From Phycisphaerales bacterium (GTDB taxonomy: Bacteria; Planctomycetota; Phycisphaerae; Phycisphaerales; SM1A02), in contig JAQWPT010000033.1 of assembly GCA_029245245.1 (NCBI GenBank), positions 62,001 to 126,000 of the forward strand: DNA of 64,000 bases, given 5' to 3'. How positions within the stretch are numbered: position 1 is the first letter of the stretch; each line of letters opens with the position of its first letter. The notes beneath the pieces were generated by a model. The model was not told where the DNA came from and searched no databases. It worked only from the letters and a program-made list of their open reading frames with translations. A program made the translations under genes and the position numbers. Below, in pieces: positions 1-64,000 of this stretch.

Positions 1-833
1 TTGTCGAAGAAGGTGGCCGGTCCACGGGTGCCTGTATTCGGCCCGGACTGGCCGGTCACCGGATCGTACGCTGCGGTCGTGCCGTCGTACCAGCCGAAGT
101 GACCGGTGACGTGCTCGCCGAGGTTCAGCGAAGCCTGCAGCGCGGTCGCCTCGGCGGGATAGGTCGGCAGGTAGTTGTTCAGCGATGGTGGATTGTGCAT
201 CAGGTTGTACTGGAACGACCCGGACGCATCGATGTTCGAGAAGGTGGCGTTGGCATCCATCTTGCCGAAGCGGAGCGAGAAGATGTCGTCGAAGAGCGAC
301 TGCTCGTAGTAGAGCTGGGCGATGGCCGCGAAGTTCGTCTCGTCGTCATCGATGAAGTTGCCGTTGGAGCCCACGTAGGATCCAGTGGGATCAAAGGTGT
401 TCTGCAGCGGGAACCGGCTGTTGTACCAGTTGAAATATTCCAGGTCGAGGAAGAAGGTGCCACCCTCGTGCCCCAGGAGCTTGTCGGTGTCCGCGGTCAG
501 GGTGATCCCGATCGGTCCACCGCCGAAGAAGCCGGTCTCGAGGCCGCCCTGGAAGTTCTCCATCAGCAATGCGGTGTAGCGGCCCTGCAGGAACAGGCCG
601 TTGTCCTCCATGCTCGTGCGCAGCCCGTTCCAGTCGCTGGTGAGCGTGAGCGATTCCATCGGCCATTCGTCGTGCTTGCGGGCGGTGATCGGGGCCATTC
701 TCGTGGCGCACTGCATCGAGTTGGGAGCCTTCATGGCCACCTTGCTCGCTGGAGCGGAGGGATCACCACCGCTGGACGTTCCGGTTTCCGGGACATCGGC
801 GAGCAGCAGCAGCAGGCAGGTGAGTTCGAGCAT
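1..833 (-). CDS. OprB-like carbohydrate-selective porin, 5' part (gene runs off the left edge)
   Basis: Reading the minus strand from the ATG at 833-831 gives an uninterrupted frame of 277 codons to the window edge, so the C-terminal part is missing. The product starts with a hydrophobic stretch (MLELTCLLLLLADV) that could be a signal peptide. It then shows features I associate with OprB-family outer-membrane porins: a W-N-G-L-R segment near residue 60, aromatic-rich strands such as FFLDLEYFNWYNSRFPLQN near residues 120-140, and LYYEQSLFDDIFSLRFGKMD near residues 170-190. OprB porins form outer-membrane channels for sugars. The family call rests on remembered pattern rather than a search, and the substrate is unknown. 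The gene is divergent from the multicopper oxidase with an inverted repeat between them, so the two may share regulation. Confidence 0.7.
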   Translation of the reverse strand, partial: MLELTCLLLLLADVPETGTSSGGDPSAPASKVAMKAPNSMQCATRMAPITARKHDEWPMESLTLTSDWNGLRTSMEDNGLFLQGRYTALLMENFQGGLETGFFGGGPIGITLTADTDKLLGHEGGTFFLDLEYFNWYNSRFPLQNTFDPTGSYVGSNGNFIDDDETNFAAIAQLYYEQSLFDDIFSLRFGKMDANATFSNIDASGSFQYNLMHNPPSLNNYLPTYPAEATALQASLNLGEHVTGHFGWYDGTTAAYDPVTGQSGPNTGTRGPATFFD

Positions 834-836
834 GGA

Positions 837-870
837 GTTGCGGTACCTTGGTGTTGCGGTACGGTACCGC
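837..870. promoter_or_regulatory. Inverted and direct repeat between divergent porin and multicopper oxidase genes
   Basis: GCGGTACC at 840-847 is matched by its inverted copy GGTACCGC at 863-870. The ten-mer GTTGCGGTAC occurs directly repeated at 837-846 and 853-862. The repeats fill the short space between two divergent genes, which is where an operator would sit. No regulator family is assigned. Confidence 0.4.
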
Positions 871-907
871 ACCGTGCCCCCAGCCGTCGCGAACAGGAGC
901 CTTGAAC

Positions 908-2422
908 ATGTCCACGCCCAATGAACGTCAGCCTGGTCCCTCGCGCCGGGAAGCCCTCGTGGCCGGGGCCGCGGCTCCGCTGGTCCTGCTCGGCAGCGCC
1001 GGTGCCCAGCCGGTCAACCAGGCTCCGCCGTCGACCGATGAGCGTCCGGGACGCATGCCCGCGGCTCCCAAGCCCGACTTCGTCTTTGACATCGAGCAGA
1101 AGACCGTTGCGCCGCTGGGAATACCGACGGACGCGATCCTCGTCAACGGGACCGATCCCGGGACCGAGATCCGCTACACCGAGGGCGACATGTTCCGGGT
1201 GCTGCTGAACAACACGATGCAGATTCCCTGCACCGTGCACTGGCACGGGCTGCTCGTCCCCAACTACATGGACGGCGTGCCGGGGATCACCCAGTACCCG
1301 ATCGGGCCCCGGCAGTCGGTGTTCATGGAGTACCCGATCGTCCAGTCCGGGTCCTACTGGTACCACTCGCACTACGGGCTGCAGGAACAGCAGGGTTTGC
1401 GCGGGCCGTACATCATCGAGGAATCCAGGCCGGCCTACGACTACGACAAGGACATCACCGTCTTCATGACCGACTGGCTCGACCAGTCGCCCGAGGGAAT
1501 CATCCCCCAGATCCGAAACGAGCAGCCGCAGACCGCGGCCGTCAAGACGCCGGTTCCCGGTGGAGCGCCGTTTCCCGGCGACACCCCGTTCAACATCGAC
1601 GTGAACTATCCCGGCTACCTGATGAACGGCAAGTCGGTCGATGATCCCTGGACCATGCAGGTCAAGCAGGGCGATCGGCTGCGATTGCGTCTGATCAACG
1701 GATCGACCGCCACGTTCTTCCGTGTGCAGCTCGAGGACCACGAACTGGAGATCATCGCCGCCGACGGCCAGCCGGTGGTGCCCACGAAGGCCGGCAACGT
1801 GGTCATCGCCATTGCCGAACGCTACGACGTACTGGTGACCATCAAGAAGTCCGGTTCGTTCACCCTCAACGCGGTGGCCCTGGGAACCAGGCGACAGGTC
1901 GCCGGTGTACTGCACACGCAGGGCGCTTCGAAGAAACCGTCACCGGGCATGCCCAGCTGGCAGGGGCGTGCCGGTGGGTCGGCCGACTACGCATCGTTGA
2001 AATCGCCGTACCCCACGGTGCTGCCCGAGGGCCCGGTCAAGACGTTCAACATCGAGCTCGGCGGCCTGATGAAGCGCTACCTCTGGTCGATGGCGGGGGA
2101 ATACTACCCGGAGCCGTTCGTGCCCGAGGGCGATGCCGGTCCGCTGCGCATCAACTACGGCGACCGCGTCCGCGTCCGTTTCACGAACTCGACGATGATG
2201 TACCACCCGATGCACCTGCACGGGCACTTCTACCGGTTGCTCTCGACGCCCGGTGCGTGGGACGAGACGCACTGTCCGCTCAAGGACACCGTGGCCGTCG
2301 GCCCCGGAGAAAAGATCGACATCGAGTTCTTCGCCGACAACCCGGGGCACTGGTTCTTCCACTGCCACAACCTGTACCACCTGGCGGCCGGCATGGCCCG
2401 CAAGTTCGAGTACGTGGTCTGA
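908..2422 (+). CDS. Tat-exported multicopper oxidase (laccase/CopA-like)
   Basis: 504 residues. The ATG at 908 follows AGGAG at 895-899 and opens a twin-arginine signal (RREALVAGAAAPLVLLG), so the enzyme is probably exported folded to the periplasm. All four copper-binding blocks are visible: HWHGLLVPNYMDGVPG near residue 111, YWYHSHYG near 150, HPMHLHGHF near 434 and HCHNLYHLAAGM near 484. The last two supply type 1 and trinuclear ligands, including the Cys and a likely axial Met. The family oxidises Cu(I), phenolics or metals and reduces oxygen to water. The protein is shorter than classical CopA (about 600 residues) and lacks an obvious Met-rich insert, so copper resistance is possible but unproven. 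Its divergent neighbour is a porin. Confidence 0.9.
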   Translation: MSTPNERQPGPSRREALVAGAAAPLVLLGSAGAQPVNQAPPSTDERPGRMPAAPKPDFVFDIEQKTVAPLGIPTDAILVNGTDPGTEIRYTEGDMFRVLLNNTMQIPCTVHWHGLLVPNYMDGVPGITQYPIGPRQSVFMEYPIVQSGSYWYHSHYGLQEQQGLRGPYIIEESRPAYDYDKDITVFMTDWLDQSPEGIIPQIRNEQPQTAAVKTPVPGGAPFPGDTPFNIDVNYPGYLMNGKSVDDPWTMQVKQGDRLRLRLINGSTATFFRVQLEDHELEIIAADGQPVVPTKAGNVVIAIAERYDVLVTIKKSGSFTLNAVALGTRRQVAGVLHTQGASKKPSPGMPSWQGRAGGSADYASLKSPYPTVLPEGPVKTFNIELGGLMKRYLWSMAGEYYPEPFVPEGDAGPLRINYGDRVRVRFTNSTMMYHPMHLHGHFYRLLSTPGAWDETHCPLKDTVAVGPGEKIDIEFFADNPGHWFFHCHNLYHLAAGMARKFEYVV

Positions 2423-2576
2423 CGATCGATGACTGCGGTTGTTTCAGGCCGATTTGCAGGGCGTTGACTGGTTGGGGTGGGAGTTTGCGTTTTTGTCCTT
2501 GTGTTCCCGGTTGATTCTGCTTCAATGATGACTTCTGATCTGGTCCGGAGTGGCCATGTGCTTGTGGGGAGTCCAA

Positions 2577-3803
2577 ATGCATTTCATCGGTATATCCGTG
2601 TCTGTCGTCCTGTCCATGGTTGGTGCTGCTCATGCAGTCGTGACGATCAACGTTCCGCCCGGTACGCCCGGCGCCATCAACGCCGCGATCGCCGATGCCC
2701 TTCCTGGTTCGACCATTCAACTTGAAGCCGGGGTGTACCACGAAGGCCAGGTCATCGATACCCTTGGCAAGTTCATCACCTTGAAAGGCGTGTGGTCAGA
2801 TGAGGGTCATCCTCTGTCCATCCTCGACGGAGGTGGAACGCACACTGTTCTGCAATGCAAAAATGGTGAGACTACACAGACCGTGCTGACCAACCTGCTC
2901 GTCCAGAATGGTCTGGCTTCAGACGGCGCCGGTGGAGGATTGAGCATTGTTGACGCCAGTCCGCAGGTCATGTTCATCGAGTTCAAAAACAATAAAGCGT
3001 CGATCAATGGCGGTGCCATCGCCTGCGTACGGAGCAGTTCGTTGATTGGCGGCTGCACATTCGAAGGCAACTCGGCTGGGCCTGATGCACACCATAAGGG
3101 ACAACCCGGATACGGGGGAGCGATATCAATTTGGGGCTATGATGGCGGTCAGCACGATCCTCCGGGTGTTTTTGTGGATGACAGCACGTTCAACAACAAC
3201 TCGGTGAGCCAGGGGCTCTATCCTCCGGGCCCCCCCCCCGACAGTGGACCTGGATACGCCTCGGGCGGCGGAATTTTCGTGGTTGAAGCGACCGTGCAGA
3301 TCAGTGGCTGCACCATCACGGGTGGCACCGCTCTTCGCGGTGCGGGTTTGGCCGTCTATTACTCCACCAGCGTGGTCGGCTTGACCGACTGCAAGATCAC
3401 GCACAACGACGGTGATGGGATCTGGGTCCAGAGCGGTGCGCAGATCGGCATTGAAAGTGGAGTAATCCAGAACAATGCGCCAGCCGGGATTTCCCTTGAA
3501 GAGGGTGCCCAGGTCACCGGCTCCACGTCCTCCGGCTCGTCGGCCAACCCCTCCATCTGCGGGAATGTGCCCGATCAGACGACCGGTTGCCTCGTTTGCT
3601 TCACCGGTGAGTTTGATGTGCAGGACATCTGTCCCAGTTCGGTGCTCGGTGACATGAACGGCGACGGCGTTCTCGATGCGAGCGACCTGGAACTTCATCA
3701 TGCCGCGGTCGGCATCTGCAAGAGTGACGTCGACCACGACGGTGACACGGACGTCATGGATCTGCTGTGGGTCATTGACGGCTGGGGCGGCGTCTGCCCG
3801 TAA
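2577..3803 (+). CDS. Secreted right-handed beta-helix protein with dockerin-like C-terminal tail
   Basis: 408 residues. I chose the ATG at 2577 because GGGGAG lies five bases upstream and a clean signal peptide (MHFIGISVSVVLSMVGAAHA) follows; an in-frame GTG at 2550 is possible. The body has parallel beta-helix character: an INAAIADALPGSTIQLEAGVY entry motif and repeated GGG/NN turns. The last 50 residues contain two calcium-loop-like repeats, DMNGDGVLDASD and DVDHDGDTDVMD, followed by DLLWVIDGWGGVCP. Many planctomycete secreted proteins end this way and the tail is thought to be an anchoring or sorting module. A run of ten C at 3230-3239 lies in frame. No catalytic residues can be assigned. 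A terminator follows. Confidence 0.75.
   Translation: MHFIGISVSVVLSMVGAAHAVVTINVPPGTPGAINAAIADALPGSTIQLEAGVYHEGQVIDTLGKFITLKGVWSDEGHPLSILDGGGTHTVLQCKNGETTQTVLTNLLVQNGLASDGAGGGLSIVDASPQVMFIEFKNNKASINGGAIACVRSSSLIGGCTFEGNSAGPDAHHKGQPGYGGAISIWGYDGGQHDPPGVFVDDSTFNNNSVSQGLYPPGPPPDSGPGYASGGGIFVVEATVQISGCTITGGTALRGAGLAVYYSTSVVGLTDCKITHNDGDGIWVQSGAQIGIESGVIQNNAPAGISLEEGAQVTGSTSSGSSANPSICGNVPDQTTGCLVCFTGEFDVQDICPSSVLGDMNGDGVLDASDLELHHAAVGICKSDVDHDGDTDVMDLLWVIDGWGGVCP
3230..3239 (+). repeat. C10 homopolymer inside the beta-helix gene
   Basis: Ten consecutive C encode Gly-Pro-Pro-Pro in frame. It is the longest mononucleotide run I saw in the window; other poly-C/G runs of about eight occur in polX, xseA and the FlgI-like gene. 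A gain or loss of one base would truncate the protein before its C-terminal tail. Confidence 0.8.
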
Positions 3804-3829
3804 GGGCATCGTTCGAGTTCAATGCAACG

Positions 3830-3859
3830 CGGCCCCACGCTTCGGTGCGGGGCCGTTTT
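3830..3859 (+). terminator. Rho-independent terminator after the beta-helix gene
   Basis: Stem CGGCCCC (3830-3836) pairs with GGGGCCG (3849-3855). The inner part closes on a C(TTCG)G tetraloop, and TTTT follows at 3856-3859. It sits between convergent genes; the reverse orientation has no T tract, so it should act mainly on the plus strand. Confidence 0.8.
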
Positions 3860-3881
3860 CATTGCGAGGATCGTGAACGCG

Positions 3882-5390
3882 TCACTTCCGCTTCTTGCGC
3901 TGCTTGAACTGCTTCTTGACGCTGCTGGTCTTGGTGCTCTTGCCACCGCGCCCCATGCCCGCCAGCGCGCCCATGTCCGGCATGCCCATGCCGGCCATGG
4001 CCGACTCCGGATCACCTCCGGCATTCTTCATCGCCTTCATCTTGCCCAGCATGCCCATGCCCGCCATCTGGCCGGTCATCTTCTTGATCATCTCGAACTG
4101 CTTGAGCAGCCGGTTGACGTCGGTGTTGGACGTGCCCGAGCCGCGCGAGATGCGCCGGACCCGCGGCTTCGTGATCGACTTGGCGTTCTCCCGCTCGTTG
4201 GGCGTCATGGAGTTCACCATCGCCTCGAGGCGGTCGAACTGCGCCTCGTCGACGTCGAGGTTCTTGATGGTCTTGCCCACGCCTGGCAGCAGGCCCAGCA
4301 GTGACTTCATCGAGCCCATGCGCCGGATGGACTTGAGCTGCTTGATGAAGTCGTTCATCGAGAACTCGCCCTTCATCATCTTCTCGGCCAGGGCCTCGGC
4401 TTCGGCCTCGTCGACCTCGTCCTGGGCCTTCTCCACCAGCGAGACCACGTCGCCCATGCCCAGGATGCGACCCGCCATCCGGTCGGGGTGGAACGTCTCG
4501 AGCTGGTCGGACTTCTCGCCGGTACCGATGAACGTGATGGGAGCCCCGGTGACCTGTCGGACCGAGAGGGCCGCGCCGCCGCGGGTGTCGGAGTCGAGCT
4601 TGGTGAGGATCACCCCGTCGACCGAGAGCCGCTGGTGAAACTCGCGGGCGGAGTAGACCGCATCCTGGCCGGCCATGGCGTCGACCACGAGCAGGACCTG
4701 GTGCGGATTCAGCGAACGTTGCACCGCCTGCAGTTCGCCCATGAGATCATCGTCGACGTGCAGTCGGCCCGCGGTATCCAGCAGCAGGACGTCGTACTTT
4801 TCCTTGCGGGCCTTCTTGAGTGCGTGGATGCCCACCTCCACGGCGACGCCGACGGCCTGGCCGTACTCGGCGCACTTCTCGGGCTCACCGTAGAAGTCGA
4901 CCTTCGCGTTGCCGCGGGCAGTCGCTTCGACGCCTTCGACCACCACCCGCAACTGCTCGACCGCGGCCGGTCGCTGGAGGTCGCAGGCGGCCACCAGCGT
5001 GTTGCGGCCACGTTGCTTGAGCCACGCGGCGAGTTTGCCGCAGGTCGTCGTCTTGCCCGTGCCCTGCAGACCGCAGAGCATGATGACCGTCGGGCCCGGG
5101 TCCATGAACACCAGGGGGGTCTCGGCCGTGCCCATCAGTTCCACGAGGTGGCGATGCACGATGCCGATCATCTGCTGACCGGGCTTGAGGCTGGAAGTGA
5201 CTTCCTCGCCCATTGCGTCGACAAGCACCTGTTCGCAGAACTCGTCGACGACCTCCAGGTTCACGTCGGCTTCGATCAGCGCCGTCCGCACCTCGCCCAT
5301 CGCCTCACGGACGTTGGCCTCGGTGATGCGGCCGCGTCCTGAGAGCGACTTGACGGCGGAGCCGAGTTTGTCGGAAAGAGTGTCGAACAT
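3882..5390 (-). CDS. ffh: Signal recognition particle protein Ffh
   Basis: 502 residues, a little longer than typical Ffh (about 450). The start at 5390 gives the normal MFDTLSDKLG N-terminus; an in-frame ATG at 5405 is less likely. The order is a helical N domain, then a GTPase G domain with GLQGTGKTTT near residue 104, DTAGRLH near 205 and TKLDSDTRGG, then the M domain. The M domain is very Met/Gly rich (runs such as MAGMGMLGKMKAMK) and ends in a basic tail with KKQFKQRKKRK. Ffh binds 4.5S RNA and the signal sequences of nascent membrane proteins and delivers them to FtsY and SecYEG. It lies 25 bases downstream of polX on the same strand, last in recG-polX-ffh. The unusual length comes from the Met-rich C-terminus. 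Confidence 0.97.
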   Translation of the reverse strand: MFDTLSDKLGSAVKSLSGRGRITEANVREAMGEVRTALIEADVNLEVVDEFCEQVLVDAMGEEVTSSLKPGQQMIGIVHRHLVELMGTAETPLVFMDPGPTVIMLCGLQGTGKTTTCGKLAAWLKQRGRNTLVAACDLQRPAAVEQLRVVVEGVEATARGNAKVDFYGEPEKCAEYGQAVGVAVEVGIHALKKARKEKYDVLLLDTAGRLHVDDDLMGELQAVQRSLNPHQVLLVVDAMAGQDAVYSAREFHQRLSVDGVILTKLDSDTRGGAALSVRQVTGAPITFIGTGEKSDQLETFHPDRMAGRILGMGDVVSLVEKAQDEVDEAEAEALAEKMMKGEFSMNDFIKQLKSIRRMGSMKSLLGLLPGVGKTIKNLDVDEAQFDRLEAMVNSMTPNERENAKSITKPRVRRISRGSGTSNTDVNRLLKQFEMIKKMTGQMAGMGMLGKMKAMKNAGGDPESAMAGMGMPDMGALAGMGRGGKSTKTSSVKKQFKQRKKRK

Positions 5391-5415
5391 GGTCCAGCGG
5401 TGCATCCTAGCAGGA

Positions 5416-7170
5416 TCAGGTCCGCTTGGACTTCAACCACGCATGCAGGGCCTTGGCAGGCAGGCAATTGACGCAGTCGGCGGCCGTGCACCGCCCGCGC
5501 CGGGCGGTGATCACTCCGTAGCGGAGGAAGTCGAAGTGCGACTCGGCGTGGGCGTCGGTGTCGATGGCGATGCGGCATCCCGCGTCGACCGCTGCCCGTA
5601 CGTGCACGTCACGCAGATCCAGCCGCTGGGGATTCGCGTTGATCTCCAGGGCGGTGTCGTGCTCGGCCGCGGCGGCGACGAGGGCATCGATGTCGGGTGA
5701 GAGTCCCGGGCGCCGGTTGATGATCCGGCCCGTGGGGTGCCCGATGATGTGCACCAGCGGGTGGGCGATGGCGGCCAGCAGGCGGGTGGTCGCCTTCTTC
5801 GGATCCTGCGACAGGGCAACGTGCGGTGACGCGACCACGACATCCAGCTTCGCCAGCAGGTCGTCGTCGTAGTCGAGCCTGCCGTCGGACAGGATGTCCA
5901 CTTCGCTGCCGGCGAGCACCGTGATGCCCTTGGTGTCCTCGTTGCACTGGTGGATGGCGTCGATGTGGGCAAGGAGCCGGTTCTCGTCGAGCCCGTTGGC
6001 CTGCACGCTGCTTCGGGAGTGGTCGGTCACCGCGATGGTGTGGAACCCGCGGGCCTTGGCCACCGCCACCAGTTCCTCCAGCGACAGGTGGCCGTCGCTG
6101 GCGGTGGTGTGGGCGTGCAGTTCGGCCTTGATGTCCTCGACGGTCACCAGGTCCGGGACCGATTCCAGGTCATCGCGGTCTTCTCGCAACTCCGGGGGAC
6201 GCATGGGCAGGTTCAGGGCGGCATAGATGGACTCTTCCGTCGCCGCCGCCACCGGCTGGACTCCGCGGGCCTGCGGGGGCTCGTCCTCGCCGTCGTCGGG
6301 AAAGAGCCCGTACTCGTTGAGGCGCATGCCGGCCTTGATCGCTCGTTCGCGGAGCGTCACGTTGTGTTCCTTGGATCCGGTGAAGTACATCAAGGCCGCA
6401 CCGAAGGCTGGTTCGGGTACCACGCGAAGATCCACCTGGATGCCGCGCTCCAGCCGGATCGAGCACTTCGTGTCTCCGGCCAGCAGCACCTTCTCCACGC
6501 CCTTGGTGGCCTGGAAGTGCTCGATGAGACCGGGCGGATCCTCGCAGCAGGCGAGGATGTCGATGTCGCCGATGGTGTCACGCCCGCGGCGCAGCGAACC
6601 GGCCCAGGCGATCCGGGTGACGCCAGGTCGCGCCCCGAGGTGCTCGATGATCTTCTCCGCCAGGGGCAGGGCGGTGCCCAGCGGCGTGCGATCGCCGGAC
6701 TTCTTCATGAACTCGATCGAGTCGGTGATGTTGCTGATCGTCTTGGCGCCCATCCTCGGCACGTCGTCGAGTCCGCTCTCGGCGATGGCTCGCTCCAGGT
6801 CCTCGATCGATTCGACTCCCGCGTGTTCCCACATCGCCCGCACCGTCTTTGGTCCCAGGCCCGGGATCTCCAGCACCGCGAGCAGGCCCTCGGGTACCTG
6901 TTCGAGCAACTGGTCGTACTCGACCATCTCGCCTGTCTGCAGGTACTGGCAGATCTTCTGGGCGCTGCTCTTGCCGATGCCGTCCAGCGCCTGCAGTCCC
7001 TTGGGATCGTCGCGGTAGGCGGTGATGTCCCCGGTCATGTCCTCCAGGACGCGGGCCACCTTGCGGCTGGCGTTGACCTTGAAACCGTTGGCGCCCAGCA
7101 GTTCCAGGATCGAGCCCATCTCATCAAAGAGGGCGACCAGTTCCTTGCGGGGATCGGGGGGGGTCGACAT
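5416..7170 (-). CDS. polX: Family X DNA polymerase / 3'-5' exonuclease with PHP domain (PolX)
   Basis: 584 residues, the usual length for bacterial PolX. The N-terminal half has helix-hairpin-helix elements and the polymerase X nucleotidyltransferase core: GSLRRGRDTIGDIDIL (residues about 190-206) supplies two catalytic Asp and QVDLRV (about 243) the third. The C-terminal half (from about 340) is a PHP domain with ELHAHTTASDGH metal ligands, expected to give 3'-5' exonuclease activity. The enzyme fills short gaps in base-excision repair. Codons 3-5 contain eight consecutive C. A TANNNT box (7177-7182) lies six bases before the ATG, and recG ends just 12 bases upstream, so transcription may be both read-through and independent. 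Confidence 0.95.
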   Translation of the reverse strand: MSTPPDPRKELVALFDEMGSILELLGANGFKVNASRKVARVLEDMTGDITAYRDDPKGLQALDGIGKSSAQKICQYLQTGEMVEYDQLLEQVPEGLLAVLEIPGLGPKTVRAMWEHAGVESIEDLERAIAESGLDDVPRMGAKTISNITDSIEFMKKSGDRTPLGTALPLAEKIIEHLGARPGVTRIAWAGSLRRGRDTIGDIDILACCEDPPGLIEHFQATKGVEKVLLAGDTKCSIRLERGIQVDLRVVPEPAFGAALMYFTGSKEHNVTLRERAIKAGMRLNEYGLFPDDGEDEPPQARGVQPVAAATEESIYAALNLPMRPPELREDRDDLESVPDLVTVEDIKAELHAHTTASDGHLSLEELVAVAKARGFHTIAVTDHSRSSVQANGLDENRLLAHIDAIHQCNEDTKGITVLAGSEVDILSDGRLDYDDDLLAKLDVVVASPHVALSQDPKKATTRLLAAIAHPLVHIIGHPTGRIINRRPGLSPDIDALVAAAAEHDTALEINANPQRLDLRDVHVRAAVDAGCRIAIDTDAHAESHFDFLRYGVITARRGRCTAADCVNCLPAKALHAWLKSKRT

Positions 7171-7176
7171 GCGTGC

Positions 7177-7182
7177 AGGGTA
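7177..7182 (-). promoter_or_regulatory. -10-like box (TACCCT) upstream of polX
   Basis: TACCCT ends six bases before the polX ATG, which would place the transcription start at or next to the start codon. No -35 box was recognised. It is one of a series of such boxes in this window. Confidence 0.35.
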
Positions 7183-9294
7183 TCAGCCCACGTCCACGAG
7201 CCCGAGGGCTTCGCCGTGGCGTTTCATGAGTCGGCGGCGCACCAGGGCGTGCTCGGGCGCCTCGAGGGTCGCGTCGGCCTCGATCCACGCTTCTGCATCA
7301 CGCCGGGCCATGCGGAGCAGTTCGAAATCACGCGGCAGCGACGCCACCGCGAAGGGAGGCAGGCCCGACTGGCGGCTGCCCACCAGTTCACCGGGACCAC
7401 GGATCTCCATGTCCAGTTCGGCGATGCGAAAGCCGTCGTCCGTGCTCACGATGGCCTCCAGCCTCGCTTCGCCGTCGGCAGTGACCGGGTCGGCGATGAG
7501 CACGCAGAGGCCCGCCTTTGACCCGCGACCGACGCGACCACGCAACTGGTGCAACTGGGCGAGGCCGAAGCGATCGGCCTGCTCGATCACGATCATGGTG
7601 GCGTTGGGCACGTCGATGCCGACCTCGATCACCGTGGTCGCCACGAGCACGTCGATCTCGCCGTCGCGGAAGCGTTCCATGATCGCTTCACGCTGCTGTC
7701 GGTCCATGCGTCCGTGCATCGATTCCAGTCGGCAGCCGGACAGGGCGCCCGACTGCAGGTCCGCCATGTGGGTGCCGATGTCCTTGAGGAGACTCTCGGA
7801 CTCGTCGATGACGGGGACCACCACGAATCCCTGTTCACCGCGGGCGATACGTTCGGCCAGGTGGGTGTACACGGTGCCGGATTCCTCGGCATTGACGTGC
7901 CGGGTCGTCACCGGGGTGCGTCCCGGAAGCCGGCCATGGATGGTCGACACGTCCAGGTCGCCGAAGATCGTCAGCGACAGGGTGCGGGGAATGGGCGTGG
8001 CCGTCATCACCAGTTGGTGCGGCACGTCGTTGGTACCGGCTCGTCCCTGGCGCAGCACCGCTCGCTGGTGCACGCCGAAGCGGTGCTGCTCGTCGATGAT
8101 CGCCACTGCAAGGTTGCGGAACTCCACGCCCTTGGAAAGCAGGGCATGGGTGCCGATGATGATGTCGATATCGCCGGCGGCGAGCGCCTCCAGGCACCGA
8201 GTGCGCTCACGGGCCGGCATGGAGCCCGTCAGCAGGTCGAGGCGGACCCGCGAGCCCTCGAGCATGCGCTCGATGCTCATCGCGTGCTGCTCGGCCAGCA
8301 GTTCGGTGGGGGCCAGCAGCGTCGCCTGGTGACCGGCGGCGACGGCCATGAGCATGGCCTGCAGGCCAACGACCGTCTTGCCGGCGCCCACGTCGCCCTG
8401 GAGCAACCGGTTCATGGGGACGCCGCGTTGCAGGTCGCCGGCGATCTCGCCCACGACCTGCTCCTGGCTCTCGGTGAGGGTGAATGGAATTCTCGCCGCC
8501 ATGCGCTGCTGGAGTTCCGTCGACAGTTCCATCGCCGGGGCCCGCAGGGTCTGGATGCGGTGGTGCCGCTTCATCATCACGCCCAGTTGCAGCAGCAGCA
8601 GTTCGTCGAAGGCCAACCGCCGGCGGGCCGAGCCGACCGAGTCCTCGTCCACCGGCCGGTGCAACTGGCGGTAGGACTCGTCCAGTCGCGGCAAGCCACG
8701 CTCACGCCGGTAGTCGTCGGAAAGGTGGTCGTCCAGGAGTCCCACGGCGTCGTCCAGAATCGCATCGATGGCCCGGGCGATCATCATCGAGGAGACGTGC
8801 TCCGAGGCGGAGTAGACCGGCAGCAGCCTCGATTCACCGGCGGGTGCGGGCGCGTCCGGGTCGTCGTGTTCCCAGCGTGGGTTGGCCATCTGCAGTTTCG
8901 ATCCGTGGAGCCGGACCTTGCCCGCGACGCGGAGTGTCTGCCCGGGGTGGATGCGCCGCTGCAACCACGGCTGGTTGAAGAAGACCACCTCCATCGATCC
9001 CGTGTCGTCTTCCAGTTGCAGTTCCAGCCTGGGCTTGCGTCCAAAGCCCCGCTTGACCTTGGCCACCTCGCCTCGGCTGGAGACCTGCACCTCCGAGGAC
9101 CCCTCGGTGCCCACGAGGGTGGCCAGGGATCCGATGGGGATCTCCGCCTCTTCCCGTTCGTAGCGATGGGGCAGGTGGATCAGCAGGTCCGAGACGCAGC
9201 GCAGTCCCATGGCCCGGAAGGCCTCGGCGTGGCGCTGGCCGATGTGTGGCAGGTCCAGCACGTCGGTGGTCAGGGACAGGGTGGTTTCACTCAT
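7183..9294 (-). CDS. recG: ATP-dependent DNA helicase RecG
   Basis: 703 residues from the ATG at 9294, matching the family length of about 690-700. I rejected the open frame further upstream because it runs back through xseA. Visible features are the N-terminal HIG helix-hairpin region and wedge/OB fold (residues about 20-150), Walker A GDVGAGKT near 300, the DEQH box DEQHRFGVHQR near 399, MTATPIPRT, and motif VI (QLHQLRGRVGRG). RecG reverses stalled replication forks and processes Holliday junctions. It heads the minus-strand set recG-polX-ffh and is divergent from xseA with only 46 bases between them. Confidence 0.97.
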   Translation of the reverse strand: MSETTLSLTTDVLDLPHIGQRHAEAFRAMGLRCVSDLLIHLPHRYEREEAEIPIGSLATLVGTEGSSEVQVSSRGEVAKVKRGFGRKPRLELQLEDDTGSMEVVFFNQPWLQRRIHPGQTLRVAGKVRLHGSKLQMANPRWEHDDPDAPAPAGESRLLPVYSASEHVSSMMIARAIDAILDDAVGLLDDHLSDDYRRERGLPRLDESYRQLHRPVDEDSVGSARRRLAFDELLLLQLGVMMKRHHRIQTLRAPAMELSTELQQRMAARIPFTLTESQEQVVGEIAGDLQRGVPMNRLLQGDVGAGKTVVGLQAMLMAVAAGHQATLLAPTELLAEQHAMSIERMLEGSRVRLDLLTGSMPARERTRCLEALAAGDIDIIIGTHALLSKGVEFRNLAVAIIDEQHRFGVHQRAVLRQGRAGTNDVPHQLVMTATPIPRTLSLTIFGDLDVSTIHGRLPGRTPVTTRHVNAEESGTVYTHLAERIARGEQGFVVVPVIDESESLLKDIGTHMADLQSGALSGCRLESMHGRMDRQQREAIMERFRDGEIDVLVATTVIEVGIDVPNATMIVIEQADRFGLAQLHQLRGRVGRGSKAGLCVLIADPVTADGEARLEAIVSTDDGFRIAELDMEIRGPGELVGSRQSGLPPFAVASLPRDFELLRMARRDAEAWIEADATLEAPEHALVRRRLMKRHGEALGLVDVG

Positions 9295-9302
9295 CGCCCT
9301 AC

Positions 9303-9308
9303 AGCCTA
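9303..9308 (-). promoter_or_regulatory. -10-like box (TAGGCT) upstream of recG
   Basis: TAGGCT ends eight bases before the recG ATG in the 46-base divergent gap shared with xseA. No purine-rich ribosome-binding site has room between it and the start codon. Confidence 0.3.
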
Positions 9309-9328
9309 CCCACCGGCACGGGCTGCCG

Positions 9329-9334
9329 TAGGAT
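9329..9334 (+). promoter_or_regulatory. -10-like box (TAGGAT) upstream of xseA
   Basis: TAGGAT ends six bases before the xseA ATG, so a transcript would begin at or very near the start codon. It shares the 46-base gap with the opposing recG box. Confidence 0.4.
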
Positions 9335-9340
9335 GTCGGC

Positions 9341-10753
9341 ATGGGACAACTTCCCCTGACCTGGAAACCCGGCGACGCCCCCCCCGGGGATCGTCCGAAG
9401 CCGCCGCCCGACGAGCCGCTGAGCGTGTCGGAACTCTCGGCCAGCATCGTCGAGGCCCTCGAGACGCTGCCGAGCACGGTGCGGGTGCGTGGCGAGGTCA
9501 GCAACCTCTCCACTCGTCGCCACTGGTATTTCTCGCTCAAGGATGAGCATGCCCTGATCGGTTGCGTGATGTGGTCGTCACGGACCCGCGGGGTCGAGGA
9601 CCCCCCGGCCGAGGGGGACGAGGTCGAGGTCTCCGGGCACATCGCCCACTACGCACCGCAGGGGCGGACCCAGTTGATCGTCGAACGCATCCGGCAGGCC
9701 GGGGCCGGGGCGCTGCGGGCCCGGTACGAGGCGCTGTGCGCCGAACTTCGCGAAGCCGGCTGGTTCGACCCGGAGCACAAGCAGCCGTTGCCGCTGCTGC
9801 CGGTCCGAATCGCAGTGGTCACCTCCGGTACCTCTGCGGCGTTGACCGACGTGGTCCGCACCGCGCGGGAACGCTGCCCGGGGACCGCGCTGCTGGTCGT
9901 CGATGTCCGCGTCCAGGGCGAAGAGGCCGTGGGCGAAGTCGTCGAGGCCATTGGCCGCCTTGATGCCCATCGCACGGCGCTTGGCCTGGACGCCATTCTC
10001 GTCACGCGTGGTGGCGGGTCTCCCGAGGATCTGCAGGCCTTCAACGAGCGGGCCGTGGCCCAGGCCGTGCGCGAGTGCACGCTGCCCGTCGTCGCGGCCA
10101 TCGGGCACGAGTCGGATACCACCATCATCGAACTGGTGGCCGATCGACGCGCGTCCACCCCGACCCAGGCCGTCATGCACCTGCTGCCCGATGCGGGAGA
10201 ACTTCGCCAGCAGGTCGATGACCGAACCCAGCGACTGCGCCTGCTTGCCGGGCAACTCGTTCAGCACGCCACCCAGCGCAGCAGGCAGCAGGTCGAGCAG
10301 CTTCGACGCACGATGAGCATGATCCTCCAGGTCCGCCGCACCACCGTGCAGCGACTGGCCACGGCACTGGCCCACCGTCGACCCGATGTGCTCCTGCAGC
10401 AGCGGCGTGCTCGCGTGCAGGCCGCGGCCCAGCGACTCGAGGCGTCGATGCAGCGTCGGTTGCAGGCGGGCCGGGTTCGACTGCAGCGTGGTGCCGAGGC
10501 GCTGCCCCGGACGATCGCCGCATCCCAGGCACGCCGCCACGAACAGGTGGAGACTCTCCAGCGGACGCTGCAGGCCCTGGGGCCGGTCTCGGTTCTGGAG
10601 CGAGGCTTCTCCATGACCACCGACGAGGCCGGAGATGTGGTTCGCAGCACCGAGGGCATCGAGCCCGGCGTCCGACTGACCACCCATCTTGTCGATGGTC
10701 GCATCGAGACCCGGGTCGAGCAGGTGGAGTCGTCTGGTACAGTGGAGCCCTGA
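9341..10753 (+). CDS. xseA: Exodeoxyribonuclease VII large subunit
   Basis: 470 residues, normal for XseA. An N-terminal OB-fold (residues about 30-125, with VRGEVSNLS and HWYFSLKDE) binds single-stranded DNA. The central nuclease domain contains VVTSGTSAALTDVVRTA, a conserved GGGSPEDL and AIGHESDTTI, and a long helical C-terminal region follows. With XseB it degrades single-stranded DNA in both directions. Eight consecutive C lie near codons 13-15. The stop codon shares one base with the xseB start (TGATG), so translation of the two is coupled. Confidence 0.96.
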   Translation: MGQLPLTWKPGDAPPGDRPKPPPDEPLSVSELSASIVEALETLPSTVRVRGEVSNLSTRRHWYFSLKDEHALIGCVMWSSRTRGVEDPPAEGDEVEVSGHIAHYAPQGRTQLIVERIRQAGAGALRARYEALCAELREAGWFDPEHKQPLPLLPVRIAVVTSGTSAALTDVVRTARERCPGTALLVVDVRVQGEEAVGEVVEAIGRLDAHRTALGLDAILVTRGGGSPEDLQAFNERAVAQAVRECTLPVVAAIGHESDTTIIELVADRRASTPTQAVMHLLPDAGELRQQVDDRTQRLRLLAGQLVQHATQRSRQQVEQLRRTMSMILQVRRTTVQRLATALAHRRPDVLLQQRRARVQAAAQRLEASMQRRLQAGRVRLQRGAEALPRTIAASQARRHEQVETLQRTLQALGPVSVLERGFSMTTDEAGDVVRSTEGIEPGVRLTTHLVDGRIETRVEQVESSGTVEP

Positions 10754-11007
10754 TGGCAGCCAGAAAGACCACCAAGAAGACCTCCGGAACCGACCCCGCC
10801 ACGATGACCTTCGAGGCGGCTTCGGCGGAACTGGAGCAGATCCTCCAGCAGATCGATTCCGGGGAACTGGGACTCGAGGAAGCCATGGTCCTGCACCGCC
10901 GGGGCCAGGTGCTGCTGGGGCATTGTCGATCCCTGCTCGATCGAGCCGATCAGGAACTCAGGGAAGTCGCCCTGGACGAGCTCGATTCCGCCGACGAGGC
11001 CCGCTAG
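10753..11007 (+). CDS. xseB: Exodeoxyribonuclease VII small subunit
   Basis: 84 residues, typical of XseB. The protein has the family's FEAASAELEQILQQIDSGELGLEEA helical hairpin signature, split here as FEAASAELEQIL and GELGLEEAM, and a LYRRG-like LHRRGQVLL. The N-terminus is basic (AARKTTKKTSG). Several copies bind each XseA to form exonuclease VII. The start overlaps the xseA stop by one base, which helps keep subunit stoichiometry. Confidence 0.93.
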   Translation: MAARKTTKKTSGTDPATMTFEAASAELEQILQQIDSGELGLEEAMVLHRRGQVLLGHCRSLLDRADQELREVALDELDSADEAR

Positions 11008-11058
11008 TCCAGGTTGAAACATTCTGGGGCACCGTGGTCCACCGGGGCCGGCGATTCC

Positions 11059-12603
11059 ATGCTGCTTGCCAACGTACTTTCGACGACCCTGCTGACGCAC
11101 CTGCCCTGGGCGGTGTTCGTCTTCTGCCTCGGTGCCTGCGTGGGCAGTTTCATCAACGTCGTCGTGCACCGCCTGCCGCGGGGCATGAGCCTGGCCATGC
11201 CCCCGAGTCGATGCGAGACCTGCGGGGCCCGACTTCGCTTCTTTCGCGAGAACCTGCCCATCATCGGTTGGCTGGTGCTGCGGGGGCGCTGTCGCTACTG
11301 CCGCCAGTCCTTCAGCCCCGCCTACATGTTCGTGGAACTCGGCATGGCGCTGCTCTTTCTCCTGCTGTACGTGGTGCTTTTCTGGTTCTCCACACGCACG
11401 CCCTGGATCGGCGGGATCGGTGGAGAGTGGTGGGGGATGCAGCCCTTTGCCACCGCGTGGCCGGCCTTCATCCTCATCAGTTTCCTGCTGGCGGGACTCT
11501 GGGCCATGACGATCATCGACGCCCGGACGTTCACGATTCCCATCCAGATACCCATGTTCATCACGGTGCTGGCCTTCGTGCTCTGGCCGGTGCAGGGAGC
11601 GATTGCCTCGTCCTGGCCACGCGCCGTGTCCTGGCCGATTCCCGGGGTGAACTGGTGGTGGTTCCTTGTTGCCGCCGGAGGAATGCTCGGCGTGGTCACG
11701 AGTCGGCTGCTGCTGGCGATGGGAGTGTTGCGGTGGTCATTTGCCGACTACGAGGACTACCTGCAGGGCGACGAGTCACTCGCCGACTATCCGCATGGGC
11801 GGCGGGAGATGGGTGTCGAGTTCCTCTACCTGCTGCCGATCATCATCGGACTGGTTGTCGGCGGCATCATCGGCACCATGCTCCCGGGGGGCGGGCTCGA
11901 CGGGCCGTCGCGAGTGCTTCAGGCCCTTGGCGGCAGTTTCATCGGCTACCTCAGTGGAGCGGGCATTGTCTGGGCCGTCCGCATGTTCGGCACGCTGGGC
12001 TTCGGTCGCGAGGCGATGGGGCTCGGAGACGTGCACCTGATGGGAGCCGTCGGGGCGGTGCTGGGCTGGTTCGATCCACTGGTCATCTTCTTCATCGCCC
12101 CCTTCCTTGGCCTGGGCTGGGTCCTGGCCTGTGGCCTGGTCTCCAGAATCACCCGATCACAGGGCCGGGAGCTTCCCTACGGCCCGCACCTGGCCGCCGC
12201 CACGGTGCTCCTGTTCTTCTGCCGACCGGCCCTCGTGGATGCCTGGCAGGTGCTGGTACCGACGATTCCCATGCCTCAGCGGGCCCTGGTGCCCCCCGAG
12301 GACTCGAAATCGACCCCCACATCAACCATGGCCCCCTCCGGGCTGCAATTCCCGGACCTTATTTTTGAAAGTACAAGGGCCCTCTCGGCCGACTCATTGA
12401 ATGGAGGGGACTTTGGGATGGTTGCATCGTCAGCCTCTCCAGACCCCTCGGTCACCCGGAATTTCCCGGTGTCGATGTGGCAACCAGGATGGTTGCTCGA
12501 CACCGGATACATGAGCCACTCGGAAAGGATGTTGAATCATGCGCATGAGGCACCTGTTGTCAGTCGGACCCCTTGCAGTGATCGCCATCCTGGCGGGGTG
12601 TGA
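11059..12603 (+). CDS. Prepilin peptidase / A24 aspartic peptidase with long C-terminal tail
   Basis: About 514 residues from the ATG at 11059 (a TTG at 11014 is possible). Multiple membrane segments are evident. The N-terminal part has GSFINVVVHRLPRG and two CxxC pairs (CETC near residue 51, CRYC near 77), as in the zinc-binding N-methylase region of PilD/PulO. The candidate catalytic Asp are in TIIDARTFTIP (near 152) and GLGDVHLM (near 322). The spacing is about 170 residues, much wider than in compact A24 peptidases, because extra loop and membrane material lies between. The last 90 or so residues are low-complexity, not membrane-like, and overlap the next gene by 65 bases. The enzyme would cleave type IV prepilin or pseudopilin leaders; no pilin gene is in view. 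Confidence 0.8.
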   Translation: MLLANVLSTTLLTHLPWAVFVFCLGACVGSFINVVVHRLPRGMSLAMPPSRCETCGARLRFFRENLPIIGWLVLRGRCRYCRQSFSPAYMFVELGMALLFLLLYVVLFWFSTRTPWIGGIGGEWWGMQPFATAWPAFILISFLLAGLWAMTIIDARTFTIPIQIPMFITVLAFVLWPVQGAIASSWPRAVSWPIPGVNWWWFLVAAGGMLGVVTSRLLLAMGVLRWSFADYEDYLQGDESLADYPHGRREMGVEFLYLLPIIIGLVVGGIIGTMLPGGGLDGPSRVLQALGGSFIGYLSGAGIVWAVRMFGTLGFGREAMGLGDVHLMGAVGAVLGWFDPLVIFFIAPFLGLGWVLACGLVSRITRSQGRELPYGPHLAAATVLLFFCRPALVDAWQVLVPTIPMPQRALVPPEDSKSTPTSTMAPSGLQFPDLIFESTRALSADSLNGGDFGMVASSASPDPSVTRNFPVSMWQPGWLLDTGYMSHSERMLNHAHEAPVVSRTPCSDRHPGGV

Positions 12604-13180
12604 TTCAACCGCGGACAAGATGGCACTCCTGGAGCAGGAGAACTCCGAACTCCGAGACCAGTTGCACCAACGTGACCTGGCGCTGGATGCGGCCAACACC
12701 GATCTTCGTGAATCGAACCGGATGGCCCGCGAGCAGGAAATCATGTTCGACGAGGAACTGACCACCCTGGCCAGCGGCGTATCATCTCCGACGGCCTTTG
12801 ACGGCATCGAGGGCGTGAGCACCAGCGTCTCCGGGCGGGAGGTGACGGTCACTGTCGCCAGTGATGTCCTCTTCGATTCGGGGCGGACCAGCCTCAAGTC
12901 CAACGCCAAATCATCGTTGGATCAGGTCGCCAGTGTGATCGCGTCTCGCTACGCGGGACGACCCGTGCGTGTCATCGGCCACACCGATACCGACCCGATT
13001 CGCAAGAGCGGACACAAGAGCAACTACCACCTTGGCTTCGAACGAGGCTATGCGGTCCGTGACTACCTCATCTCCCGCGGTCTGGACTCGTCGATGGTCT
13101 CCATCACGAGCTTCGGACCCGACCAGTCCATGGGCACCAAGTCCCAGAGTCGACGGGTTGAGATCGTCGTCGCCGACTAG
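12539..13180 (+). CDS. OmpA-domain lipoprotein (Pal-like)
   Basis: 213 residues. GGAAAGGA at 12522-12529 precedes the ATG at 12539. The signal ends in lipobox LAGC with Cys21, so the mature protein is lipid-anchored. Residues about 27-75 form a coiled coil rich in Glu/Leu. The C-terminal domain (about 90-213) is an OmpA-like peptidoglycan-binding fold: VLFDSGRTSLK, VIGHTDTDPI, and KSQSRRVEIVV in place of the usual N-R-R-V-E. The family ties the outer membrane to the cell wall. Its start lies inside the 3' end of the prepilin peptidase frame, and a strong terminator follows. Confidence 0.88.
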   Translation: MRMRHLLSVGPLAVIAILAGCDSTADKMALLEQENSELRDQLHQRDLALDAANTDLRESNRMAREQEIMFDEELTTLASGVSSPTAFDGIEGVSTSVSGREVTVTVASDVLFDSGRTSLKSNAKSSLDQVASVIASRYAGRPVRVIGHTDTDPIRKSGHKSNYHLGFERGYAVRDYLISRGLDSSMVSITSFGPDQSMGTKSQSRRVEIVVAD

Positions 13181-13203
13181 AATACGAATCCGAGTTCACC
13201 GTG

Positions 13204-13236
13204 CACGGCCCCGACCCTGGGGCCGTGTTCGTTTTT
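13204..13236 (+). terminator. Rho-independent terminator after the OmpA-domain gene
   Basis: A perfect nine-base stem CACGGCCCC (13204-13212) and GGGGCCGTG (13219-13227) with a six-base loop is followed by TTTTT at 13232-13236. Confidence 0.85.
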
Positions 13237-13252
13237 AAGGGACCCGGCGCGG

Positions 13253-13258
13253 TACAGT
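13253..13258 (+). promoter_or_regulatory. -10-like box (TACAGT) upstream of kup
   Basis: TACAGT ends seven bases before the GTG start of kup and just after the terminator of the previous gene, consistent with a near-leaderless transcript. Confidence 0.35.
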
Positions 13259-13265
13259 ACGTTTC

Positions 13266-15227
13266 GTGGATACCCCCCTCGTCAAGGCAGGCGCGGGGCA
13301 CCTCGATCCAGAGGCGCCCGTCCCGAAGTTGCCCTTGCTGGCCTTCGCCAGCCTCGGGATCGTCTTCGGCGATGTCGGCACGAGCCCGCTCTACACGCTC
13401 AAGGCGATCTTCAGCGACACCATCGTGGGAGTCGATGCCACCCACGCCTCGGTGCTTGGCGTCCTGTCGTTGATCTTCTGGGCCCTGGCCCTTGTGATCA
13501 CGATCAAGTACGTCACCGTGGTGATGCGGGCCCAGTACGAGGGAGAAGGTGGCATCTTCTCCATGCTCGCCTCGCTGCAGAAGGTTGCAGTCATTCGCAG
13601 CAGCCGGTGGAAGAGTGCCCTGGTGTTCATGGCTGCGATCCTGGGTGCCGCCCTGCTCTACGGTGACGGGGTGATCACGCCGGCGATCTCGGTCATCTCG
13701 GCGGTGGAGGGGCTCGAAACGATCTCGGTTGAGATGAAGCACTTCATCCTGCCCATCGCGATCATCATCATCATCGGCCTGTTCCTGTGGCAACGCGTAG
13801 GCACGGATCGCATCGCGCTCGTGTTCAGCCCCATCATGCTCGTCTGGTTCCTGGCCATCGGGTTCTTCGGCCTTCTGCAGATCATCGAGGTCCCGGTCAT
13901 CCTCCAGGCGATCAACCCAGCCTGGGCCGTCGACTTCTTCATGGCCCATCCGGCCCACGCATTCTTCATGCTGAGCCTGGTGGTGCTGTGCGTCACCGGT
14001 GCCGAGGCGCTCTACGCGGACCTGGGGCAGTTCGGTCGCGGAGCCATCACGCTGGCGTGGTTCACCGTCGTCTGGCCATGCCTGCTGCTGAACTACTTCG
14101 GGCAGGGGGCCTGGATTCTCTCGGTGGCCAAGGAGCATCCCGGGGGCTGGGTGCACCAGATCAAGGCAGTTGACGTGAGCCACCCCTTCTTCTCGATCAT
14201 TCCCGACCAGATGCTCTGGCCCATGGTCATTCTGGCCACGGTGGCGGCGATCATCGCCTCCCAGGCGATCATCACCGGTGTCTTCGCCATCACCAGGCAG
14301 GCCATCCAACTGCGTCTGCTGCCATACATCCGCATCATCTACACCTCACACGAGCGGATCAATCATGTCTTCCTGCCCGCGGTGAACCGCTTCATGCTTG
14401 TCGGGTGCATTGCGGCAGTCCTGCTCTTTCCCAGTTCCAACCGACTTGCCGCCGCCTACGGCGTGGCGGTGACCGCGGTGATGTTCACCACCACGATCCT
14501 GCTCTTTGTCATTGGCCGTCTCATTTGGAAGTGGCCATACTGGGCGCTGGTCCCGATGGTGCTGGTCTTCCTGATCATCGACCTGGCATTCTTCGGTGCG
14601 AACCTCATGAAGGTCCCCGACGGAGGTTGGTTCCCGCTTGCCATCGCATTGATCTTCCTGGTTCTGATGTCGACCTGGTTCAAGGGTCGCACCCAGATTC
14701 AACGTCGTCACCAGGAGCCGGTGGTCAAGCTCGACGCGTTCATCGAGGATGTCCTGGCCAAGCAGCCCACACGGATCGATGGAAGCGGAGTCTTCCTGAC
14801 CGCCTACTCAAACACCACCCCGAGTTGCCTGGTGGGCCTCTATCGGCACATGCCGGTGCTCTACCAGCAATCCATCATCGTCTCCATGCAACCCGCTCAG
14901 GTGGCACGATTGCCTCGGAGCCGTCAACTGGAGATCCAGAATCTGGGCAACGGTTTCTGGCTGCTCATCGGTCACTACGGCTACCTGCAGACACCCAACG
15001 TGCCGAGATTGCTGCAACTGGCCCAGAAGCATGGGCTCGAGGTGGACCTGAAGGCGATCACCTACTTCACCCGTCGTGAAATCGTCGTGCTCGGTGGGAG
15101 CACACGCATGCTGGGTTGGAGAAAGGAGCTCTTCGCCGCGATGTCACGCAACTCGCTGGCCATGAGCGAGATGTTCGAACTGCCCACCGGCCAGGTGATC
15201 GAGGTCGGCATGCGAGTCGATGTCTGA
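13266..15227 (+). CDS. kup: Kup-family potassium uptake protein
   Basis: 653 residues starting at GTG 13266, in the normal range for Kup/HAK/KT transporters (about 620-650). Diagnostic motifs are LGIVFGDVGTSPLYTL near residue 30, LLYGDGVITPAISV near 135 and TGAEALYADLGQFG near 245. About twelve membrane helices occupy residues 25-470, followed by a cytoplasmic C-terminal domain of about 180 residues. Kup imports K+ together with protons. It stands alone between a terminator and the convergent MCE gene, with only 15 bases separating the two stop codons. Confidence 0.95.
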   Translation: MDTPLVKAGAGHLDPEAPVPKLPLLAFASLGIVFGDVGTSPLYTLKAIFSDTIVGVDATHASVLGVLSLIFWALALVITIKYVTVVMRAQYEGEGGIFSMLASLQKVAVIRSSRWKSALVFMAAILGAALLYGDGVITPAISVISAVEGLETISVEMKHFILPIAIIIIIGLFLWQRVGTDRIALVFSPIMLVWFLAIGFFGLLQIIEVPVILQAINPAWAVDFFMAHPAHAFFMLSLVVLCVTGAEALYADLGQFGRGAITLAWFTVVWPCLLLNYFGQGAWILSVAKEHPGGWVHQIKAVDVSHPFFSIIPDQMLWPMVILATVAAIIASQAIITGVFAITRQAIQLRLLPYIRIIYTSHERINHVFLPAVNRFMLVGCIAAVLLFPSSNRLAAAYGVAVTAVMFTTTILLFVIGRLIWKWPYWALVPMVLVFLIIDLAFFGANLMKVPDGGWFPLAIALIFLVLMSTWFKGRTQIQRRHQEPVVKLDAFIEDVLAKQPTRIDGSGVFLTAYSNTTPSCLVGLYRHMPVLYQQSIIVSMQPAQVARLPRSRQLEIQNLGNGFWLLIGHYGYLQTPNVPRLLQLAQKHGLEVDLKAITYFTRREIVVLGGSTRMLGWRKELFAAMSRNSLAMSEMFELPTGQVIEVGMRVDV

Positions 15228-15242
15228 TCGACCCCTGCGGGT

Positions 15243-16211
15243 TCAGAAGATGCCTTCTTCCCGGATCTGGTCGACCATCAGCGTGAAGGAGATGATCGCC
15301 TCCTCCAACTGCTTCATGCTGGCTTCGATGCTGTTGTAGAGGTCCGGGTTCTTGACGAGTTGTCCCAGGGTGCCGTCGCCGTCACGAATGGCTTTCAGCA
15401 GTCGATCGGCGGTATCCAGCATGCGGGCCAGTTCGCTCGCCACGGGCACCAGCTCGTCCATGAACTGCTCGCTGCGGACATCGACGTTGGTGGCAAGCTC
15501 GGTGAGCTCGTTGACCAGGTCGATCCCTTCGTTGACGAAGATGATGCCAGTGGCCATCAGGTCGTGCATCGAGGCCCGGGCTTCATCATTGTCGAGCCAG
15601 AGTTCCACCAGGTGCAGTGCTCCATCGATCCGTGCCAGGGTGGAGCGGATGGTGGGGCCGTCGATGGGATCGTCGCCGTCACCGACCATGGCAATCAGTT
15701 CGTCACCGAGTTCGGTGTACGTCTCGGAGAGTGATTGCACGGAGGCGAGTACCGGCTGCAGTCGTTCGTCGAGAGCCTCGTTGAGTTTCGTGAGCATCAG
15801 GTTCCGAACCGGGCCCTGGAGCACGGCCGATCCATCGGTGGGCAGTGGTGGGGCGGTACGGTCGCTGGGGTCGACGGACAGTTCCAGCGTGGAACCCGTC
15901 CCAAGCAGGCTGCTCGTGGCGTAGGGGACCGCGGTGGACGGGACCTCGTATCCCTCATCGATGCCGAGTACGAACCGCACCGGCCAGCGGGGGTCGGTGG
16001 TGTTCGTGACGGACTCGATGATGCCGATCTTGACCCCGTTGAGCGTGATGCTGCTGCCGGTGCGCAGGCCACTGGCCGTCATCGATGGAATCTCGACGGT
16101 GTACTGGTCCGTGGTCTGGATTTCGCCGAAGCGGACCAGCAGCACGGAGAATCCGATGATCGCGACGATTGCGCAGAGGCCGATGACGAAGTCTCGCATG
16201 GTCTCGTTCAC
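15243..16211 (-). CDS. MCE/MlaD-domain lipid-transport protein
   Basis: 322 residues. A single N-terminal membrane helix (FVIGLCAIVAIIGFSVLLVRF) is followed by an MCE domain at about 35-120 (GLRTGSSITLNGVKIGII, LELSVDP). A long helical C-terminal region with Leu/Ile heptads follows. In Mla and Mce systems such proteins form the periplasmic ring that carries phospholipid between the membranes. Translation starts at a GTG overlapping the stop of the ABC ATPase gene (GTGA); ATG at 16199 is an alternative. The usual permease MlaE is not adjacent, so the system is either split across the chromosome or uses a different permease. Confidence 0.85.
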   Translation of the reverse strand: MNETMRDFVIGLCAIVAIIGFSVLLVRFGEIQTTDQYTVEIPSMTASGLRTGSSITLNGVKIGIIESVTNTTDPRWPVRFVLGIDEGYEVPSTAVPYATSSLLGTGSTLELSVDPSDRTAPPLPTDGSAVLQGPVRNLMLTKLNEALDERLQPVLASVQSLSETYTELGDELIAMVGDGDDPIDGPTIRSTLARIDGALHLVELWLDNDEARASMHDLMATGIIFVNEGIDLVNELTELATNVDVRSEQFMDELVPVASELARMLDTADRLLKAIRDGDGTLGQLVKNPDLYNSIEASMKQLEEAIISFTLMVDQIREEGIF

Positions 16212-17047
16212 AGATCGGTTCCTTGGAATGAGTCCGTCAACTCGCCGAGTTCCTCGGGGCTGGCCTGTCCATCGAGGAATCGGCGGATCACCTCGTCATC
16301 GGACGCCTCGAACAGTTCCGGTGCACCGCTCATCAGGATCCGCCCGTTGTTCATCATGACCATGGTATCGGCGATCTTGAAGGCGGTTTGTATGTCATGG
16401 GTCACGACGATGCTCGTCAGTGACAGGGTGTCCTGGAGGCGAAGAATCAACTGGGCGATGACGTCGCTTCGGATGGGGTCCAGCCCAGTGGTGGGCTCGT
16501 CATACAGGATGACCTCCGGCTCCAGCACGATCGAGCGAGCCAGGGCGATTCGCTTTCGCTGGCCACCGGAGAGTTCGGCAGGCATGCGGTGGGCGGTACC
16601 GGGAACCCCGACCAGTTCCAGCATGCGATCCACCCGCTTGAAGCGATCCGGCCGTGAGATGCTGGTGTGCTCGCGCAGTGGGAAGGCGATGTTCTGGCCG
16701 ACGGTCATCGAGTCGAAGAGGGCCCCCTGCTGGAAGAGGAAGCCGACGCGGCGGCGGATGTCGACCAGTTCATGTTCTCGCAACTGGTCCACTCGCTGCG
16801 ACTGGAACCACACCTTGCCGCGGTCCGGGCGCAGGAGCCCGATGATGTGCTTGAGCATCACGCTCTTGCCGCAGCCACTGGGACCCAGGACCACCGTGGT
16901 CCGGCCAGTGGGGAATTCCAGGCTGATGTCATCCAGCGCCTGGATGCTGCCAAAGGATTTTGACACCGATTCAAGACGGATGATCGGCGTCTCCGGCGTG
17001 CTTCCGGAGGGGGTGCGTTCGGACATCGGGGACGTGGGCTCGGCCAT
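16208..17047 (-). CDS. MlaF-like ABC transporter ATPase
   Basis: 279 residues. The first 20 or so are a Ser/Pro/Thr-rich extension. The ABC domain shows Walker A GPSGCGKS, signature LSGGQRKRIALARS, Walker B VILYDEPTTGLDP and the switch His in VVTHD. The sequence around SVSKSFGSIQALDDISLEF and FLFQQGALFDSMTVGQNI is characteristic of the MlaF/Mkl branch that powers MCE lipid transporters. The stop codon overlaps the start of the MCE gene by four bases, so the two are made together. The Nudix gene diverges only 12 bases away. Confidence 0.9.
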   Translation of the reverse strand: MAEPTSPMSERTPSGSTPETPIIRLESVSKSFGSIQALDDISLEFPTGRTTVVLGPSGCGKSVMLKHIIGLLRPDRGKVWFQSQRVDQLREHELVDIRRRVGFLFQQGALFDSMTVGQNIAFPLREHTSISRPDRFKRVDRMLELVGVPGTAHRMPAELSGGQRKRIALARSIVLEPEVILYDEPTTGLDPIRSDVIAQLILRLQDTLSLTSIVVTHDIQTAFKIADTMVMMNNGRILMSGAPELFEASDDEVIRRFLDGQASPEELGELTDSFQGTDL

Positions 17048-17059
17048 GATCTATCATTC

Positions 17060-17605
17060 ATGGTACCCATGCCCAGCACCATCCATCGCCAGCGTGTCTA
17101 TGACTGCCCGATCTTCTCGGTCGAGGAATGCAAATGGACTGCCAAGGACGGATCCAGCGTGGCTCGATCGGTGATACGGCACCCTGGAGCGGTCCTCATC
17201 GTGCCGGAGCTCGACCAGGACCATTTCGTGATGATCCGCAACTTCCGAGTCGCCGTGGGGGAGGCCCTGTGGGAGTTCCCCGCCGGCACCCTGGAGCCCG
17301 GGGAGCCACCGATTGACACCGCAGCCCGTGAACTCACCGAGGAGACCGGCTATGTCGCCGGCACCATCGAGCCCTTGGGGCGGTTCTACACTTCCCCTGG
17401 ATTCGCCGATGAACTGATGCATGTCTTCGTGGCCCGGAATCTCATTCCCGGGGCCCAGCACCTGGAACCGCACGAAGAGATCGAAGTTTCAACCCATGGT
17501 CGGTCCGATGTTGAAACCATGGTGCAAGATGGACGCCTTGTCGACGGCAAGTCGATTGCGGCCCTGCTGCTCTGGCAGCAGGCGGCATCGGCGGATGGAG
17601 ATTGA
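17060..17605 (+). CDS. Nudix hydrolase, ADP-ribose pyrophosphatase-like
   Basis: 181 residues (178 if the ATG at 17069 is used, which fits the TATCAT box at 17052-17057 better). The Nudix box is complete: GTLEPGEPPIDTAARELTEETGY with the R-E-x2-E-E core. FRVAVGEALWEFPAGTLEPG just before it and YTSPGFADELMHVFVA after it resemble the NudF/ADP-ribose pyrophosphatase group, so the likely substrate is a nucleoside diphosphate derivative cleaved to two phosphates. The rhomboid gene follows within ten bases, which suggests one transcript. Confidence 0.88.
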   Translation: MVPMPSTIHRQRVYDCPIFSVEECKWTAKDGSSVARSVIRHPGAVLIVPELDQDHFVMIRNFRVAVGEALWEFPAGTLEPGEPPIDTAARELTEETGYVAGTIEPLGRFYTSPGFADELMHVFVARNLIPGAQHLEPHEEIEVSTHGRSDVETMVQDGRLVDGKSIAALLLWQQAASADGD

Positions 17606-17613
17606 TCAGATCA

Positions 17614-18738
17614 ATGGGACTCTACGACCGTGACTACCTGCGATCCGAGCCGCCACGCCGCAGTGGCCCCTCCATCGGATCCCCTCGTGGATGGTCGGTC
17701 AACGCCTGGTTGATCGCGATCTGCGTGGCGGTTTTCTTCCTCGAGGTCTTCATGCCCCTGCAGCCCATCGAGACCGGGCTGTACTGGGCGCTGGATCAGG
17801 ACTCCGGGCAGTGGGTCGAACTCACTGACGATCCCTTCCGCCTCGGCTCGATTCGCAACGAGGACACCCAGTTGGGCAGTGACCTGGTGACTCTTTCAAT
17901 CCCCGTCCATGGTGGTGGCACGAAGTTGATCAGCGGGTTCCCCATCAGGACAAGCGGTGGGGATGTCATCGGGCTTGCCGAGGGCACCATGGCAAGCACC
18001 TTGGGCTACTGGTTCCACTTCTCCACCAAGAAGGTCATCGGCGGGGCCCAGATCTGGAGGCTGGTGGGGTTCCAATTCCTGCACGCCAACGAGTACCACC
18101 TGCTCTTCAACATGGTCGGCCTGTTCTTCTTCGGTCCACTCGTCGAGCGTTTCCTCGGCGGCAAGCGGTACCTGGCCTTCTACCTCCTCTGCGGCATATT
18201 CGGCGCGATGCTGTACCTGGTACTGAACCTCGGTGGATACGTGCTCAGTGAACTGCTCGGGTACTCGGCCGTGCCGGGCCTGCTCTTCAACGCCACGGGC
18301 ACGCCGCTGATCGGGGCTTCGGCCGGAGTCTTCGGGGTACTCATGGCTGGCGCCTACCTGGCGCCCGACGTACGTGTCCTGCTGTTCTTCATCATCCCGA
18401 TGCGCCTGGCCGTCCTGGCCTGGGCGCTGGTGATCATTTCCCTGCTGAGCGTGCTCTGGAATCTCAACAACGCCGGTGGCGAGGCGGCGCACCTTGGTGG
18501 AGCGGCGGGGGGCTTCTACTTCATCCGTCGCCCCCAGTCACTGCACGGGATCTTCGACTTCTTTGGAAAGGTCGACCCCACGTCAAAGCACTTCGCCGTA
18601 CGCCGGGGGGGATCAACCAAGTCGAACCCCGTGGATCGGATACTCGACAAGATCTCCCGGGAAGGGCTCAAGAGCCTCAGTGCCAAGGAGAAACGCATTC
18701 TCGAGCAGGCATCCCGTCGGAACCCGGATCGAGGATAG
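17614..18738 (+). CDS. Rhomboid-family intramembrane serine protease
   Basis: 374 residues. I chose the ATG at 17614, giving MGLYDRDYLRSE; the frame is open to a TTG at 17602 that overlaps the Nudix stop. There is one membrane helix near residues 28-45, a soluble insert of about 85 residues, then five or six helices. Rhomboid hallmarks are FLHANEYHLLFNMVGL, catalytic Ser in GASAGVFG (near 237) and catalytic His in AAHLGGAAGG (near 292). Such enzymes cleave membrane proteins within the bilayer. The long C-terminal tail (about 300-374) is basic and probably cytoplasmic. The periplasmic insert after helix 1 is larger than in GlpG. Confidence 0.87.
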   Translation: MGLYDRDYLRSEPPRRSGPSIGSPRGWSVNAWLIAICVAVFFLEVFMPLQPIETGLYWALDQDSGQWVELTDDPFRLGSIRNEDTQLGSDLVTLSIPVHGGGTKLISGFPIRTSGGDVIGLAEGTMASTLGYWFHFSTKKVIGGAQIWRLVGFQFLHANEYHLLFNMVGLFFFGPLVERFLGGKRYLAFYLLCGIFGAMLYLVLNLGGYVLSELLGYSAVPGLLFNATGTPLIGASAGVFGVLMAGAYLAPDVRVLLFFIIPMRLAVLAWALVIISLLSVLWNLNNAGGEAAHLGGAAGGFYFIRRPQSLHGIFDFFGKVDPTSKHFAVRRGGSTKSNPVDRILDKISREGLKSLSAKEKRILEQASRRNPDRG

Positions 18739-18744
18739 ACACCA

Positions 18745-19935
18745 GTGGATGGCCCCCTGCATTTCAAGGTACACCACCGCCTTCCTGGTACGGCGGCTCG
18801 CTCGGGTACGGTCACGACCCCGCATGGAGATTTCTCCACACCTGCATTCATGCCGGTGGGGACCAAGGGGACCGTCAAGGGCCTGTTGCCGCACGTGGTG
18901 GCATCCACCGGCAGCGAGATCCTGCTCAACAACGCGTACCACCTGATGCTTCGTCCCGGCGACGAACTCGTGGCGCAGCGAGGCGGCATGCACGAGTTCA
19001 TGGGTTGGCACCGGCCGATCCTCACCGACTCGGGTGGCTACCAGGCCTTCTCGATGTCAGATGTCAATCAAATCGATGATGACGGAGTGACGTTCAAGTC
19101 GATCGTGGACGGGTCGTCGATCCACCTCGGGCCGGAACGGGCCATGGAGGTGCAGAACAACCTCGGTGCCGACATCATCATGGCCTTCGACGACTGTCCT
19201 CCAAGCGTGCACGGGGTGCACGGTACGGGAGAGGCGAACCATGCCCGGCGACTGGAGCAGGCGGTGGACCGAACCACCCGGTGGCTGCATCGCTGCGTCG
19301 AGGCGCATGGACGGACCGGAGACCAGGCCCTCTTTGGAATCGTGCAGGGTGGAACGGACCTTCAACTGCGTGCCAGATCGCTCGCGGAAGTGACCGAGGT
19401 GGATCTTCCCGGGTATGCCATCGGAGGGGTGGCGGTCGGCGAAGACCCCGAACTGATCCATTCCGTGGTTCGAGAGGTGGCGCCCCGGTTGCCAGAAGAT
19501 CGTCCGAGGTACCTGATGGGGGTGGGCTATGAACGGGACATCATGGAGGCGGTCCTTGCCGGGGTGGACATGTTCGACTGCGTCCTGCCCACTCGCAATG
19601 GGCGCAGCGCCACTGCCTTCACTCGGCAGGGGCGGATCAATCTACGCAATGCCCGCTTCCGAGAAGATGATGCACCACTGGAGCCGGGATGCCCCTGCCT
19701 CGCCTGCAGCGTGGACCACCCCCTCTCTGGCGACCAGAAAGGCGGATTTTCCAAGGCCTACCTCCGCCACCTGTTCCAGGCCGAGGAGATGCTGGGCCCG
19801 ATCCTCGTCAGCGTGCACAACATCCAGCACTTCCAGTCCCTGATGCTGGACATCAGGAGGGCAATTCGGGATGATGCGTGGCCTTCGCTGGTGCGGGATT
19901 GGCCCGTCCTCGGGGATCCGGCTCTGAAGGGCTGA
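18745..19935 (+). CDS. tgt: Queuine tRNA-ribosyltransferase
   Basis: 396 residues starting at GTG 18745, seven bases after the rhomboid stop. The TIM-barrel enzyme shows TDSGGYQAFS (active-site Asp), a second Asp in FDCVLPTRNGRSATAF, and a zinc site CPCLACSVDH with a further His in AYLRHLF. It exchanges guanine 34 for preQ1 in tRNAs with GUN anticodons, a step of queuosine synthesis. The tgt-yajC-secDF order that follows is a common bacterial arrangement. Confidence 0.97.
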   Translation: MDGPLHFKVHHRLPGTAARSGTVTTPHGDFSTPAFMPVGTKGTVKGLLPHVVASTGSEILLNNAYHLMLRPGDELVAQRGGMHEFMGWHRPILTDSGGYQAFSMSDVNQIDDDGVTFKSIVDGSSIHLGPERAMEVQNNLGADIIMAFDDCPPSVHGVHGTGEANHARRLEQAVDRTTRWLHRCVEAHGRTGDQALFGIVQGGTDLQLRARSLAEVTEVDLPGYAIGGVAVGEDPELIHSVVREVAPRLPEDRPRYLMGVGYERDIMEAVLAGVDMFDCVLPTRNGRSATAFTRQGRINLRNARFREDDAPLEPGCPCLACSVDHPLSGDQKGGFSKAYLRHLFQAEEMLGPILVSVHNIQHFQSLMLDIRRAIRDDAWPSLVRDWPVLGDPALKG

Positions 19936-19938
19936 AAT

Positions 19939-19954
19939 CGGGGTTCAAGCCCCG
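19939..19954 (+). other. Small hairpin between tgt and yajC
   Basis: CGGGG (19939-19943) pairs with CCCCG (19950-19954) around the loop TTCAAG. It has no T tract, so it is not a standard terminator. The sequence resembles a tRNA T-arm, but no tRNA surrounds it. Confidence 0.35.
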
Positions 19955-19970
19955 TGATCGAGTACGAAGC

Positions 19971-20480
19971 ATGACCATGTTCAAGACGATGCATGGGGCT
20001 CAAACGCCCCGGACGGCGGAAACCGTTGCCATGTGCATGGGAACCGTGTGCGCACTGTCCCTCGTTGCAGAAGGATCTTCAGGCCCACCTCCGCTGTCAG
20101 GTGGGTCATCCAGCGGTGCCGCGACGACGACCGCCACCACCAGTGCCGACGGCACGACCCTTGAGGGTGAATCCGGAGAAGTTCCTCTGTCGGGCATGGG
20201 TGGGATGGAACCGATGTTGATCATTCTCGTCGTCTTCGGCGGGATCATTCTCTTCTCCGTCTTCGGACAGCGCAAGGAGAAGAAACGCAGGGCCAAGATG
20301 CTTTCGGCCATCAAGAAGAACGATTCGGTGCAGACCATCGGCGGTGTCATCGGATCGGTGGTCGAAGTCAAGAACGAAACGGTGGTCATCCGGGTGGATG
20401 ACCGTGCCGATACCCGCATGACCTTTTCCCGTGCCGCTGTGCAGCAGGTGCTTGCCCAGCCGGACTCCACGGACGACTGA
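19971..20480 (+). CDS. yajC: Preprotein translocase accessory subunit YajC
   Basis: 169 residues, longer than typical YajC (about 110) because of an N-terminal extension of about 70 residues. The extension has a hydrophobic start and a Ser/Thr/Gly/Pro-rich stretch. The core has one membrane helix (MLIILVVFGGIILFSVFGQ), a KEKKRRAKML basic segment, and the family signature QTIGGVIGSVVEVKNETVVIRVDD. YajC associates with SecDF at the SecYEG channel. It lies 18 bases before secDF. Confidence 0.9.
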   Translation: MTMFKTMHGAQTPRTAETVAMCMGTVCALSLVAEGSSGPPPLSGGSSSGAATTTATTSADGTTLEGESGEVPLSGMGGMEPMLIILVVFGGIILFSVFGQRKEKKRRAKMLSAIKKNDSVQTIGGVIGSVVEVKNETVVIRVDDRADTRMTFSRAAVQQVLAQPDSTDD

Positions 20481-20498
20481 CCCGATCCGGGAATACCA

Positions 20499-23400
20499 AT
20501 GCAGAACCTCTTCTGGAAGACCGTACTCATCATCATCATCGTCGGTGGTTGCCTTTGGGCGACCATCCCGCCCGACCAGCGCATTCGCCTCGGGCGTGAC
20601 CTCAGTGGTGGCGTGAGTCTGGTCTACTCGGTGCGAATTCCTGAGAACTCGGATCGCGCCCAGATTCTCAGCCAGACGATCCAGGTCCTCAATGACCGGG
20701 TCAACCCTCGAGGCGTGCTCGATATCGCGATGACCCCGCTGGGTGCAGATCGCATCGAGATCGTGATGCCGCTGCCCAACGAAGAGGTCAAGTTGCTCGC
20801 CAAGGCGTATGAAACGACCCTCCAGCGTTTCATCGATGAAGCCGAGATCGATCGAAGCCAGTTGCAGATGTCCTTGGACGCCAGCGAGGCTGCGGCCCGC
20901 TTCGGCGGTACCGAGGGGAGCGATCGTGGCCAGTTGATCCTCGACCTCCAGGAGGCCCATGACGCGCAGCGGAGGCTCCAGATTGAAGCCGTCGCCGCCG
21001 AGGCTGCCGGCACGGATGCTTCCGAGCTCCGCGATCTGCAGCAGCAACTCGCTGACGCGGAGATCGAGTACGAGGAACTCTTCGAGGAAGTTCTCGCCAT
21101 GAGCCTCGATCGCTCACGGGTGGTTCGAGCTCTGGAACTTTCCAACGTCGGCGAGCCACTGACGGGTGATGATGGCGAGCGAGTTCTGAATTCCGACGGC
21201 ACCCTGCAGCGTGCGCTTTCGCCTCGCGACGTCACGATGCAGAGCCTGACCTCCGAGTACCCACACCTGCAGGAGGTGCTCGATGAGGTGATCGTCACCT
21301 ATGACGCCTACCAGGCCCAGCGGAGTGGACTTGATGATCCCGAGGACCTGATGCGACTGCTTCGGGGTGCGGGCGTGCTCGAGTTCCATATCGCCGCCAC
21401 CAACGGCCGGGTGGAGGGAGTCAACGTTCAGGACCTGCGTGCCCAGCTCGCCGAACTCGGACCAGAGAACACCGATTCCCTGCTTGCTCGCTGGTACCCG
21501 ATCCACGACCTGGAACAGTGGGTCAGTACTCCTGAGCAGTTGCTGGCTCTGGAAGCGAATCCCGAGGCCTATTTCGCCTCCCCGGGGCGGGATCTCGTGG
21601 CTGCTCAAACTGATGGAGTGGTCTACCTGCTCCTGTACACCAGTGATCCCAAGAGCATGACCCACGGTGGGGAGACCGACTGGACCGTTGAGTCCGCTGG
21701 TCGCACCTCCGACAGTTTCGGTCGCCCGGCCGTGAGTTTCCGCCTGGACCAGGCTGGTGGCGGCATGATGTCGCGGCTCACACAGCCGCACGTCCAGCAG
21801 CCCATGGCCATCGTGCTCGATGAAAAGGTCTACACCGCTCCGAATCTCAACAGCCAGATCGCCAACACCGGCGTCATCACCGGCAGTTTCGCCGACGAGG
21901 ACATTGATTACCTCACCCGGGTGCTCGTGGCCGGTGCGCTTGAGGCCCGGCTGTCCCAGGAGCCCATCTCGGTCAACGTGCTTGGCCCCTCCATCGGTGC
22001 AGACAATCTCAATCGGGGCTTCGATGCCTTCCTGTGGGCCGTCGCCGTCGTCGCGATGTTCATGTTGCTCTGGTACTTCTTCTCCGGGATGGTGGCGGAC
22101 TTTGCACTGTTGTGCAACGGCATCATCATCTTCGGAGTCATGGCCCTGCTCCAGGGCACCTTCACCCTGCCGGGACTCGCCGGAGTCGTGCTCACCATGG
22201 GCATGGCCGTGGATGCAAATGTGCTCATCTACGAACGAATTCGCGAGGAACTCGAGGGTGGAGCCCGCGATCTGCGTGAGGCCATCCGGGAAGGGTACAA
22301 CCGGGTCTACAGCACCATTCTGGATGCGAACCTGACCAACCTCATCGTCTGTGCCGTGCTGCTGATGATGGAGCCGACGACGGAGGTCAAGGGATTCGCG
22401 CTGACGCTGACCATCGGCATCATCGCCACGCTCTTCACCTCGCTGTTCGTCACCCGGTACATCTTCGACATCTACGCCCACGTGCTGCGAATCAGGAAGT
22501 TGACCATGCTTTCGATCGCGATTCCAGCCATCGGCCGGCTTCTGCATCCGAAGATCGACTGGATCGGGCTTCGTGGCCTCTTCTGGTCGGTGTCGTTCCT
22601 GCTCGTTGGAGCTTCGATTGTCCTCTTCTACGTGCGCGGCGTCGACATGTTCGACACCGAGTTCCGTGGTGGCGTGGCCGTGACCATGAAGACCGCCCCG
22701 AATGAAGGCGGCACTGGCAATCTGATGCTGGGGCACAACGGAGAAGGCTCCGTCCAATCCCGGGTCAAGGCACTGGCCGACACCGCGGGGCAAGACGAGT
22801 CGGTCCAGAATCGCGTCCTGCGTGAAATGCGCAATGCCAAGGTGCTCACCATCGGGACCACTGGCCTCGATGCCCAGGGCAATACCGTGGCCGACAGTTT
22901 CCAGGTCAAGGTGGCCAACCCCTCCGGGCTCTCCGACGAAGAGGGCATCCAGAACATCGTCGAGCAGGCTCTGCTCGAAGAGTTCGGCAGTCAACTTGCC
23001 GTTTCGGAACCCCGTACATTCCGCGGCGACAACTCCAATGCCTATGCGGAGTTCACCCGTCCCATCGAGGCGAAGGTCCTCTCCGAAGTGCTTGATGGAC
23101 GTGGACCGGGGACGGACATCTCCGACCAGCGTGGTGGTGTGCTGATTCTCCTTGAGGAGATCCAGCCCCCGATCAGTCTCGAGGATGTCGCCCAGCGCAT
23201 CGACCAGATGCGACAGGATCCCGACTTCTCCCGTGACACCGCGGGCCGGGACGTTGAGGTCTACGGACTCACGCCCGCTGGAGACGGTGACCAGTGGCGT
23301 GAGGTGGCCGTGATCGTGACCGATCCGGACTTCAACTACCTCCGCAGCGAGGCAGCTCTGGTTGACAAGCGACTGGCATCACGCGAGTGGCAACTCGTTC

Positions 23401-24074
23401 AGACTGCCATGACCAAACGCAGCAGTTTCGAGCAGGTAAGCAGTTTCTCGCCGTCGGTGGCCCAGACCCGGGCTGCCAATGCGATCGGTGCCGTGATTCT
23501 CTCCCTGGCCGGAATCCTCTGCTACATCTGGATCCGGTTCGGCTCGTTCTTCTACTCGTTGGGTGCGATCGTGGCCCTCTGCCATGACGTGATCATCGTG
23601 CTGGGGTGCCTGGCTCTTTCCGGGTTCCTGGCTGGCTACGAGTGGGCCTGGCGTGGGCTGCTCATTGACGAGTTCCTGATCGATACCGGAGTGGTGGCGG
23701 CATTGTTGACGGTGATCGGGTACTCGCTGAACGACACGATCGTCATCCTCGATCGCATCCGTGAGAACCGTGGAAAGCGGGCCTTGCCCAGCCGAGAGGT
23801 TGTCAACAAATCCATCAATCAGGCTTTCAGCCGGACGATCCTCACCTCGGTGACGACCGCCATCGCTGTCCTGATCATCTACGTTGCCGGTGGCACTGGA
23901 ATCCGGGCCTTCGGCTTCGCCCTGCTCATCGGCGTGGTCGTGGGAACCTACTCCTCCGTCGCCATTGCGTCGCCCCTGGTCTATCGCCGTGGGGCGGTCT
24001 CCACCGATCCTGAACTGGATGAAGATGCGGCGGGATTCGAGCCCGCCGATGATGGGGCACCGGCGCTGCCCTGA
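20499..24074 (+). CDS. secDF: Fused protein translocase subunit SecDF with enlarged SecD domain
   Basis: 1191 residues, combining SecD (about 1-680) and SecF (about 690-1191). SecD features are LGRDLSGGVSLVYSV after helix 1, GSFADEDIDYLTRVLVAGAL before the helix bundle, and GMAVDANVLIYERIREEL. SecF shows DTEFRGGVAVTM and GYSLNDTIVILDRIREN. SecDF uses the proton gradient to complete translocation through SecYEG. Between the first SecD strands and the GAGVLEFHIA segment there is an insertion at about residues 105-280, rich in Glu/Ala/Gln and partly coiled-coil. SecF also has a larger periplasmic portion than usual. The protein lies at the end of tgt-yajC-secDF. Confidence 0.96.
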   Translation: MQNLFWKTVLIIIIVGGCLWATIPPDQRIRLGRDLSGGVSLVYSVRIPENSDRAQILSQTIQVLNDRVNPRGVLDIAMTPLGADRIEIVMPLPNEEVKLLAKAYETTLQRFIDEAEIDRSQLQMSLDASEAAARFGGTEGSDRGQLILDLQEAHDAQRRLQIEAVAAEAAGTDASELRDLQQQLADAEIEYEELFEEVLAMSLDRSRVVRALELSNVGEPLTGDDGERVLNSDGTLQRALSPRDVTMQSLTSEYPHLQEVLDEVIVTYDAYQAQRSGLDDPEDLMRLLRGAGVLEFHIAATNGRVEGVNVQDLRAQLAELGPENTDSLLARWYPIHDLEQWVSTPEQLLALEANPEAYFASPGRDLVAAQTDGVVYLLLYTSDPKSMTHGGETDWTVESAGRTSDSFGRPAVSFRLDQAGGGMMSRLTQPHVQQPMAIVLDEKVYTAPNLNSQIANTGVITGSFADEDIDYLTRVLVAGALEARLSQEPISVNVLGPSIGADNLNRGFDAFLWAVAVVAMFMLLWYFFSGMVADFALLCNGIIIFGVMALLQGTFTLPGLAGVVLTMGMAVDANVLIYERIREELEGGARDLREAIREGYNRVYSTILDANLTNLIVCAVLLMMEPTTEVKGFALTLTIGIIATLFTSLFVTRYIFDIYAHVLRIRKLTMLSIAIPAIGRLLHPKIDWIGLRGLFWSVSFLLVGASIVLFYVRGVDMFDTEFRGGVAVTMKTAPNEGGTGNLMLGHNGEGSVQSRVKALADTAGQDESVQNRVLREMRNAKVLTIGTTGLDAQGNTVADSFQVKVANPSGLSDEEGIQNIVEQALLEEFGSQLAVSEPRTFRGDNSNAYAEFTRPIEAKVLSEVLDGRGPGTDISDQRGGVLILLEEIQPPISLEDVAQRIDQMRQDPDFSRDTAGRDVEVYGLTPAGDGDQWREVAVIVTDPDFNYLRSEAALVDKRLASREWQLVQTAMTKRSSFEQVSSFSPSVAQTRAANAIGAVILSLAGILCYIWIRFGSFFYSLGAIVALCHDVIIVLGCLALSGFLAGYEWAWRGLLIDEFLIDTGVVAALLTVIGYSLNDTIVILDRIRENRGKRALPSREVVNKSINQAFSRTILTSVTTAIAVLIIYVAGGTGIRAFGFALLIGVVVGTYSSVAIASPLVYRRGAVSTDPELDEDAAGFEPADDGAPALP

Positions 24075-24159
24075 CGTGGAAAACTGAAGAGCATGCCTCC
24101 GCACGGTCGATGCAACAGTCGAGGGGAAGTTGCACAATTCAACCTGTACGGAGGTACTC

Positions 24160-24981
24160 ATGTCCACAGGCAGCAAGGTCGTCCTGCTCCTTTCCTTCCT
24201 CTTCATTGGCGTTCTGATCTGGTACTACGGTCCCGCATCTGATGCCACGACTCCGGTCGCAGAGGATCCCATCCTGGCCCTGGCTCCGGTCGAAGCCCGG
24301 CCTGCTCCCGCTCCGCCTGTGGAGCGTCGGCTGGCCTCGCCCACGGCGCCCACGGCGACCACTGTTACACCGCCTGCCTTGCCTGCGCCTCCTGCCACTG
24401 CATCCAACATCCAGACGACCTGGGCCACGACGGCAAGGCCTCGAGGGACCACGACCACTTCTCCAGGCACTCTGGTCATGGGGCAGCCGCGAACCACCAC
24501 CACTGCACTGCCGCCACGCCGTCCCATTGAAACGGCAACCGTGCCTGCATCGCGTGTCACGACCGTGGTCGCGACACCCGAGCCGCCGATGCGGACCTAC
24601 GTGATCGCGGAAGGGGACACGCTCAGTGGCATCTCGGTCACCTACTACGGAACCGAGACCGCCTGGCTCCGAATCGCCGAAGCCAATCCCGATGTCGATC
24701 CGGATCGTCTGCGCATCGGCACCTCCCTGCGCATTCCGGCCCACACGCCTCGGTCCCCACGGGCTTCCCGGGTCGCCACCGCGACACGCCCGGCATCGAC
24801 AACCCCCGTCGATGGACGGAATCACCACGTTGAGAATGGTGAATCACTCTCGAGCATCGCGGATCACTACTACGGTCGCGAGACCCAGTGGACACGCATC
24901 TTCGAAGCGAATCGGGCGATGCTTCAGAACGATCCGAACCGACTTCGCATCGGAATGGTCCTGTCGATTCCGGGCCAGTAG
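24160..24981 (+). CDS. Membrane-anchored protein with two LysM domains
   Basis: 273 residues. GGAGG lies five bases before the ATG at 24160. One membrane helix (VVLLLSFLFIGVLIWYYG, residues 7-24) is followed by a linker of about 120 residues made of Pro, Ala and Thr. Two LysM modules come next: YVIAEGDTLSGISVTYYG ... LRIGTSLRIP (about 147-195) and HHVENGESLSSIADHYYG ... LRIGMVLSIP (about 222-272). LysM binds peptidoglycan, so this is probably an envelope protein that reaches the cell wall from the inner membrane. No catalytic domain is visible. Its stop lies seven bases from the convergent aldo/keto reductase stop. Confidence 0.88.
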   Translation: MSTGSKVVLLLSFLFIGVLIWYYGPASDATTPVAEDPILALAPVEARPAPAPPVERRLASPTAPTATTVTPPALPAPPATASNIQTTWATTARPRGTTTTSPGTLVMGQPRTTTTALPPRRPIETATVPASRVTTVVATPEPPMRTYVIAEGDTLSGISVTYYGTETAWLRIAEANPDVDPDRLRIGTSLRIPAHTPRSPRASRVATATRPASTTPVDGRNHHVENGESLSSIADHYYGRETQWTRIFEANRAMLQNDPNRLRIGMVLSIPGQ

Positions 24982-24988
24982 TCCCGGA

Positions 24989-25762
24989 TCAGGATCCGCT
25001 GCAGGCCATGTCGATGTTCGATGCCATGCGCGAACTCGAGAGGCTGCCGATGACGACCGATGAGATCGCATCGCTGACCGGTGATGTTTCCAGCAGGAAC
25101 TGCAGGGCGGCTTCCGGATCAAGGTGACCGCTGCCGAGTCCCTTCTTGACCAGGACGCCGACGCCCTGTTCGCCAGCGGCGTGGATCACCGGTTCCAGTT
25201 CACGGGCCTGGAGGTGGTACTCGACCATGATGGCATCGGCCCACTGGATCGCTTCCATCAGCCCGGCCTGGGTCTTGCCCGAAAAGCCGATGGCTCGGGT
25301 CATCCCGGAATCCTTGAAACGCTGCATGGTCGTGGACACGTCATGCTCGGACTGGATCTCCAGGTCGCGGCCGTCGGAATGCACCAGCAGGAGATCCACT
25401 GCATCGCACTGGAGCCGCTGGAGGCTTCGCTGCAGTGATGCCTCCATGGCTTCGGGACGAAAGTCCCAGGTTGACTGGCCGTCCTGGAAGGTCTCTCCGA
25501 CCTTGGTGGAGAGTGTGAACTCGGATCGTCTCCCCGACAGGGCCTGTCCCACGCGTTGCTCGCTGAGCCCGTAGGCGGGGGCGGTGTCGACAAGGGCGAT
25601 CCCGAGATCTAGGATCTCGTTGAGCAGGGTCGCGGCCTCATCCTCCCCGGGGAGTTGGTAGGCATCGGGGTACTTTGCCCCCACGTTGCGTCCGATCTTG
25701 AACGCGCCGTACCCAATTCGGGTTACCTCGAGGGCGGAGTTGCCGAGTGCATGTCGGTCCAT
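24989..25762 (-). CDS. Aldo/keto reductase family oxidoreductase
   Basis: 257 residues from the ATG at 25762, which follows AGGGAC. The catalytic tetrad of the family is visible: Asp and Tyr in LVDTAPAYGLSE, Lys in LSTKVGE and His in LLLVHSDG. The protein is shorter than the usual 280-330, so some C-terminal loops that shape the substrate pocket may be missing. Enzymes of this fold reduce aldehydes, ketones or sugars with NADPH; the substrate cannot be told. It overlaps the 3' end of the upstream FAD oxidoreductase gene by 40 bases, so the two are probably co-translated. Confidence 0.85.
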   Translation of the reverse strand: MDRHALGNSALEVTRIGYGAFKIGRNVGAKYPDAYQLPGEDEAATLLNEILDLGIALVDTAPAYGLSEQRVGQALSGRRSEFTLSTKVGETFQDGQSTWDFRPEAMEASLQRSLQRLQCDAVDLLLVHSDGRDLEIQSEHDVSTTMQRFKDSGMTRAIGFSGKTQAGLMEAIQWADAIMVEYHLQARELEPVIHAAGEQGVGVLVKKGLGSGHLDPEAALQFLLETSPVSDAISSVVIGSLSSSRMASNIDMACSGS

Positions 25763-26952
25763 GTGAGGTCCCTTTCCCATGGTGGCAGGGCAACAGTTGG
25801 TCGCGGCCAGTCATGCAGCGTGTGCAGGTCGTCATCCAGGTGGCCGGGCTCCGGAATGCGGTGCATCACCTCTTCAGAGAGCATCGGGACCAGGGCCAGC
25901 TTGGTCGGCCAGAGGGTGATCGTATTGCCTTCAAGCAGGTGCACCGGACCGTCCGGTCGCTTTCCGGCATCGACAGCCGCCTCCGCTCGGTCCGCTCGGT
26001 AGCTGGTAAACCAGACCTGGTCCAGATCCAGGCTTGGCATGGCCTGGGCCAGGTCGGACCGGGCACGGGCAATGGTCTGTTCAGGAGTGGCGTCAACACA
26101 GTCCTCGGCCAACTGGCCGCCGATCTGCCAGACGACCCGGTCGGCGCAGTCGAGCGTCGAGGTGATTGTCAGCCACGGCGCGGTTCCCTTGATGCAGTGG
26201 CCATTGAGACGTGGGAGGTTGCCGCGGGCCATGACCATGTGCAGGGGGCGCCGCTGCATCGCCTCGCCGGGCAGGTTGCAGGCTTGACGCAGTCCGTCGT
26301 TCCCGCTCCCTGCGGCAAGGAGAACGTGTCGAGGTTCCAGGTCCAGAGGAGCACTGGTTTCAGGATTCAGGAGGCGGACGCAATCGATCTTTCCCGGTCC
26401 GGATGTCGTGAACTCGAGTCCGCTGCGAATGTCGATCTGGAGGCATCGGGGTCGATGCTGGTCGGCAAGCATGGCCAGGAGACTGTGGGGTTCGATCACC
26501 TGCTCATCGATCCGGGAGACCGGCCCGTTCCATGTTTGCAGTGGGGCGGGCCGTTCGTTGCGAGGCAGGCTTCGTGGACGCACACGCAATCCGAAACGAG
26601 CTCCAAGCAGCCCGATCCTGGAACGAATCCCGGGCAGGGACCAGAGGCAGCAGTATTCGCCTCGCATGATCGTGCTGGAGAGATCGGGGGGTGCTTCTCC
26701 GGCCAGGGAGCGTCGCCACCGCATGGGCATGTCCTTGATCATCCGCGAGGCACGGGAGGGATGGCCCCTGAGGGCGTACTTGAGGCCCCCGTGAATGATG
26801 CCCTGGGCATTGATGGTCTGTCCGTCGCCGAGATTGCCCGCTTCCAGCAGGAGGGCTCGATAGCCGCTTCGGTGCAGAGCATCAAGGAGCCACAGGCCGG
26901 TGATTCCGCCGCCGAAGATCAGGACATCCAATTTCAGTGATGACTGGTCCAT
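25723..26952 (-). CDS. FAD-dependent oxidoreductase (DAO/GlpD-like)
   Basis: 409 residues from the ATG at 26952, preceded by GGAGG. The N-terminus is a Rossmann dinucleotide fold, DVLIFGGGITGLWLLDAL, with an acidic residue at the end of strand 2 (LLLEAGNLGDGQT). HGGLKYALRG resembles the GlpA/GlpD group, and a second FAD-contact region reads HVLLAAGSGNDGL. The family includes glycerol-3-phosphate dehydrogenases and D-amino acid oxidases; the true substrate is unknown. The gene is divergent from the isocitrate dehydrogenase-type gene and overlaps the following aldo/keto reductase by 40 bases. Confidence 0.8.
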   Translation of the reverse strand: MDQSSLKLDVLIFGGGITGLWLLDALHRSGYRALLLEAGNLGDGQTINAQGIIHGGLKYALRGHPSRASRMIKDMPMRWRRSLAGEAPPDLSSTIMRGEYCCLWSLPGIRSRIGLLGARFGLRVRPRSLPRNERPAPLQTWNGPVSRIDEQVIEPHSLLAMLADQHRPRCLQIDIRSGLEFTTSGPGKIDCVRLLNPETSAPLDLEPRHVLLAAGSGNDGLRQACNLPGEAMQRRPLHMVMARGNLPRLNGHCIKGTAPWLTITSTLDCADRVVWQIGGQLAEDCVDATPEQTIARARSDLAQAMPSLDLDQVWFTSYRADRAEAAVDAGKRPDGPVHLLEGNTITLWPTKLALVPMLSEEVMHRIPEPGHLDDDLHTLHDWPRPTVALPPWERDLTWTDMHSATPPSR

Positions 26953-27058
26953 GAGTCGCCCCATCCTCCGTGGACGGTGCCGGCCCGTCAAGAAGGCGGA
27001 GTTCAGCGGTCTCCGGGGGTGGGTGGTATCCTCCGGACCCCGACCCTTGGATCGACCC

Positions 27059-28093
27059 ATGAAGCACACCGCAGTCCTCATACCCGGAGATGGCATCGGA
27101 CCCGAAGTGACCGAGGCGGCCTGCCGCATTCTCGGTGAGACCGGGATCGACATCGACTGGGAGCGTCATGATGCCGGCCTTGCTGCCATCGACTCGGGAG
27201 CCCAGGAGGTACTGCCGAAGGCGACCATCGAGGCCATTCGTACCACCAAGGCCGCCCTCAAGGGGCCCTGTACCACGCCCATCGGCGAGGGATTCACTTC
27301 GGTGAACGTTGCGCTCCGCAAGCAGCTGAACCTCTTCGGCGCGGTACGCCCTGTCCGCAGCATCGACGGGGTGCACACCCGCTACTCCGATGTGGGCGTG
27401 GACCTGGTGGTGGTGCGGGAGAACACCGAGGGGCTCTATGCCGGGATCGAGAACGTCATCACCGAGGGTGTGGTGACCTCGTTGAAGGTCGCCACGGAGA
27501 AGGCGAGCCGTCGCATCGCTCGATTCGCCTTCGACTACGCGGTCAACCGAGGGCGATCCAAGGTGACGGTGCTGCACAAGGCGAACATCATGAAGGTGTC
27601 CGACGGCCTCTTCATCCGCTGCGCCCGCGAGGTGCACGATGCGGAGTACGCTGGAAAGGTCGACTACGAAGAAGTCATCATCGATGCGGGATTCATGCGG
27701 CTGGTCCAGGATCCCGGTCAGTTCGACATGCTGCTCTGTGAGAACCTCTACGGCGATGTCGTATCGGATCTCTGTGCTGGTCTTGTGGGTGGCCTGGGGC
27801 TGACTCCCGGTGCCAACTACGGGAGCGACGAGTTCGCCGTCTTCGAAGCCGTGCACGGATCAGCTCCGGACATCGCCGGGCAGGACAAGGCCAACCCGCT
27901 GGCGATCATCATGAGTTCGGTGATGATGCTTCATCACATGGCCAAGGCCACCGGAGACGGGCAGTGCTCGGAGGTGGCTGATCGAATTCGTGACGCCTAC
28001 AACGCCTGCCTTCTGGCGGGCGAGAAGACGGCAGATCTTGGCGGGACCCTCGGTACCAGGGCATTTGCTGATGCCGTCATCGCCCGACTGTGA
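27059..28093 (+). CDS. NAD-type isocitrate/isopropylmalate dehydrogenase family enzyme
   Basis: 344 residues. The N-terminus LIPGDGIGPEV is typical of the family. SVNVALRKQLNLFGAVRPVR carries the Ser and Arg that contact the substrate, and VVRENTEGLYAGIE, Lys in HKANIMK, and the metal-binding Asp in CENLYGDVVSDLCAGLVGG follow. The coenzyme loop VHGSAPDIAGQDKANP fits NAD better than NADP. The sequence order and the PCTTPIGEGFTSVN segment are closest to NAD-dependent isocitrate dehydrogenases, although isopropylmalate or homoisocitrate dehydrogenase cannot be excluded. No leucine genes are nearby. The stop overlaps the next GTG start. Confidence 0.87.
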   Translation: MKHTAVLIPGDGIGPEVTEAACRILGETGIDIDWERHDAGLAAIDSGAQEVLPKATIEAIRTTKAALKGPCTTPIGEGFTSVNVALRKQLNLFGAVRPVRSIDGVHTRYSDVGVDLVVVRENTEGLYAGIENVITEGVVTSLKVATEKASRRIARFAFDYAVNRGRSKVTVLHKANIMKVSDGLFIRCAREVHDAEYAGKVDYEEVIIDAGFMRLVQDPGQFDMLLCENLYGDVVSDLCAGLVGGLGLTPGANYGSDEFAVFEAVHGSAPDIAGQDKANPLAIIMSSVMMLHHMAKATGDGQCSEVADRIRDAYNACLLAGEKTADLGGTLGTRAFADAVIARL

Positions 28094-28947
28094 CCGTGAA
28101 CTGGTCCATTCCGGGGTTGGTTGAGGGTGCGGCGAGGCCGATCATCGGAACCACGCACCTGCCCTCGGAGGAGCCTCGCGGCCGGATTCTCATTGGCCAC
28201 GGCTTCAAGGGGTACAAGGACTACGGATTCTTCCCTTGGCTGGCCGGCTACGTGGCCGAGGCGGGGTTCGTTGCCCACCGATTCAACTTCAGCCGAAGCG
28301 GCATGGACCACGGAGACGGCCCCTTCGATGAGGGCCGCTTTCTCGAGGACACCTGGACTCGCCAGGTCGAGGACATCCTCGCCCTGCTCGCGGCCGTACA
28401 GGATGGCCTGCTCCCCGGCGGGAGCGGCCCTGTCGTCCTGGTCGGTCACTCCCGTGGCGGACTGTCGAGTCTGCTCGCGGCGGGCCGTCATGCCGGTACC
28501 GACGCCCTGGCGGGGCTCCGCGGTGTCGTGTCCCTGGCCGCTCCGGCACACTGCTTGAACATGACTCCGGATCAACAGCGTGTCCTGCTGGACACCGGCC
28601 GAGTGCCCTCGCCCTCGAGTCGAACCGGTCAGGTGCTTCAGGTGGGGCGAGCCTTTCTCCAGGAGCAACTCGACGATCCACAGGGCCATGACCTGCTGAA
28701 CCTGGTGCATCGAATCGACGTGCCCGTGGCAGTGGTGCATGGATTGGACGACGATGCGGTGCCGGTCACCTCGGCTCGGCAGATTATCTCGGCACTGCAG
28801 AGCGAGGCATCGCTGTCCGTACTTGAAGACGCCAACCATGTATTCAACGTGCCCAACCCGTTCCCGGTCGATGGAGAGCCTTCCGCCCCGTTGGCCGAGG
28901 TGGGAGCGATCCTGGTGGACTTCGCGGGAACCGTACTCAGTTGTTGA
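28090..28947 (+). CDS. Alpha/beta hydrolase
   Basis: 285 residues beginning at GTG 28090, which overlaps the dehydrogenase stop (GTGA). The catalytic triad can be read as Ser in [10 protein letters not shown], Asp in [10 protein letters not shown] and His in DANHVFN. The oxyanion segment [16 protein letters not shown] resembles the dienelactone hydrolase/serine aminopeptidase-like group. Substrate is unknown. The last 11 bases overlap the 3' end of the convergent smc gene. Confidence 0.85.
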
Positions 28948-31900
28948 CGGGAGTTTCGGCTTCGGCCGCAGGCTGCGTGATGATGACGGGAACAGGTGAC
29001 TCGGCGTCGTCACTCGGGGCCTGCATGTTGGTCCTGTCCGGCGCGGAGGCACGAATCTGTCCGCCCTCGCCCACGTCGTCCACCTGCACGCTGACGAACT
29101 TGGAGACGCCGCGTTCCTGCTGGGTGATGCCGTAGAGCTCATCGCAGGCCAGCATGGTTCGGTTGTTGTGCGTGATGATGATGAAGTGGCTTCGATCCAG
29201 GAACTGGTCGAGCGTGTCGCAGAAGACGCCCACGTTGGATGCATCAAGTGGCGCATCGACTTCGTCGAGGATGCAGAAGGGGGAGGGGCGTGACTTGAAG
29301 ATCGACATCATCAAGGCCACGGCGGTCATGGCCTGCTCGCCGCCGGACAACTGGCTGAGAATGCGGGGCTTCTTGCCCGGGGGCTTGGCGGTGATCTCGA
29401 TACCGGACTCGAGCACGTCGACGTTGCCGTTCTCATCCGGGGTCAGCATGATGTCGGCGCTGCCGCCCTGGAAGAGTTGGCGGAACATGCCGGAGTTGCC
29501 CGCGAAGTTTTCTCGGATGTCCCGGAAGGTCCGGTCGAACCGTTCGCGGCAACTGCCGTCCAGTTCTTCGATGAGCTGGGCCAGTTGTCTTGTCGCGATG
29601 TCGATGTCCTCGACCTGGGCGACAAGGTCTTCGTTGCGTTCCTCGAGGTTCGACTCTTCGTCGATCGCGTCGAGATTCACATTGCCCAGGGCCTTGATCT
29701 CATCGCGGAGTTCTGCGACCTGTGCCTCGGCCTCCTCACGGTCCATGCGATTGACTTCGTCGGAATCGCGGGCCTCCGCGTAGGGGGGGTAGGCCTGGGT
29801 GAGGTCGATGCCGAGTTCCTCGAGGCTTCGTTCCTCGGTGTTCTCGCGATGGACCTCGGCTTCTCTGCGGCTGAGTTCAAGTGCATGCTGATCGCGTTCG
29901 AGCTGCTTTCCACGCTGCCGGGCGGCTTCCAACTGGGCTCGCCCAGCGGAGAACGCGGTGCTGCCTTCTTCCATTCGATCGTTGACCGTCGCGAGTTCAG
30001 CATCGGTCCGAGCGATGTTCTGGCGGCCCGTGGCGATTTCTTCATCGGCGGCAACAATGCCCGCCTCGTACTGATCGATGGAACTCGTGCGGCGCCCAAC
30101 CTCGTCACGGAGCCCGGCCTGACGACTTCGGGTCTCGTCCAGGGCCATGACCATGTGGCTGCGTTCACGTTGCTTGGAACTGTACTGTTCCCCGATCTGG
30201 CCAAGACCCACACGGGCGGCGGTCAGGTCATCCTGCGACTGGGACCAGCGGGCGTTGGTGGCCTGGGCCTTCTGCTCGGACTCGGTGACCTGCTCCTCCA
30301 GCTGCCGGGCATCGTGATCGATGCTCTCGACCTGGCTGGTGAGCGTCTTGAGCTGCTCGGCATGGTCGGTCCGACGCTGGGTGATCTCCTCGATCTCTGC
30401 GGCCACGGTACGGTCCTCGCGGATCAGCCGCTCCAGGTCCGTGTCGAAGCGTCGCTGGTTGTACTCGAGGTCCACCACGGTATTCATGGCTTCCCGCAGC
30501 TGCTCGCCTACGGACTGCTGCTTCTCCCGTGCCTGAGTCGATTCCGACAGCAGGGTGCTGAGTTCTCCGCTCATGCGGTCAATGTCGGAGTCGAGTTCGC
30601 CGACATCGCCATTGAGATCCTGCATTTCCAGGCGGCGTGACAGCCAGCCGTTCTCTGCATTGGTCCTGGTGTAGCCAAGTCGGATGCATCCCGAGGGCTC
30701 CACGATCAGTCCGGTGCGGGTGACCAGTCGCCAGCCACTGCCGCGGGCGGCGAGGGCTGCGTCGAGGTCATCCACGACGGCGATGTTGCCAAGGAGTCGA
30801 TGGGCCGCAGGGCGTGCCCAGTCCTGGATGGTGATCCGATCCAGCAGGGCGGTGGCGTTGGCAGGTGGTGGAGCGAATTGGCTGGGATCGGAGCGATCGT
30901 GATCGAGCACGAACACGGTCACTCTTGCAGCCTGATCGCCGAGGGAATCCTTGAGGTGGTTGAAGGCGTCATCATCGTCGACCAAAAGCAGTTCCAGGTC
31001 GCGGCCGAGCATGACTTCGATGCACCGTGCATCCTCGCGTGATGCGGTAATGGCATCGCCGAGCATGCCGCGCAGGCCCGGGTGGTCTTCGACCTCCGAA
31101 AGGATCTGCTTGACGGAGTCGGTCAGTCCTTCTCTCGCCTCCTGCATTTCCTCCAGCAGGTGAAGCCGGGAGCCCAGGCCGGCCCGCTGGTGACGGATCT
31201 CGCCGATCTGGTCAGTCAGTTGGCCGTGCTTCTGGCTGAGGGTGGCGGCGGCATCATCGTGATCCGCCAGGAGGTTCTCGAATTGCCGGACCATGGAACG
31301 GGCGGATTCGAGCCCACGATCGTTCTCGACCCGATCAGATTCCAGGGTGGTTCGCTCATCGGAGGTGGATGTACGACGCTGCTGGAGACGCTCCAATTGC
31401 TCGTGCAGGGCACGCATCCGGCCTTCGATTGCGGTCCGGGAGGACTGCAGGTGGGCACGGCGGGCCAGGGTCCGTTCTCGTTCGCCTCGAAGGGCGTCAG
31501 TGGCTCGGTCTGCCAACTCCGACTCCTGGTGAAGTCGGGCGACGTCACGGCTGAGTGCGTCGACCTGGCGTTCGGTTTCGGCCAACTGTTCTCCGGCCGC
31601 AGCCATGGCGTCGGATGCAGCCTGGAGGTCATCGTCCTGGCACTGCATTCGATGTTCCAGTTCGGCGAGCCGTCGTCGTTCCTCGTCCAGTTGTTCGGTG
31701 GCTTCGGCCAGCTGCCGGGCCGTCATGTCCCGTCGCTGTGTGGCATGGGTGATCGATGCATCCAGTTCCTGGCGCCGCTGATTGCAGGCCTGCAACTGGT
31801 TCTGCAGTTCGTGGCGTGTCAGTTCATGTTCCTGCTGGGAAGCATCGAGTTCGAGGGTGAGCCGCTCCAGTTCGCGCCGCTGGATGTCCAGATCGGCAAG

Positions 31901-32674
31901 TCGGCTTGTGAGGCCGGCCAGGCGGGTGCGGAGGTCGTGGTACTGGTCGAGTACCAGGTCACGGCGAAGTTGGCTGTACTGCTCATCGAGTTCGCGGAAG
32001 CGGCGGGCCTTGACAGCCTGGCCACGCACGATTCGAAGTCGGCGTTCGGTACTGGCCAGCTGCTCGCGGACCCGGACAAGGTTGACTTCGGTCCGCTCGA
32101 GCTTGCGTGCAGCTTCGATCTTTCTGGTCTTGAACTTGGAGATCCCCGCAGCCTCTTCAAGAATGGCCCGGCGCTCCTGGGGATTGCTGGTGAGCATCGC
32201 GTTGACCTTGCCCTGCTCGATGATCGAGTAGGCGTTGGCACCGATGCCGGTATCCATGAAGAGTTCCTTGACGTCCCGCAGGCGGCAGGTCTGCCCGTTG
32301 ATCAGGTAGTCACTGCGGCCATCTCGGAAGAGCCTTCGCCCCACGTCGACGGTTTCCGTATCCATGGAGAGGGCACGCCTCTGGGATGGATCCTTGACGT
32401 CCGGATTGGTGACCGGGTTCTCGAAGGTGAGCGTAACTGACGCGGCACCAAGAGGTTTTCGTCCGGCTGATCCCGAGAAGATCACGTCGGACATGGCCTG
32501 TCCACGCAAACTCTTGGCGGATCGCTCACCGAGCACCCACTTGATCGCGTCGACGATGTTGGACTTCCCGCATCCGTTTGGACCGACGATTCCAACCTTT
32601 GGTTGGTCGAATCGGATCTCAATGGGATCGGCGAAGGATTTGAAACCGGCGATTGAAACCTTGGAAAGCCGCAT
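28937..32674 (-). CDS. smc: Chromosome segregation protein SMC
   Basis: 1245 residues. The start at 32674 gives the conserved [17 protein letters not shown] and follows AGGAGG by ten bases. Walker [17 protein letters not shown] is at residues 31-38 onward. Two long coiled coils flank a hinge at about 515-650 ([22 protein letters not shown]-like segment). The C-terminal head has the ABC signature [14 protein letters not shown] and Walker [15 protein letters not shown] Pro/Ala-rich tail of about 40 residues follows the head, longer than in Bacillus SMC. The dimer with ScpA/ScpB condenses and resolves the chromosome; neither partner is in this window. The 3' end overlaps the convergent hydrolase gene. 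Confidence 0.97.
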
Positions 32675-32823
32675 TCGGCATGGACCTCCTGTCGAGCCGG
32701 TGGATTCCATCCTTGGATCTCGAAGCAGGGCACGCGAGGGCTTCCGTCGCCCGAAGGTGCACCTGGCATCGCCAGCGGCTTGTGAAATGTCGACCAGTGG
32801 GCCTCAGGCACCCTCCGGACCAC

Positions 32824-32850
32824 ATTCTATCGGCTGAATGGCCGTTCAGC
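32824..32850 (-). promoter_or_regulatory. Possible smc promoter -10 (TAGAAT) beside a short inverted repeat
   Basis: On the minus strand TAGAAT lies at 32829-32824, next to the inverted repeat GCTGAA/TTCAGC (32833-32850) that overlaps the stop of the preceding gene. If used, the smc mRNA would have a leader of about 140 bases. The rest of the 171-base gap to the smc start holds nothing I recognise apart from the smc ribosome-binding site. Confidence 0.3.
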
Positions 32851-34834
32851 GAGAATTTGAACCATTGGTGGCTGGAGAATCAACAGGAGTGGAAGGGGAA
32901 CTGGGGGGGGCGGGGGGCTTGGGCTGAGTGGATGTGGGCTTGTCGATCAGGGGGCGGATGGTCCCGGGTTGCCGGTACAGGGTCTCGTCGAGGTTCAACT
33001 CCGGCGTTTCCTGGTCCGGGGCATCAAAGTCGGGCCGCTCCTCGTAGGACTCCAGGGTGCCATAGCGTCGGATTGCTGCCAGCAATCGGTCCTGCTCGGC
33101 CTTGAAGTCTCCCGGGAGGTATCCCTGGGCCCACAGGGCATGGATGGCCCCGACGGTCTCGGAGTACGAGAGATTCAGGCCTGGTCGGGGATCCTCGATG
33201 GTGGTCCGCCTCGCGAGAGTCTCCAGGAAGTCGTAGGCATTGGCCTGGGTCTCGATGATTCGAGCGCTCTGGGCTTCCGTGGAGCGGTAGTAGATCTCGA
33301 TCTCGTTCTCATTGTCGGAGCCATCCGTATCCTGGATGAGCAGCCGGTTGTTCCAGGCCCCCATGGTGACGGGGCGATCGATGGACAGATCCTTCCCGAA
33401 CACGGCGATGCGGGGCATCTTGGATTGGGAGATGTAGATCATCGGATGCTCGGAATCAGCTCGATCCAGAACGAATTTCTGGCCCACTACGATTCGTTCC
33501 AGCAGGGGGTCGCGGCGTTCGGCGAGCGCTTCGTAGGCTCGGAGCCGGACTTCCACGTCCTTGTCGTTGAGCATCTCGCGGAGGGCGCGATCGGTTCGCG
33601 GGTCCGCAGGCATGTTCATGAGAAGGTCCGCTGCTTCCAGCCGCAGCCCCAGTTCTCCATTGACGCCGATCTCACGCAGGTGCTCGGCCGCGATGGGATC
33701 CTGCAGGAACGCCCCGCTGCGCAAGGCAACCAGCCGGGGCATTTCCTCCGGGTAGTCGTAGAGCTCTCGGATCAGGGGCAGGGATCGATGGCCGATGGCG
33801 CACCATCGCCAGTAGACCTGGGGAGCATTGTTCGTGTCCGACAGGAGCATCCGCCGGGTGGAAAGAACCACGGATTCAGCGTTGGCCTGCCGCAGCGTGG
33901 TGTGTTTGACGAGTTCAATGAAGACCTCGGTCTGGTCCCGCATGGTTGGCGGAACGGTCAGTTCGAGGATCGCGTCGCTCTTTCCCGACGCAGTGGGGTT
34001 CCGCTGCCCCGATTCCTGTGGGAAGCGACGATTGATCGCATCCTGAACCAGTCGAACCCGGGTATGACTCGGGTTGGTGAGCATGAGCTTCAGCGGGATG
34101 TCCTCGAGGACTTCGCCGCCGTTGAGCACCCGGCCCGAAAGCTTGTTGATCGAGATCGCCGCCTCGCCCTTGGGGTCGAAGAACGGGTTGATGAACAGCG
34201 GCCCCTTGCCCTCGGCGATGACAGATGCCTGTCGACTCCCGGTGATCAGCGGGCCGGGGCGAAGATCCGTCGTATAGAGTCGCCCCCCCTCGAGACTGGT
34301 GGTTCCGGTCTGGGGATCGGCCTGCACGCGGAGATCGAAGATCGTGCCGGGAATCGATCGTGGCTTTCGCCCGGAAACAGGTGGGGCCGAGAGCCTGCCC
34401 ACGGAAGCGGGCGGGACGATGCCTTCGACGATCACGACCGCGGTGTCGGTTGAATCCAGCAGTTGCTCGGGCGTGATGCCGCCGGCGTTGTAACTCATCT
34501 GGCCTACGCCGCGGCGTTCCATGTCCTCGATCATGTGGGCACGGATGGCGGGGGGAATGTCGTTGGAGCCGGTTCCATTCAGGTCGACCACGAGGCCGTA
34601 TCCACGGACCACGATGGGTTGGTGTCCCGGCGAATCAACCTTGGAGTAGCCCAGGATGACCGTTTCAGCGCCCACGGTTCCACGCATCACGTTCTGGCTG
34701 CCCCCGGTTTCGATCTGGGTGACCGACGAGGCCTTGGGCCGGGGCCGAGCCTTCTCAATGGTGCTGCAGGACACCGTTGCTGCTGCCAGCAGCAGCAGCA
34801 GGGTCCGGGTTGTCATGGCGTGGCCGTTCCGCAT
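32846..34834 (-). CDS. FlgI-like lipoprotein with HEAT-like repeats
   Basis: 662 residues. I chose the ATG at 34834 because TATCCT lies six bases upstream; the ATG at 34816 is the alternative. The signal ends TVSC (Cys23), suggesting a lipoprotein. The first half resembles the flagellar P-ring protein FlgI: PIVVRGYGLVVDLNGTGSND, IPPAIRAHMIEDMERRG, and later HTRVRLVQDAINRRF. The middle (about 370-460) has helical HEAT-like units with ADPRTDRALREMLNDKD and VEVRLRAYEALAER. The end is a Pro/Ser/Thr-rich tail of about 50 residues. No flagellar gene is in this window, so assigning a flagellar role would be unsafe; it may be an outer-membrane ring or scaffold built on the FlgI fold. Confidence 0.65.
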   Translation of the reverse strand: MRNGHAMTTRTLLLLLAAATVSCSTIEKARPRPKASSVTQIETGGSQNVMRGTVGAETVILGYSKVDSPGHQPIVVRGYGLVVDLNGTGSNDIPPAIRAHMIEDMERRGVGQMSYNAGGITPEQLLDSTDTAVVIVEGIVPPASVGRLSAPPVSGRKPRSIPGTIFDLRVQADPQTGTTSLEGGRLYTTDLRPGPLITGSRQASVIAEGKGPLFINPFFDPKGEAAISINKLSGRVLNGGEVLEDIPLKLMLTNPSHTRVRLVQDAINRRFPQESGQRNPTASGKSDAILELTVPPTMRDQTEVFIELVKHTTLRQANAESVVLSTRRMLLSDTNNAPQVYWRWCAIGHRSLPLIRELYDYPEEMPRLVALRSGAFLQDPIAAEHLREIGVNGELGLRLEAADLLMNMPADPRTDRALREMLNDKDVEVRLRAYEALAERRDPLLERIVVGQKFVLDRADSEHPMIYISQSKMPRIAVFGKDLSIDRPVTMGAWNNRLLIQDTDGSDNENEIEIYYRSTEAQSARIIETQANAYDFLETLARRTTIEDPRPGLNLSYSETVGAIHALWAQGYLPGDFKAEQDRLLAAIRRYGTLESYEERPDFDAPDQETPELNLDETLYRQPGTIRPLIDKPTSTQPKPPAPPSSPSTPVDSPATNGSNSR

Positions 34835-34840
34835 CCGGTG

Positions 34841-34846
34841 AGGATA
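34841..34846 (-). promoter_or_regulatory. -10-like box (TATCCT) upstream of the FlgI-like gene
   Basis: TATCCT ends six bases before the ATG at 34834, with no ribosome-binding site between them. The spacing matches several other genes in the window and favours this start codon. Confidence 0.4.
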
Positions 34847-34891
34847 CCGCAAGAGGCTTCAGGACGGGTGCTTCGGCGAAAAAGGGCCTTG

Positions 34892-35782
34892 TCAGGGAGC
34901 GTCCAAAGCGGGGGGTGCCGGCGTGGGCTCCTCCAGCAGTATGGATGCTTGTGCATGCTTGATGTCCTGGCCCGGGCCAAGCTCGGTGGCGATGAGAATC
35001 GGGGCGCCGGCGAGATTGCAGATTCCCGCGCCCTCGGGTGCGGTGTTGTCACGGAAATCGCACGAACTCAGCAGTGGGGTCGACTTCCAGTTGAAGAGTC
35101 CGCCACCGAAGAGGGACGCGTCGTTGTTCGTGAACGTGCAGGATTCAAAGGTGGGGAGGCTGTCATGCCAGATGTAGGCGCCGCCGCCGCATGGCCCGCT
35201 GTTGCCGTCGAACATGCAGTGAAGGAACAGGGGATCGCACTCCTTGGCGAGGAGCCCTCCGGCGATGTGTTCGGCCTTGTTCCCGGTGATGCGGCAGTTG
35301 ATGAAGCGGGGGGAGCCGCCGGTGATGGCGATGCCGCCACCGCTGCCATAGCGGGCGAAGTTGTCCCGGAAGATGCACTGGATGAAGGTGGGTGACGCGT
35401 CCACCACGAGGGCTCCGCCGCCCATGATCTCCCCGCGATTCATGTTCATCTGGCCCAGGCCACCGGTGAAGGTGAGGTTGATGAGCCGGGTGCTGCTGGT
35501 TTCCGAGGAGTTGCAGGTCATGGCCGAGTCGCGGCCCTGGCCGGTGGCATCGATGATCGTGGCCTCGGCGCCCTGCACGCCCTGAATGGTGATCGCCTTG
35601 CCCTTGGTGTTGAGCCGTTCGACGTAGGTGCCGGGGGCGATGAGGACGCGGTCGCCATCCTCGGCCGCCTTGATGGCGGCCTTGATCGTTGCATGCTCGC
35701 CGGGCACATGGAGTTCCTCCGCCCTGGAGATGGAGGAAAGCAGCAGGGGCAGGGTGAGGATGAGCAGGAACAGTCGTGTCAT
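34892..35782 (-). CDS. Secreted right-handed beta-helix protein
   Basis: 296 residues from the ATG at 35782. The signal peptide reads MTRLFLLILTLPLLLSSISRA. The body contains an ATIKAAIKAAEDGDRVLIAPGTY entry motif, shown here in two parts: ATIKAAIKAAEDGD and VLIAPGTYVE. Five to six repeated turns follow (GGGALVVDASPTFIQCIF, GGGIAITGGSPRFINCRI, GGGAYIWHDSLPTFESCTF), each with a conserved Cys, as in the parallel beta-helix fold. Unlike the beta-helix protein at 2.6 kb it has no dockerin-like tail. It is the third gene after DUF1553 and DUF1501, with eight bases between stop and start, so it is probably part of that operon. Role unknown; surface binding or polysaccharide degradation are options. 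Confidence 0.75.
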   Translation of the reverse strand: MTRLFLLILTLPLLLSSISRAEELHVPGEHATIKAAIKAAEDGDRVLIAPGTYVERLNTKGKAITIQGVQGAEATIIDATGQGRDSAMTCNSSETSSTRLINLTFTGGLGQMNMNRGEIMGGGALVVDASPTFIQCIFRDNFARYGSGGGIAITGGSPRFINCRITGNKAEHIAGGLLAKECDPLFLHCMFDGNSGPCGGGAYIWHDSLPTFESCTFTNNDASLFGGGLFNWKSTPLLSSCDFRDNTAPEGAGICNLAGAPILIATELGPGQDIKHAQASILLEEPTPAPPALDAP

Positions 35783-35789
35783 CTTTGGC

Positions 35790-37277
35790 TCAGGCGATGA
35801 GTTGGTGGATTGGCTGGGCCCCTTCGACTCCAACGAGTTTCTGGTCCAGTCCACCATGGAAGTAGGTCAAGGCATTGGGGTCGAGTCCGAGTTGGTGCAG
35901 GATCGTAGCGTGCAGCTGCTTGACGTGGAACCGGTTCTCGACCGCCTCGTTGCCCAGTTCATCGGTACTGCCGACACTGATGCCTCCCTTGATGCCGCCG
36001 CCGGCCATCCACATGGTGAATCCCGCGGAGTTGTGGTCGCGCCCGGTGCCTTCGGCGTACTCGGCCGTTGGTTGTCGGCCGAACTCGCCTCCCCAGACGA
36101 CGAGCGTCTCGTCGAGCAATCCGCGTCGCTTCAGGTCGCGAAGCAGTCCCGCGATGGGAAGGTCCGTATTGCCGGCGTGGTACTCATGGTTCTTCTTCAG
36201 ATCACCGTGGGCATCCCAGTTGGCATCATTGTGATTGCCGCCGGAATACACCTGGATGAAGCGGACACCGCGTTCGACGAGTCGCCGGGCCATGAGGCAC
36301 TTGCGGCCGAACGGGGCGGTCCGTTCGCGGTCGAGCCCGTAGAGTTCATGGGTCTCGCGGGGTTCGGATGAAAGGTCCACGGCTTCCGGGGCATGCTGCT
36401 GCATTCGGAACGCCAGTTCGTAGCTGGCGATTCGTGCCGCCAGTTCACTGTTTTCGACTCTCGGCTTCCGGTGCCGCTCGTTGAGTTCCTGGAGGTGATC
36501 CAGGATCTGCCGCTGTGTGCGCTGGTTGAGGTCCGCTGGTGCTTCCAGGTCGAGGATGGGCACGCCCTGGGGACGCAGCACGGTTCCCTGGTACGAGGCC
36601 GGCATGAACCCGCTGCTCCAGTTCTTGGCCCCGGAGATCGGGCCGCCCGTTTCATCAAGCATGACGACGAAGCCCGGGAGGTTCTCGTTGACGGATCCGA
36701 GGCCGTAGTTGACCCAGGATCCGAGGCAGGGACTGCCGCTGAGGATTCGGCCGGAGTTCATCATGAGCATCGCCGAACCGTGCAGCGGCGACTCCGCGTA
36801 CATGGAATGGATGAAGGCAATGTCGTCCACGCACTGGCCGACGTGCGGAAAGAGCTCCGAGACCATCTTTCCGCATTCTCCCCGGGGAGCGAAGTTCCAC
36901 TTGGGACCGACGACGCGTCCCTGGGTCTTTTCTCCACCGCGCCCCTTGGTCTTGATGTCGATGGTGCGCCCATCGAGGCCGTAGAGCTTCGGCTTGTAGT
37001 CGAAGGTGTCGACCTGGCTGGGGCCGCCGTACATGAAGAGGAAGATCACGGACTTTGCGCGGCCGGGAAGCATGGCCGGGCGGGACTGGAGCGGATTGGC
37101 GAGCACGGTGGTGCCATCGGCGGCCATGGCCTGTCCGGCAAGGAATCCATCGGATCCAAGAAGGCCGGCAAGGGCGACGGAGGTGAAGGCGCCGCCGGCG
37201 TCCCAGAGAAACTCGCGACGGGTCTGGCCGCAGAAGGTGTTGCGCGGGGCTTCGGGTTGGCGGGGCTGGTTCGGCAT
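35790..37277 (-). CDS. DUF1501 family protein, Tat-exported
   Basis: 495 residues. A twin-arginine signal (TRREFLWDAGGAF) is followed by the hydrophobic segment ALAGLLGSDGFLAGQAMA. FLFMYGGPSQVDTFDYKP, SMYAESPLHG, FIQVYSGGNHNDANWDAHGD and WGGEFGRQPT are typical DUF1501 motifs; the domain has an alkaline phosphatase/sulfatase-like fold. Such proteins are abundant in planctomycetes and almost always paired with DUF1549/DUF1553 proteins, as here (three bases downstream of that gene). The pair has been linked to degradation of complex polysaccharides, but the reaction is not established. Confidence 0.92.
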   Translation of the reverse strand: MPNQPRQPEAPRNTFCGQTRREFLWDAGGAFTSVALAGLLGSDGFLAGQAMAADGTTVLANPLQSRPAMLPGRAKSVIFLFMYGGPSQVDTFDYKPKLYGLDGRTIDIKTKGRGGEKTQGRVVGPKWNFAPRGECGKMVSELFPHVGQCVDDIAFIHSMYAESPLHGSAMLMMNSGRILSGSPCLGSWVNYGLGSVNENLPGFVVMLDETGGPISGAKNWSSGFMPASYQGTVLRPQGVPILDLEAPADLNQRTQRQILDHLQELNERHRKPRVENSELAARIASYELAFRMQQHAPEAVDLSSEPRETHELYGLDRERTAPFGRKCLMARRLVERGVRFIQVYSGGNHNDANWDAHGDLKKNHEYHAGNTDLPIAGLLRDLKRRGLLDETLVVWGGEFGRQPTAEYAEGTGRDHNSAGFTMWMAGGGIKGGISVGSTDELGNEAVENRFHVKQLHATILHQLGLDPNALTYFHGGLDQKLVGVEGAQPIHQLIA

Positions 37278-37280
37278 GGT

Positions 37281-39842
37281 TCAGTCGATGAAGATGAACT
37301 CGTTGAGATTCAGGAGTACCAGGCAGTGGTACTTGAGGGCGTCGTGTCGATCCATGCCCTGCTCCTCAAGTGTACGGAGGAGTTCGAGTCCGGAGGCGAG
37401 TTCCTGGGAATCCGGTGCACGCTGCAGTACGAACTGGTATCCCTGCCGAAGCCGATCCTCGTTTCGATCGCCGGCATCACGCTCCAGGCGGAGGGCCAGC
37501 AGGTCCGCCTGCTCGTTGATGAAGTCGCTGTTGAGCATGGTCAGGGCCTGGGTGGGCTGGAGGGAGGAGAATCGCACCGGGCAGGTGCTGTCCGTGTCGG
37601 CGAGGTCGAAGACGGTCAGCATCGGGTGCAGGAGCGATCGTTTGACGTGGATGTACAGGGAGCGTCGTGCGGCCTGGTCCGGAGGCGAGCTGTTCCAGGC
37701 GGCATCCGGTCTTGAGGAGGTGGCCAGGACCTCCTCGGGCATCGGGGGGTAGACGCTTGGGCCACCGAGTTGGAGGTTCAGCGTCCCGTTGACCTGCAGG
37801 ATCGAATCCCGAAGTTCCTCGGCCTCGAGTCGGCGCATCGGGAACCAGGTCAGTCCCCGGTTCATCGGATCAACCCGGCGGGCGGCATCTGGCGATCGCC
37901 CACTGCGGCGGTACGCCTCGGACTGCATGATCAGCCGATGCATCGCCTTGATGCTCCAGCCGTGCTTGATGAACTCGAGGGCGAGCCAGTCGAGCAGTTC
38001 CGGATGCGATGGCGGCAGGCCGAGGTGACCGAAGTCGTTGGGGGTCGGCACCAGCCCTTCGCCGAAGTGGTGCTGCCAGATCCGGTTGACCATGACACGG
38101 GCGGTTCGAAGATTGTCAGGGTCGGTGATCCAGCGGGCGAGGGCGAGGCGGCGTCCGGAGGATTCGCCATGGGCTGGAACCATGATCTCCGGGCTGCCAC
38201 CGCCGAGCATGGTGGGGAATGCCGGGAGGACCGCGTCGCCGGGAGCGTGGGGGTTGCCCCGGTTCAGGACGTAGGTGGTGGGTGGCGTGGTATCCGGTTC
38301 AAGGACACAGAGCACGTCGGTGGTGGCGGGCACGGGCCGGTGCAGGTCCATGAACGACTGCACGAGGTACTCGTGTTCTGGTGAGCCAGGTGCCGAGGGC
38401 AGGGGATCGAGTCCGAAGGCGAGGTCGACGATTTCGCGATGGGGCAGCGCCCGTTCATGAAAGGTGACCTGTTCGATGTCGCCGGTGAACTCCGGGTAGC
38501 CGTCGAAGACGCGTCCGATCAAGACCGATTCGGGGGCGGTCAGTGGCTCGGTGGTCCCGGTGTCCTGGGCAGCGAGCGTACCGTCGATGTAGAGGCGAAG
38601 ATCGCCGGTGCGGGCTGTTCGCGTCATGGCGACGTGGTGCCACTGGCCATCATTGAAGCCCGGCTGCGAGTTCATCGTGATCTCGGGATTCCCGGTACCG
38701 GCGGAGAGGCGACCATCGTCCTGCAGCGACAGCCCCCAGTCGTGCACGATGCCAGGGACCTCGGCGGAGACGAGCCCCCGGCCCATCCACCAGCTGCGAT
38801 CGCGATCCAGTCGATCCGGTGCATCGGTGCGAAAGCGGAAGGACACGGTGAAGTCGTCCTGGACCGGCGGATCGATCCGCCGCGTCCCTGCTGGAACCTC
38901 CAGCACGAGACCGTTGCGGATGACCGGTGGCCCCTGCCCGGCGGCCATGACCTCGGCATGGGAATCCGTGAGTGTTTCGCCGAGCCGCTGGTGTTCATCT
39001 CGCCACTGCGCCTGCCGCACGGCCTCGATGTCCGGATCGTGGATGGTGTTGTTGACGGTACGAACAAAATGCACGGGGTCGATGGAGTTGCCTGCGGTCT
39101 GCTTGTAGGGGGTGATCCCGTGAAAGAAGGCGAGCATCGAGTAGTACTCTTCGTGCAGGATCGGGTCCTTCTTGTGCGCGTGGCACCGTGCGCACCCCAT
39201 CGAGAGTCCAAGCATGACGCGACTGGTGGTATCGAGAATGCCGTCGAGATCGTCATACTGGGCGAGGGCGACGTCGGTGGGCTCGTCGTCCCAGATGCCC
39301 AGGCGGTGGTAGCCGGTCGCGACCATCGAACCCAGGGTTCGATCCGGAAGTTCGTCTCCGGCGAGTTGTTCCAGGACGAACCGGTCGTAGGGCATGTCGG
39401 TGTTGAACGCGTCGACGACCCAGTCCCGGTACCGCCAGGCGTGCGGCTTGATCCGATCACGCTCGTAGCTGTCGGTTTCGGCCCAGCGGACGAGATCCAG
39501 CCAGTGCCGTCCCCATCGGACCCCGTACTGGTCAGAGGCGAGCAGGCGGTCGACCAGTGCGATCCAGTCCTCCTCGTTCTCCAGCGTTCCGGCGTCGTCG
39601 GGTTGCGGGGCGAGGCCCGTCAAGTCATAGGTGGCACGACGAATCAACGTGGCATCGTCAGCCCGGGGAGCCGGGTCGATTCCAAGTTCCTGCTGTCGAA
39701 TGGCGAGGAACCGGTCGATGGGGTGACGACCGTTTTCTTCGCCGGGGATCAGTTGTTGTTCAAGGGGCCGGCACGACCACCATGTCTCGCCCTCGGCGAG
39801 GAGTGTTGGAAGAAGCATGGTTGCCAGTGCAAGGCTGAGCAT
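37281..39842 (-). CDS. DUF1549-LamG-DUF1553 protein (planctomycete PSCyt2/PSD1 family)
   Basis: 853 residues with a short signal peptide (MLSLALATMLLPTLLAEG). DUF1549 occupies about 35-260: IRRATYDLTGLAPQPDD, WGRHWLDLVRWAETDSYERD, and a heme-like CARCH motif in MGCARCHAHKKDPI. A LamG/concanavalin A-like module follows at about 300-480 (FTVSFRFRTDAP, GQWHHVAMTRTA, LRLYIDGTLAAQDTG). DUF1553 occupies about 540-840 (VMVNRIWQHHFGEGLVPTPNDFG, MHRLIMQSEAYRRSG). The common N-terminal cytochrome c domain (PSCyt1) is absent. LamG suggests carbohydrate binding. The gene is first of three with DUF1501 and the beta-helix protein, directly downstream of tRNA-Val. Confidence 0.92.
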   Translation of the reverse strand: MLSLALATMLLPTLLAEGETWWSCRPLEQQLIPGEENGRHPIDRFLAIRQQELGIDPAPRADDATLIRRATYDLTGLAPQPDDAGTLENEEDWIALVDRLLASDQYGVRWGRHWLDLVRWAETDSYERDRIKPHAWRYRDWVVDAFNTDMPYDRFVLEQLAGDELPDRTLGSMVATGYHRLGIWDDEPTDVALAQYDDLDGILDTTSRVMLGLSMGCARCHAHKKDPILHEEYYSMLAFFHGITPYKQTAGNSIDPVHFVRTVNNTIHDPDIEAVRQAQWRDEHQRLGETLTDSHAEVMAAGQGPPVIRNGLVLEVPAGTRRIDPPVQDDFTVSFRFRTDAPDRLDRDRSWWMGRGLVSAEVPGIVHDWGLSLQDDGRLSAGTGNPEITMNSQPGFNDGQWHHVAMTRTARTGDLRLYIDGTLAAQDTGTTEPLTAPESVLIGRVFDGYPEFTGDIEQVTFHERALPHREIVDLAFGLDPLPSAPGSPEHEYLVQSFMDLHRPVPATTDVLCVLEPDTTPPTTYVLNRGNPHAPGDAVLPAFPTMLGGGSPEIMVPAHGESSGRRLALARWITDPDNLRTARVMVNRIWQHHFGEGLVPTPNDFGHLGLPPSHPELLDWLALEFIKHGWSIKAMHRLIMQSEAYRRSGRSPDAARRVDPMNRGLTWFPMRRLEAEELRDSILQVNGTLNLQLGGPSVYPPMPEEVLATSSRPDAAWNSSPPDQAARRSLYIHVKRSLLHPMLTVFDLADTDSTCPVRFSSLQPTQALTMLNSDFINEQADLLALRLERDAGDRNEDRLRQGYQFVLQRAPDSQELASGLELLRTLEEQGMDRHDALKYHCLVLLNLNEFIFID

Positions 39843-39883
39843 CGGTTCGTTTCACAAGCGAGGCGGCTCTGGCCACGGGTCAA

Positions 39884-39957
<74 letters not shown>

Positions 39958-39995
39958 TGTTCACACAGGGTACCGCCTCCGTGGTGCGGCGGGGG

Positions 39996-42900
39996 TCACA
40001 TGTGCGAGGTGATGTCCTGCAGCCATTCACCCGGGGGGATGGCCCAGGGGCGGAACTTCTCCTGGATCCCAGAATCTTCGCTGTTGAAGATGGCCCGCTG
40101 GAGTCCGAGCATGGAGGCGGCAGGGCTGTCAATGAGGTGCGAGGAATCATTGGCACCCATTTGGAACAGGACCCGCATCTCGAACTCTCGCTGGCTGTTG
40201 CGGTCGAGGGTCCGGCTGAGGTTGTTGAGGGTGTCGATCCAGGTGATCACGTGGATTCCGTGGGCGGGCCCGTCCTTGAGCAGTTCGGCGAAGATGGCGT
40301 CCGAGGTGGCCGGTGCATCGGGATCGGAGGCCGAGAAGCTGAAGTCGTCCTCGGGTCGGCGAAGGTCACGCAGCCGGTGCAGGCCGTGGGCCAGGATGAA
40401 GATGCGTGGCCCGTTCGCATTTCCGGCCGCGCGGCGGGTGGCGAGCACCTCTCCAAGTGCCTGCATGGTGTCCGAGCAGCTCTTGTGGTTTCCGGCGATG
40501 ACCTCGTGAGGCAGTCGCTCGCCCAGTTCCATGAGTCGTCCATGGAAGATCGAATCGGCAGGCAAGGCATCGAGCACGTGGAACTGGAGGCCGTTGGCCG
40601 GAGCCTGGCTCGACAGGGCGATCATGATCGCTTCCAGGATCGCGGTCACGGTCTCTTCGCGTTGTCCCACCAGGAGCAGGTTGCTCCCGCTGTGGAGTTG
40701 GAACTGGACGGTCGTGGGGTCCTTGATCGCAATGGCATCGCCAAGCCATGCGTCGAGCGTGGCGGGAGTCCTGGCGGGTGTTGCCGCGTCGATGGAATCC
40801 ATGAGCATCTGGCAGCGTTGCAGGTCGGCTGGAACATTGCCCTCGAAGACAAACGGAGTGACATCGGCCATGCCATTGTTCTTCTTCGCCAGGGCGCGGA
40901 CGGTCTCGAGGTTCTCGTCCCGGATCGAATCATCCAGCCAGCAGACCTGGAAGGGGTTGTTTCCTTCAACCTTGCCCCCGGCATCGTTGTAGATGGCTTC
41001 TCCTGGTCGTGCCAGCAGCCTGGCCGCGGCATTTTCCTCGCTGAGAATCAGGTAGGAGTCCGCCTCGGTGCATTGCAGTGCGATCCGCACTCCCATCTGG
41101 CCCAGGGTGCTGCGTGCCAGTGAGTACGCGCCATCGAGAGTCTGTGAGCCGAGCAGGGCGTGGATTCCGAATGCCCGCCCCTGACGCACGATCCGGTCCA
41201 GCAGCAGGGAGGCTTCCTGGGAGACCTTGTCGTCGTCCACGAACAGTTCCTGGAATTCATCCACGATCAGGAGGATGCGAGGCATGGGCTGGTCGTACTT
41301 CTCACGGCAGCCGCTGAGATCCTGCACACCAAGTTCACGGTACAGCTCGCCGCGGTCCTTCAGTTCCTGGTCGATGCGCTGCAGCACGCTGAGTCCGAAC
41401 TCGCGGTCGCTCTCGATGGCGATGACCTTCGCGTGGGGAAGTGCGCAGTCCGCGTAGGTCTTGAACTCGACACCCTTCTTGAAGTCGACGAGGTAGAACT
41501 GCACTTCATCGGGGCTGTACCAGAGAGCGAGGTTGGTGATCAGCACGTGCAGCAGCGTGGATTTTCCCGAACCTGTCTTGCCTGCCACCAGCGCGTGCTG
41601 GGAGGTGCCGCGTCCGAGGACGAGTTGCTGCTGTCTCGTGGCGCCGGACTGTCCGATCGATACGCGGAGTTCCTTGGCGGTCGAGGAGTTCCACTGCTTC
41701 TCTGCAGGCGGAGTGATGACCGAGAAGGGGACTTCCACGCGGTGGGCCTGTTCCGCGGCGTGTCCTGCGGCCTGTACGAGCCGGGTAAGCGTCTGTTCCT
41801 CGGGCGGCGACTCGAGTGAAAGCGTGACCGACTGCATGGCGGGGTCTGCGCTGCGGATCGCACCGTCCTTGTACTGCAGGAGCGTGCTTCCCTCGATGAG
41901 GTCATCGCGGTGCACGTCCCGTGGAAAGCTCTGTCGGGTATCGCTTGCCATGAGTGTGTAGACGCCGCAGCGGGCCCCGGTCTGGGCAATGCTGGTGAGT
42001 CGTTGCCCGGCGTTCTCGGTGAGATTGGCGGGAAGGTCGGCCATCACCAGGAAGTGATAGGGCTCGGCGATCTCGCCGGCGGCGGCGTTGTACTCGTCGA
42101 TGGTCTCATACTCGTTGCGGAGGTAGGTCTGGATCACGTTCTCCATGTGTTCCGTGAGATCCACGAGTTGCTGCTCGATATGGCGGGGCTCGGTCCAGAT
42201 CTTCTCGATCATCGGCAACTCGTCATGGTCGGCAAGGTGCATGAATCCGGCGAAGTTCTGGCCAAGACCGACGGGGTCGATCACGGTGAAGCGTGCCTTG
42301 CCCGGTGGGAGTGACATCAGCAGTCGGAGCATCGTGTTCTGAAGAGCCTGCACGGCCTCGTCCCGGCCCTGTTCGGCGAACTCGATGTACAGGGATCCGG
42401 CCCGTGGGAGGTCCAGCATCGCGGGCAGTTCGACGACCTGGTCCATCGGCCATGAGAACCGTTCACTGGAGGGAAGCCCCTCGGCCAGGGTGGCCGTGTC
42501 CATCCGGAACCGGCCGTAGGAGACGAACCCGCTGAACGGATGGGAAGGTGTCCAGTTCATCCACGATGGATCCGACCAGGGTACGCAGTGACTGGACTCA
42601 AGATCGGCGTTGATGTCCTGTACGGATGCGACGAAGTCAGCGACGTGGCGGTTCCACTCCTCAATCAGGTCCTCGAGGCTGCGATCACGTTGCTCGCGGG
42701 CGTCACGGGTTTCGCGTTCCCATCCCTGTTCGATCTCATTGCGGCGATCCTCGTCGCTCTGCTTGAGGCGTGCGTGCTCCGTGCGATCGTGTTCCTGTTC
42801 CTCGGCGACCTTCTCGCCATGGCGTGCCTCGATCTTCTCGAGCAGTTCGCTGTAGTTGCCGTCGAGTTTCTCGTGCCGACGATCCCGGCGTGGTGTGACC

Positions 42901-43901
42901 TGTTCGATCTTCGGTGCGAAGTTGTCACGTGCTTCGCGGATTTCCCTGTCTCGGCGCTGCCGTACGGATTCCTCCTGCACTTCGCACTGCTCGTTGGCGA
43001 CACGGCGGATGTCGAGGATCACCAGATCGATCATGGCGGCGCAGTCGTGGAATTCCCTGTCCACCTGAGCGAATCGATGGGCGCTGATGCGACGCACGAG
43101 GCTCAGGAGAATCATCGAGAGCACCAGGCCGCCGAGGCTGACCCAGATGCCGCCGATCATGTTGTCCACGATTTCACCGTCACTGCTCAGCGACAAGGCG
43201 GCTACGCCACAGGCCCAGCTCAGCAGGGTGCCCATGGTCACGATGATCGCAGGGACCGGGCCGATGAAGATTCGTGGGATGAGAAGTGCGTAGAGTCGCT
43301 TGAGCACCAAGTCCAGTTCATTGAGTTGTTCGCGGAGCGCTTCGAGGGCGACCTCCGGGTCCGCAGCGGTTGGCGAGATCTCTTGTTCATCCGAAGGAGC
43401 CAGTTCGTCCATTCGACAGCGACGGCGAAACTCCCTGGCACGGTGACGCTGTTCATCGAGACGGCGTTCTGCGAGTTCCAGTTCCTTCGTCGTCAGTTGC
43501 AGTCGCTTTTGTGGTTCACTGCCGGTTGCCTCGTACACGCTCTCCGCCAGCCACTCCTGTTCCTGGAGGCCTTTGCGGGCCTGGGAGCGCATGTGCATGG
43601 CTTCCTCTTCGATCTCTTCCTTTCGCTGATCAAACTGGTTGTGGGCATGGTCGACCCGCTCGGTCCGCTGGTTCTCGAGGGAGGCCATCGCACGTTCGTG
43701 CTGCTGGACGTGCTCTTCCAGGCGGGCTGCGGTCCGGTCATCGAGTTCGGCAAGGTGCATGGTCCGGCGGCTGTCGGATCCGCTGGTCTTCCTGGAGAAG
43801 TTCTCCATCACCTCGTGTTCGGTGGTCCTGGTCCGATCGAAGAGCGAGCGGAGATCACCAATGAGTTGGGCAAGCCTCTGGGGATATCGTGTGTCGTTCA
43901 T
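39996..43901 (-). CDS. EccC/FtsK-like membrane ATPase of a type VII secretion-like locus
   Basis: 1301 residues. The N-terminal 200 are coiled-coil and charged. Two membrane helices lie at about 207-240 and 250-270, and a second coiled coil at about 320-430. Three FtsK/SpoIIIE-like modules follow. Module 1 (about 480-690) lacks a Walker A lysine. Module 2 has an intact P-loop GKTGSGKST near 772 and Walker B ILLIVDEFQE near 870, plus LLGSQTL and RIALQCTEAD. Module 3 has a degenerate P-loop (LLLVGQREET near 1074) and no acidic pair in RIFILAHG. This layout is that of EccC/EssC secretion motors rather than DNA-translocating FtsK. It probably drives export of the W-x-D proteins encoded just upstream. 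A weak Shine-Dalgarno supports ATG at 43901; a GTG at 43943 is possible. Confidence 0.85.
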   Translation of the reverse strand: MNDTRYPQRLAQLIGDLRSLFDRTRTTEHEVMENFSRKTSGSDSRRTMHLAELDDRTAARLEEHVQQHERAMASLENQRTERVDHAHNQFDQRKEEIEEEAMHMRSQARKGLQEQEWLAESVYEATGSEPQKRLQLTTKELELAERRLDEQRHRAREFRRRCRMDELAPSDEQEISPTAADPEVALEALREQLNELDLVLKRLYALLIPRIFIGPVPAIIVTMGTLLSWACGVAALSLSSDGEIVDNMIGGIWVSLGGLVLSMILLSLVRRISAHRFAQVDREFHDCAAMIDLVILDIRRVANEQCEVQEESVRQRRDREIREARDNFAPKIEQVTPRRDRRHEKLDGNYSELLEKIEARHGEKVAEEQEHDRTEHARLKQSDEDRRNEIEQGWERETRDAREQRDRSLEDLIEEWNRHVADFVASVQDINADLESSHCVPWSDPSWMNWTPSHPFSGFVSYGRFRMDTATLAEGLPSSERFSWPMDQVVELPAMLDLPRAGSLYIEFAEQGRDEAVQALQNTMLRLLMSLPPGKARFTVIDPVGLGQNFAGFMHLADHDELPMIEKIWTEPRHIEQQLVDLTEHMENVIQTYLRNEYETIDEYNAAAGEIAEPYHFLVMADLPANLTENAGQRLTSIAQTGARCGVYTLMASDTRQSFPRDVHRDDLIEGSTLLQYKDGAIRSADPAMQSVTLSLESPPEEQTLTRLVQAAGHAAEQAHRVEVPFSVITPPAEKQWNSSTAKELRVSIGQSGATRQQQLVLGRGTSQHALVAGKTGSGKSTLLHVLITNLALWYSPDEVQFYLVDFKKGVEFKTYADCALPHAKVIAIESDREFGLSVLQRIDQELKDRGELYRELGVQDLSGCREKYDQPMPRILLIVDEFQELFVDDDKVSQEASLLLDRIVRQGRAFGIHALLGSQTLDGAYSLARSTLGQMGVRIALQCTEADSYLILSEENAAARLLARPGEAIYNDAGGKVEGNNPFQVCWLDDSIRDENLETVRALAKKNNGMADVTPFVFEGNVPADLQRCQMLMDSIDAATPARTPATLDAWLGDAIAIKDPTTVQFQLHSGSNLLLVGQREETVTAILEAIMIALSSQAPANGLQFHVLDALPADSIFHGRLMELGERLPHEVIAGNHKSCSDTMQALGEVLATRRAAGNANGPRIFILAHGLHRLRDLRRPEDDFSFSASDPDAPATSDAIFAELLKDGPAHGIHVITWIDTLNNLSRTLDRNSQREFEMRVLFQMGANDSSHLIDSPAASMLGLQRAIFNSEDSGIQEKFRPWAIPPGEWLQDITSHM

Positions 43902-43962
43902 GATGAGCGTGACCTGTAAAGAGCCGTTTCGCAGTATGGACACATTCTACGGCGAGGTCGAG

Positions 43963-44175
43963 TCATTCGCAGTCGCGTTGAACACGCGACAGAACCTCAT
44001 TCATGGCATCCATGGCCTCGCAGGCATTGATCACGGCACGTTCAAGTGGATTGAGGTATTCGGACTCAAGCCGCTGACTGACGGGATCGTTCCAGTGCTC
44101 ATGGCTGGTTTCCCAGCGGAGCAGGAGGTCACGCGTGCTTTTCTGGAGTTTCGTCCGTGTCGATGGAAGGCTCAT
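43963..44175 (-). CDS. Small helical W-x-D protein, possible WXG100-like partner
   Basis: 70 residues from the ATG at 44175, which follows AAGGAG by six bases. The protein is almost all helix with a central turn containing HWNDP (Trp28, Asp30). The residues after it, SQRLESEYL, parallel those after the TWKDQ turn of the 90-residue protein two genes upstream. I infer a helical hairpin related to ESAT-6/WXG100 proteins, in which W-x-D replaces W-x-G. It overlaps the coiled-coil gene by 47 bases and lies 61 bases before the EccC-like gene. No signal peptide is present. It could be a secreted substrate or a chaperone partner. Confidence 0.6.
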   Translation of the reverse strand: MSLPSTRTKLQKSTRDLLLRWETSHEHWNDPVSQRLESEYLNPLERAVINACEAMDAMNEVLSRVQRDCE

Positions 44176-44743
44176 CCGTGTCTCCTTGGGGATCGCTGGC
44201 AGGCGCTCGACGGCGCGAGGCGGTCGGGTCGGTGTCGTCCTGCGGTACGGGCAGTTTCGGTGGGGGCGTGGCTGTGTAGTCTTCAAGGTGCTTCACGAGT
44301 TTGGCCAGCCAGGTCGAGGCCCGGCTCATGTCTCCTTCGATCATCCGATCCAGCCGGTTCATATGTCCCTTGAACATCATGCTCTCGCGGTCCAGTTCCC
44401 GCGACCATCGCTGGATGAGACGAAGTTTCTCCTCGCACTGCTCCATCTCCAGTTTGGCCCGGGCGACCGCCCGTTGTTGGTCGACGAACATGGAGGGGTG
44501 GGCATCTGGACGGCTGATCTTGGCGCGTTCCAGGTCACTTCGGGTGTTGGCGAGTTTCTGTCGTGTCTTCTTGTGGCGCATCGACCAGTTGTGCTTCTGG
44601 GTCTCGTCGACCCACCGCTGGACACGCATCACATCACTGTTGGCCTCGCTGATCGCCGTGCGGGCCGTGTGCAGGTAGGTCGTGAGTTTGGCGCGGAAGT
44701 CAGCGATGGTTTCGATGGATCTGACGTTTGCCCGATCGGCCAT
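44129..44743 (-). CDS. Coiled-coil protein of the type VII-like locus
   Basis: 204 residues from the ATG at 44743, chosen for GGGAG eight bases upstream; an ATG at 44782 overlaps the preceding stop. Residues about 10-150 are long charged helices (RVQRWVDETQKH, AVARAKLEMEQCEEKLRLIQ) without a signal or membrane segment. The last 45 residues are an acidic, Pro/Asp-rich disordered tail. No family is recognised. Its place between two W-x-D proteins and before the ATPase suggests a larger secreted substrate or a structural adaptor, similar in position to LXG or EspA-type helical proteins. Confidence 0.6.
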   Translation of the reverse strand: MADRANVRSIETIADFRAKLTTYLHTARTAISEANSDVMRVQRWVDETQKHNWSMRHKKTRQKLANTRSDLERAKISRPDAHPSMFVDQQRAVARAKLEMEQCEEKLRLIQRWSRELDRESMMFKGHMNRLDRMIEGDMSRASTWLAKLVKHLEDYTATPPPKLPVPQDDTDPTASRRRAPASDPQGDTDEPSIDTDETPEKHA

Positions 44744-44778
44744 GGCTTGAACTCCCGCCGTGTCGGCGATGAACATGT

Positions 44779-45051
44779 TCAACGCTGCTGCAGGTAATCC
44801 TCGGCTCGCTGCGCCTTGCGAAGCAGGAAGGGGATGTGTTCCTTGGTCGAGACCTGGAACCGGGCAAGAACCCGCATCGCCTGCTCGAATTCGTCCATGA
44901 ACTTCTTGTGCTCCTGGTCCTTCCAGGTCTGCCCCAGCGAGTGGCTGCGGGTGTTGATGACGTTCATCTGCGTATGGAGTTCTTCCGTGAACCTCTTGAG
45001 GTCGTTGGCGAACTTCCGGAGTTCAGCTGGATCAATGATGGCTTTGGCCAT
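44779..45051 (-). CDS. WXG100-like protein (ESAT-6 superfamily)
   Basis: 90 residues from the ATG at 45051, with GGGAG eight bases upstream. Length and design match ESAT-6/WXG100 proteins: helix 1 (about 8-36), a turn with Trp43-Lys-Asp45 in LGQTWKDQEHKKF, and helix 2 (about 47-85) with the FMDEFEQAM amphipathic pattern. There is no signal peptide. The family forms helical-hairpin dimers exported by EccC-type ATPases; one is encoded three genes downstream. W-x-D instead of W-x-G is a variant turn. A YxxxD/E secretion tail is not obvious. The gene begins the putative operon; the 41 bases upstream contain a possible TATCAT box. Confidence 0.75.
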   Translation of the reverse strand: MAKAIIDPAELRKFANDLKRFTEELHTQMNVINTRSHSLGQTWKDQEHKKFMDEFEQAMRVLARFQVSTKEHIPFLLRKAQRAEDYLQQR

Positions 45052-45092
45052 GATGGATACTCCCTGCATTCATTTACCACCCCCAATGATAG

Positions 45093-45689
45093 TCACCCTC
45101 CGGCCGGGGAGCCCTCTTGATCACCATTGGCGGGCAATTCTCCGGGTGCCGATGCCGGCGGGCTTGGTTGAGGGCGGAAGAGCCGTCTGTATTCCCCTCG
45201 GATTTCACCGACGACCTCGCCTCGAATGGTGACGTATTTCGCCGCTGCGATTTCCAGATCGCCCATGATCACGGCTCCGGGAAGCACGGTCAGTTCCTTG
45301 CCGAGGAAGGCCACGTTTCCGGTGAAGGTGCCATCGATGACCGCGTCGCCGGAGGAGATGGCGATGTCGGCGTTCGCACCGTCGAGCACCTGGACGGAAT
45401 CCACGGCTCGAAAGAAGGTTGGCTCGCTGACGGGCTGGTCATTGATCAGGGCCAGGCCATTTTCCTGTACGAGCGTGTATCCGGCCTCGAGGGCCTTGTT
45501 TTCGAAACGGCGTACCGCGGACCAGGCGCTGAACATGGGCCACACCTGCAGCAGCACGATGATGCCGACGATGCAGATCATCACCCCGCACCCGGAGCGG
45601 GAGGCGGAGGGGCCACGCTGCCTGGCGGGAGGATCGGTCGGCATCTCTGTGGGGGAGGGCGGGGGTGTGGTCTCGGGTGATGACGTCAT
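45093..45689 (-). CDS. Single-pass membrane protein with bactofilin-like repeats
   Basis: 198 residues. A Pro/Ser/Thr-rich N-terminus (about 1-30) precedes one membrane helix (GVMICIVGIIVLLQVWPMF, about 35-53). The rest is short beta-strand repeats ending in hydrophobic/Gly turns, such as AVIDGTFTGNVAFLGKEL, VLPGAVIMGDLEIAAAKY and VTIRGEVVGEI, resembling the beta-helical core of bactofilins (polymer-forming proteins). The Pro-rich C-terminus is disordered. Translation starts within the stop of the FixH-like gene (ATGA), so it is coupled to the respiratory operon, while the type VII-like genes lie 41 bases downstream. Its function is unknown. Confidence 0.6.
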   Translation of the reverse strand: MTSSPETTPPPSPTEMPTDPPARQRGPSASRSGCGVMICIVGIIVLLQVWPMFSAWSAVRRFENKALEAGYTLVQENGLALINDQPVSEPTFFRAVDSVQVLDGANADIAISSGDAVIDGTFTGNVAFLGKELTVLPGAVIMGDLEIAAAKYVTIRGEVVGEIRGEYRRLFRPQPSPPASAPGELPANGDQEGSPAGG

Positions 45690-46234
45690 GCCATGTTCTC
45701 GGTGGGGCTGGATGTTGTTCGACGTCGACTGCGGACGAGCCACTGGTTGCACAGGAACAGGGCGATTGCGATCACGGGAATCACCAGCCATGTCCAGAGA
45801 CTCAGCAGGGGCGGAATCGCATCGGAAGCGACCAGAGTGGTCGTGATCCGGCCCCCATCATCTCCGAGTTGGACCGCGACGTCGACCTGCCACCGACCTG
45901 GGGCGGGAAGGTCCAGCAGGGCGGCATAGAGGAGCTTGTTCGTGGCATCCGCCCGGGTCGCTTCCACCAGGATCGAGTCGGCCTGCCCATCCAGAGGCTG
46001 CAGCATCAGGTTCACCGTGGCGGCGAGGACCGAGTCATCCGTGTGGGGTTCCTGCACGAGGATCGACAGGTCGATCGGCCCCGCTCGCAGCGGTGTGGGC
46101 GAGGAAAAGAGTGTAATGCGCCAGGGGCCGGCATTCTCGGAGACGCGGACGATGCCGCCATCACCCTTCGCCGGGGTGGAGCACACCAGGAGGCAGAGCA
46201 GCAGCAGTCGGAGATGAACGGGGGAGGCGGGCAT
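45686..46234 (-). CDS. FixH-like protein
   Basis: 182 residues from the ATG at 46234, one base after the previous stop. There is a signal peptide (LRLLLLCLLVCSTPAKG), a beta-sandwich-like region of about 110 residues (WRITLFSSPTPLRAGPIDLSI, LPAPGRWQVDVAVQ), and a C-terminal membrane helix (LVIPVIAIALFLCNQWLV) ending in a basic tail. The middle resembles FixH/YtkA-type domains. FixH (CcoH) assists assembly of cbb3 oxidases and usually follows the ferredoxin protein FixG/CcoG. Here it follows a gene whose second half is CcoG-like, which supports the call. Confidence 0.6.
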   Translation of the reverse strand: MPASPVHLRLLLLCLLVCSTPAKGDGGIVRVSENAGPWRITLFSSPTPLRAGPIDLSILVQEPHTDDSVLAATVNLMLQPLDGQADSILVEATRADATNKLLYAALLDLPAPGRWQVDVAVQLGDDGGRITTTLVASDAIPPLLSLWTWLVIPVIAIALFLCNQWLVRSRRRTTSSPTENMA

Positions 46235-46235
46235 G

Positions 46236-48602
46236 TCAGGGCAGCAGCGTGCCTCGCATCTGCATGGGTTGGAAGATGATCCAGATGCCAAGGATGAACA
46301 GGGCAATGCTCACGATGCACCAGGGCAGTACCAGTCGCACCTCACGCCAGGCTCCAGAGACGTACTGGCGGGCGATGCGATACTGGACGAAGAGTGTCAG
46401 CAGCAGTCCAAGGTCCAGCAGCAGGATCTCCAGTGGAAGCAGCCATGGTGGCATGGGGCCGCAACACGACATGGCCCAGATCGGTTCACCCAGGAAGGTG
46501 GTGCCGAGATCCTCGAAGACCCGCTGCACGGCGGGAACGACCGTTCCCCAACTTGTGAAGAAGTGGAAGAGCATGTGGACCAGCCACATCGCGAACCCGA
46601 GAGGCGCCAGGCCCATGGTCATGCGGACCGTCAATGTCCGGAACTCGACGTCTGCTCCAGAGCACCTGCGTGCGATCCATCCCGCCAGCGGCAGCAGCAC
46701 CAGGGGTGCGGCGACGGCGATTGCCAGGAATGTCCATGTGGCGACCCAGAACAGTGAATCATGCTGGAGTTGCGCTACCCAGGCGAGTTGCTGATCGAGG
46801 ACGGGGCCGACCATGCCCATGGCGTTGGCGAAGGCGCCGAAGACGAGCACGCCTACCAGGGCGGCGAGGTCCCACCGATGGGAGTAACGCCCGATGGACG
46901 AGCGAACCGGGTCCAGCAGCAGGTCGCGGCCGGGGACGGCCCGGAGCACGCCGACATTGTCATGCGGGCAGGCGCGGACGCAGTCCAGGCAGAAGGTGCA
47001 GTCCATGTTGCCGACCTTGCGAGGCTGGAAGAGATCGAGTTCGCATCCGCGGAGATTCGGAACATCGTCGCGACCCGAAATGCAGTCGTTGGTCGTGCAC
47101 GAGCGGCAGGTCGACTCGTCGCGTGGCCGGACCTCGTGTGGGGATGCGGTCGACTGCACGAAGTGGAACTGCCCGATGGGACACACGTACTTGCAGAAGC
47201 TTGCACCACGGAAGAACGAGTCGACGAGCATCGCGGCCAGGAAGTAGCCGATGACCACCCAGGCGGTCAGCCAGGGGCTGTCCCAGAGCCCGAGTACTTC
47301 GTATGTCCACAGGAAGATGACCAGCAGCCCAACGGACAGCCACTTGGATCGCAGCCAACGTGGCCAGGGTCGGCTGGGTCGCAGCAGCCGCTTGCCAAGT
47401 TCGCGTGGGAGCATGAAGGGGCAACTGAAACAGAACAGGTTTCCCGCCAGCAGCAGTCCGAGCACCACCAGTCCGCGCCAGTGGGTCCAGGGCAGGACGC
47501 CGGCGAGGTTCATGGGGCTGATGTCCGGCCCCAGCAGTCCGTCGAGGATCACCAGGATCGCCAGCAGCAGCAGGATGGACTGCATCGTTCTACGGAACAC
47601 GATGGATTGGAGCAGGGGTCCGACCCATCGGGTGCGAAGAAGATCCCGGCCGGGATTTCCCCGGGTGAGCGTGCCTGGGGAACTGTTGCCGAGCATCGGC
47701 AGAGCGATGCTGCGTTGCATGCTGTCGGCAGTGGGGGCGGTGTTGGAGTGGCCGGCCATTGCAAGTTGGTACTGCTCGGGCCGAACCAGTCTCGGGTGCA
47801 GGAGTGATCGCAGGATGAAGGCCACGGGGAAGAGGAAGATGATCGAACCGGGGACCCACATGATGGCCCCGGCGATGGCCTGGTCTTCGAGGGCGGTGAT
47901 GTCCACGATCCGCGGGGCAGTGCGGTAGGTCTCGTACAGCGGTGTTTCGTAGAAGCAGAAGAACGCGGAGAAGGCGGTGTTCTGCAGGTCTGCAAGCAGC
48001 AGGTAGGGAATCATGGCCCAGCGTGGCCAGTGCGGTCGGCTGGGGTAGGGTTCGATGACCGGCCACCAGAACAGCAGCGCGGTGGAGAGGAAGATGGCAT
48101 GCTCGATCTTGTGCCAGGTCGGGTCACGAAGGGCCAGTTCGTACAGGTCCGGTGCATGCCATGCCCATGTGGCGACGGTGAAGATCGTCCATGCGAAGAC
48201 GGGATGCACCAGCACCCGGAAGAGTCCTCGCAGAAGGGGCCAGGCGAGGAACGGGCCGATCCACTGTCGACGCACCACCTCGGGCAATCCCATCAGCAGC
48301 GGCAGCCCGGGGATGCCCAGCAGCAGCAGCAGCGGGGCCACCATCATCAGGATGATGTGCTGGGTCATGTGGACGGACAGCAGCAGGTTGCCCAGGGTGT
48401 CCAGTGGTGAGGCGACAGCCAGCCACAGGACGACCAGCCCAAGCATGAAACTCAGTTGTCGGATACCCGTGAATCGCTCGGGCATGCGCCGGCGAAGGGA
48501 TCGCCATCCGATGTTGTAGACCCATCCCGTGACCAGCAGTGGAAACCACAGCAGTGGGTCAAGATTCCAGGAGGTGAGGATGGCCTGGAGGAACGGATCC
48601 AT
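46236..48602 (-). CDS. CtaG oxidase assembly factor fused to a CcoG/NapH-like ferredoxin membrane domain
   Basis: 788 residues from the ATG at 48602 (GTG at 48623 possible). Residues 1-290 are a CtaG-like multi-helix domain: LAVASPLDTLGN, SVHMTQHIILMMVAPLLLLLG, TWAWHAPDLYELAL and DLQNTAFSAFFCF. CtaG inserts copper into caa3-type oxidases. Residues about 330-788 are a second membrane domain with CcoG/NapH features: NLFCFSCPFMLPRELG, FCKYVCPIGQFHF, CRSCTTNDC, and a canonical cluster CTFCLDCVRACP. CcoG reduces copper for oxidase assembly. Combining both in one chain would couple copper reduction to insertion. The neighbours are cytochrome b and a FixH-like gene within the oxidase operon. Confidence 0.85.
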   Translation of the reverse strand: MDPFLQAILTSWNLDPLLWFPLLVTGWVYNIGWRSLRRRMPERFTGIRQLSFMLGLVVLWLAVASPLDTLGNLLLSVHMTQHIILMMVAPLLLLLGIPGLPLLMGLPEVVRRQWIGPFLAWPLLRGLFRVLVHPVFAWTIFTVATWAWHAPDLYELALRDPTWHKIEHAIFLSTALLFWWPVIEPYPSRPHWPRWAMIPYLLLADLQNTAFSAFFCFYETPLYETYRTAPRIVDITALEDQAIAGAIMWVPGSIIFLFPVAFILRSLLHPRLVRPEQYQLAMAGHSNTAPTADSMQRSIALPMLGNSSPGTLTRGNPGRDLLRTRWVGPLLQSIVFRRTMQSILLLLAILVILDGLLGPDISPMNLAGVLPWTHWRGLVVLGLLLAGNLFCFSCPFMLPRELGKRLLRPSRPWPRWLRSKWLSVGLLVIFLWTYEVLGLWDSPWLTAWVVIGYFLAAMLVDSFFRGASFCKYVCPIGQFHFVQSTASPHEVRPRDESTCRSCTTNDCISGRDDVPNLRGCELDLFQPRKVGNMDCTFCLDCVRACPHDNVGVLRAVPGRDLLLDPVRSSIGRYSHRWDLAALVGVLVFGAFANAMGMVGPVLDQQLAWVAQLQHDSLFWVATWTFLAIAVAAPLVLLPLAGWIARRCSGADVEFRTLTVRMTMGLAPLGFAMWLVHMLFHFFTSWGTVVPAVQRVFEDLGTTFLGEPIWAMSCCGPMPPWLLPLEILLLDLGLLLTLFVQYRIARQYVSGAWREVRLVLPWCIVSIALFILGIWIIFQPMQMRGTLLP

Positions 48603-48641
48603 CCGGTCATGGTACGCCGTCACCGCGGGTGGCGGGGGAGA

Positions 48642-50117
48642 TCAGAAATCCACGGGGGGGTCGGGATTGCTCGTGGGACGAGGTGTATCCGATTCCTCTG
48701 AGATGGGCTCGTGTTCCCACTCGGGATGCATCGTCATGAGGAAGGCAGTGAGAGCCGTGACCTGCGAGGGGTTGAGGTTGTGTCCGTAGGCCGGCATGTT
48801 GCCGCCGCCCTGAATGACCTGGCGGATCAGTTCATCGCGGGTCAGCCTGGTTGCGACGTCATCGAGTTCCGGACCTCGCTTGCCGCCTCGGCCTTCCAGA
48901 GAATGGCAGTTGCGGCACTGCTTGTTCTGCACGACGAGGGCGCCCTGCATTTCCAGTGGGGATCGATTCTTGACGTAGTTGACCGGAGTTGGGATTCCAC
49001 TCCATGCGTTCATCACCGGGGACCATGGCGCCATGTACGCCAGGTACGTCAGCACGGTGATCGTCACGAGGATGAACATCAGGGTGATCATGGAGAACGG
49101 ACGCCGTTTCCAGCTCTTCTCGCCGTCGCCACTGATGAATGGCAGCAGGATCAGGACGGCCGCGGCAAGGACCGGGAAGCCCATGATCAGGAATGTTTCC
49201 ATGTACGGCGGCAGGAGAGCCAGAACCGCGAAGATGCCCTGGAACCAGAAGTCCGGTCGTGGCGAGGTGTCGATCAGGGTCGGATCCGGCTGGCCGTTGG
49301 GACCGGCGGGTCCGAAGAATGCGGCACAGAAGAACACCAGGAACAGCACGATGCCGCAGGCGATCATGTCTCGCCCCGCTGCGTTGGGGAAGAACGGCAT
49401 GCCGCGCTTGTGGACTTCCTTCTCGTACTTCTCCCGGTAGGTCTTCTTGTCGACGACGTAGCCAGGAGTGGGCTCTTCGTTGATGCCGCACTTGATCACC
49501 AGCAGGAGGTGGGCTCCGATGAGCATGATCAGCGCACCGGGTATCACGAACACGTGGAGCGCGAAGAACCTCGATAACGCCTCGCCGGCGATGATGGGAC
49601 CGCCAAGAACGAAGTACACCAGTTCCGGGCCGATGAAGGGCACGCGGCCGGCCATGGCCATGCCAACGCTGAGTCCCCAGTAGGCATCCTGGTCCCAGCG
49701 GAGTACCTGCCCGGTGAACCCCATTGCGAGGGTGCAGACGAACAGGAGCAGGCCGACGATCCAGGTCAGCTCGCGTGGGTACTTGAAGGCCCCGTAGAGG
49801 AACACCTGCAGCATGTGGATCGACATGAACGTGATCATCAGGTGCGAGCCCCACACGTGCATGCCGCGGAGGAACCACCCCATCTCCTGCCGATAGTTGA
49901 GGTACTCGAGGCTGTCGTAGGCCTCGTCGGCGGAGGGGACATAGATCAGGGACAGGCAGATGCCGGTGACGATCTGCAGCATGAAGACCGTGAGGGTCAT
50001 GCTTCCGAAGACGTACCACCACCGTGCCGATCGGGGCACGGTGTGGGTCATGGAAGGCCCGAGGGTTTCCTGGAGCCTGAGCCGTTCTTCAAACCAGTTG
50101 AGGACGGAGTTCTTCAT
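48642..50117 (-). CDS. Cytochrome b of a bc-type complex with fused C-terminal cytochrome c
   Basis: 491 residues. Heme b ligands are spaced in HVWGSHLMITFMSIH (13 between) and HVFVIPGALIMLIGAH (14 between), the b6f/firmicute-like pattern. After eight or so membrane helices, a C-terminal cytochrome c domain carries CRNCH (near 402) with GNMPAYG as the Met-ligand region. The usual quinol-site PEWY appears as PDFW in SPRPDFWFQGIF. The protein oxidises quinol and passes electrons to the Rieske protein and cytochrome c. The gene follows the Rieske gene by 28 bases in the same operon as the terminal oxidase, consistent with a bc-caa3 supercomplex. Confidence 0.93.
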   Translation of the reverse strand: MKNSVLNWFEERLRLQETLGPSMTHTVPRSARWWYVFGSMTLTVFMLQIVTGICLSLIYVPSADEAYDSLEYLNYRQEMGWFLRGMHVWGSHLMITFMSIHMLQVFLYGAFKYPRELTWIVGLLLFVCTLAMGFTGQVLRWDQDAYWGLSVGMAMAGRVPFIGPELVYFVLGGPIIAGEALSRFFALHVFVIPGALIMLIGAHLLLVIKCGINEEPTPGYVVDKKTYREKYEKEVHKRGMPFFPNAAGRDMIACGIVLFLVFFCAAFFGPAGPNGQPDPTLIDTSPRPDFWFQGIFAVLALLPPYMETFLIMGFPVLAAAVLILLPFISGDGEKSWKRRPFSMITLMFILVTITVLTYLAYMAPWSPVMNAWSGIPTPVNYVKNRSPLEMQGALVVQNKQCRNCHSLEGRGGKRGPELDDVATRLTRDELIRQVIQGGGNMPAYGHNLNPSQVTALTAFLMTMHPEWEHEPISEESDTPRPTSNPDPPVDF

Positions 50118-50145
50118 CGGATCGGTTCACCGCGATGCGTGCGGA

Positions 50146-50721
50146 TCAGGTCGGCTCCTGGAGGGTCGGCAGTCGGCCGCCCATGATGCGGACACGTCCC
50201 TTGGTGAGGGCGTCCTGGTCGATCTTGTAGGTATAGAGGCCGCGGGGCGGCGGCCCGGCGGCATGCGAGCCGTCGGCGTAGTACACCCCGCCATGGCAGG
50301 GGCACATGAACAGGTTGGATTCGGGGAACCATCGAACCGGGCAGCCCAGGTGGGTGCAGTTGATGGCGAAGACGGTGAGTTTGCCGTTGCTTTCATGCCG
50401 CACCCAGCAGGGGATGTCGGCGGTGTAGCCATCCCAGGTCACATCGAACTTGGCCGGGTTGCGGTACTGGGCCAGGCGGGTCTGTCCCTTGGGATAGGAA
50501 TCGATGGTGGCGGGCACGAGGTCGATCCACGCCTGCCACTTGTCGCGACGGAAGGAGGCGAAGACATAGCCGATGATCGGAAGAGCCACGAGGGTTCCGA
50601 CTACGACGTTCAGGGAAAGCCCGAGCCAGAACAGGAACCCTCGCCGGGATGGTTCCGGTCCGCCATCGCCGCCAAGCATGCGGACGTCGGGGGCTTCCTT
50701 GTAATCGAAGTTCTCGGGCAT
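50146..50721 (-). CDS. Rieske iron-sulfur protein
   Basis: 191 residues. A twin-arginine-like N-terminus (SRRGFLFWLGLSL) leads into one membrane helix (about 30-55). The 2Fe-2S ligands are in CTHLGC and CPCHGG, with the lid PPPRGLYTY. The start is three bases after the cytochrome c stop (TGACCGATG). It transfers electrons from quinol at the cytochrome b site to cytochrome c. Confidence 0.96.
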   Translation of the reverse strand: MPENFDYKEAPDVRMLGGDGGPEPSRRGFLFWLGLSLNVVVGTLVALPIIGYVFASFRRDKWQAWIDLVPATIDSYPKGQTRLAQYRNPAKFDVTWDGYTADIPCWVRHESNGKLTVFAINCTHLGCPVRWFPESNLFMCPCHGGVYYADGSHAAGPPPRGLYTYKIDQDALTKGRVRIMGGRLPTLQEPT

Positions 50722-50724
50722 CGG

Positions 50725-51483
50725 TCAGTCCGTGTCGCGGGGGTTTTCAAGTGAGGGGAACGGGGCGCCGGGGAATTCGACGCGATGGGAGGCCAGGAAG
50801 GCCACGAGGTCGGAGACATCCTTGTCATTCAGTGGGGCAAGTCCCTTGCGCTGCTCGGCGACGACGCCATTGATGGCACCGTTCCAGTCCGGCATGCCCA
50901 GGTCATGTCGGCCGCAGATGATGTTCGATCGCAGGGACTGGTCGCTGACGAGCGCAAGGTAGGACGGGTCGATGACGTTGCCGGCGACCTTGCCGCCTCT
51001 GCCATCATCGCCATGGCACGCTGCGCAGTGGGATGCAAAGAGTGTCCGGCCCCGGCTGGCCTCGCCCTTGGTGGCGCTGCTCAGCGACGGAGGTGTCACG
51101 CCCGGGGTGTCGGGCATGGGCCCCCAGGATCTGCGAATGCCCTGGAGAATGTCGCGGAGTTGGCTGTTGGTCAGCGAACCGCCCTTGGAGATCGCGAACG
51201 GCGGCATCAGGGTGTGGGGGACACCGTCGGTCATGACGCCGAGCATGTACTCATCGGAGGCCAGTGAGAGGTAGAGCGGATCGTTGAGGGGGCGGGCACC
51301 GCCGAACTGTCCGTCGGCACCGTGGCAGCCCGAGCAGGTGTCGCGGTAGAGCACGTTGAACGAGTGCACGTCGGCGGGAACGGGAGTTTCGTCCTCCTTG
51401 ACCGGCTTGCCGGGCATCCAATCGCACGCGCCCAGGAGCATGGTGGCCAGGAGTCCCAGCGTGATGGAGAGGCGGCAGTTCAT
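50725..51483 (-). CDS. Diheme cytochrome c lipoprotein
   Basis: 252 residues. The signal ends LLGAC (Cys20), so the protein is probably lipid-anchored on the periplasmic side. There are two class I cytochrome c modules: CSGCH near residue 50 with HTLMPPF as the Met region, and CAACH near 160 with LGMPDW. The start overlaps the stop of the upstream membrane-protein gene (ATGA). It is well placed to carry electrons from the Rieske/cytochrome b complex to the CuA centre of the oxidase encoded in the same operon. Confidence 0.92.
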   Translation of the reverse strand: MNCRLSITLGLLATMLLGACDWMPGKPVKEDETPVPADVHSFNVLYRDTCSGCHGADGQFGGARPLNDPLYLSLASDEYMLGVMTDGVPHTLMPPFAISKGGSLTNSQLRDILQGIRRSWGPMPDTPGVTPPSLSSATKGEASRGRTLFASHCAACHGDDGRGGKVAGNVIDPSYLALVSDQSLRSNIICGRHDLGMPDWNGAINGVVAEQRKGLAPLNDKDVSDLVAFLASHRVEFPGAPFPSLENPRDTD

Positions 51484-52322
51484 TCGTCGCCTCCGATCTT
51501 GGGTACGTTTGGTGAATCCATGCCGATACGCTCGAGCATGGACCAGTTCTGCATCGTGCCGATTTGCTCGCTGCGAGATACCACGAACCAACAGGCAATG
51601 CCGAAGCCGACCTGCGACCCGATGAACCAGAGCCAGTTTATCTGCTGGTTGAGCACGGGGTTGATGACTTCGAGGGTGGCCCAGGCGAGACCTGACCACA
51701 TCAGCGGAACCGCGATGGCCGAGAAGACGAGTCGGAAGCGGGGCACCATGGGCAGGATGACGCCGTAGAGCATGCCGATCATGAGTGACATGAAGGTATG
51801 AATCAGGATGCCGAAGACAAATGCCGCGGTGTGCCACTGGGAGAGTTGGGCTGCATCGTCGCCTTGGGCGTCGGAAAGGATGGTGGCGCCGAGGATGTTG
51901 ACCGGGTACCAGACACTGTCATGTTCGAACCAGCCCCAGAGCCCGGCGATGATCGCCATGACGATGCCGCCGGCGATGCCGCCCTTGAGGCCGGCTCCGT
52001 AGGGATGAATCTCCATCGGGATTCGTGCTCGATGGGAACTCTCGGCGGTCATCAGGTGGGCGACCGCTCCGGGTCGGGCTTCGATCACCGGTGGGTTGTC
52101 CTGGAATGGGATGCATTCCTCGCGGTTGTCGGGCAGCACTTCATGCCACCAGCGAATGGCGCCCACGAGTCCAAGCACGAAGCCGACGATGCTCACGGCC
52201 CAGTTGGTGACGATGCCGGCAAAGATCAGCGTCACGCCGAAGGCGCAGACGAACGGCGCCGAGGTGGGTGCCGGCAGATCAATGCCCTTGGGGTTCTGGT
52301 TGGAGTGGTCGTCGGGTGTCAT
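51480..52322 (-). CDS. Membrane protein of the oxidase operon, possible subunit IV-like N-terminus
   Basis: 280 residues from the ATG at 52322. Two close helices near the N-terminus (FVCAFGVTLIFAGIVTNW and SIVGFVLGLVGAIRWWHEVL) resemble the small subunit IV of some oxidases. A soluble segment of about 45 residues (RARIPMEIHPYGAGLKGGI) leads into four to five further helices, with HTFMSLMIGMLYGVILPMVP and INWLWFIGSQVGFGIACWF. I do not recognise the C-terminal part. Position between subunit III and the diheme cytochrome, with coupled translation, argues for an accessory or docking subunit of a bc-caa3 supercomplex. Confidence 0.65.
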   Translation of the reverse strand: MTPDDHSNQNPKGIDLPAPTSAPFVCAFGVTLIFAGIVTNWAVSIVGFVLGLVGAIRWWHEVLPDNREECIPFQDNPPVIEARPGAVAHLMTAESSHRARIPMEIHPYGAGLKGGIAGGIVMAIIAGLWGWFEHDSVWYPVNILGATILSDAQGDDAAQLSQWHTAAFVFGILIHTFMSLMIGMLYGVILPMVPRFRLVFSAIAVPLMWSGLAWATLEVINPVLNQQINWLWFIGSQVGFGIACWFVVSRSEQIGTMQNWSMLERIGMDSPNVPKIGGDE

Positions 52323-52335
52323 GGGACGGAGTGAA

Positions 52336-52968
52336 TCAATAGTTTCCAATGATGTACACGATGGTAAAGACGGCGATCCAGATGCCGTCGACGAAGTGCC
52401 AGTACCAGGAGAGGAGTTCGACCTTCTCGGCGTGGCGTTGATGCATCCTGCCGATGCAGGTCAGGACGAAGACGAGGCTGAGCAGGAACAGGCCGATGGT
52501 GACGTGGGCGGCATGGAAGCCGACAACGGTGTAGAAGCCCGATCCAAAGAGGTTGGTGCGGATGGTCAGGCCCTGGTCGGCGATCATGCCGTACCACTCG
52601 AACCCGGTACCCACGAGGAATTCAAGTCCGAAGAGAATCGTCAGCAGCCACCAGAATGCGAAGGCCTTGATGCTGCCACGAGCCAGGCATCGCACGGCCA
52701 GAGTGACCCAGATGGAACTCGTCAGCAGGAAGATCGAGTTGAATACGACCTTCAACGGGGCGACGGAGATGTCCAGGGTTTCCGACGGAGTGGGGGTCCC
52801 CACGGGATCCTTGCCGATGTAGAAGAGGTAGACCGCCAGAAGAGTGCCGAAGAAGGCGATCTCCGACGCGATCAGGCACAGCATCCCGCACTTGCCGGTG
52901 TTCAACGACTGCGACAGGGGCTCGGGTGGAGCCTGTGCAGCCAGAGATGGTGCCTTGAGGGTCGACAT
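52336..52968 (-). CDS. ctaE: Cytochrome c oxidase subunit III
   Basis: 210 residues from the ATG at 52968, six bases after the subunit I stop. Five membrane helices are apparent. Typical segments are CLIASEIAFFGTLLAVYLFY (with the conserved Glu), GFEWYGMIADQGLT, FYTVVGFHAAHVTIGL and YWHFVDGIWIAVFTIVY. The five-helix form matches caa3/bo3 oxidases. Subunit III stabilises subunit I and may feed oxygen. Confidence 0.95.
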   Translation of the reverse strand: MSTLKAPSLAAQAPPEPLSQSLNTGKCGMLCLIASEIAFFGTLLAVYLFYIGKDPVGTPTPSETLDISVAPLKVVFNSIFLLTSSIWVTLAVRCLARGSIKAFAFWWLLTILFGLEFLVGTGFEWYGMIADQGLTIRTNLFGSGFYTVVGFHAAHVTIGLFLLSLVFVLTCIGRMHQRHAEKVELLSWYWHFVDGIWIAVFTIVYIIGNY

Positions 52969-52973
52969 CGGGG

Positions 52974-54644
52974 TTACTCGTACTTCCAATCGGGATCTTC
53001 AGGATGCTTGATGTCCCACAGGGGTCGACGGCTGTAGACCTTGGGGGTTTCTTCGAAGTTGTATTCCGGGGGCGGGGAGGATGTCTGCCATTCCAGCGTC
53101 CAGGCGTCCCAGGGATCGGGGCCGGCCTTGCGGCCCTTCATCAGGGAGTGGATCACGTTCCAGGTGAAGAACGCGATGGCGGCGATCTGCACGAGCACGC
53201 CGATCGAGGACAGCATGTTCCACAGTTCCCAGCCCCGGTCGGCGTGGTAGGTGTAGATCCGTCGCGGCATGCCGAGCATGCCTGAGACGTGCATCGGTCC
53301 GAATGTCAGGTTGAACCCGATGAACAGGAGCCAGAACTGGCACTTGCCCATCGTCTCGTTCAGCATGCGGCCGGTGACCTTCGGGAACCAGTAGTAGATG
53401 GCGGCGAAGATCGAGAAGACGAGTCCGCCGAAGAGTACGTAGTGGAAGTGCCCGACGACGAAGTAGGAATCGCTGACCTGCCAGTCGAAGGGGACCACGG
53501 CCAGCATGACCCCGGTGAGTCCGCCGATGAGGAACAGGGCAAGGAAGCCGGTGGCGAAGAGCATCGGGGTATCGAATCGGATCTTGCCGCCGACCATCGT
53601 GCCCACCCAGTTGAACATCTTGATGCCCGTGGGAATGGCGATGAGCATCGTGGATCCCATGAAGATCGTGTTCACCATGGGGCTGAGGCCGAGGGCGAAG
53701 AGGTGGTGGACCCAGACCCCGAGGCTGATGAAGCCGATCGAGACCGTCGCCGCCACCATCAATGGATAGCCGAAGATCACCTTGCGCGAAAAGACGGGGA
53801 TGATCTCGGAGACGTAGGCGAAGGCGGGCAGAATGAGGATGTAGACCTCCGGATGCCCGAAGAACCAGAACAGGTTCTGCCAGAGGATCGCGGACCCCCC
53901 GGCCTGCACGTCGAAGAAATGGGCCCCCATGAGCCGGTCGAAGAGGAGCATGACCTGGGCCGCCGCGAGTGGGGGCATGGCGATCATGATGAGAATCGCG
54001 TCGATGAGCATCAGCCAGACCAGCATGGGCATCTTCATGAGCGTCATGCCGGGGCAGCGCATCGTCAGGATGGTGGTAATGAGGTTGATGCCGGTGGCGA
54101 TCGAGCCAAAACTGCTCACGAGGAGACCGAGGATCCAGTAGTCCGTGCTGTGTCCACGCGAATAGGTTCGCTCCGTCAGTGGTGCATAGGCGAACCAGCC
54201 CACGTCGGGCGAGGACCCCATGCCGTAGAGCCCCTGGGCGCCGAAGTAGCTGAAGTAGAGCAGCAGGCCGCCAAAGAGGAACAGCCAGAAGCCGAAGGCA
54301 TTGAGGCGTGGGAAGGCAAGGTCCCTGGCCCCGATCTGCAACGGAACGAAGTAGTTGGCGACTCCCAGCAGGATCGGCATGCCCACGAGGAAGACCATCG
54401 TGGTGCCGTGCATCGTGAAGAGGCGGTTGAAATCACTGGGGGAGAGCAGGGTGCTGTCAGGGACGGCCAGCTGCCAACGCATCATCGCCGCTTCCAGGCC
54501 ACCGATCATGAAGAAGATCAGTCCCGAGGTCACGTACATGACCCCGAGCTTCTTGTGGTCGGCGGTGGCGACCCATTCGTGCATGCGGCCGAGGAAGGTC
54601 GGCTTGGCACGGAGCGGGTTACCGGGATGGTCGAGTGCGGTCAT
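52974..54644 (-). CDS. ctaD: Cytochrome c oxidase subunit I
   Basis: 556 residues. All metal ligands can be placed: low-spin heme His in FTMHGTTMVF, CuB ligands in GHPEVYIL (with the cross-linked Tyr) and WVHHLFALG, and heme a3/a His in VGHFHYVLFGG. Twelve helices are expected. The Glu/Tyr arrangement AYVSEI with GHPEVY is that of A-type heme-copper oxidases. It reduces oxygen to water and pumps protons. The start is five bases after the subunit II stop. Confidence 0.97.
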   Translation of the reverse strand: MTALDHPGNPLRAKPTFLGRMHEWVATADHKKLGVMYVTSGLIFFMIGGLEAAMMRWQLAVPDSTLLSPSDFNRLFTMHGTTMVFLVGMPILLGVANYFVPLQIGARDLAFPRLNAFGFWLFLFGGLLLYFSYFGAQGLYGMGSSPDVGWFAYAPLTERTYSRGHSTDYWILGLLVSSFGSIATGINLITTILTMRCPGMTLMKMPMLVWLMLIDAILIMIAMPPLAAAQVMLLFDRLMGAHFFDVQAGGSAILWQNLFWFFGHPEVYILILPAFAYVSEIIPVFSRKVIFGYPLMVAATVSIGFISLGVWVHHLFALGLSPMVNTIFMGSTMLIAIPTGIKMFNWVGTMVGGKIRFDTPMLFATGFLALFLIGGLTGVMLAVVPFDWQVSDSYFVVGHFHYVLFGGLVFSIFAAIYYWFPKVTGRMLNETMGKCQFWLLFIGFNLTFGPMHVSGMLGMPRRIYTYHADRGWELWNMLSSIGVLVQIAAIAFFTWNVIHSLMKGRKAGPDPWDAWTLEWQTSSPPPEYNFEETPKVYSRRPLWDIKHPEDPDWKYE

Positions 54645-54649
54645 TGGGG

Positions 54650-55726
54650 TTACTTCAGCGTAAGAAGATACTGGACGATGTCCTTGACGCCCTGTTCATC
54701 GAGTTTCATGGATGGCATTCGGCAGCCGGGCTTCAGAATCTGCGGATCGTAGACCCAGGTCATGAGGTTGTCCGGGGTGTTGCTCACCACGCCGGCTCCG
54801 ATGACGCTTCGGCTCATCAGGTGAGTCAGGTCGGGTGCAAAGGTGCCGTTGGCGACGGTGCCGCGGATGGTGTGGCAGTTGATGCAGGCAGTCTTCTGGA
54901 AGAGGTCGCGTCCGGTGGCGACGGAGTCGTCATTGACGGCCTCGGTCTTCTGCAGGGCGACCCATGCATCGAATTCCTCTTCCGGGTGCACGACGGCCGT
55001 GATCAGCATGTTCGCGTGCTGCGTGCCGCAGTACTCGGCGCACTGGCCGACGTAGGTGCCGGTCATCGTCGGCTCGAGCCAGAGGTGGTTGATGTGGTTC
55101 GGGACCACGTCCGTCTTGCCGCCGAGTTGCGGGACCCAGAAACTGTGGATCACGTCGTTGGATTCCAGCGTGAGGTAGATCGGAACCGACTTCCCGTTGC
55201 GTGTCAGCGGGACGTGCAGTTCATTGGCGGTGACGAATCCCTGCTCCGGATAGTCGAATTCCCACCACCACTGGTGTCCGATCACGGTGATTTCCAGGGA
55301 GCCCTCCGGTGGAGAGGTCTTCTCGATTTCGAAGATGGTCCGGGCCGTAACCAGGAAGAGGACGAAGACGATCAGGGTCGGGACGACCGTCCACGCCAGT
55401 TCGATCGGATTGCTTCCGTAGATCTGGGGAGCCTCGGTGTGATCATCCTTGGCCCGCCGGTACTTGAAGATGCACCAGATGATGAGGCCTTCCATGATCA
55501 CGAAGATCAGGCCGCAGATCCCCCAGACCAGCCAGGAGATTTCCAGGATCAACTCCGCTGGTTTGGACATGGGCACGAACATGGTGGGCGATGGTGCCGC
55601 GCCATTTTCGCAGATCGGGGCCGTTGCCATGGCACCTGGGGTCAGCACGAACAATGCAATCAATAGCGCAGGTGCGATCCACCGCATCCGTGCGAGTCGA
55701 GTTGCCGCCGTGATACGGCGATGCAT
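54650..55726 (-). CDS. ctaC: Cytochrome c oxidase subunit II with C-terminal cytochrome c (caa3-type)
   Basis: 358 residues. GGGGAGG lies six bases before the ATG. A signal peptide (about 1-35) and two membrane helices (about 58-85 and 108-130) precede the CuA cupredoxin domain, with ligands in IHSFWVPQL and GQCAEYCGTQHANM. A cytochrome c domain (about 265-358) has CINCH and a Met region in GCRMPSM. The fused cytochrome identifies a caa3-type oxidase, which receives electrons from cytochrome c. This gene heads a ten-gene respiratory operon. Confidence 0.97.
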   Translation of the reverse strand: MHRRITAATRLARMRWIAPALLIALFVLTPGAMATAPICENGAAPSPTMFVPMSKPAELILEISWLVWGICGLIFVIMEGLIIWCIFKYRRAKDDHTEAPQIYGSNPIELAWTVVPTLIVFVLFLVTARTIFEIEKTSPPEGSLEITVIGHQWWWEFDYPEQGFVTANELHVPLTRNGKSVPIYLTLESNDVIHSFWVPQLGGKTDVVPNHINHLWLEPTMTGTYVGQCAEYCGTQHANMLITAVVHPEEEFDAWVALQKTEAVNDDSVATGRDLFQKTACINCHTIRGTVANGTFAPDLTHLMSRSVIGAGVVSNTPDNLMTWVYDPQILKPGCRMPSMKLDEQGVKDIVQYLLTLK

Positions 55727-55775
55727 TAGCAGCCTCCCCTGCGTGTCCGGGTCATCATGTCCCAGCGTGGCACGG

Positions 55776-55805
55776 AGTGTAGACGGATCCGGATGTGGGC
55801 TGCAA
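55776..55805 (-). promoter_or_regulatory. Candidate sigma70-type promoter of the respiratory operon
   Basis: On the minus strand TTGCAG (55805-55800) and TACACT (55781-55776) are 18 bases apart, about 50 bases upstream of the subunit II start. The 129-base gap 55727-55855 contains this and the ribosome-binding site; nothing else was recognised. Confidence 0.45.
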
Positions 55806-55855
55806 CTGCCTTCAGCAGCGAATTCGAAACCCGGGCAGGCGATTGCGAATGATTC

Positions 55856-57196
55856 TCAACTGGTGACGGCGGATGGTTCCCGGCGTGGTCGCCCGACACA
55901 GGAATAGGTGAAGCCCAGTTCAGCCATGGTGTCGGGCTCCCAGAGGTTCCGCCCGTCAAAGACCACCGGGGACCGCATGGTGTTGCGTAACTGCGTCAGG
56001 TCCGGCGTTCGGAACTCGCTCCATTCGGTGCAGATCACCAGGGCATCCGCTTCGTGGGCAGCCTTGTACATGTCTTCTGCGAACTCGAGCCCAAGGTTCA
56101 GAGCTCGCATGTTGTCCATCGCGACCGGGTCGTAGCCAACCACTGAGGCCCCAGCGGTCAGCAGGCCCTCGATGATTGACCGGGCCGGGGCTTCGCGGAT
56201 GTCGTCGGTGCGGGGCTTGAACGCAAGGCCCCAGATTGCGATACGCCGACCCGAGAGATCGGATCCAAGTTGCCTGAGGATGCCGTCGAGGAACCACGTC
56301 CGCTGGGCCTGGTTGACTTCGTGGACGGCCTCGTTGAGCAGACTGGGGCGGTTGGCCTTGCGTCCCATCTCGATGACTGCCAGCGTGTCCTTGGGGAAGC
56401 AGGAGCCTCCGTAGCCGATGCCTGGATAGAGAAAGTCACGGCCGATGCGACGATCGGTGCACATGCCTTCGCGGACGCGGGCGATGTCGGCGCCGAAGTG
56501 GTCGCAGAGTCTGGCCATCTCGTTGATGAACGAGATGCGGCATGCCAGCATCGCGTTGGAGGCGTACTTGACCATTTCAGCCGAGGGAATATCCATGAAC
56601 AGGCATGGGTTGCCCTGGCGGACATACGGGCCGTAGAGGGATTCAAGAATCCGGCGACCATGTTCATCCTCCACTCCGCAGACCACCCGATCGGGCTTCT
56701 GGAAGTCGTTGATCGCATCGCCTTCCTTCAGGAACTCGGGGTTGTCGGCCACCGAGCAGGGGGCATCCGTTGCAGCGCGGATCATGTCGGCCACCGACTC
56801 GGTCGTTCCTACTGGCACGGTGGATTTGACGACCACCAGAGGATGCTCCGAGGGCAGCCCGTCTGCCAGTGCCTCTGCAATGTCACGCGCCACCTGCTCG
56901 ACGGCGGAGGTGTCCGAGCTTCCGTCGGGCCGGGTCGGGGTGCCTACGCAGATGAAGATCACCTCGGCGTCGCGGTACGCATCCTCGCGGTCGGTGGTGA
57001 ATTGCAGTCGTCCCGCTTCCACGTTCCTGATCATCAGTTCGGTCAGTCCCGGTTCATAGATCGGGCATTCGCCCTGACGCAGGCGATCGACACGCGTCGA
57101 GTCCAGGTCCAGGCAGGTGACGTCATTGCCGGTGTTGGCCAGGCATGTGCCGGTGACGAGTCCGACGTAGCCGCTGCCCACGATGGTCAGGCGCAT
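55856..57196 (-). CDS. ugd: UDP-glucose 6-dehydrogenase
   Basis: 446 residues from the ATG at 57196. The NAD fold starts [46 protein letters not shown] and NPEFLKEGDAINDFQKPDR are family blocks. The catalytic Cys is in GIGYGGSCFPKDTLA, and the C-terminal domain has GLAFKPRTDDIREAPA. The enzyme oxidises UDP-glucose to UDP-glucuronate for exopolysaccharide. GDP-mannose dehydrogenase is a related alternative, but the blocks fit UGD better. The 5' end overlaps the ogt 3' end by ten bases, so the two are likely co-transcribed. Confidence 0.93.
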   Translation of the reverse strand: MRLTIVGSGYVGLVTGTCLANTGNDVTCLDLDSTRVDRLRQGECPIYEPGLTELMIRNVEAGRLQFTTDREDAYRDAEVIFICVGTPTRPDGSSDTSAVEQVARDIAEALADGLPSEHPLVVVKSTVPVGTTESVADMIRAATDAPCSVADNPEFLKEGDAINDFQKPDRVVCGVEDEHGRRILESLYGPYVRQGNPCLFMDIPSAEMVKYASNAMLACRISFINEMARLCDHFGADIARVREGMCTDRRIGRDFLYPGIGYGGSCFPKDTLAVIEMGRKANRPSLLNEAVHEVNQAQRTWFLDGILRQLGSDLSGRRIAIWGLAFKPRTDDIREAPARSIIEGLLTAGASVVGYDPVAMDNMRALNLGLEFAEDMYKAAHEADALVICTEWSEFRTPDLTQLRNTMRSPVVFDGRNLWEPDTMAELGFTYSCVGRPRREPSAVTS

Positions 57197-57750
57197 GGGA
57201 GGAGATCCTTGCAAGTGGTGGCGTTGATGGGTGCGGTGGTCGCAGTTTCCATCGCCAGCAGTGTTCGTTTCAATCGCAGGGCCGGGCTGTCGAGGTCGCG
57301 GTGCCCGGCAAATCCGCCGAGTTGACCGTTGGAGGCGATCACGCGGTGACAGGGAATGAGGATGGGCATGGGGTTGGAACGCATGCTCCCCCCCGCGGCG
57401 CGGAGTGCGCTGGGACTGCCGGCTCGTCGGGCGAGGTCGGCGTAGGAGTTGGTCGAGCCCAGGGGGATGGTTCGGCAGGCATCCCAGCAGGACCGGTAGA
57501 ACGGTGGTCCGGTGGGAGCGGGGAACTCGGCTTTGGCAGGATCCACTGCTTCCCCTGCGAAATACCGGTGCAGGAGGTCTGCCAGCTGTGGGAGGCAGTG
57601 GGGGTCGAAGGTGGATCGGCTTGGCCAGGGACGTCCCATGCAGTCCGGCCAGTCGGTCACGAGCGAGCCATCGGCTCGGCAGCCGAGCAGAAATGCTCCC
57701 AGGCTGGATGTGATGCGCCGCCAGGCGGCGAGATTCTCGTTCGGGTCCAT
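57187..57750 (-). CDS. ogt: Methylated-DNA--protein-cysteine methyltransferase
   Basis: 187 residues. The active-site block [18 protein letters not shown] is intact, preceded by the DNA-recognition region [22 protein letters not shown] poorly conserved N-terminal domain of about 80 residues contains [11 protein letters not shown]. The protein removes methyl groups from O6-methylguanine onto its own Cys. TACAAT lies seven bases before the ATG. It overlaps ugd by ten bases and is divergent from glyA. Confidence 0.93.
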
Positions 57751-57757
57751 GGCGGGG

Positions 57758-57763
57758 ATTGTA
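57758..57763 (-). promoter_or_regulatory. -10-like box (TACAAT) upstream of ogt
   Basis: TACAAT ends seven bases before the ogt ATG on the minus strand. It is close to the -10 consensus, with no Shine-Dalgarno sequence between it and the start. Confidence 0.45.
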
Positions 57764-57803
57764 TCCCGGCAGCGTGTCGCGTGGTCGGGATTCTGTTCCG
57801 AGG

Positions 57804-57809
57804 TACCAT
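57804..57809 (+). promoter_or_regulatory. -10-like box (TACCAT) upstream of glyA
   Basis: TACCAT ends six bases before the glyA ATG. GAGGT just upstream could be read as a ribosome-binding site, so the leaderless reading is not the only one. Confidence 0.35.
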
Positions 57810-57815
57810 GCAGTC

Positions 57816-59114
57816 ATGACACAGGTTTCCCGCCCCATGCACCACCTCGACGACATCTCACAGCATCTCCTCAAGCTCCTTGAGCAGCGCGACCCCGAGG
57901 TCGAACGCATCCTCTCGGCCGAGGCGGAGCGTCAGGACACGACGCTCGAACTCATCGCATCCGAGAACCACGTCAGTGCAGCGGTCATGCACGCCATGGG
58001 ATCGTGGATGACCAACAAGTACGCCGAGGGCTATCCGGGAAAGCGGTACTACGGCGGGTGCGAGTTCCATGACCAGGTGGAGGATCTCGCGCGGGACCGT
58101 GCCAAGGAACTCTTCAAGTGTGCGTATGCGAACGTGCAGCCCCACAGTGGTGCGAACGCGAACGTGGCCGCCTTCATGGCCATGTGCAAGCCCGGCGACC
58201 GGATTCTCTCGCTGCCCATCAAGTCAGGTGGCCACCTCAGCCACGGCTTGAAGCCGAACTTCTCCGGAACGTTCTACGACATCGTCGAGTACGACCTGGA
58301 CCCCGAGTCCGAGCGGCTCGACTACGACGCCATTCGGGCCATCGCCAGGGAGACGAAACCGCGAATGATCATCTGTGGGTATTCCGCCTACTCCAGGACC
58401 ATCGACTTCGAAGCCTTCCGAAGCATCGCCGACGAGGTCGATGCCGTGCTCATGGCCGACATCGCCCACATCGCCGGTCTCGTGGCCGCGGGTGTCCATC
58501 CATCCCCATTCCCGCATGCCCACATCGTGACCACCACCACGCACAAGACACTGCGAGGCCCCCGAGGGGGATTGGTGCTCTCCAACGACGAGGATGTCGC
58601 CAAGCTGGTTGATCGCAAGGTATTTCCCGGATCGCAGGGTGGGCCGCTGATGCATGTCATCGCCGCCAAGGCGGTGGCCTTCGGGGAAGCGTTGCAGCCA
58701 TCCTTCGTCGACTACTCCAGGCAGGTCGTTGCAAATGCCGTGGCCCTGGCGACGGGTCTCGTCGATCGTGGGTACCGCCTTTGCAGCGGGGGCACCGACA
58801 ATCACCTGATGCTCGTCGACCTGCAGCCTCGTGATGCGAAACTGACCGGGGCCGATGCCGAGCAGTGGCTCGAGTCCGCAGGCATCATCACGAACAAGAA
58901 TGGAATCCCCAATGATCCACGTCCGCCGATGGTGACCAGCGGCCTGCGGCTGGGCACGGCGGCGTTGACCACGCGAGGCTTCGATGTGGAGTCCATGGGC
59001 GAGGTCGCGGAACTGCTTGATCGCGTGATGGGCTCCCAGGGTGATGCGGCGACCTGCAAGGCGGTGCGTTCCGACGTGCAGGCGCTCTGCGCCCGGCACC
59101 CGCTGCCTCACTGA
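57816..59114 (+). CDS. glyA: Serine hydroxymethyltransferase
   Basis: 432 residues from the ATG at 57816. Hallmarks are [44 protein letters not shown] and the PLP lysine in [14 protein letters not shown] (near residue 243). The enzyme interconverts serine and glycine and makes 5,10-methylene-tetrahydrofolate. It is a lone plus-strand gene whose last seven bases overlap the end of the convergent trmL gene. Confidence 0.97.
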
Positions 59115-59581
59115 AGCTGGCGCATGCCTTCGTACACCGCGGCGCAGACCGCGGTCGCGAGATTCAGGCTGCGCGCCTCGGACCGCATCGGCAGAGTGAG
59201 CCGGTGGTCGGGGCCCCATTGTCGTATGACCTGTTCGTGCACCGCGGCATCGACGCCGCCGGTCTCCATTCCGAAGAGCAGGTAGTCACCCTCCTGGAAC
59301 TCCGCCTCCCAGTGTGGGCGGTCCACCTTCGTCGTGTACAGCCAGAGCCGGGAAGGATGCTCGGATTCGAGAAACGATTCCCACGAGTCGTGTTCCCGGC
59401 AGTCCAGATGTTCCCAGTAGTCGAGGCCGGCTCGGCGACGGGCCTTTTCATCCATGTCGAAGCCCAGTGGGTGGATCAGGTGCAGGACGCAGCCGGTGGC
59501 CACGGCCGTCCGGCCGATGTTTCCGGTGTTGTTTGGGATCTGTGGTGCCAGGAGCACGATGTGCAGCATTGGATCAGTCAT
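59108..59581 (-). CDS. trmL: tRNA (cytidine(34)-2'-O)-methyltransferase
   Basis: 157 residues, the family length. SPOUT-class motifs are [20 protein letters not shown] at the N-terminus, [11 protein letters not shown] in the middle and [16 protein letters not shown] at the knot. TrmL methylates the wobble ribose of certain leucine tRNAs. It is a single gene between glyA and the EF-G paralogue; the 157-base gap to the latter (59582-59738) carries a TATACA box and an AGGAG site for that gene and nothing else I recognise. Confidence 0.93.
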
Positions 59582-59738
59582 GGTGGGCGATCGGCTTGTT
59601 TCAGGAAATGGCCCGGAGAAGCGATCCGGGGGGTGGATGGGCCCCGTAAAGGGAGGGGTGTATGCTTCGACTATCCTATGAGGTCGCTCCCGGAGTGATT
59701 TTTGCGTGTATACAGCTTAGACAGGAGATCGGGAAACC

Positions 59739-61793
59739 ATGCCAAAGTACACCACCGACCAGATTCGCAACATCGCACTTCTTGGAGCCTCCGGCGCAGG
59801 AAAGACAACGCTGGCCGAGGCCATGCTGGTCGCTGGCAAGGTGATACCGCGAGTTGGGCGGGTGGAGGACGGCAACACCGTTTCCGACTTCGATGAACTG
59901 GAGAAGGAGCTCGGTCACAGCGTGGACAGTGCCATGCTGCACATGGATCACGGCGGGTGCCATCTGAACATCATCGATACCCCGGGCCGTGCCGATTTCT
60001 TCGGCAAGGCGATCGGTCCGCTCTCCGCGGTGGAGGCGGCCGTGGTCGTCATCGATGCGTCCATCGGCATCCAGCCCATCACCCGCCGGGCGATGACGCG
60101 TGCCTCCGAGTACGCCGTCCCCACGGCCATCGTCATCAACAAGATGGATGCCGCCGACGTCGGTGGCATCCTGACCTCGATCCAGGAGGCCTTCGGCAGT
60201 TGCTGCGTTCCGATCAACGTGCCTGCCGGCGGGGGATCCTCCGTCGCCCGGTGCTTCCTCTCCGGTGACGGCGAGTGCGACCTCGGTGACATGAGCGATT
60301 TCCATACCGCCATCGTGGACCAGGTGGTGGAGACCGACGAGCCGCTCATGGAGCAGTATCTGGAACAGGGCGAGGTCGATGGCGAATCGCTGCTGGCTCC
60401 CTTCAAGCAGGCCATGGTCGATCGCCACTTGATTCCCGTGCTCTTCACCAGCGCGAGGGACGGGGTGGGCGTCTCTGAACTGCTCGATCAGATCGCGGAA
60501 CTCTTTCCCAGCCCCGCCGACGGCAATCGAGCCGTCTTCGTTCGCGGGACGGGCGAGGAGCGTGAGGAGTTCAAGGCAACCCAGAACTCGGCCGACGCCC
60601 TGCTCGGTCACGTCTTCAAGATCGCGTCCGACCCGTTCGTCGGCAAGCTCGGATACATCCGGATCCACCAGGGCACGCTCAAGGGTGGCGAGAGCCCCCG
60701 CCTCGACGACGAGCGAAAGCCGGTGCGGATCTCCAGCCTGCTGAAGATGCAGGGGAGGGATTCCTCCGACCAGGACTCTGTCATTCCCGGCGACATCGCG
60801 GTCATCTCCAAGATCGATGAACTTCATTACAACAGCGTGCTGCACAGCGAGGCTGGCCACGGGCAGTTGGCCCTCAAGTCCATCCCGCAGCCCAAGCCCA
60901 TGTTCGGTCTGGCCATCGAGGTCACGTCGAAGGGGGCCGAGAGCAAGCTCAGTGAAGCGATCGCCAAGATGATCGCGGAGGATCAGTCGCTGGAGATGGA
61001 GCGCATTGCCGCAACCCATGAAACGGTGCTTCGGGGTCTCGGCGAACTGCACCTGCGGGTCAAGCTGAAGATGCTCCAGGATCGCTACGGCGTGGGCGTC
61101 GACACCCGACAGCCCAAGGTCGCCTACAAGGAGACCATCTCCGGCAAGGCGGAAGGCCACCATCGGCACAAGAAGCAGACCGGTGGTTCCGGGCAGTTCG
61201 GTGAGGTCTACCTCCGGGTCGAGCCGGCCGAAACAGATGATGAATCCCTGGTCAACGGCCTCGTCTTCGCGGACGAAACATTCGGCGGCAGTGTCCCCAA
61301 GCAGTTCCTTCCAGCGATTGAGAAGGGCGTGCGTTCGGTCATGCACAACGGTGCCGTGGCCGGCTACCCCCTGCAGGACGTTCGCGTTGCTGTCTACGAC
61401 GGAAAGCACCACCCGGTGGATTCGAAGGAAATCGCCTTCGTGACCGCAGGCAAGAAGGCGTTCGTGGATGCCGTGCAGAAGGCCAAGCCTGTCCTGCTGG
61501 AACCATTCGTCAAGTTGGAGATCACGGTCCCTACGGACATGATCGGTGACATTTCGGCTGACCTTGCCGGTCGGCGGGCCAGGATCCAGGGAACCGATAT
61601 CCTGCCGGGCAATCAGGCGGTGCTGTACGCAGAGGCGCCCCTGTCCGAGGTGATGAGCTATTCCAACCAGCTCAAGTCCATCACCGCAGGGGCGGGAAGC
61701 TACTCCATGGAGTACTCCCATGACGAGAACACCCCCCCGAACGTCCAGGCCGAGGTGATCAAGGCCTACCAGCCCGTCAGTGAAGAGGATTGA
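59739..61793 (+). CDS. Elongation factor G-like GTPase (EF-G paralogue)
   Basis: 684 residues. AGGAG at 59723-59727 precedes the ATG by 11 bases, and TATACA at 59709-59714 is a plausible -10. GTPase motifs are GASGAGKTTLAEAML (instead of the canonical AHIDAGKTT), DTPGRADFF, NKMDAADVG and TSARDG. Domains II-V follow, with KVAYKETISGKAEGHHRHKKQ and TGGSGQFGEV, then VPTDMIGDISADLAGRR. The altered P-loop flank and shorter length than the housekeeping EF-G suggest a FusA2/EF-G-II-type paralogue whose role may be ribosome recycling or stress. There are no str-operon neighbours. Confidence 0.88.
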   Translation: MPKYTTDQIRNIALLGASGAGKTTLAEAMLVAGKVIPRVGRVEDGNTVSDFDELEKELGHSVDSAMLHMDHGGCHLNIIDTPGRADFFGKAIGPLSAVEAAVVVIDASIGIQPITRRAMTRASEYAVPTAIVINKMDAADVGGILTSIQEAFGSCCVPINVPAGGGSSVARCFLSGDGECDLGDMSDFHTAIVDQVVETDEPLMEQYLEQGEVDGESLLAPFKQAMVDRHLIPVLFTSARDGVGVSELLDQIAELFPSPADGNRAVFVRGTGEEREEFKATQNSADALLGHVFKIASDPFVGKLGYIRIHQGTLKGGESPRLDDERKPVRISSLLKMQGRDSSDQDSVIPGDIAVISKIDELHYNSVLHSEAGHGQLALKSIPQPKPMFGLAIEVTSKGAESKLSEAIAKMIAEDQSLEMERIAATHETVLRGLGELHLRVKLKMLQDRYGVGVDTRQPKVAYKETISGKAEGHHRHKKQTGGSGQFGEVYLRVEPAETDDESLVNGLVFADETFGGSVPKQFLPAIEKGVRSVMHNGAVAGYPLQDVRVAVYDGKHHPVDSKEIAFVTAGKKAFVDAVQKAKPVLLEPFVKLEITVPTDMIGDISADLAGRRARIQGTDILPGNQAVLYAEAPLSEVMSYSNQLKSITAGAGSYSMEYSHDENTPPNVQAEVIKAYQPVSEED

Positions 61794-61820
61794 TTCCAGA
61801 TCCTCACGGCTCCGCCGCTC

Positions 61821-61826
61821 TATACT
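61821..61826 (+). promoter_or_regulatory. -10-like box (TATACT) upstream of the HEAT-repeat lipoprotein
   Basis: TATACT ends six bases before the ATG at 61833, with no Shine-Dalgarno sequence between. It is the clearest example of the TANNNT-to-start arrangement in this window. Confidence 0.5.
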
Positions 61827-61832
61827 GCCAGC

Positions 61833-62684
61833 ATGTCGCGTCACGCGATCGTTCTTGCACTGTCCGTCGTCGCCCTCGGGGTGACCGGGTGCGTTACGGA
61901 TGACTTTCAGGATCTGGGTGAGGTCTTTTCGCCCAAGACGCCCCGGGAGGCGGCACTGGAAGCGCTTGATCCCTACAACGCGGATCTTCGACGCGAGGGC
62001 GTCGTGCTTCTCGCCAACGCGCCCTTTGGTGGGGCGGAAACCTACATGGACATGTACCGGGACTACGTGGAGAACGAAACCGATCCGCTTGTGCGGGCCG
62101 CGGCCATCACGGCCCTCGGCCGACATGGCCAGCCAAGCGATGCGTTGGTGATCGTTCCATGGATCGACTCGCGGGTCACCCAGAGTACGAACGTACGTTG
62201 GACGGCGGCCAAGGCGTTGCAACGACTGCACAACCCGGAGGTCGTGGCCCCGATGCTTCGGGTCATCACGTCGCCTGACGATGACGGAGAGGTCAAGGCC
62301 GCGGTGGCGACGGCACTGGGCCAGTACCAGGAGGACAATGTCTTCCAGGCCCTGCTGGTGGCGCTTGATGACCGTCGCCTCTCGGTGAATCTCAACGCCG
62401 CCGAATCACTCGCATTGTTGACAGGGCAGGCCTGGGGCATGGACCGTGTGGCATGGAAGCGGTGGTACGACTCACTGGAGAAACCGGCGCTCGCCTTCGA
62501 AGGCCATCGTGAATACCTGTACCCCACCTATACCCGCGACAAGGCCTGGTTCGAATACATCGCCTTCTGGATCCAGCAGTCCCAGGAGCAGCCGTCTCAC
62601 CCGGCGGGTCTTCGGCCCGATTCCCAGCGACGCACATGGACCGAAGACGTGGAAGAAGAGGATGGTCCCGCCTCCGGGTCGTGA
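61833..62684 (+). CDS. HEAT-repeat lipoprotein
   Basis: 283 residues. The signal ends VTGC (Cys20), so it is a likely lipoprotein. Residues about 40-215 form HEAT-like helical pairs: ETDPLVRAAAITALGRHG, STNVRWTAAKALQRLHNP, DGEVKAAVATALGQY and RLSVNLNAAESLALLTG. The C-terminal part is Trp-rich (WKRWYDSL, AWFEYIAFWIQQSQ) and ends in an acidic tail. The repeats are protein-binding scaffolds; no enzyme motif is visible. The MATE gene follows in the same direction after 39 bases. Confidence 0.8.
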   Translation: MSRHAIVLALSVVALGVTGCVTDDFQDLGEVFSPKTPREAALEALDPYNADLRREGVVLLANAPFGGAETYMDMYRDYVENETDPLVRAAAITALGRHGQPSDALVIVPWIDSRVTQSTNVRWTAAKALQRLHNPEVVAPMLRVITSPDDDGEVKAAVATALGQYQEDNVFQALLVALDDRRLSVNLNAAESLALLTGQAWGMDRVAWKRWYDSLEKPALAFEGHREYLYPTYTRDKAWFEYIAFWIQQSQEQPSHPAGLRPDSQRRTWTEDVEEEDGPASGS

Positions 62685-62723
62685 CCCGACGCGTCGGTAG
62701 TTGGTCGCTACCCTGTTCGTTCC

Positions 62724-64000
62724 GTGTCAACCAAACCCACTCAAGAAGTCGACGGCCGAGATGGTCGCATCCAGTCCGGTCGCCTTGTGGGCAAGTCGCT
62801 TACGGCGATGATCGTCATCGTAGCGCTGCCGGTGATGATCCAGCAGTTCCTGGCGGCGACCGTGGGGCTGTTCGACAAGATACTCGCGGGGGCCCTCCCC
62901 GAATCGATCGTGGTGGCAAGCCTCGATGGCCTTGGAGTCGGGTCCTACGTCGGATGGCTCATCGGGATCGCCATGGCCGGCATCGGGATCGGCGGGCAGG
63001 CCTTGATCGCCCGGGCCATGGGGTCAGGTGATCCGGACCAGTCGCATTCAGCCCTGGCGCAGTCGCTGCTGATCAGCACCATCTGGGGAACATTGTTCGC
63101 AGTCGTGATGTGGTTCATGGCTCCGTGGCTTGCCGATCTTGCGCTGAACGAGTCGCAGGCCGATGCTCGGGAATACTGCATCGAGTACGTGCGGATCATG
63201 GCCTACGGATTGCCGTTCTTCGGCATCATGATGGTCGGTGGCATGTGCATGCACGGGGCGGGAGAGTCTCTGGTTCCATCGATCATCGCGATCCTCGTGA
63301 ACGTGGTGAACGTCGGTGTGTCCTGGGGGCTGTCCGGGGCCGACCTGGAATGGCTCGGAGTCGACGGAGTGGAGAACCCCTTCGGGTTCGACCTGCACGT
63401 CTCCGGCATTGCATGGGGAACCGTGATCAGCTTCGCCTGCGGGGCCCTGCTCACGCTGGTGGCGCTGGCACGCGGTATCAAGGACCTTCGACTCGAGTCC
63501 CGGCGACTGTGTCTGGACGTGGCCATGGCATGGCGTGTCGTCCGGATCGGCATTCCCAACTTCTTCGAGGGGCTCTCCATGTGGATGGCCAACCTCGTGG
63601 TGCTCTGGTTCATCGGCGAGGTGGCCACCTCGAAGATGGCGCAGCACGTCCTGCTTGATTCGTCCGAGGACTCGGTGGACCTCGCAGAGGCCGGACAGGG
63701 GCTGCAGGGAGCGCACATCATTGCCGTGCAGTGGGAGGCGTTCAGTTTCCTGCCGGGATTCGCAATCGGGATCGCGGCCGGGGCCATCGCCGGGCAGTTT
63801 CTCGGGGCGGGCAATCTTCGCATGGCTCGCAAGGCGGTATGGACCTGCATCGGCATCGGGGTCGTCATCATGGGTCTGCTTGGGGTGGTCTTCTCGATCT
63901 TCGGCAAGGCACTGACGTCCGTGATCAGCGACGACCCCGTCTACATGGAGACCGTGCCGTCGCTGCTGCTGATCTGCGGGGTGACCCAGGTCTTCTTCGC
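62724..64000 (+). CDS. MATE-family efflux transporter, 5' part (runs off the right edge)
   Basis: The frame opens with GTG 62724 and continues without a stop for 425 codons to the window end. Ten or so membrane helices are present. The MATE pattern is seen in LPVMIQQFLAATVGLFDKIL near residue 40, GIGIGGQALIARAMGSGD near 90, EYVRIMAYGLPFFGI near 155 and the related second half GIAAGAIAGQFLGAGN near 355. An extra loop (about 315-335) breaks the second half. These transporters export cations, drugs or lipid-linked products against H+ or Na+. TACCCT lies nine bases before the start. Confidence 0.85.
   Translation, partial: MSTKPTQEVDGRDGRIQSGRLVGKSLTAMIVIVALPVMIQQFLAATVGLFDKILAGALPESIVVASLDGLGVGSYVGWLIGIAMAGIGIGGQALIARAMGSGDPDQSHSALAQSLLISTIWGTLFAVVMWFMAPWLADLALNESQADAREYCIEYVRIMAYGLPFFGIMMVGGMCMHGAGESLVPSIIAILVNVVNVGVSWGLSGADLEWLGVDGVENPFGFDLHVSGIAWGTVISFACGALLTLVALARGIKDLRLESRRLCLDVAMAWRVVRIGIPNFFEGLSMWMANLVVLWFIGEVATSKMAQHVLLDSSEDSVDLAEAGQGLQGAHIIAVQWEAFSFLPGFAIGIAAGAIAGQFLGAGNLRMARKAVWTCIGIGVVIMGLLGVVFSIFGKALTSVISDDPVYMETVPSLLLICGVTQVFF

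What the first reader, a model, noticed from the sequence alone, without database searches (positions are those of the whole stretch)
39996..45051. Minimal type VII secretion-like locus in a planctomycete
Four adjacent minus-strand genes encode a WXG100-like protein, a coiled-coil protein, a second small W-x-D protein and a 1301-residue membrane ATPase with EccC/EssC layout. None of EccB, EccD, EccE, mycosin, YukD/EsaB or EsaA is present nearby. This may be a stand-alone helical-hairpin export system for a Gram-negative-type envelope.
Basis: partly seen in the sequence, partly recalled or inferred. Interest (0 to 1): 0.78.

Follow-up and report, generated by a model that had tools for sequence, protein, structure and literature searches.

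The report
Minimal type VII-like export operon
A planctomycete carries a compact four-gene set, a membrane motor plus three small helical partners, that resembles the core of the Gram-positive type VII protein-export machine; relatives in Gram-negative bacteria were noted before, but the planctomycete form looks membrane-anchored and is kept together as a set.

Summary
The 1301-aa ATPase is EccC/EssC-like: three tandem FtsK-type domains, Walker motifs only in the middle one, plus membrane helices. The 90-aa protein is WXG100 (Pfam above cut-off; nearest solved relative Helicobacter HP0062). The 70-aa protein is modelled as a WXG100-like hairpin, WxD at the turn. The third looks like coiled coil. 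Of 392 Planctomycetota genomes 58 have all four, 5 some, 329 none; in some they are scattered over the chromosome yet all kept. The ATPase tree largely follows family labels. The set also occurs in MAGs titled Verrucomicrobiota and Lentisphaerae. The kind is in print: Zhang 2012 names planctomycetes among lineages with solo WXG proteins and an ATPase active only in its middle domain; the 2024 CoCoNuT paper describes a defence-linked relative with two WXG100 proteins and a coiled coil. Not found in print: the membrane-anchored four-gene form, its co-retention, and a coiled-coil partner that aligns with part of a Rhodococcus plasmid protein and sometimes carries an Imm33-like domain. Export is inferred; cargo and outer-membrane passage are unknown.

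The parts
44779..45051 (-). WXG100-family protein (90 aa), W43-K-D45 at the predicted turn
   Evidence: Pfam PF06013 29.8 bits, cut-off 27.3; HP0062 structure 3fx7 E 4.3e-7 by phmmer; all 30 members of A1, window included, match PF06013 at E<=0.01; not folded here
44129..44743 (-). coiled-coil-looking partner protein (204 aa from the conserved ATG; a TTG at 44782 would give 217 aa)
   Evidence: no Pfam family at E<=0.01 for the window protein; family found in 60 of 392 genomes; family aligns with residues 1-148 of a Rhodococcus plasmid protein, prob 78, E 1.8e-5; coiled coil judged by eye from the sequence
43963..44175 (-). second, shorter WXG100-like hairpin protein (70 aa) with W28-N-D30 at the turn
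   Evidence: AlphaFold2 pLDDT 95.7, helices 3-27 and 31-69; VIA-align best match HP0062, Z 8.7, 1.2 A over 68 residues; Foldseek has none at E<=0.001; 7 of 30 members of A2 match PF06013 at E<=0.01, the window protein itself does not
39996..43901 (-). EccC/EssC-like membrane ATPase (1301 aa), three tandem FtsK-type domains
43095..43295 (-). membrane region of the ATPase: hydrophobic segments at residues 203-221 and 251-269
   Evidence: Kyte-Doolittle scan; at least one such segment in 39 of 39 full-length relatives and 65 of 68 of a second, overlapping set; two segments in 35 of the 39 (listing)
41559..41582 (-). Walker A GKTGSGKS of the middle domain (residues 774-781)
   Evidence: G[KR]TGSGKS in all 41 aligned ATPases
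41256..41273 (-). Walker B LLIVDE of the middle domain (residues 877-882)
   Evidence: DEFQ block in all 41 aligned ATPases

Best explanation
It is a compact type VII-like protein-export module of the 'solo WXG / middle-domain-active EssC' kind, in a membrane-anchored form resident in planctomycetes and their relatives. Proposed working: the ATPase forms a hexamer (inferred from its family) held in the inner membrane by two helices and a long coiled-coil stalk (topology inferred from sequence). The middle domain burns ATP; the outer two, without a P-loop, serve as docking and gating surfaces, as recalled for EccC. The WXG100 protein and the short W-x-D hairpin pair as a four-helix bundle, by analogy with EsxA/EsxB, and dock on the motor. 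The coiled-coil protein is the exported partner or cargo adaptor; it sits where a Helicobacter plasmid relative encodes a protein ending in a nuclease domain. Export into the periplasm is inferred. How cargo would cross the outer membrane, and what other cargo there is, is unknown.
For: Top Foldseek match to T7SS EccC (4nh0, E 3.2e-31); 713 residues aligned with it, Z 26.7, rmsd 13.4 A, so the domains match but not their relative placement. Intact P-loop only in the middle domain. Two WXG100-type proteins. All four in 58 of the 63 genomes that have any; 329 of 392 have none. Genes together in 39 of the 58, and all four retained when scattered, e.g. at four places of single-contig genome G105. 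Membrane segment in 39/39 and 65/68 ATPases, or a separate membrane-protein gene beside the ATPase in one planctomycete (two helices) and in a Deinococcus plasmid (one helix). Plasmid relatives in Caballeronia and Helicobacter with the order WXG100 - longer protein - further small genes - ATPase; the Helicobacter one has a WHH nuclease domain and an SMI1/KNR4 neighbour, the Caballeronia one no Pfam hit. Imm33-like domain at the end of the coiled-coil protein in 9 of 86 relatives, five of them seeds of my own profile; over Pfam's cut-off in 3 of 3 scanned.
Against: No secretion, interaction or expression data. The classical export signal YxxxD/E is absent from the WXG100 tails (0 of 30). Other T7SS membrane subunits were not seen. 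The coiled-coil protein is one copy per genome and mostly has no extra domain, so no varied cargo was found. Plasmid relatives sit beside defence/stress genes and show no comparable membrane segments in the ATPase, so a role without export is possible. Coiled-coil similarity to plasmid proteins is supported only for Rhodococcus, not for Caballeronia, Deinococcus or Helicobacter. The two hairpin families align only weakly with each other (prob 40) and their pairing is untested. Eight of 58 loci lack part of the set beside the ATPase and their genomes were not searched further.
Confidence: 0.6

Rival explanations
1. A membrane-tethered stress or phage-defence switch: the ATPase remodels or releases the coiled-coil/WXG complex inside the cell and nothing is exported.
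For: Plasmid relatives lie beside VWA, kinase/phosphatase and CARF genes or TerD genes. CoCoNuT authors treat the relatives as defence add-ons (PMC11090510, passages). The motor domain matches PADLOC models SspH (E 2.9e-24), mad8 (1.6e-21) and HerA.
Against: The PADLOC matches cover the FtsK/HerA-type motor region only, plus one weak CARF_PDDEXK hit of the coiled coil (E 0.0025). No defence or Ter genes among the six neighbouring ORFs scanned. The sampled ATPase tree largely follows family labels. A membrane segment is kept in nearly all ATPases examined.
Confidence: 0.2
2. A housekeeping envelope factor: the complex helps build or divide the unusual planctomycete envelope and the hairpins are structural subunits.
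For: Mostly one copy of each small gene per genome, family-following tree, no varied cargo found.
Against: 329 of 392 genomes have none of the four, and relatives are on plasmids, one with a nuclease domain.
Confidence: 0.12
3. A DNA translocase or conjugation ATPase of the FtsK/TcpA type.
For: The middle motor domain aligns best with FtsK (Z 31.1 over 276 residues) and well with TcpA (Z 27.8).
Against: No FtsK_gamma among the Pfam hits; top Foldseek match is EccC; a second FtsK-like frame of 834 aa is on another contig of the genome; partners are WXG100-type proteins.
Confidence: 0.04

Closest known systems
Solo-WXG systems with a YueA-like ATPase, only the middle of three HerA/FtsK domains active (Zhang 2012, PMC3482391, Table 1 note 6, passage)
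   Same: Exactly this domain state; planctomycetes and verrucomicrobia are named there
   Different: Authors say they appear mobile; the sampled planctomycete ATPases largely follow family labels. In the passages shown (12 of 38 places) no second hairpin, coiled-coil partner or membrane helices are mentioned
[quoted passage not shown] it cites Anantharaman 2012, not seen)
   Same: Middle-domain-active ATPase with coiled coil, two WXG100 proteins (one without WxG), coiled-coil protein
   Different: Those ATPases are said to lack membrane helices and the coiled coil is fused to a restriction-nuclease-like domain; here membrane segments are present and the coiled coil usually stands alone
Helicobacter WXG100 secretion system, HP0062/HP0066 (PMC4978471, PMC3397514, passages)
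   Same: HP0062 is the nearest solved structure of both small proteins; FtsK/SpoIIIE gene in the cluster
   Different: Cluster listed with an HNH/EndoVII nuclease; the chromosomal Helicobacter locus was not examined here, only a plasmid one (L124)
T7SSa/T7SSb (EccC/EssC with EsxA/EsxB)
   Same: Three-domain ATPase fold and WXG100 partner
   Different: No YukD or EsaA found; only the middle P-loop intact; no YxxxD/E signal; no demonstrated secretion

Membership tests
Solo-WXG / middle-active EssC-like system | WXG100 protein present | tested here: met
   Pfam PF06013 over cut-off
Solo-WXG / middle-active EssC-like system | ATPase with three FtsK/HerA domains, only the middle active | tested here: met
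   Walker A and B in the middle domain of all 41 aligned ATPases; no P-loop at the matching place of the third domain, and none seen in the first domain's consensus, read by eye; three domains by fold
Solo-WXG / middle-active EssC-like system | mobility (a remark of the authors, not a definition) | tested here: inconclusive
   Quick tree of 41 planctomycete ATPases plus 4 plasmid ones: all 14 groups together need 14 label changes, minimum 13, shuffled mean 31.1, though f1 alone needs 3 and many forks are weak; relatives do occur on plasmids
CoCoNuT EssC-like extension | second WXG100-fold protein and coiled-coil protein in the operon | tested here: met
   coiled coil by eye
CoCoNuT EssC-like extension | ATPase without membrane helices | tested here: not met
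   at least one membrane segment in 39 of 39 and 65 of 68 full-length ATPases
CoCoNuT EssC-like extension | embedded in a CoCoNuT/TerY-P operon | tested here: not met
   the six neighbouring ORFs scanned are unrelated
T7SSa/T7SSb | EccC/EssC-type ATPase | tested here: met
   EccC is the top Foldseek match; NCBI equivalog cut-offs are not reached
T7SSa/T7SSb | YukD/EsaB or EsaA subunit | tested here: not met
   no match genome-wide, controls rang; assembly 96% complete
T7SSa/T7SSb | EccB, EccD, EccE | tested here: inconclusive
   no match, but controls did not ring
T7SSa/T7SSb | mycosin protease | not tested
   not searched
T7SSa/T7SSb | YxxxD/E export signal | tested here: not met
   0 of 30 WXG100 tails
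T7SSa/T7SSb | ATPase-dependent secretion of the WXG100 protein | not testable with these tools
   needs a secretome experiment
FtsK DNA translocase | gamma (winged-helix) DNA-recognition domain | tested here: not met
   no gamma family among 13 Pfam hits at E<=1

The most novel reading that the evidence does not exclude
A distinct class of type VII-like secretion native to the diderm PVC bacteria, in which the motor itself is the only membrane subunit and exports a WXG/WxD/coiled-coil complex. It would be the ancestral, resident form from which plasmid and defence-linked versions took the motor, lost the membrane anchor and gained nucleases.
Probability: 0.3. Interest if true: 0.8.

Novelty: new variant of a known kind. 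Interest (0 to 1): 0.5.

Why it matters
[quoted passage not shown] A co-retained four-gene set in planctomycetes is a clean place to test that, and to ask what the smallest working type VII motor is and whether it can serve a cell with an outer membrane.

Tried and rejected
Rejected: DNA translocase reading (no gamma family; EccC layout). Varied toxin carrier: the coiled-coil family was searched in 392 genomes and found once per positive genome; the only recurrent extra domain seen is Imm33-like (9 of 86). A fifth conserved partner: clustering ORFs of 61 neighbourhoods gave no other family in more than 7, once frames lying inside the four genes were set aside by their coordinates (the middle of that output, program warnings, was cut). 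Phage origin: the best of 202 phage records covers 75% of the query at 28% identity, in a 10-kb unannotated record; not followed. Promoter and terminator scans gave nothing above shuffles. The HxxxD/ExxhxxxH tail pattern of Poulsen 2014 was scanned with a loose definition (21 of 30) and is not used as evidence. The YukC match is below cut-off and was not followed. Coiled-coil comparisons with Caballeronia, Deinococcus and Helicobacter proteins were not significant. No coiled-coil or topology predictor was run; membrane segments come from a simple hydropathy scan.

Rows left out and limits: A2 omits L054 (wrong start); A3 omits L033, L036, L041 (long C-terminus); A4's first row is the 816-aa C-terminal part of the window ATPase. 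Neighbourhoods were fetched for 39 of the 61 other ATPase-bearing genomes (40 stretches, G076 twice), plus 20 more stretches. The named and unnamed sets overlap (for instance contig lengths 14951 and 26567 occur in both), so 86, 39 and 68 are not all independent. Fisher p-values are not corrected for shared ancestry. Of the 11 genomes with the trio apart from the ATPase, several have the ATPase at a contig edge; those with both on one contig (G152, G307, G251) show true separation. The tree is a quick one without bootstraps.

Paper searches: in an open-licence library only. Papers were seen as passages only. Sutcliffe 2011 and Anantharaman 2012 were not seen.

Full report
What is there. On the minus strand, in order of transcription: a 90-aa WXG100 protein (44779-45051), a coiled-coil-looking protein (44129-44743, or from a TTG at 44782), a 70-aa W-x-D protein (43963-44175) whose start overlaps the end of the coiled-coil gene, and a 1301-aa ATPase (39996-43901). 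Neighbours are a weakly bactofilin-like protein, an unassigned protein, CtaG-type and cytochrome b proteins on one side, tRNA-Val and DUF1553/DUF1501 proteins on the other. The genome is a 2.69-Mb, 38-contig assembly, 96% complete, with a single Pfam WXG100 match.

The ATPase. FtsK_SpoIIIE at 108.9 bits; nearest NCBI families EccCa, EssC and EccCb at 99.6-117 bits, all below equivalog cut-offs. In 41 aligned relatives the middle domain keeps Walker A and the DEFQ Walker B block; the third domain has no P-loop at the matching place and none is seen in the first domain's consensus (read by eye). The 816-aa C-terminal model (pLDDT 88.3) matches EccC best by Foldseek (E 3.2e-31, TM 0.42, rmsd 13.7 A). 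By VIA-align the single motor matches FtsK best (Z 31.1 over 276 residues), while EccC matches across 713 residues (Z 26.7, rmsd 13.4 A) and EccC/EssC D2-D3 across 468-500. Upstream lie charged, coiled-coil-like stretches and hydrophobic helices. At least one membrane segment is present in 39 of 39 full-length relatives (two in 35 of them) and in 65 of 68 of a second, overlapping set; L165, L217 and L236 have none. The same scan finds none in the Caballeronia and Deinococcus plasmid ATPases, and one marginal segment each in the Helicobacter one (residues 120-138, in the first-domain region by position) and the Rhodococcus one (17-35, inside its TerD domain). In one planctomycete (L121) a two-helix protein is encoded between WXG100 and ATPase, and in the Deinococcus plasmid a one-helix protein precedes the ATPase.

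The small proteins. The WXG100 protein's best solved relative is Helicobacter HP0062 (E 4.3e-7); all 30 members of its alignment match PF06013 at E<=0.01, and W43, D45, Q46 and E47 are invariant. The 70-aa protein has no Pfam hit of its own, but 7 of 30 members of its family match WXG100. The two families align only weakly profile to profile (prob 40, E 3e-4). Its model is a clean hairpin (pLDDT 95.7). Foldseek gives no match at E<=0.001 (best E 1.1, an EsxA:EsxB dimer); VIA-align puts HP0062 first (Z 8.7, 1.2 A over 68 residues), then mostly EsxB/EsxEF-type WXG100 proteins with a designed bundle among them. Z near 8 is modest for helical hairpins; the shared WxD at the turn adds weight.

Conservation. 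Of 41 ATPase neighbourhoods, 30 have all three small genes upstream. In 392 Planctomycetota genomes, ATPase orthologues (over 100 bits) are in 62, WXG100 in 60, coiled coil in 60, small hairpin in 61; 58 have all four, 5 have some (G107, G219, G296, G336, G377; three of them 61-80% complete), 329 have none. In 39 of the 58 the four lie together (links under 8 kb); in 11 the trio is apart from the ATPase (several at contig edges); in 8 they are more scattered, including four separate places in single-contig genome G105. Retention without linkage argues against hitch-hiking. A quick tree of 41 ATPases with four plasmid ones needs 14 family-label changes (minimum 13, shuffled mean 31.1), although f1 alone needs 3 and many forks are weak; inheritance within the phylum looks mainly vertical with loss. 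Among the best 80 relatives in named genomes, 50 of 58 with over 1.5 kb upstream have the full set, including records titled Verrucomicrobiales and Lentisphaerae; 8 lack some or all of it there.

Clues to function. Plasmid relatives in Caballeronia and Helicobacter have the order WXG100 - longer protein - further small genes - ATPase. The Helicobacter protein at that place ends in a WHH nuclease domain and is followed by an SMI1/KNR4 protein; the Caballeronia one has no Pfam hit. In Rhodococcus similar genes follow the ATPase, and the first 148 residues of the longer protein align with the planctomycete coiled-coil family (prob 78, E 1.8e-5); its C-terminal part has no Pfam hit, so a toxin there is a guess. 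In nine relatives, most titled Phycisphaerales where named, the coiled-coil protein ends in an Imm33-like domain (9 of 86, five being seeds of the profile; over Pfam's cut-off in 3 of 3 scanned). This suggests an effector or adaptor slot for the coiled-coil protein. But it is single-copy and mostly without an extra domain, so the cargo remains unidentified.

Known and new. Zhang 2012 (PMC3482391, Table 1 note 6) already records solo WXG proteins with a YueA-like ATPase whose middle domain alone is active, naming planctomycetes and verrucomicrobia, and says they appear to be mobile versions of T7SS. [quoted passage not shown] The CoCoNuT paper (PMC11090510) describes two WXG100 proteins, a coiled-coil nuclease and an EssC-like ATPase without membrane helices. 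So the kind is known. What I did not find in print (open-licence library, passages only) is the four-gene planctomycete set with its membrane segments, its retention even when scattered, and its family-following tree.

Verdict. Shown: genes, sequence and predicted-fold matches, motifs, co-occurrence. Inferred: vertical inheritance, hexamer, docking of the hairpin pair, export to the periplasm. Unknown: cargo, outer-membrane step, physiological role. I rate export at about 0.6 and the find as a new variant of a known kind, interest 0.5.

Noticed in passing
L121 6271-6699 and 6605-9631: In one planctomycete (G107) the ATPase frame shows no membrane segment, and a separate gene for a two-helix protein sits between WXG100 and ATPase; the coiled-coil and small-hairpin profiles found nothing in that genome.
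   Followed up: partly
L159, L171, L179, L205, L220, L223, L033, L036, L041: The coiled-coil protein carries a C-terminal Imm33-like (immunity-type) domain in these 9 of 86 relatives.
   Followed up: partly
L125 8558-12526: Rhodococcus plasmid ATPase of this kind has an N-terminal TerD domain, with further TerD genes nearby.
   Followed up: no
L124 7027-8438: Feline Helicobacter plasmid: WHH nuclease and SMI1/KNR4 gene between WXG100 and ATPase.
   Followed up: partly
L053 and L066 (genome G076): Two ATPase copies of this family in one genome, with one WXG100 match.
   Followed up: no
window 45093-45791: Bactofilin-like protein (below Pfam cut-off) directly upstream of the operon.
   Followed up: no
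L174: A genome record titled Alphaproteobacteria carries a planctomycete-like operon; possibly a mislabelled MAG.
   Followed up: no
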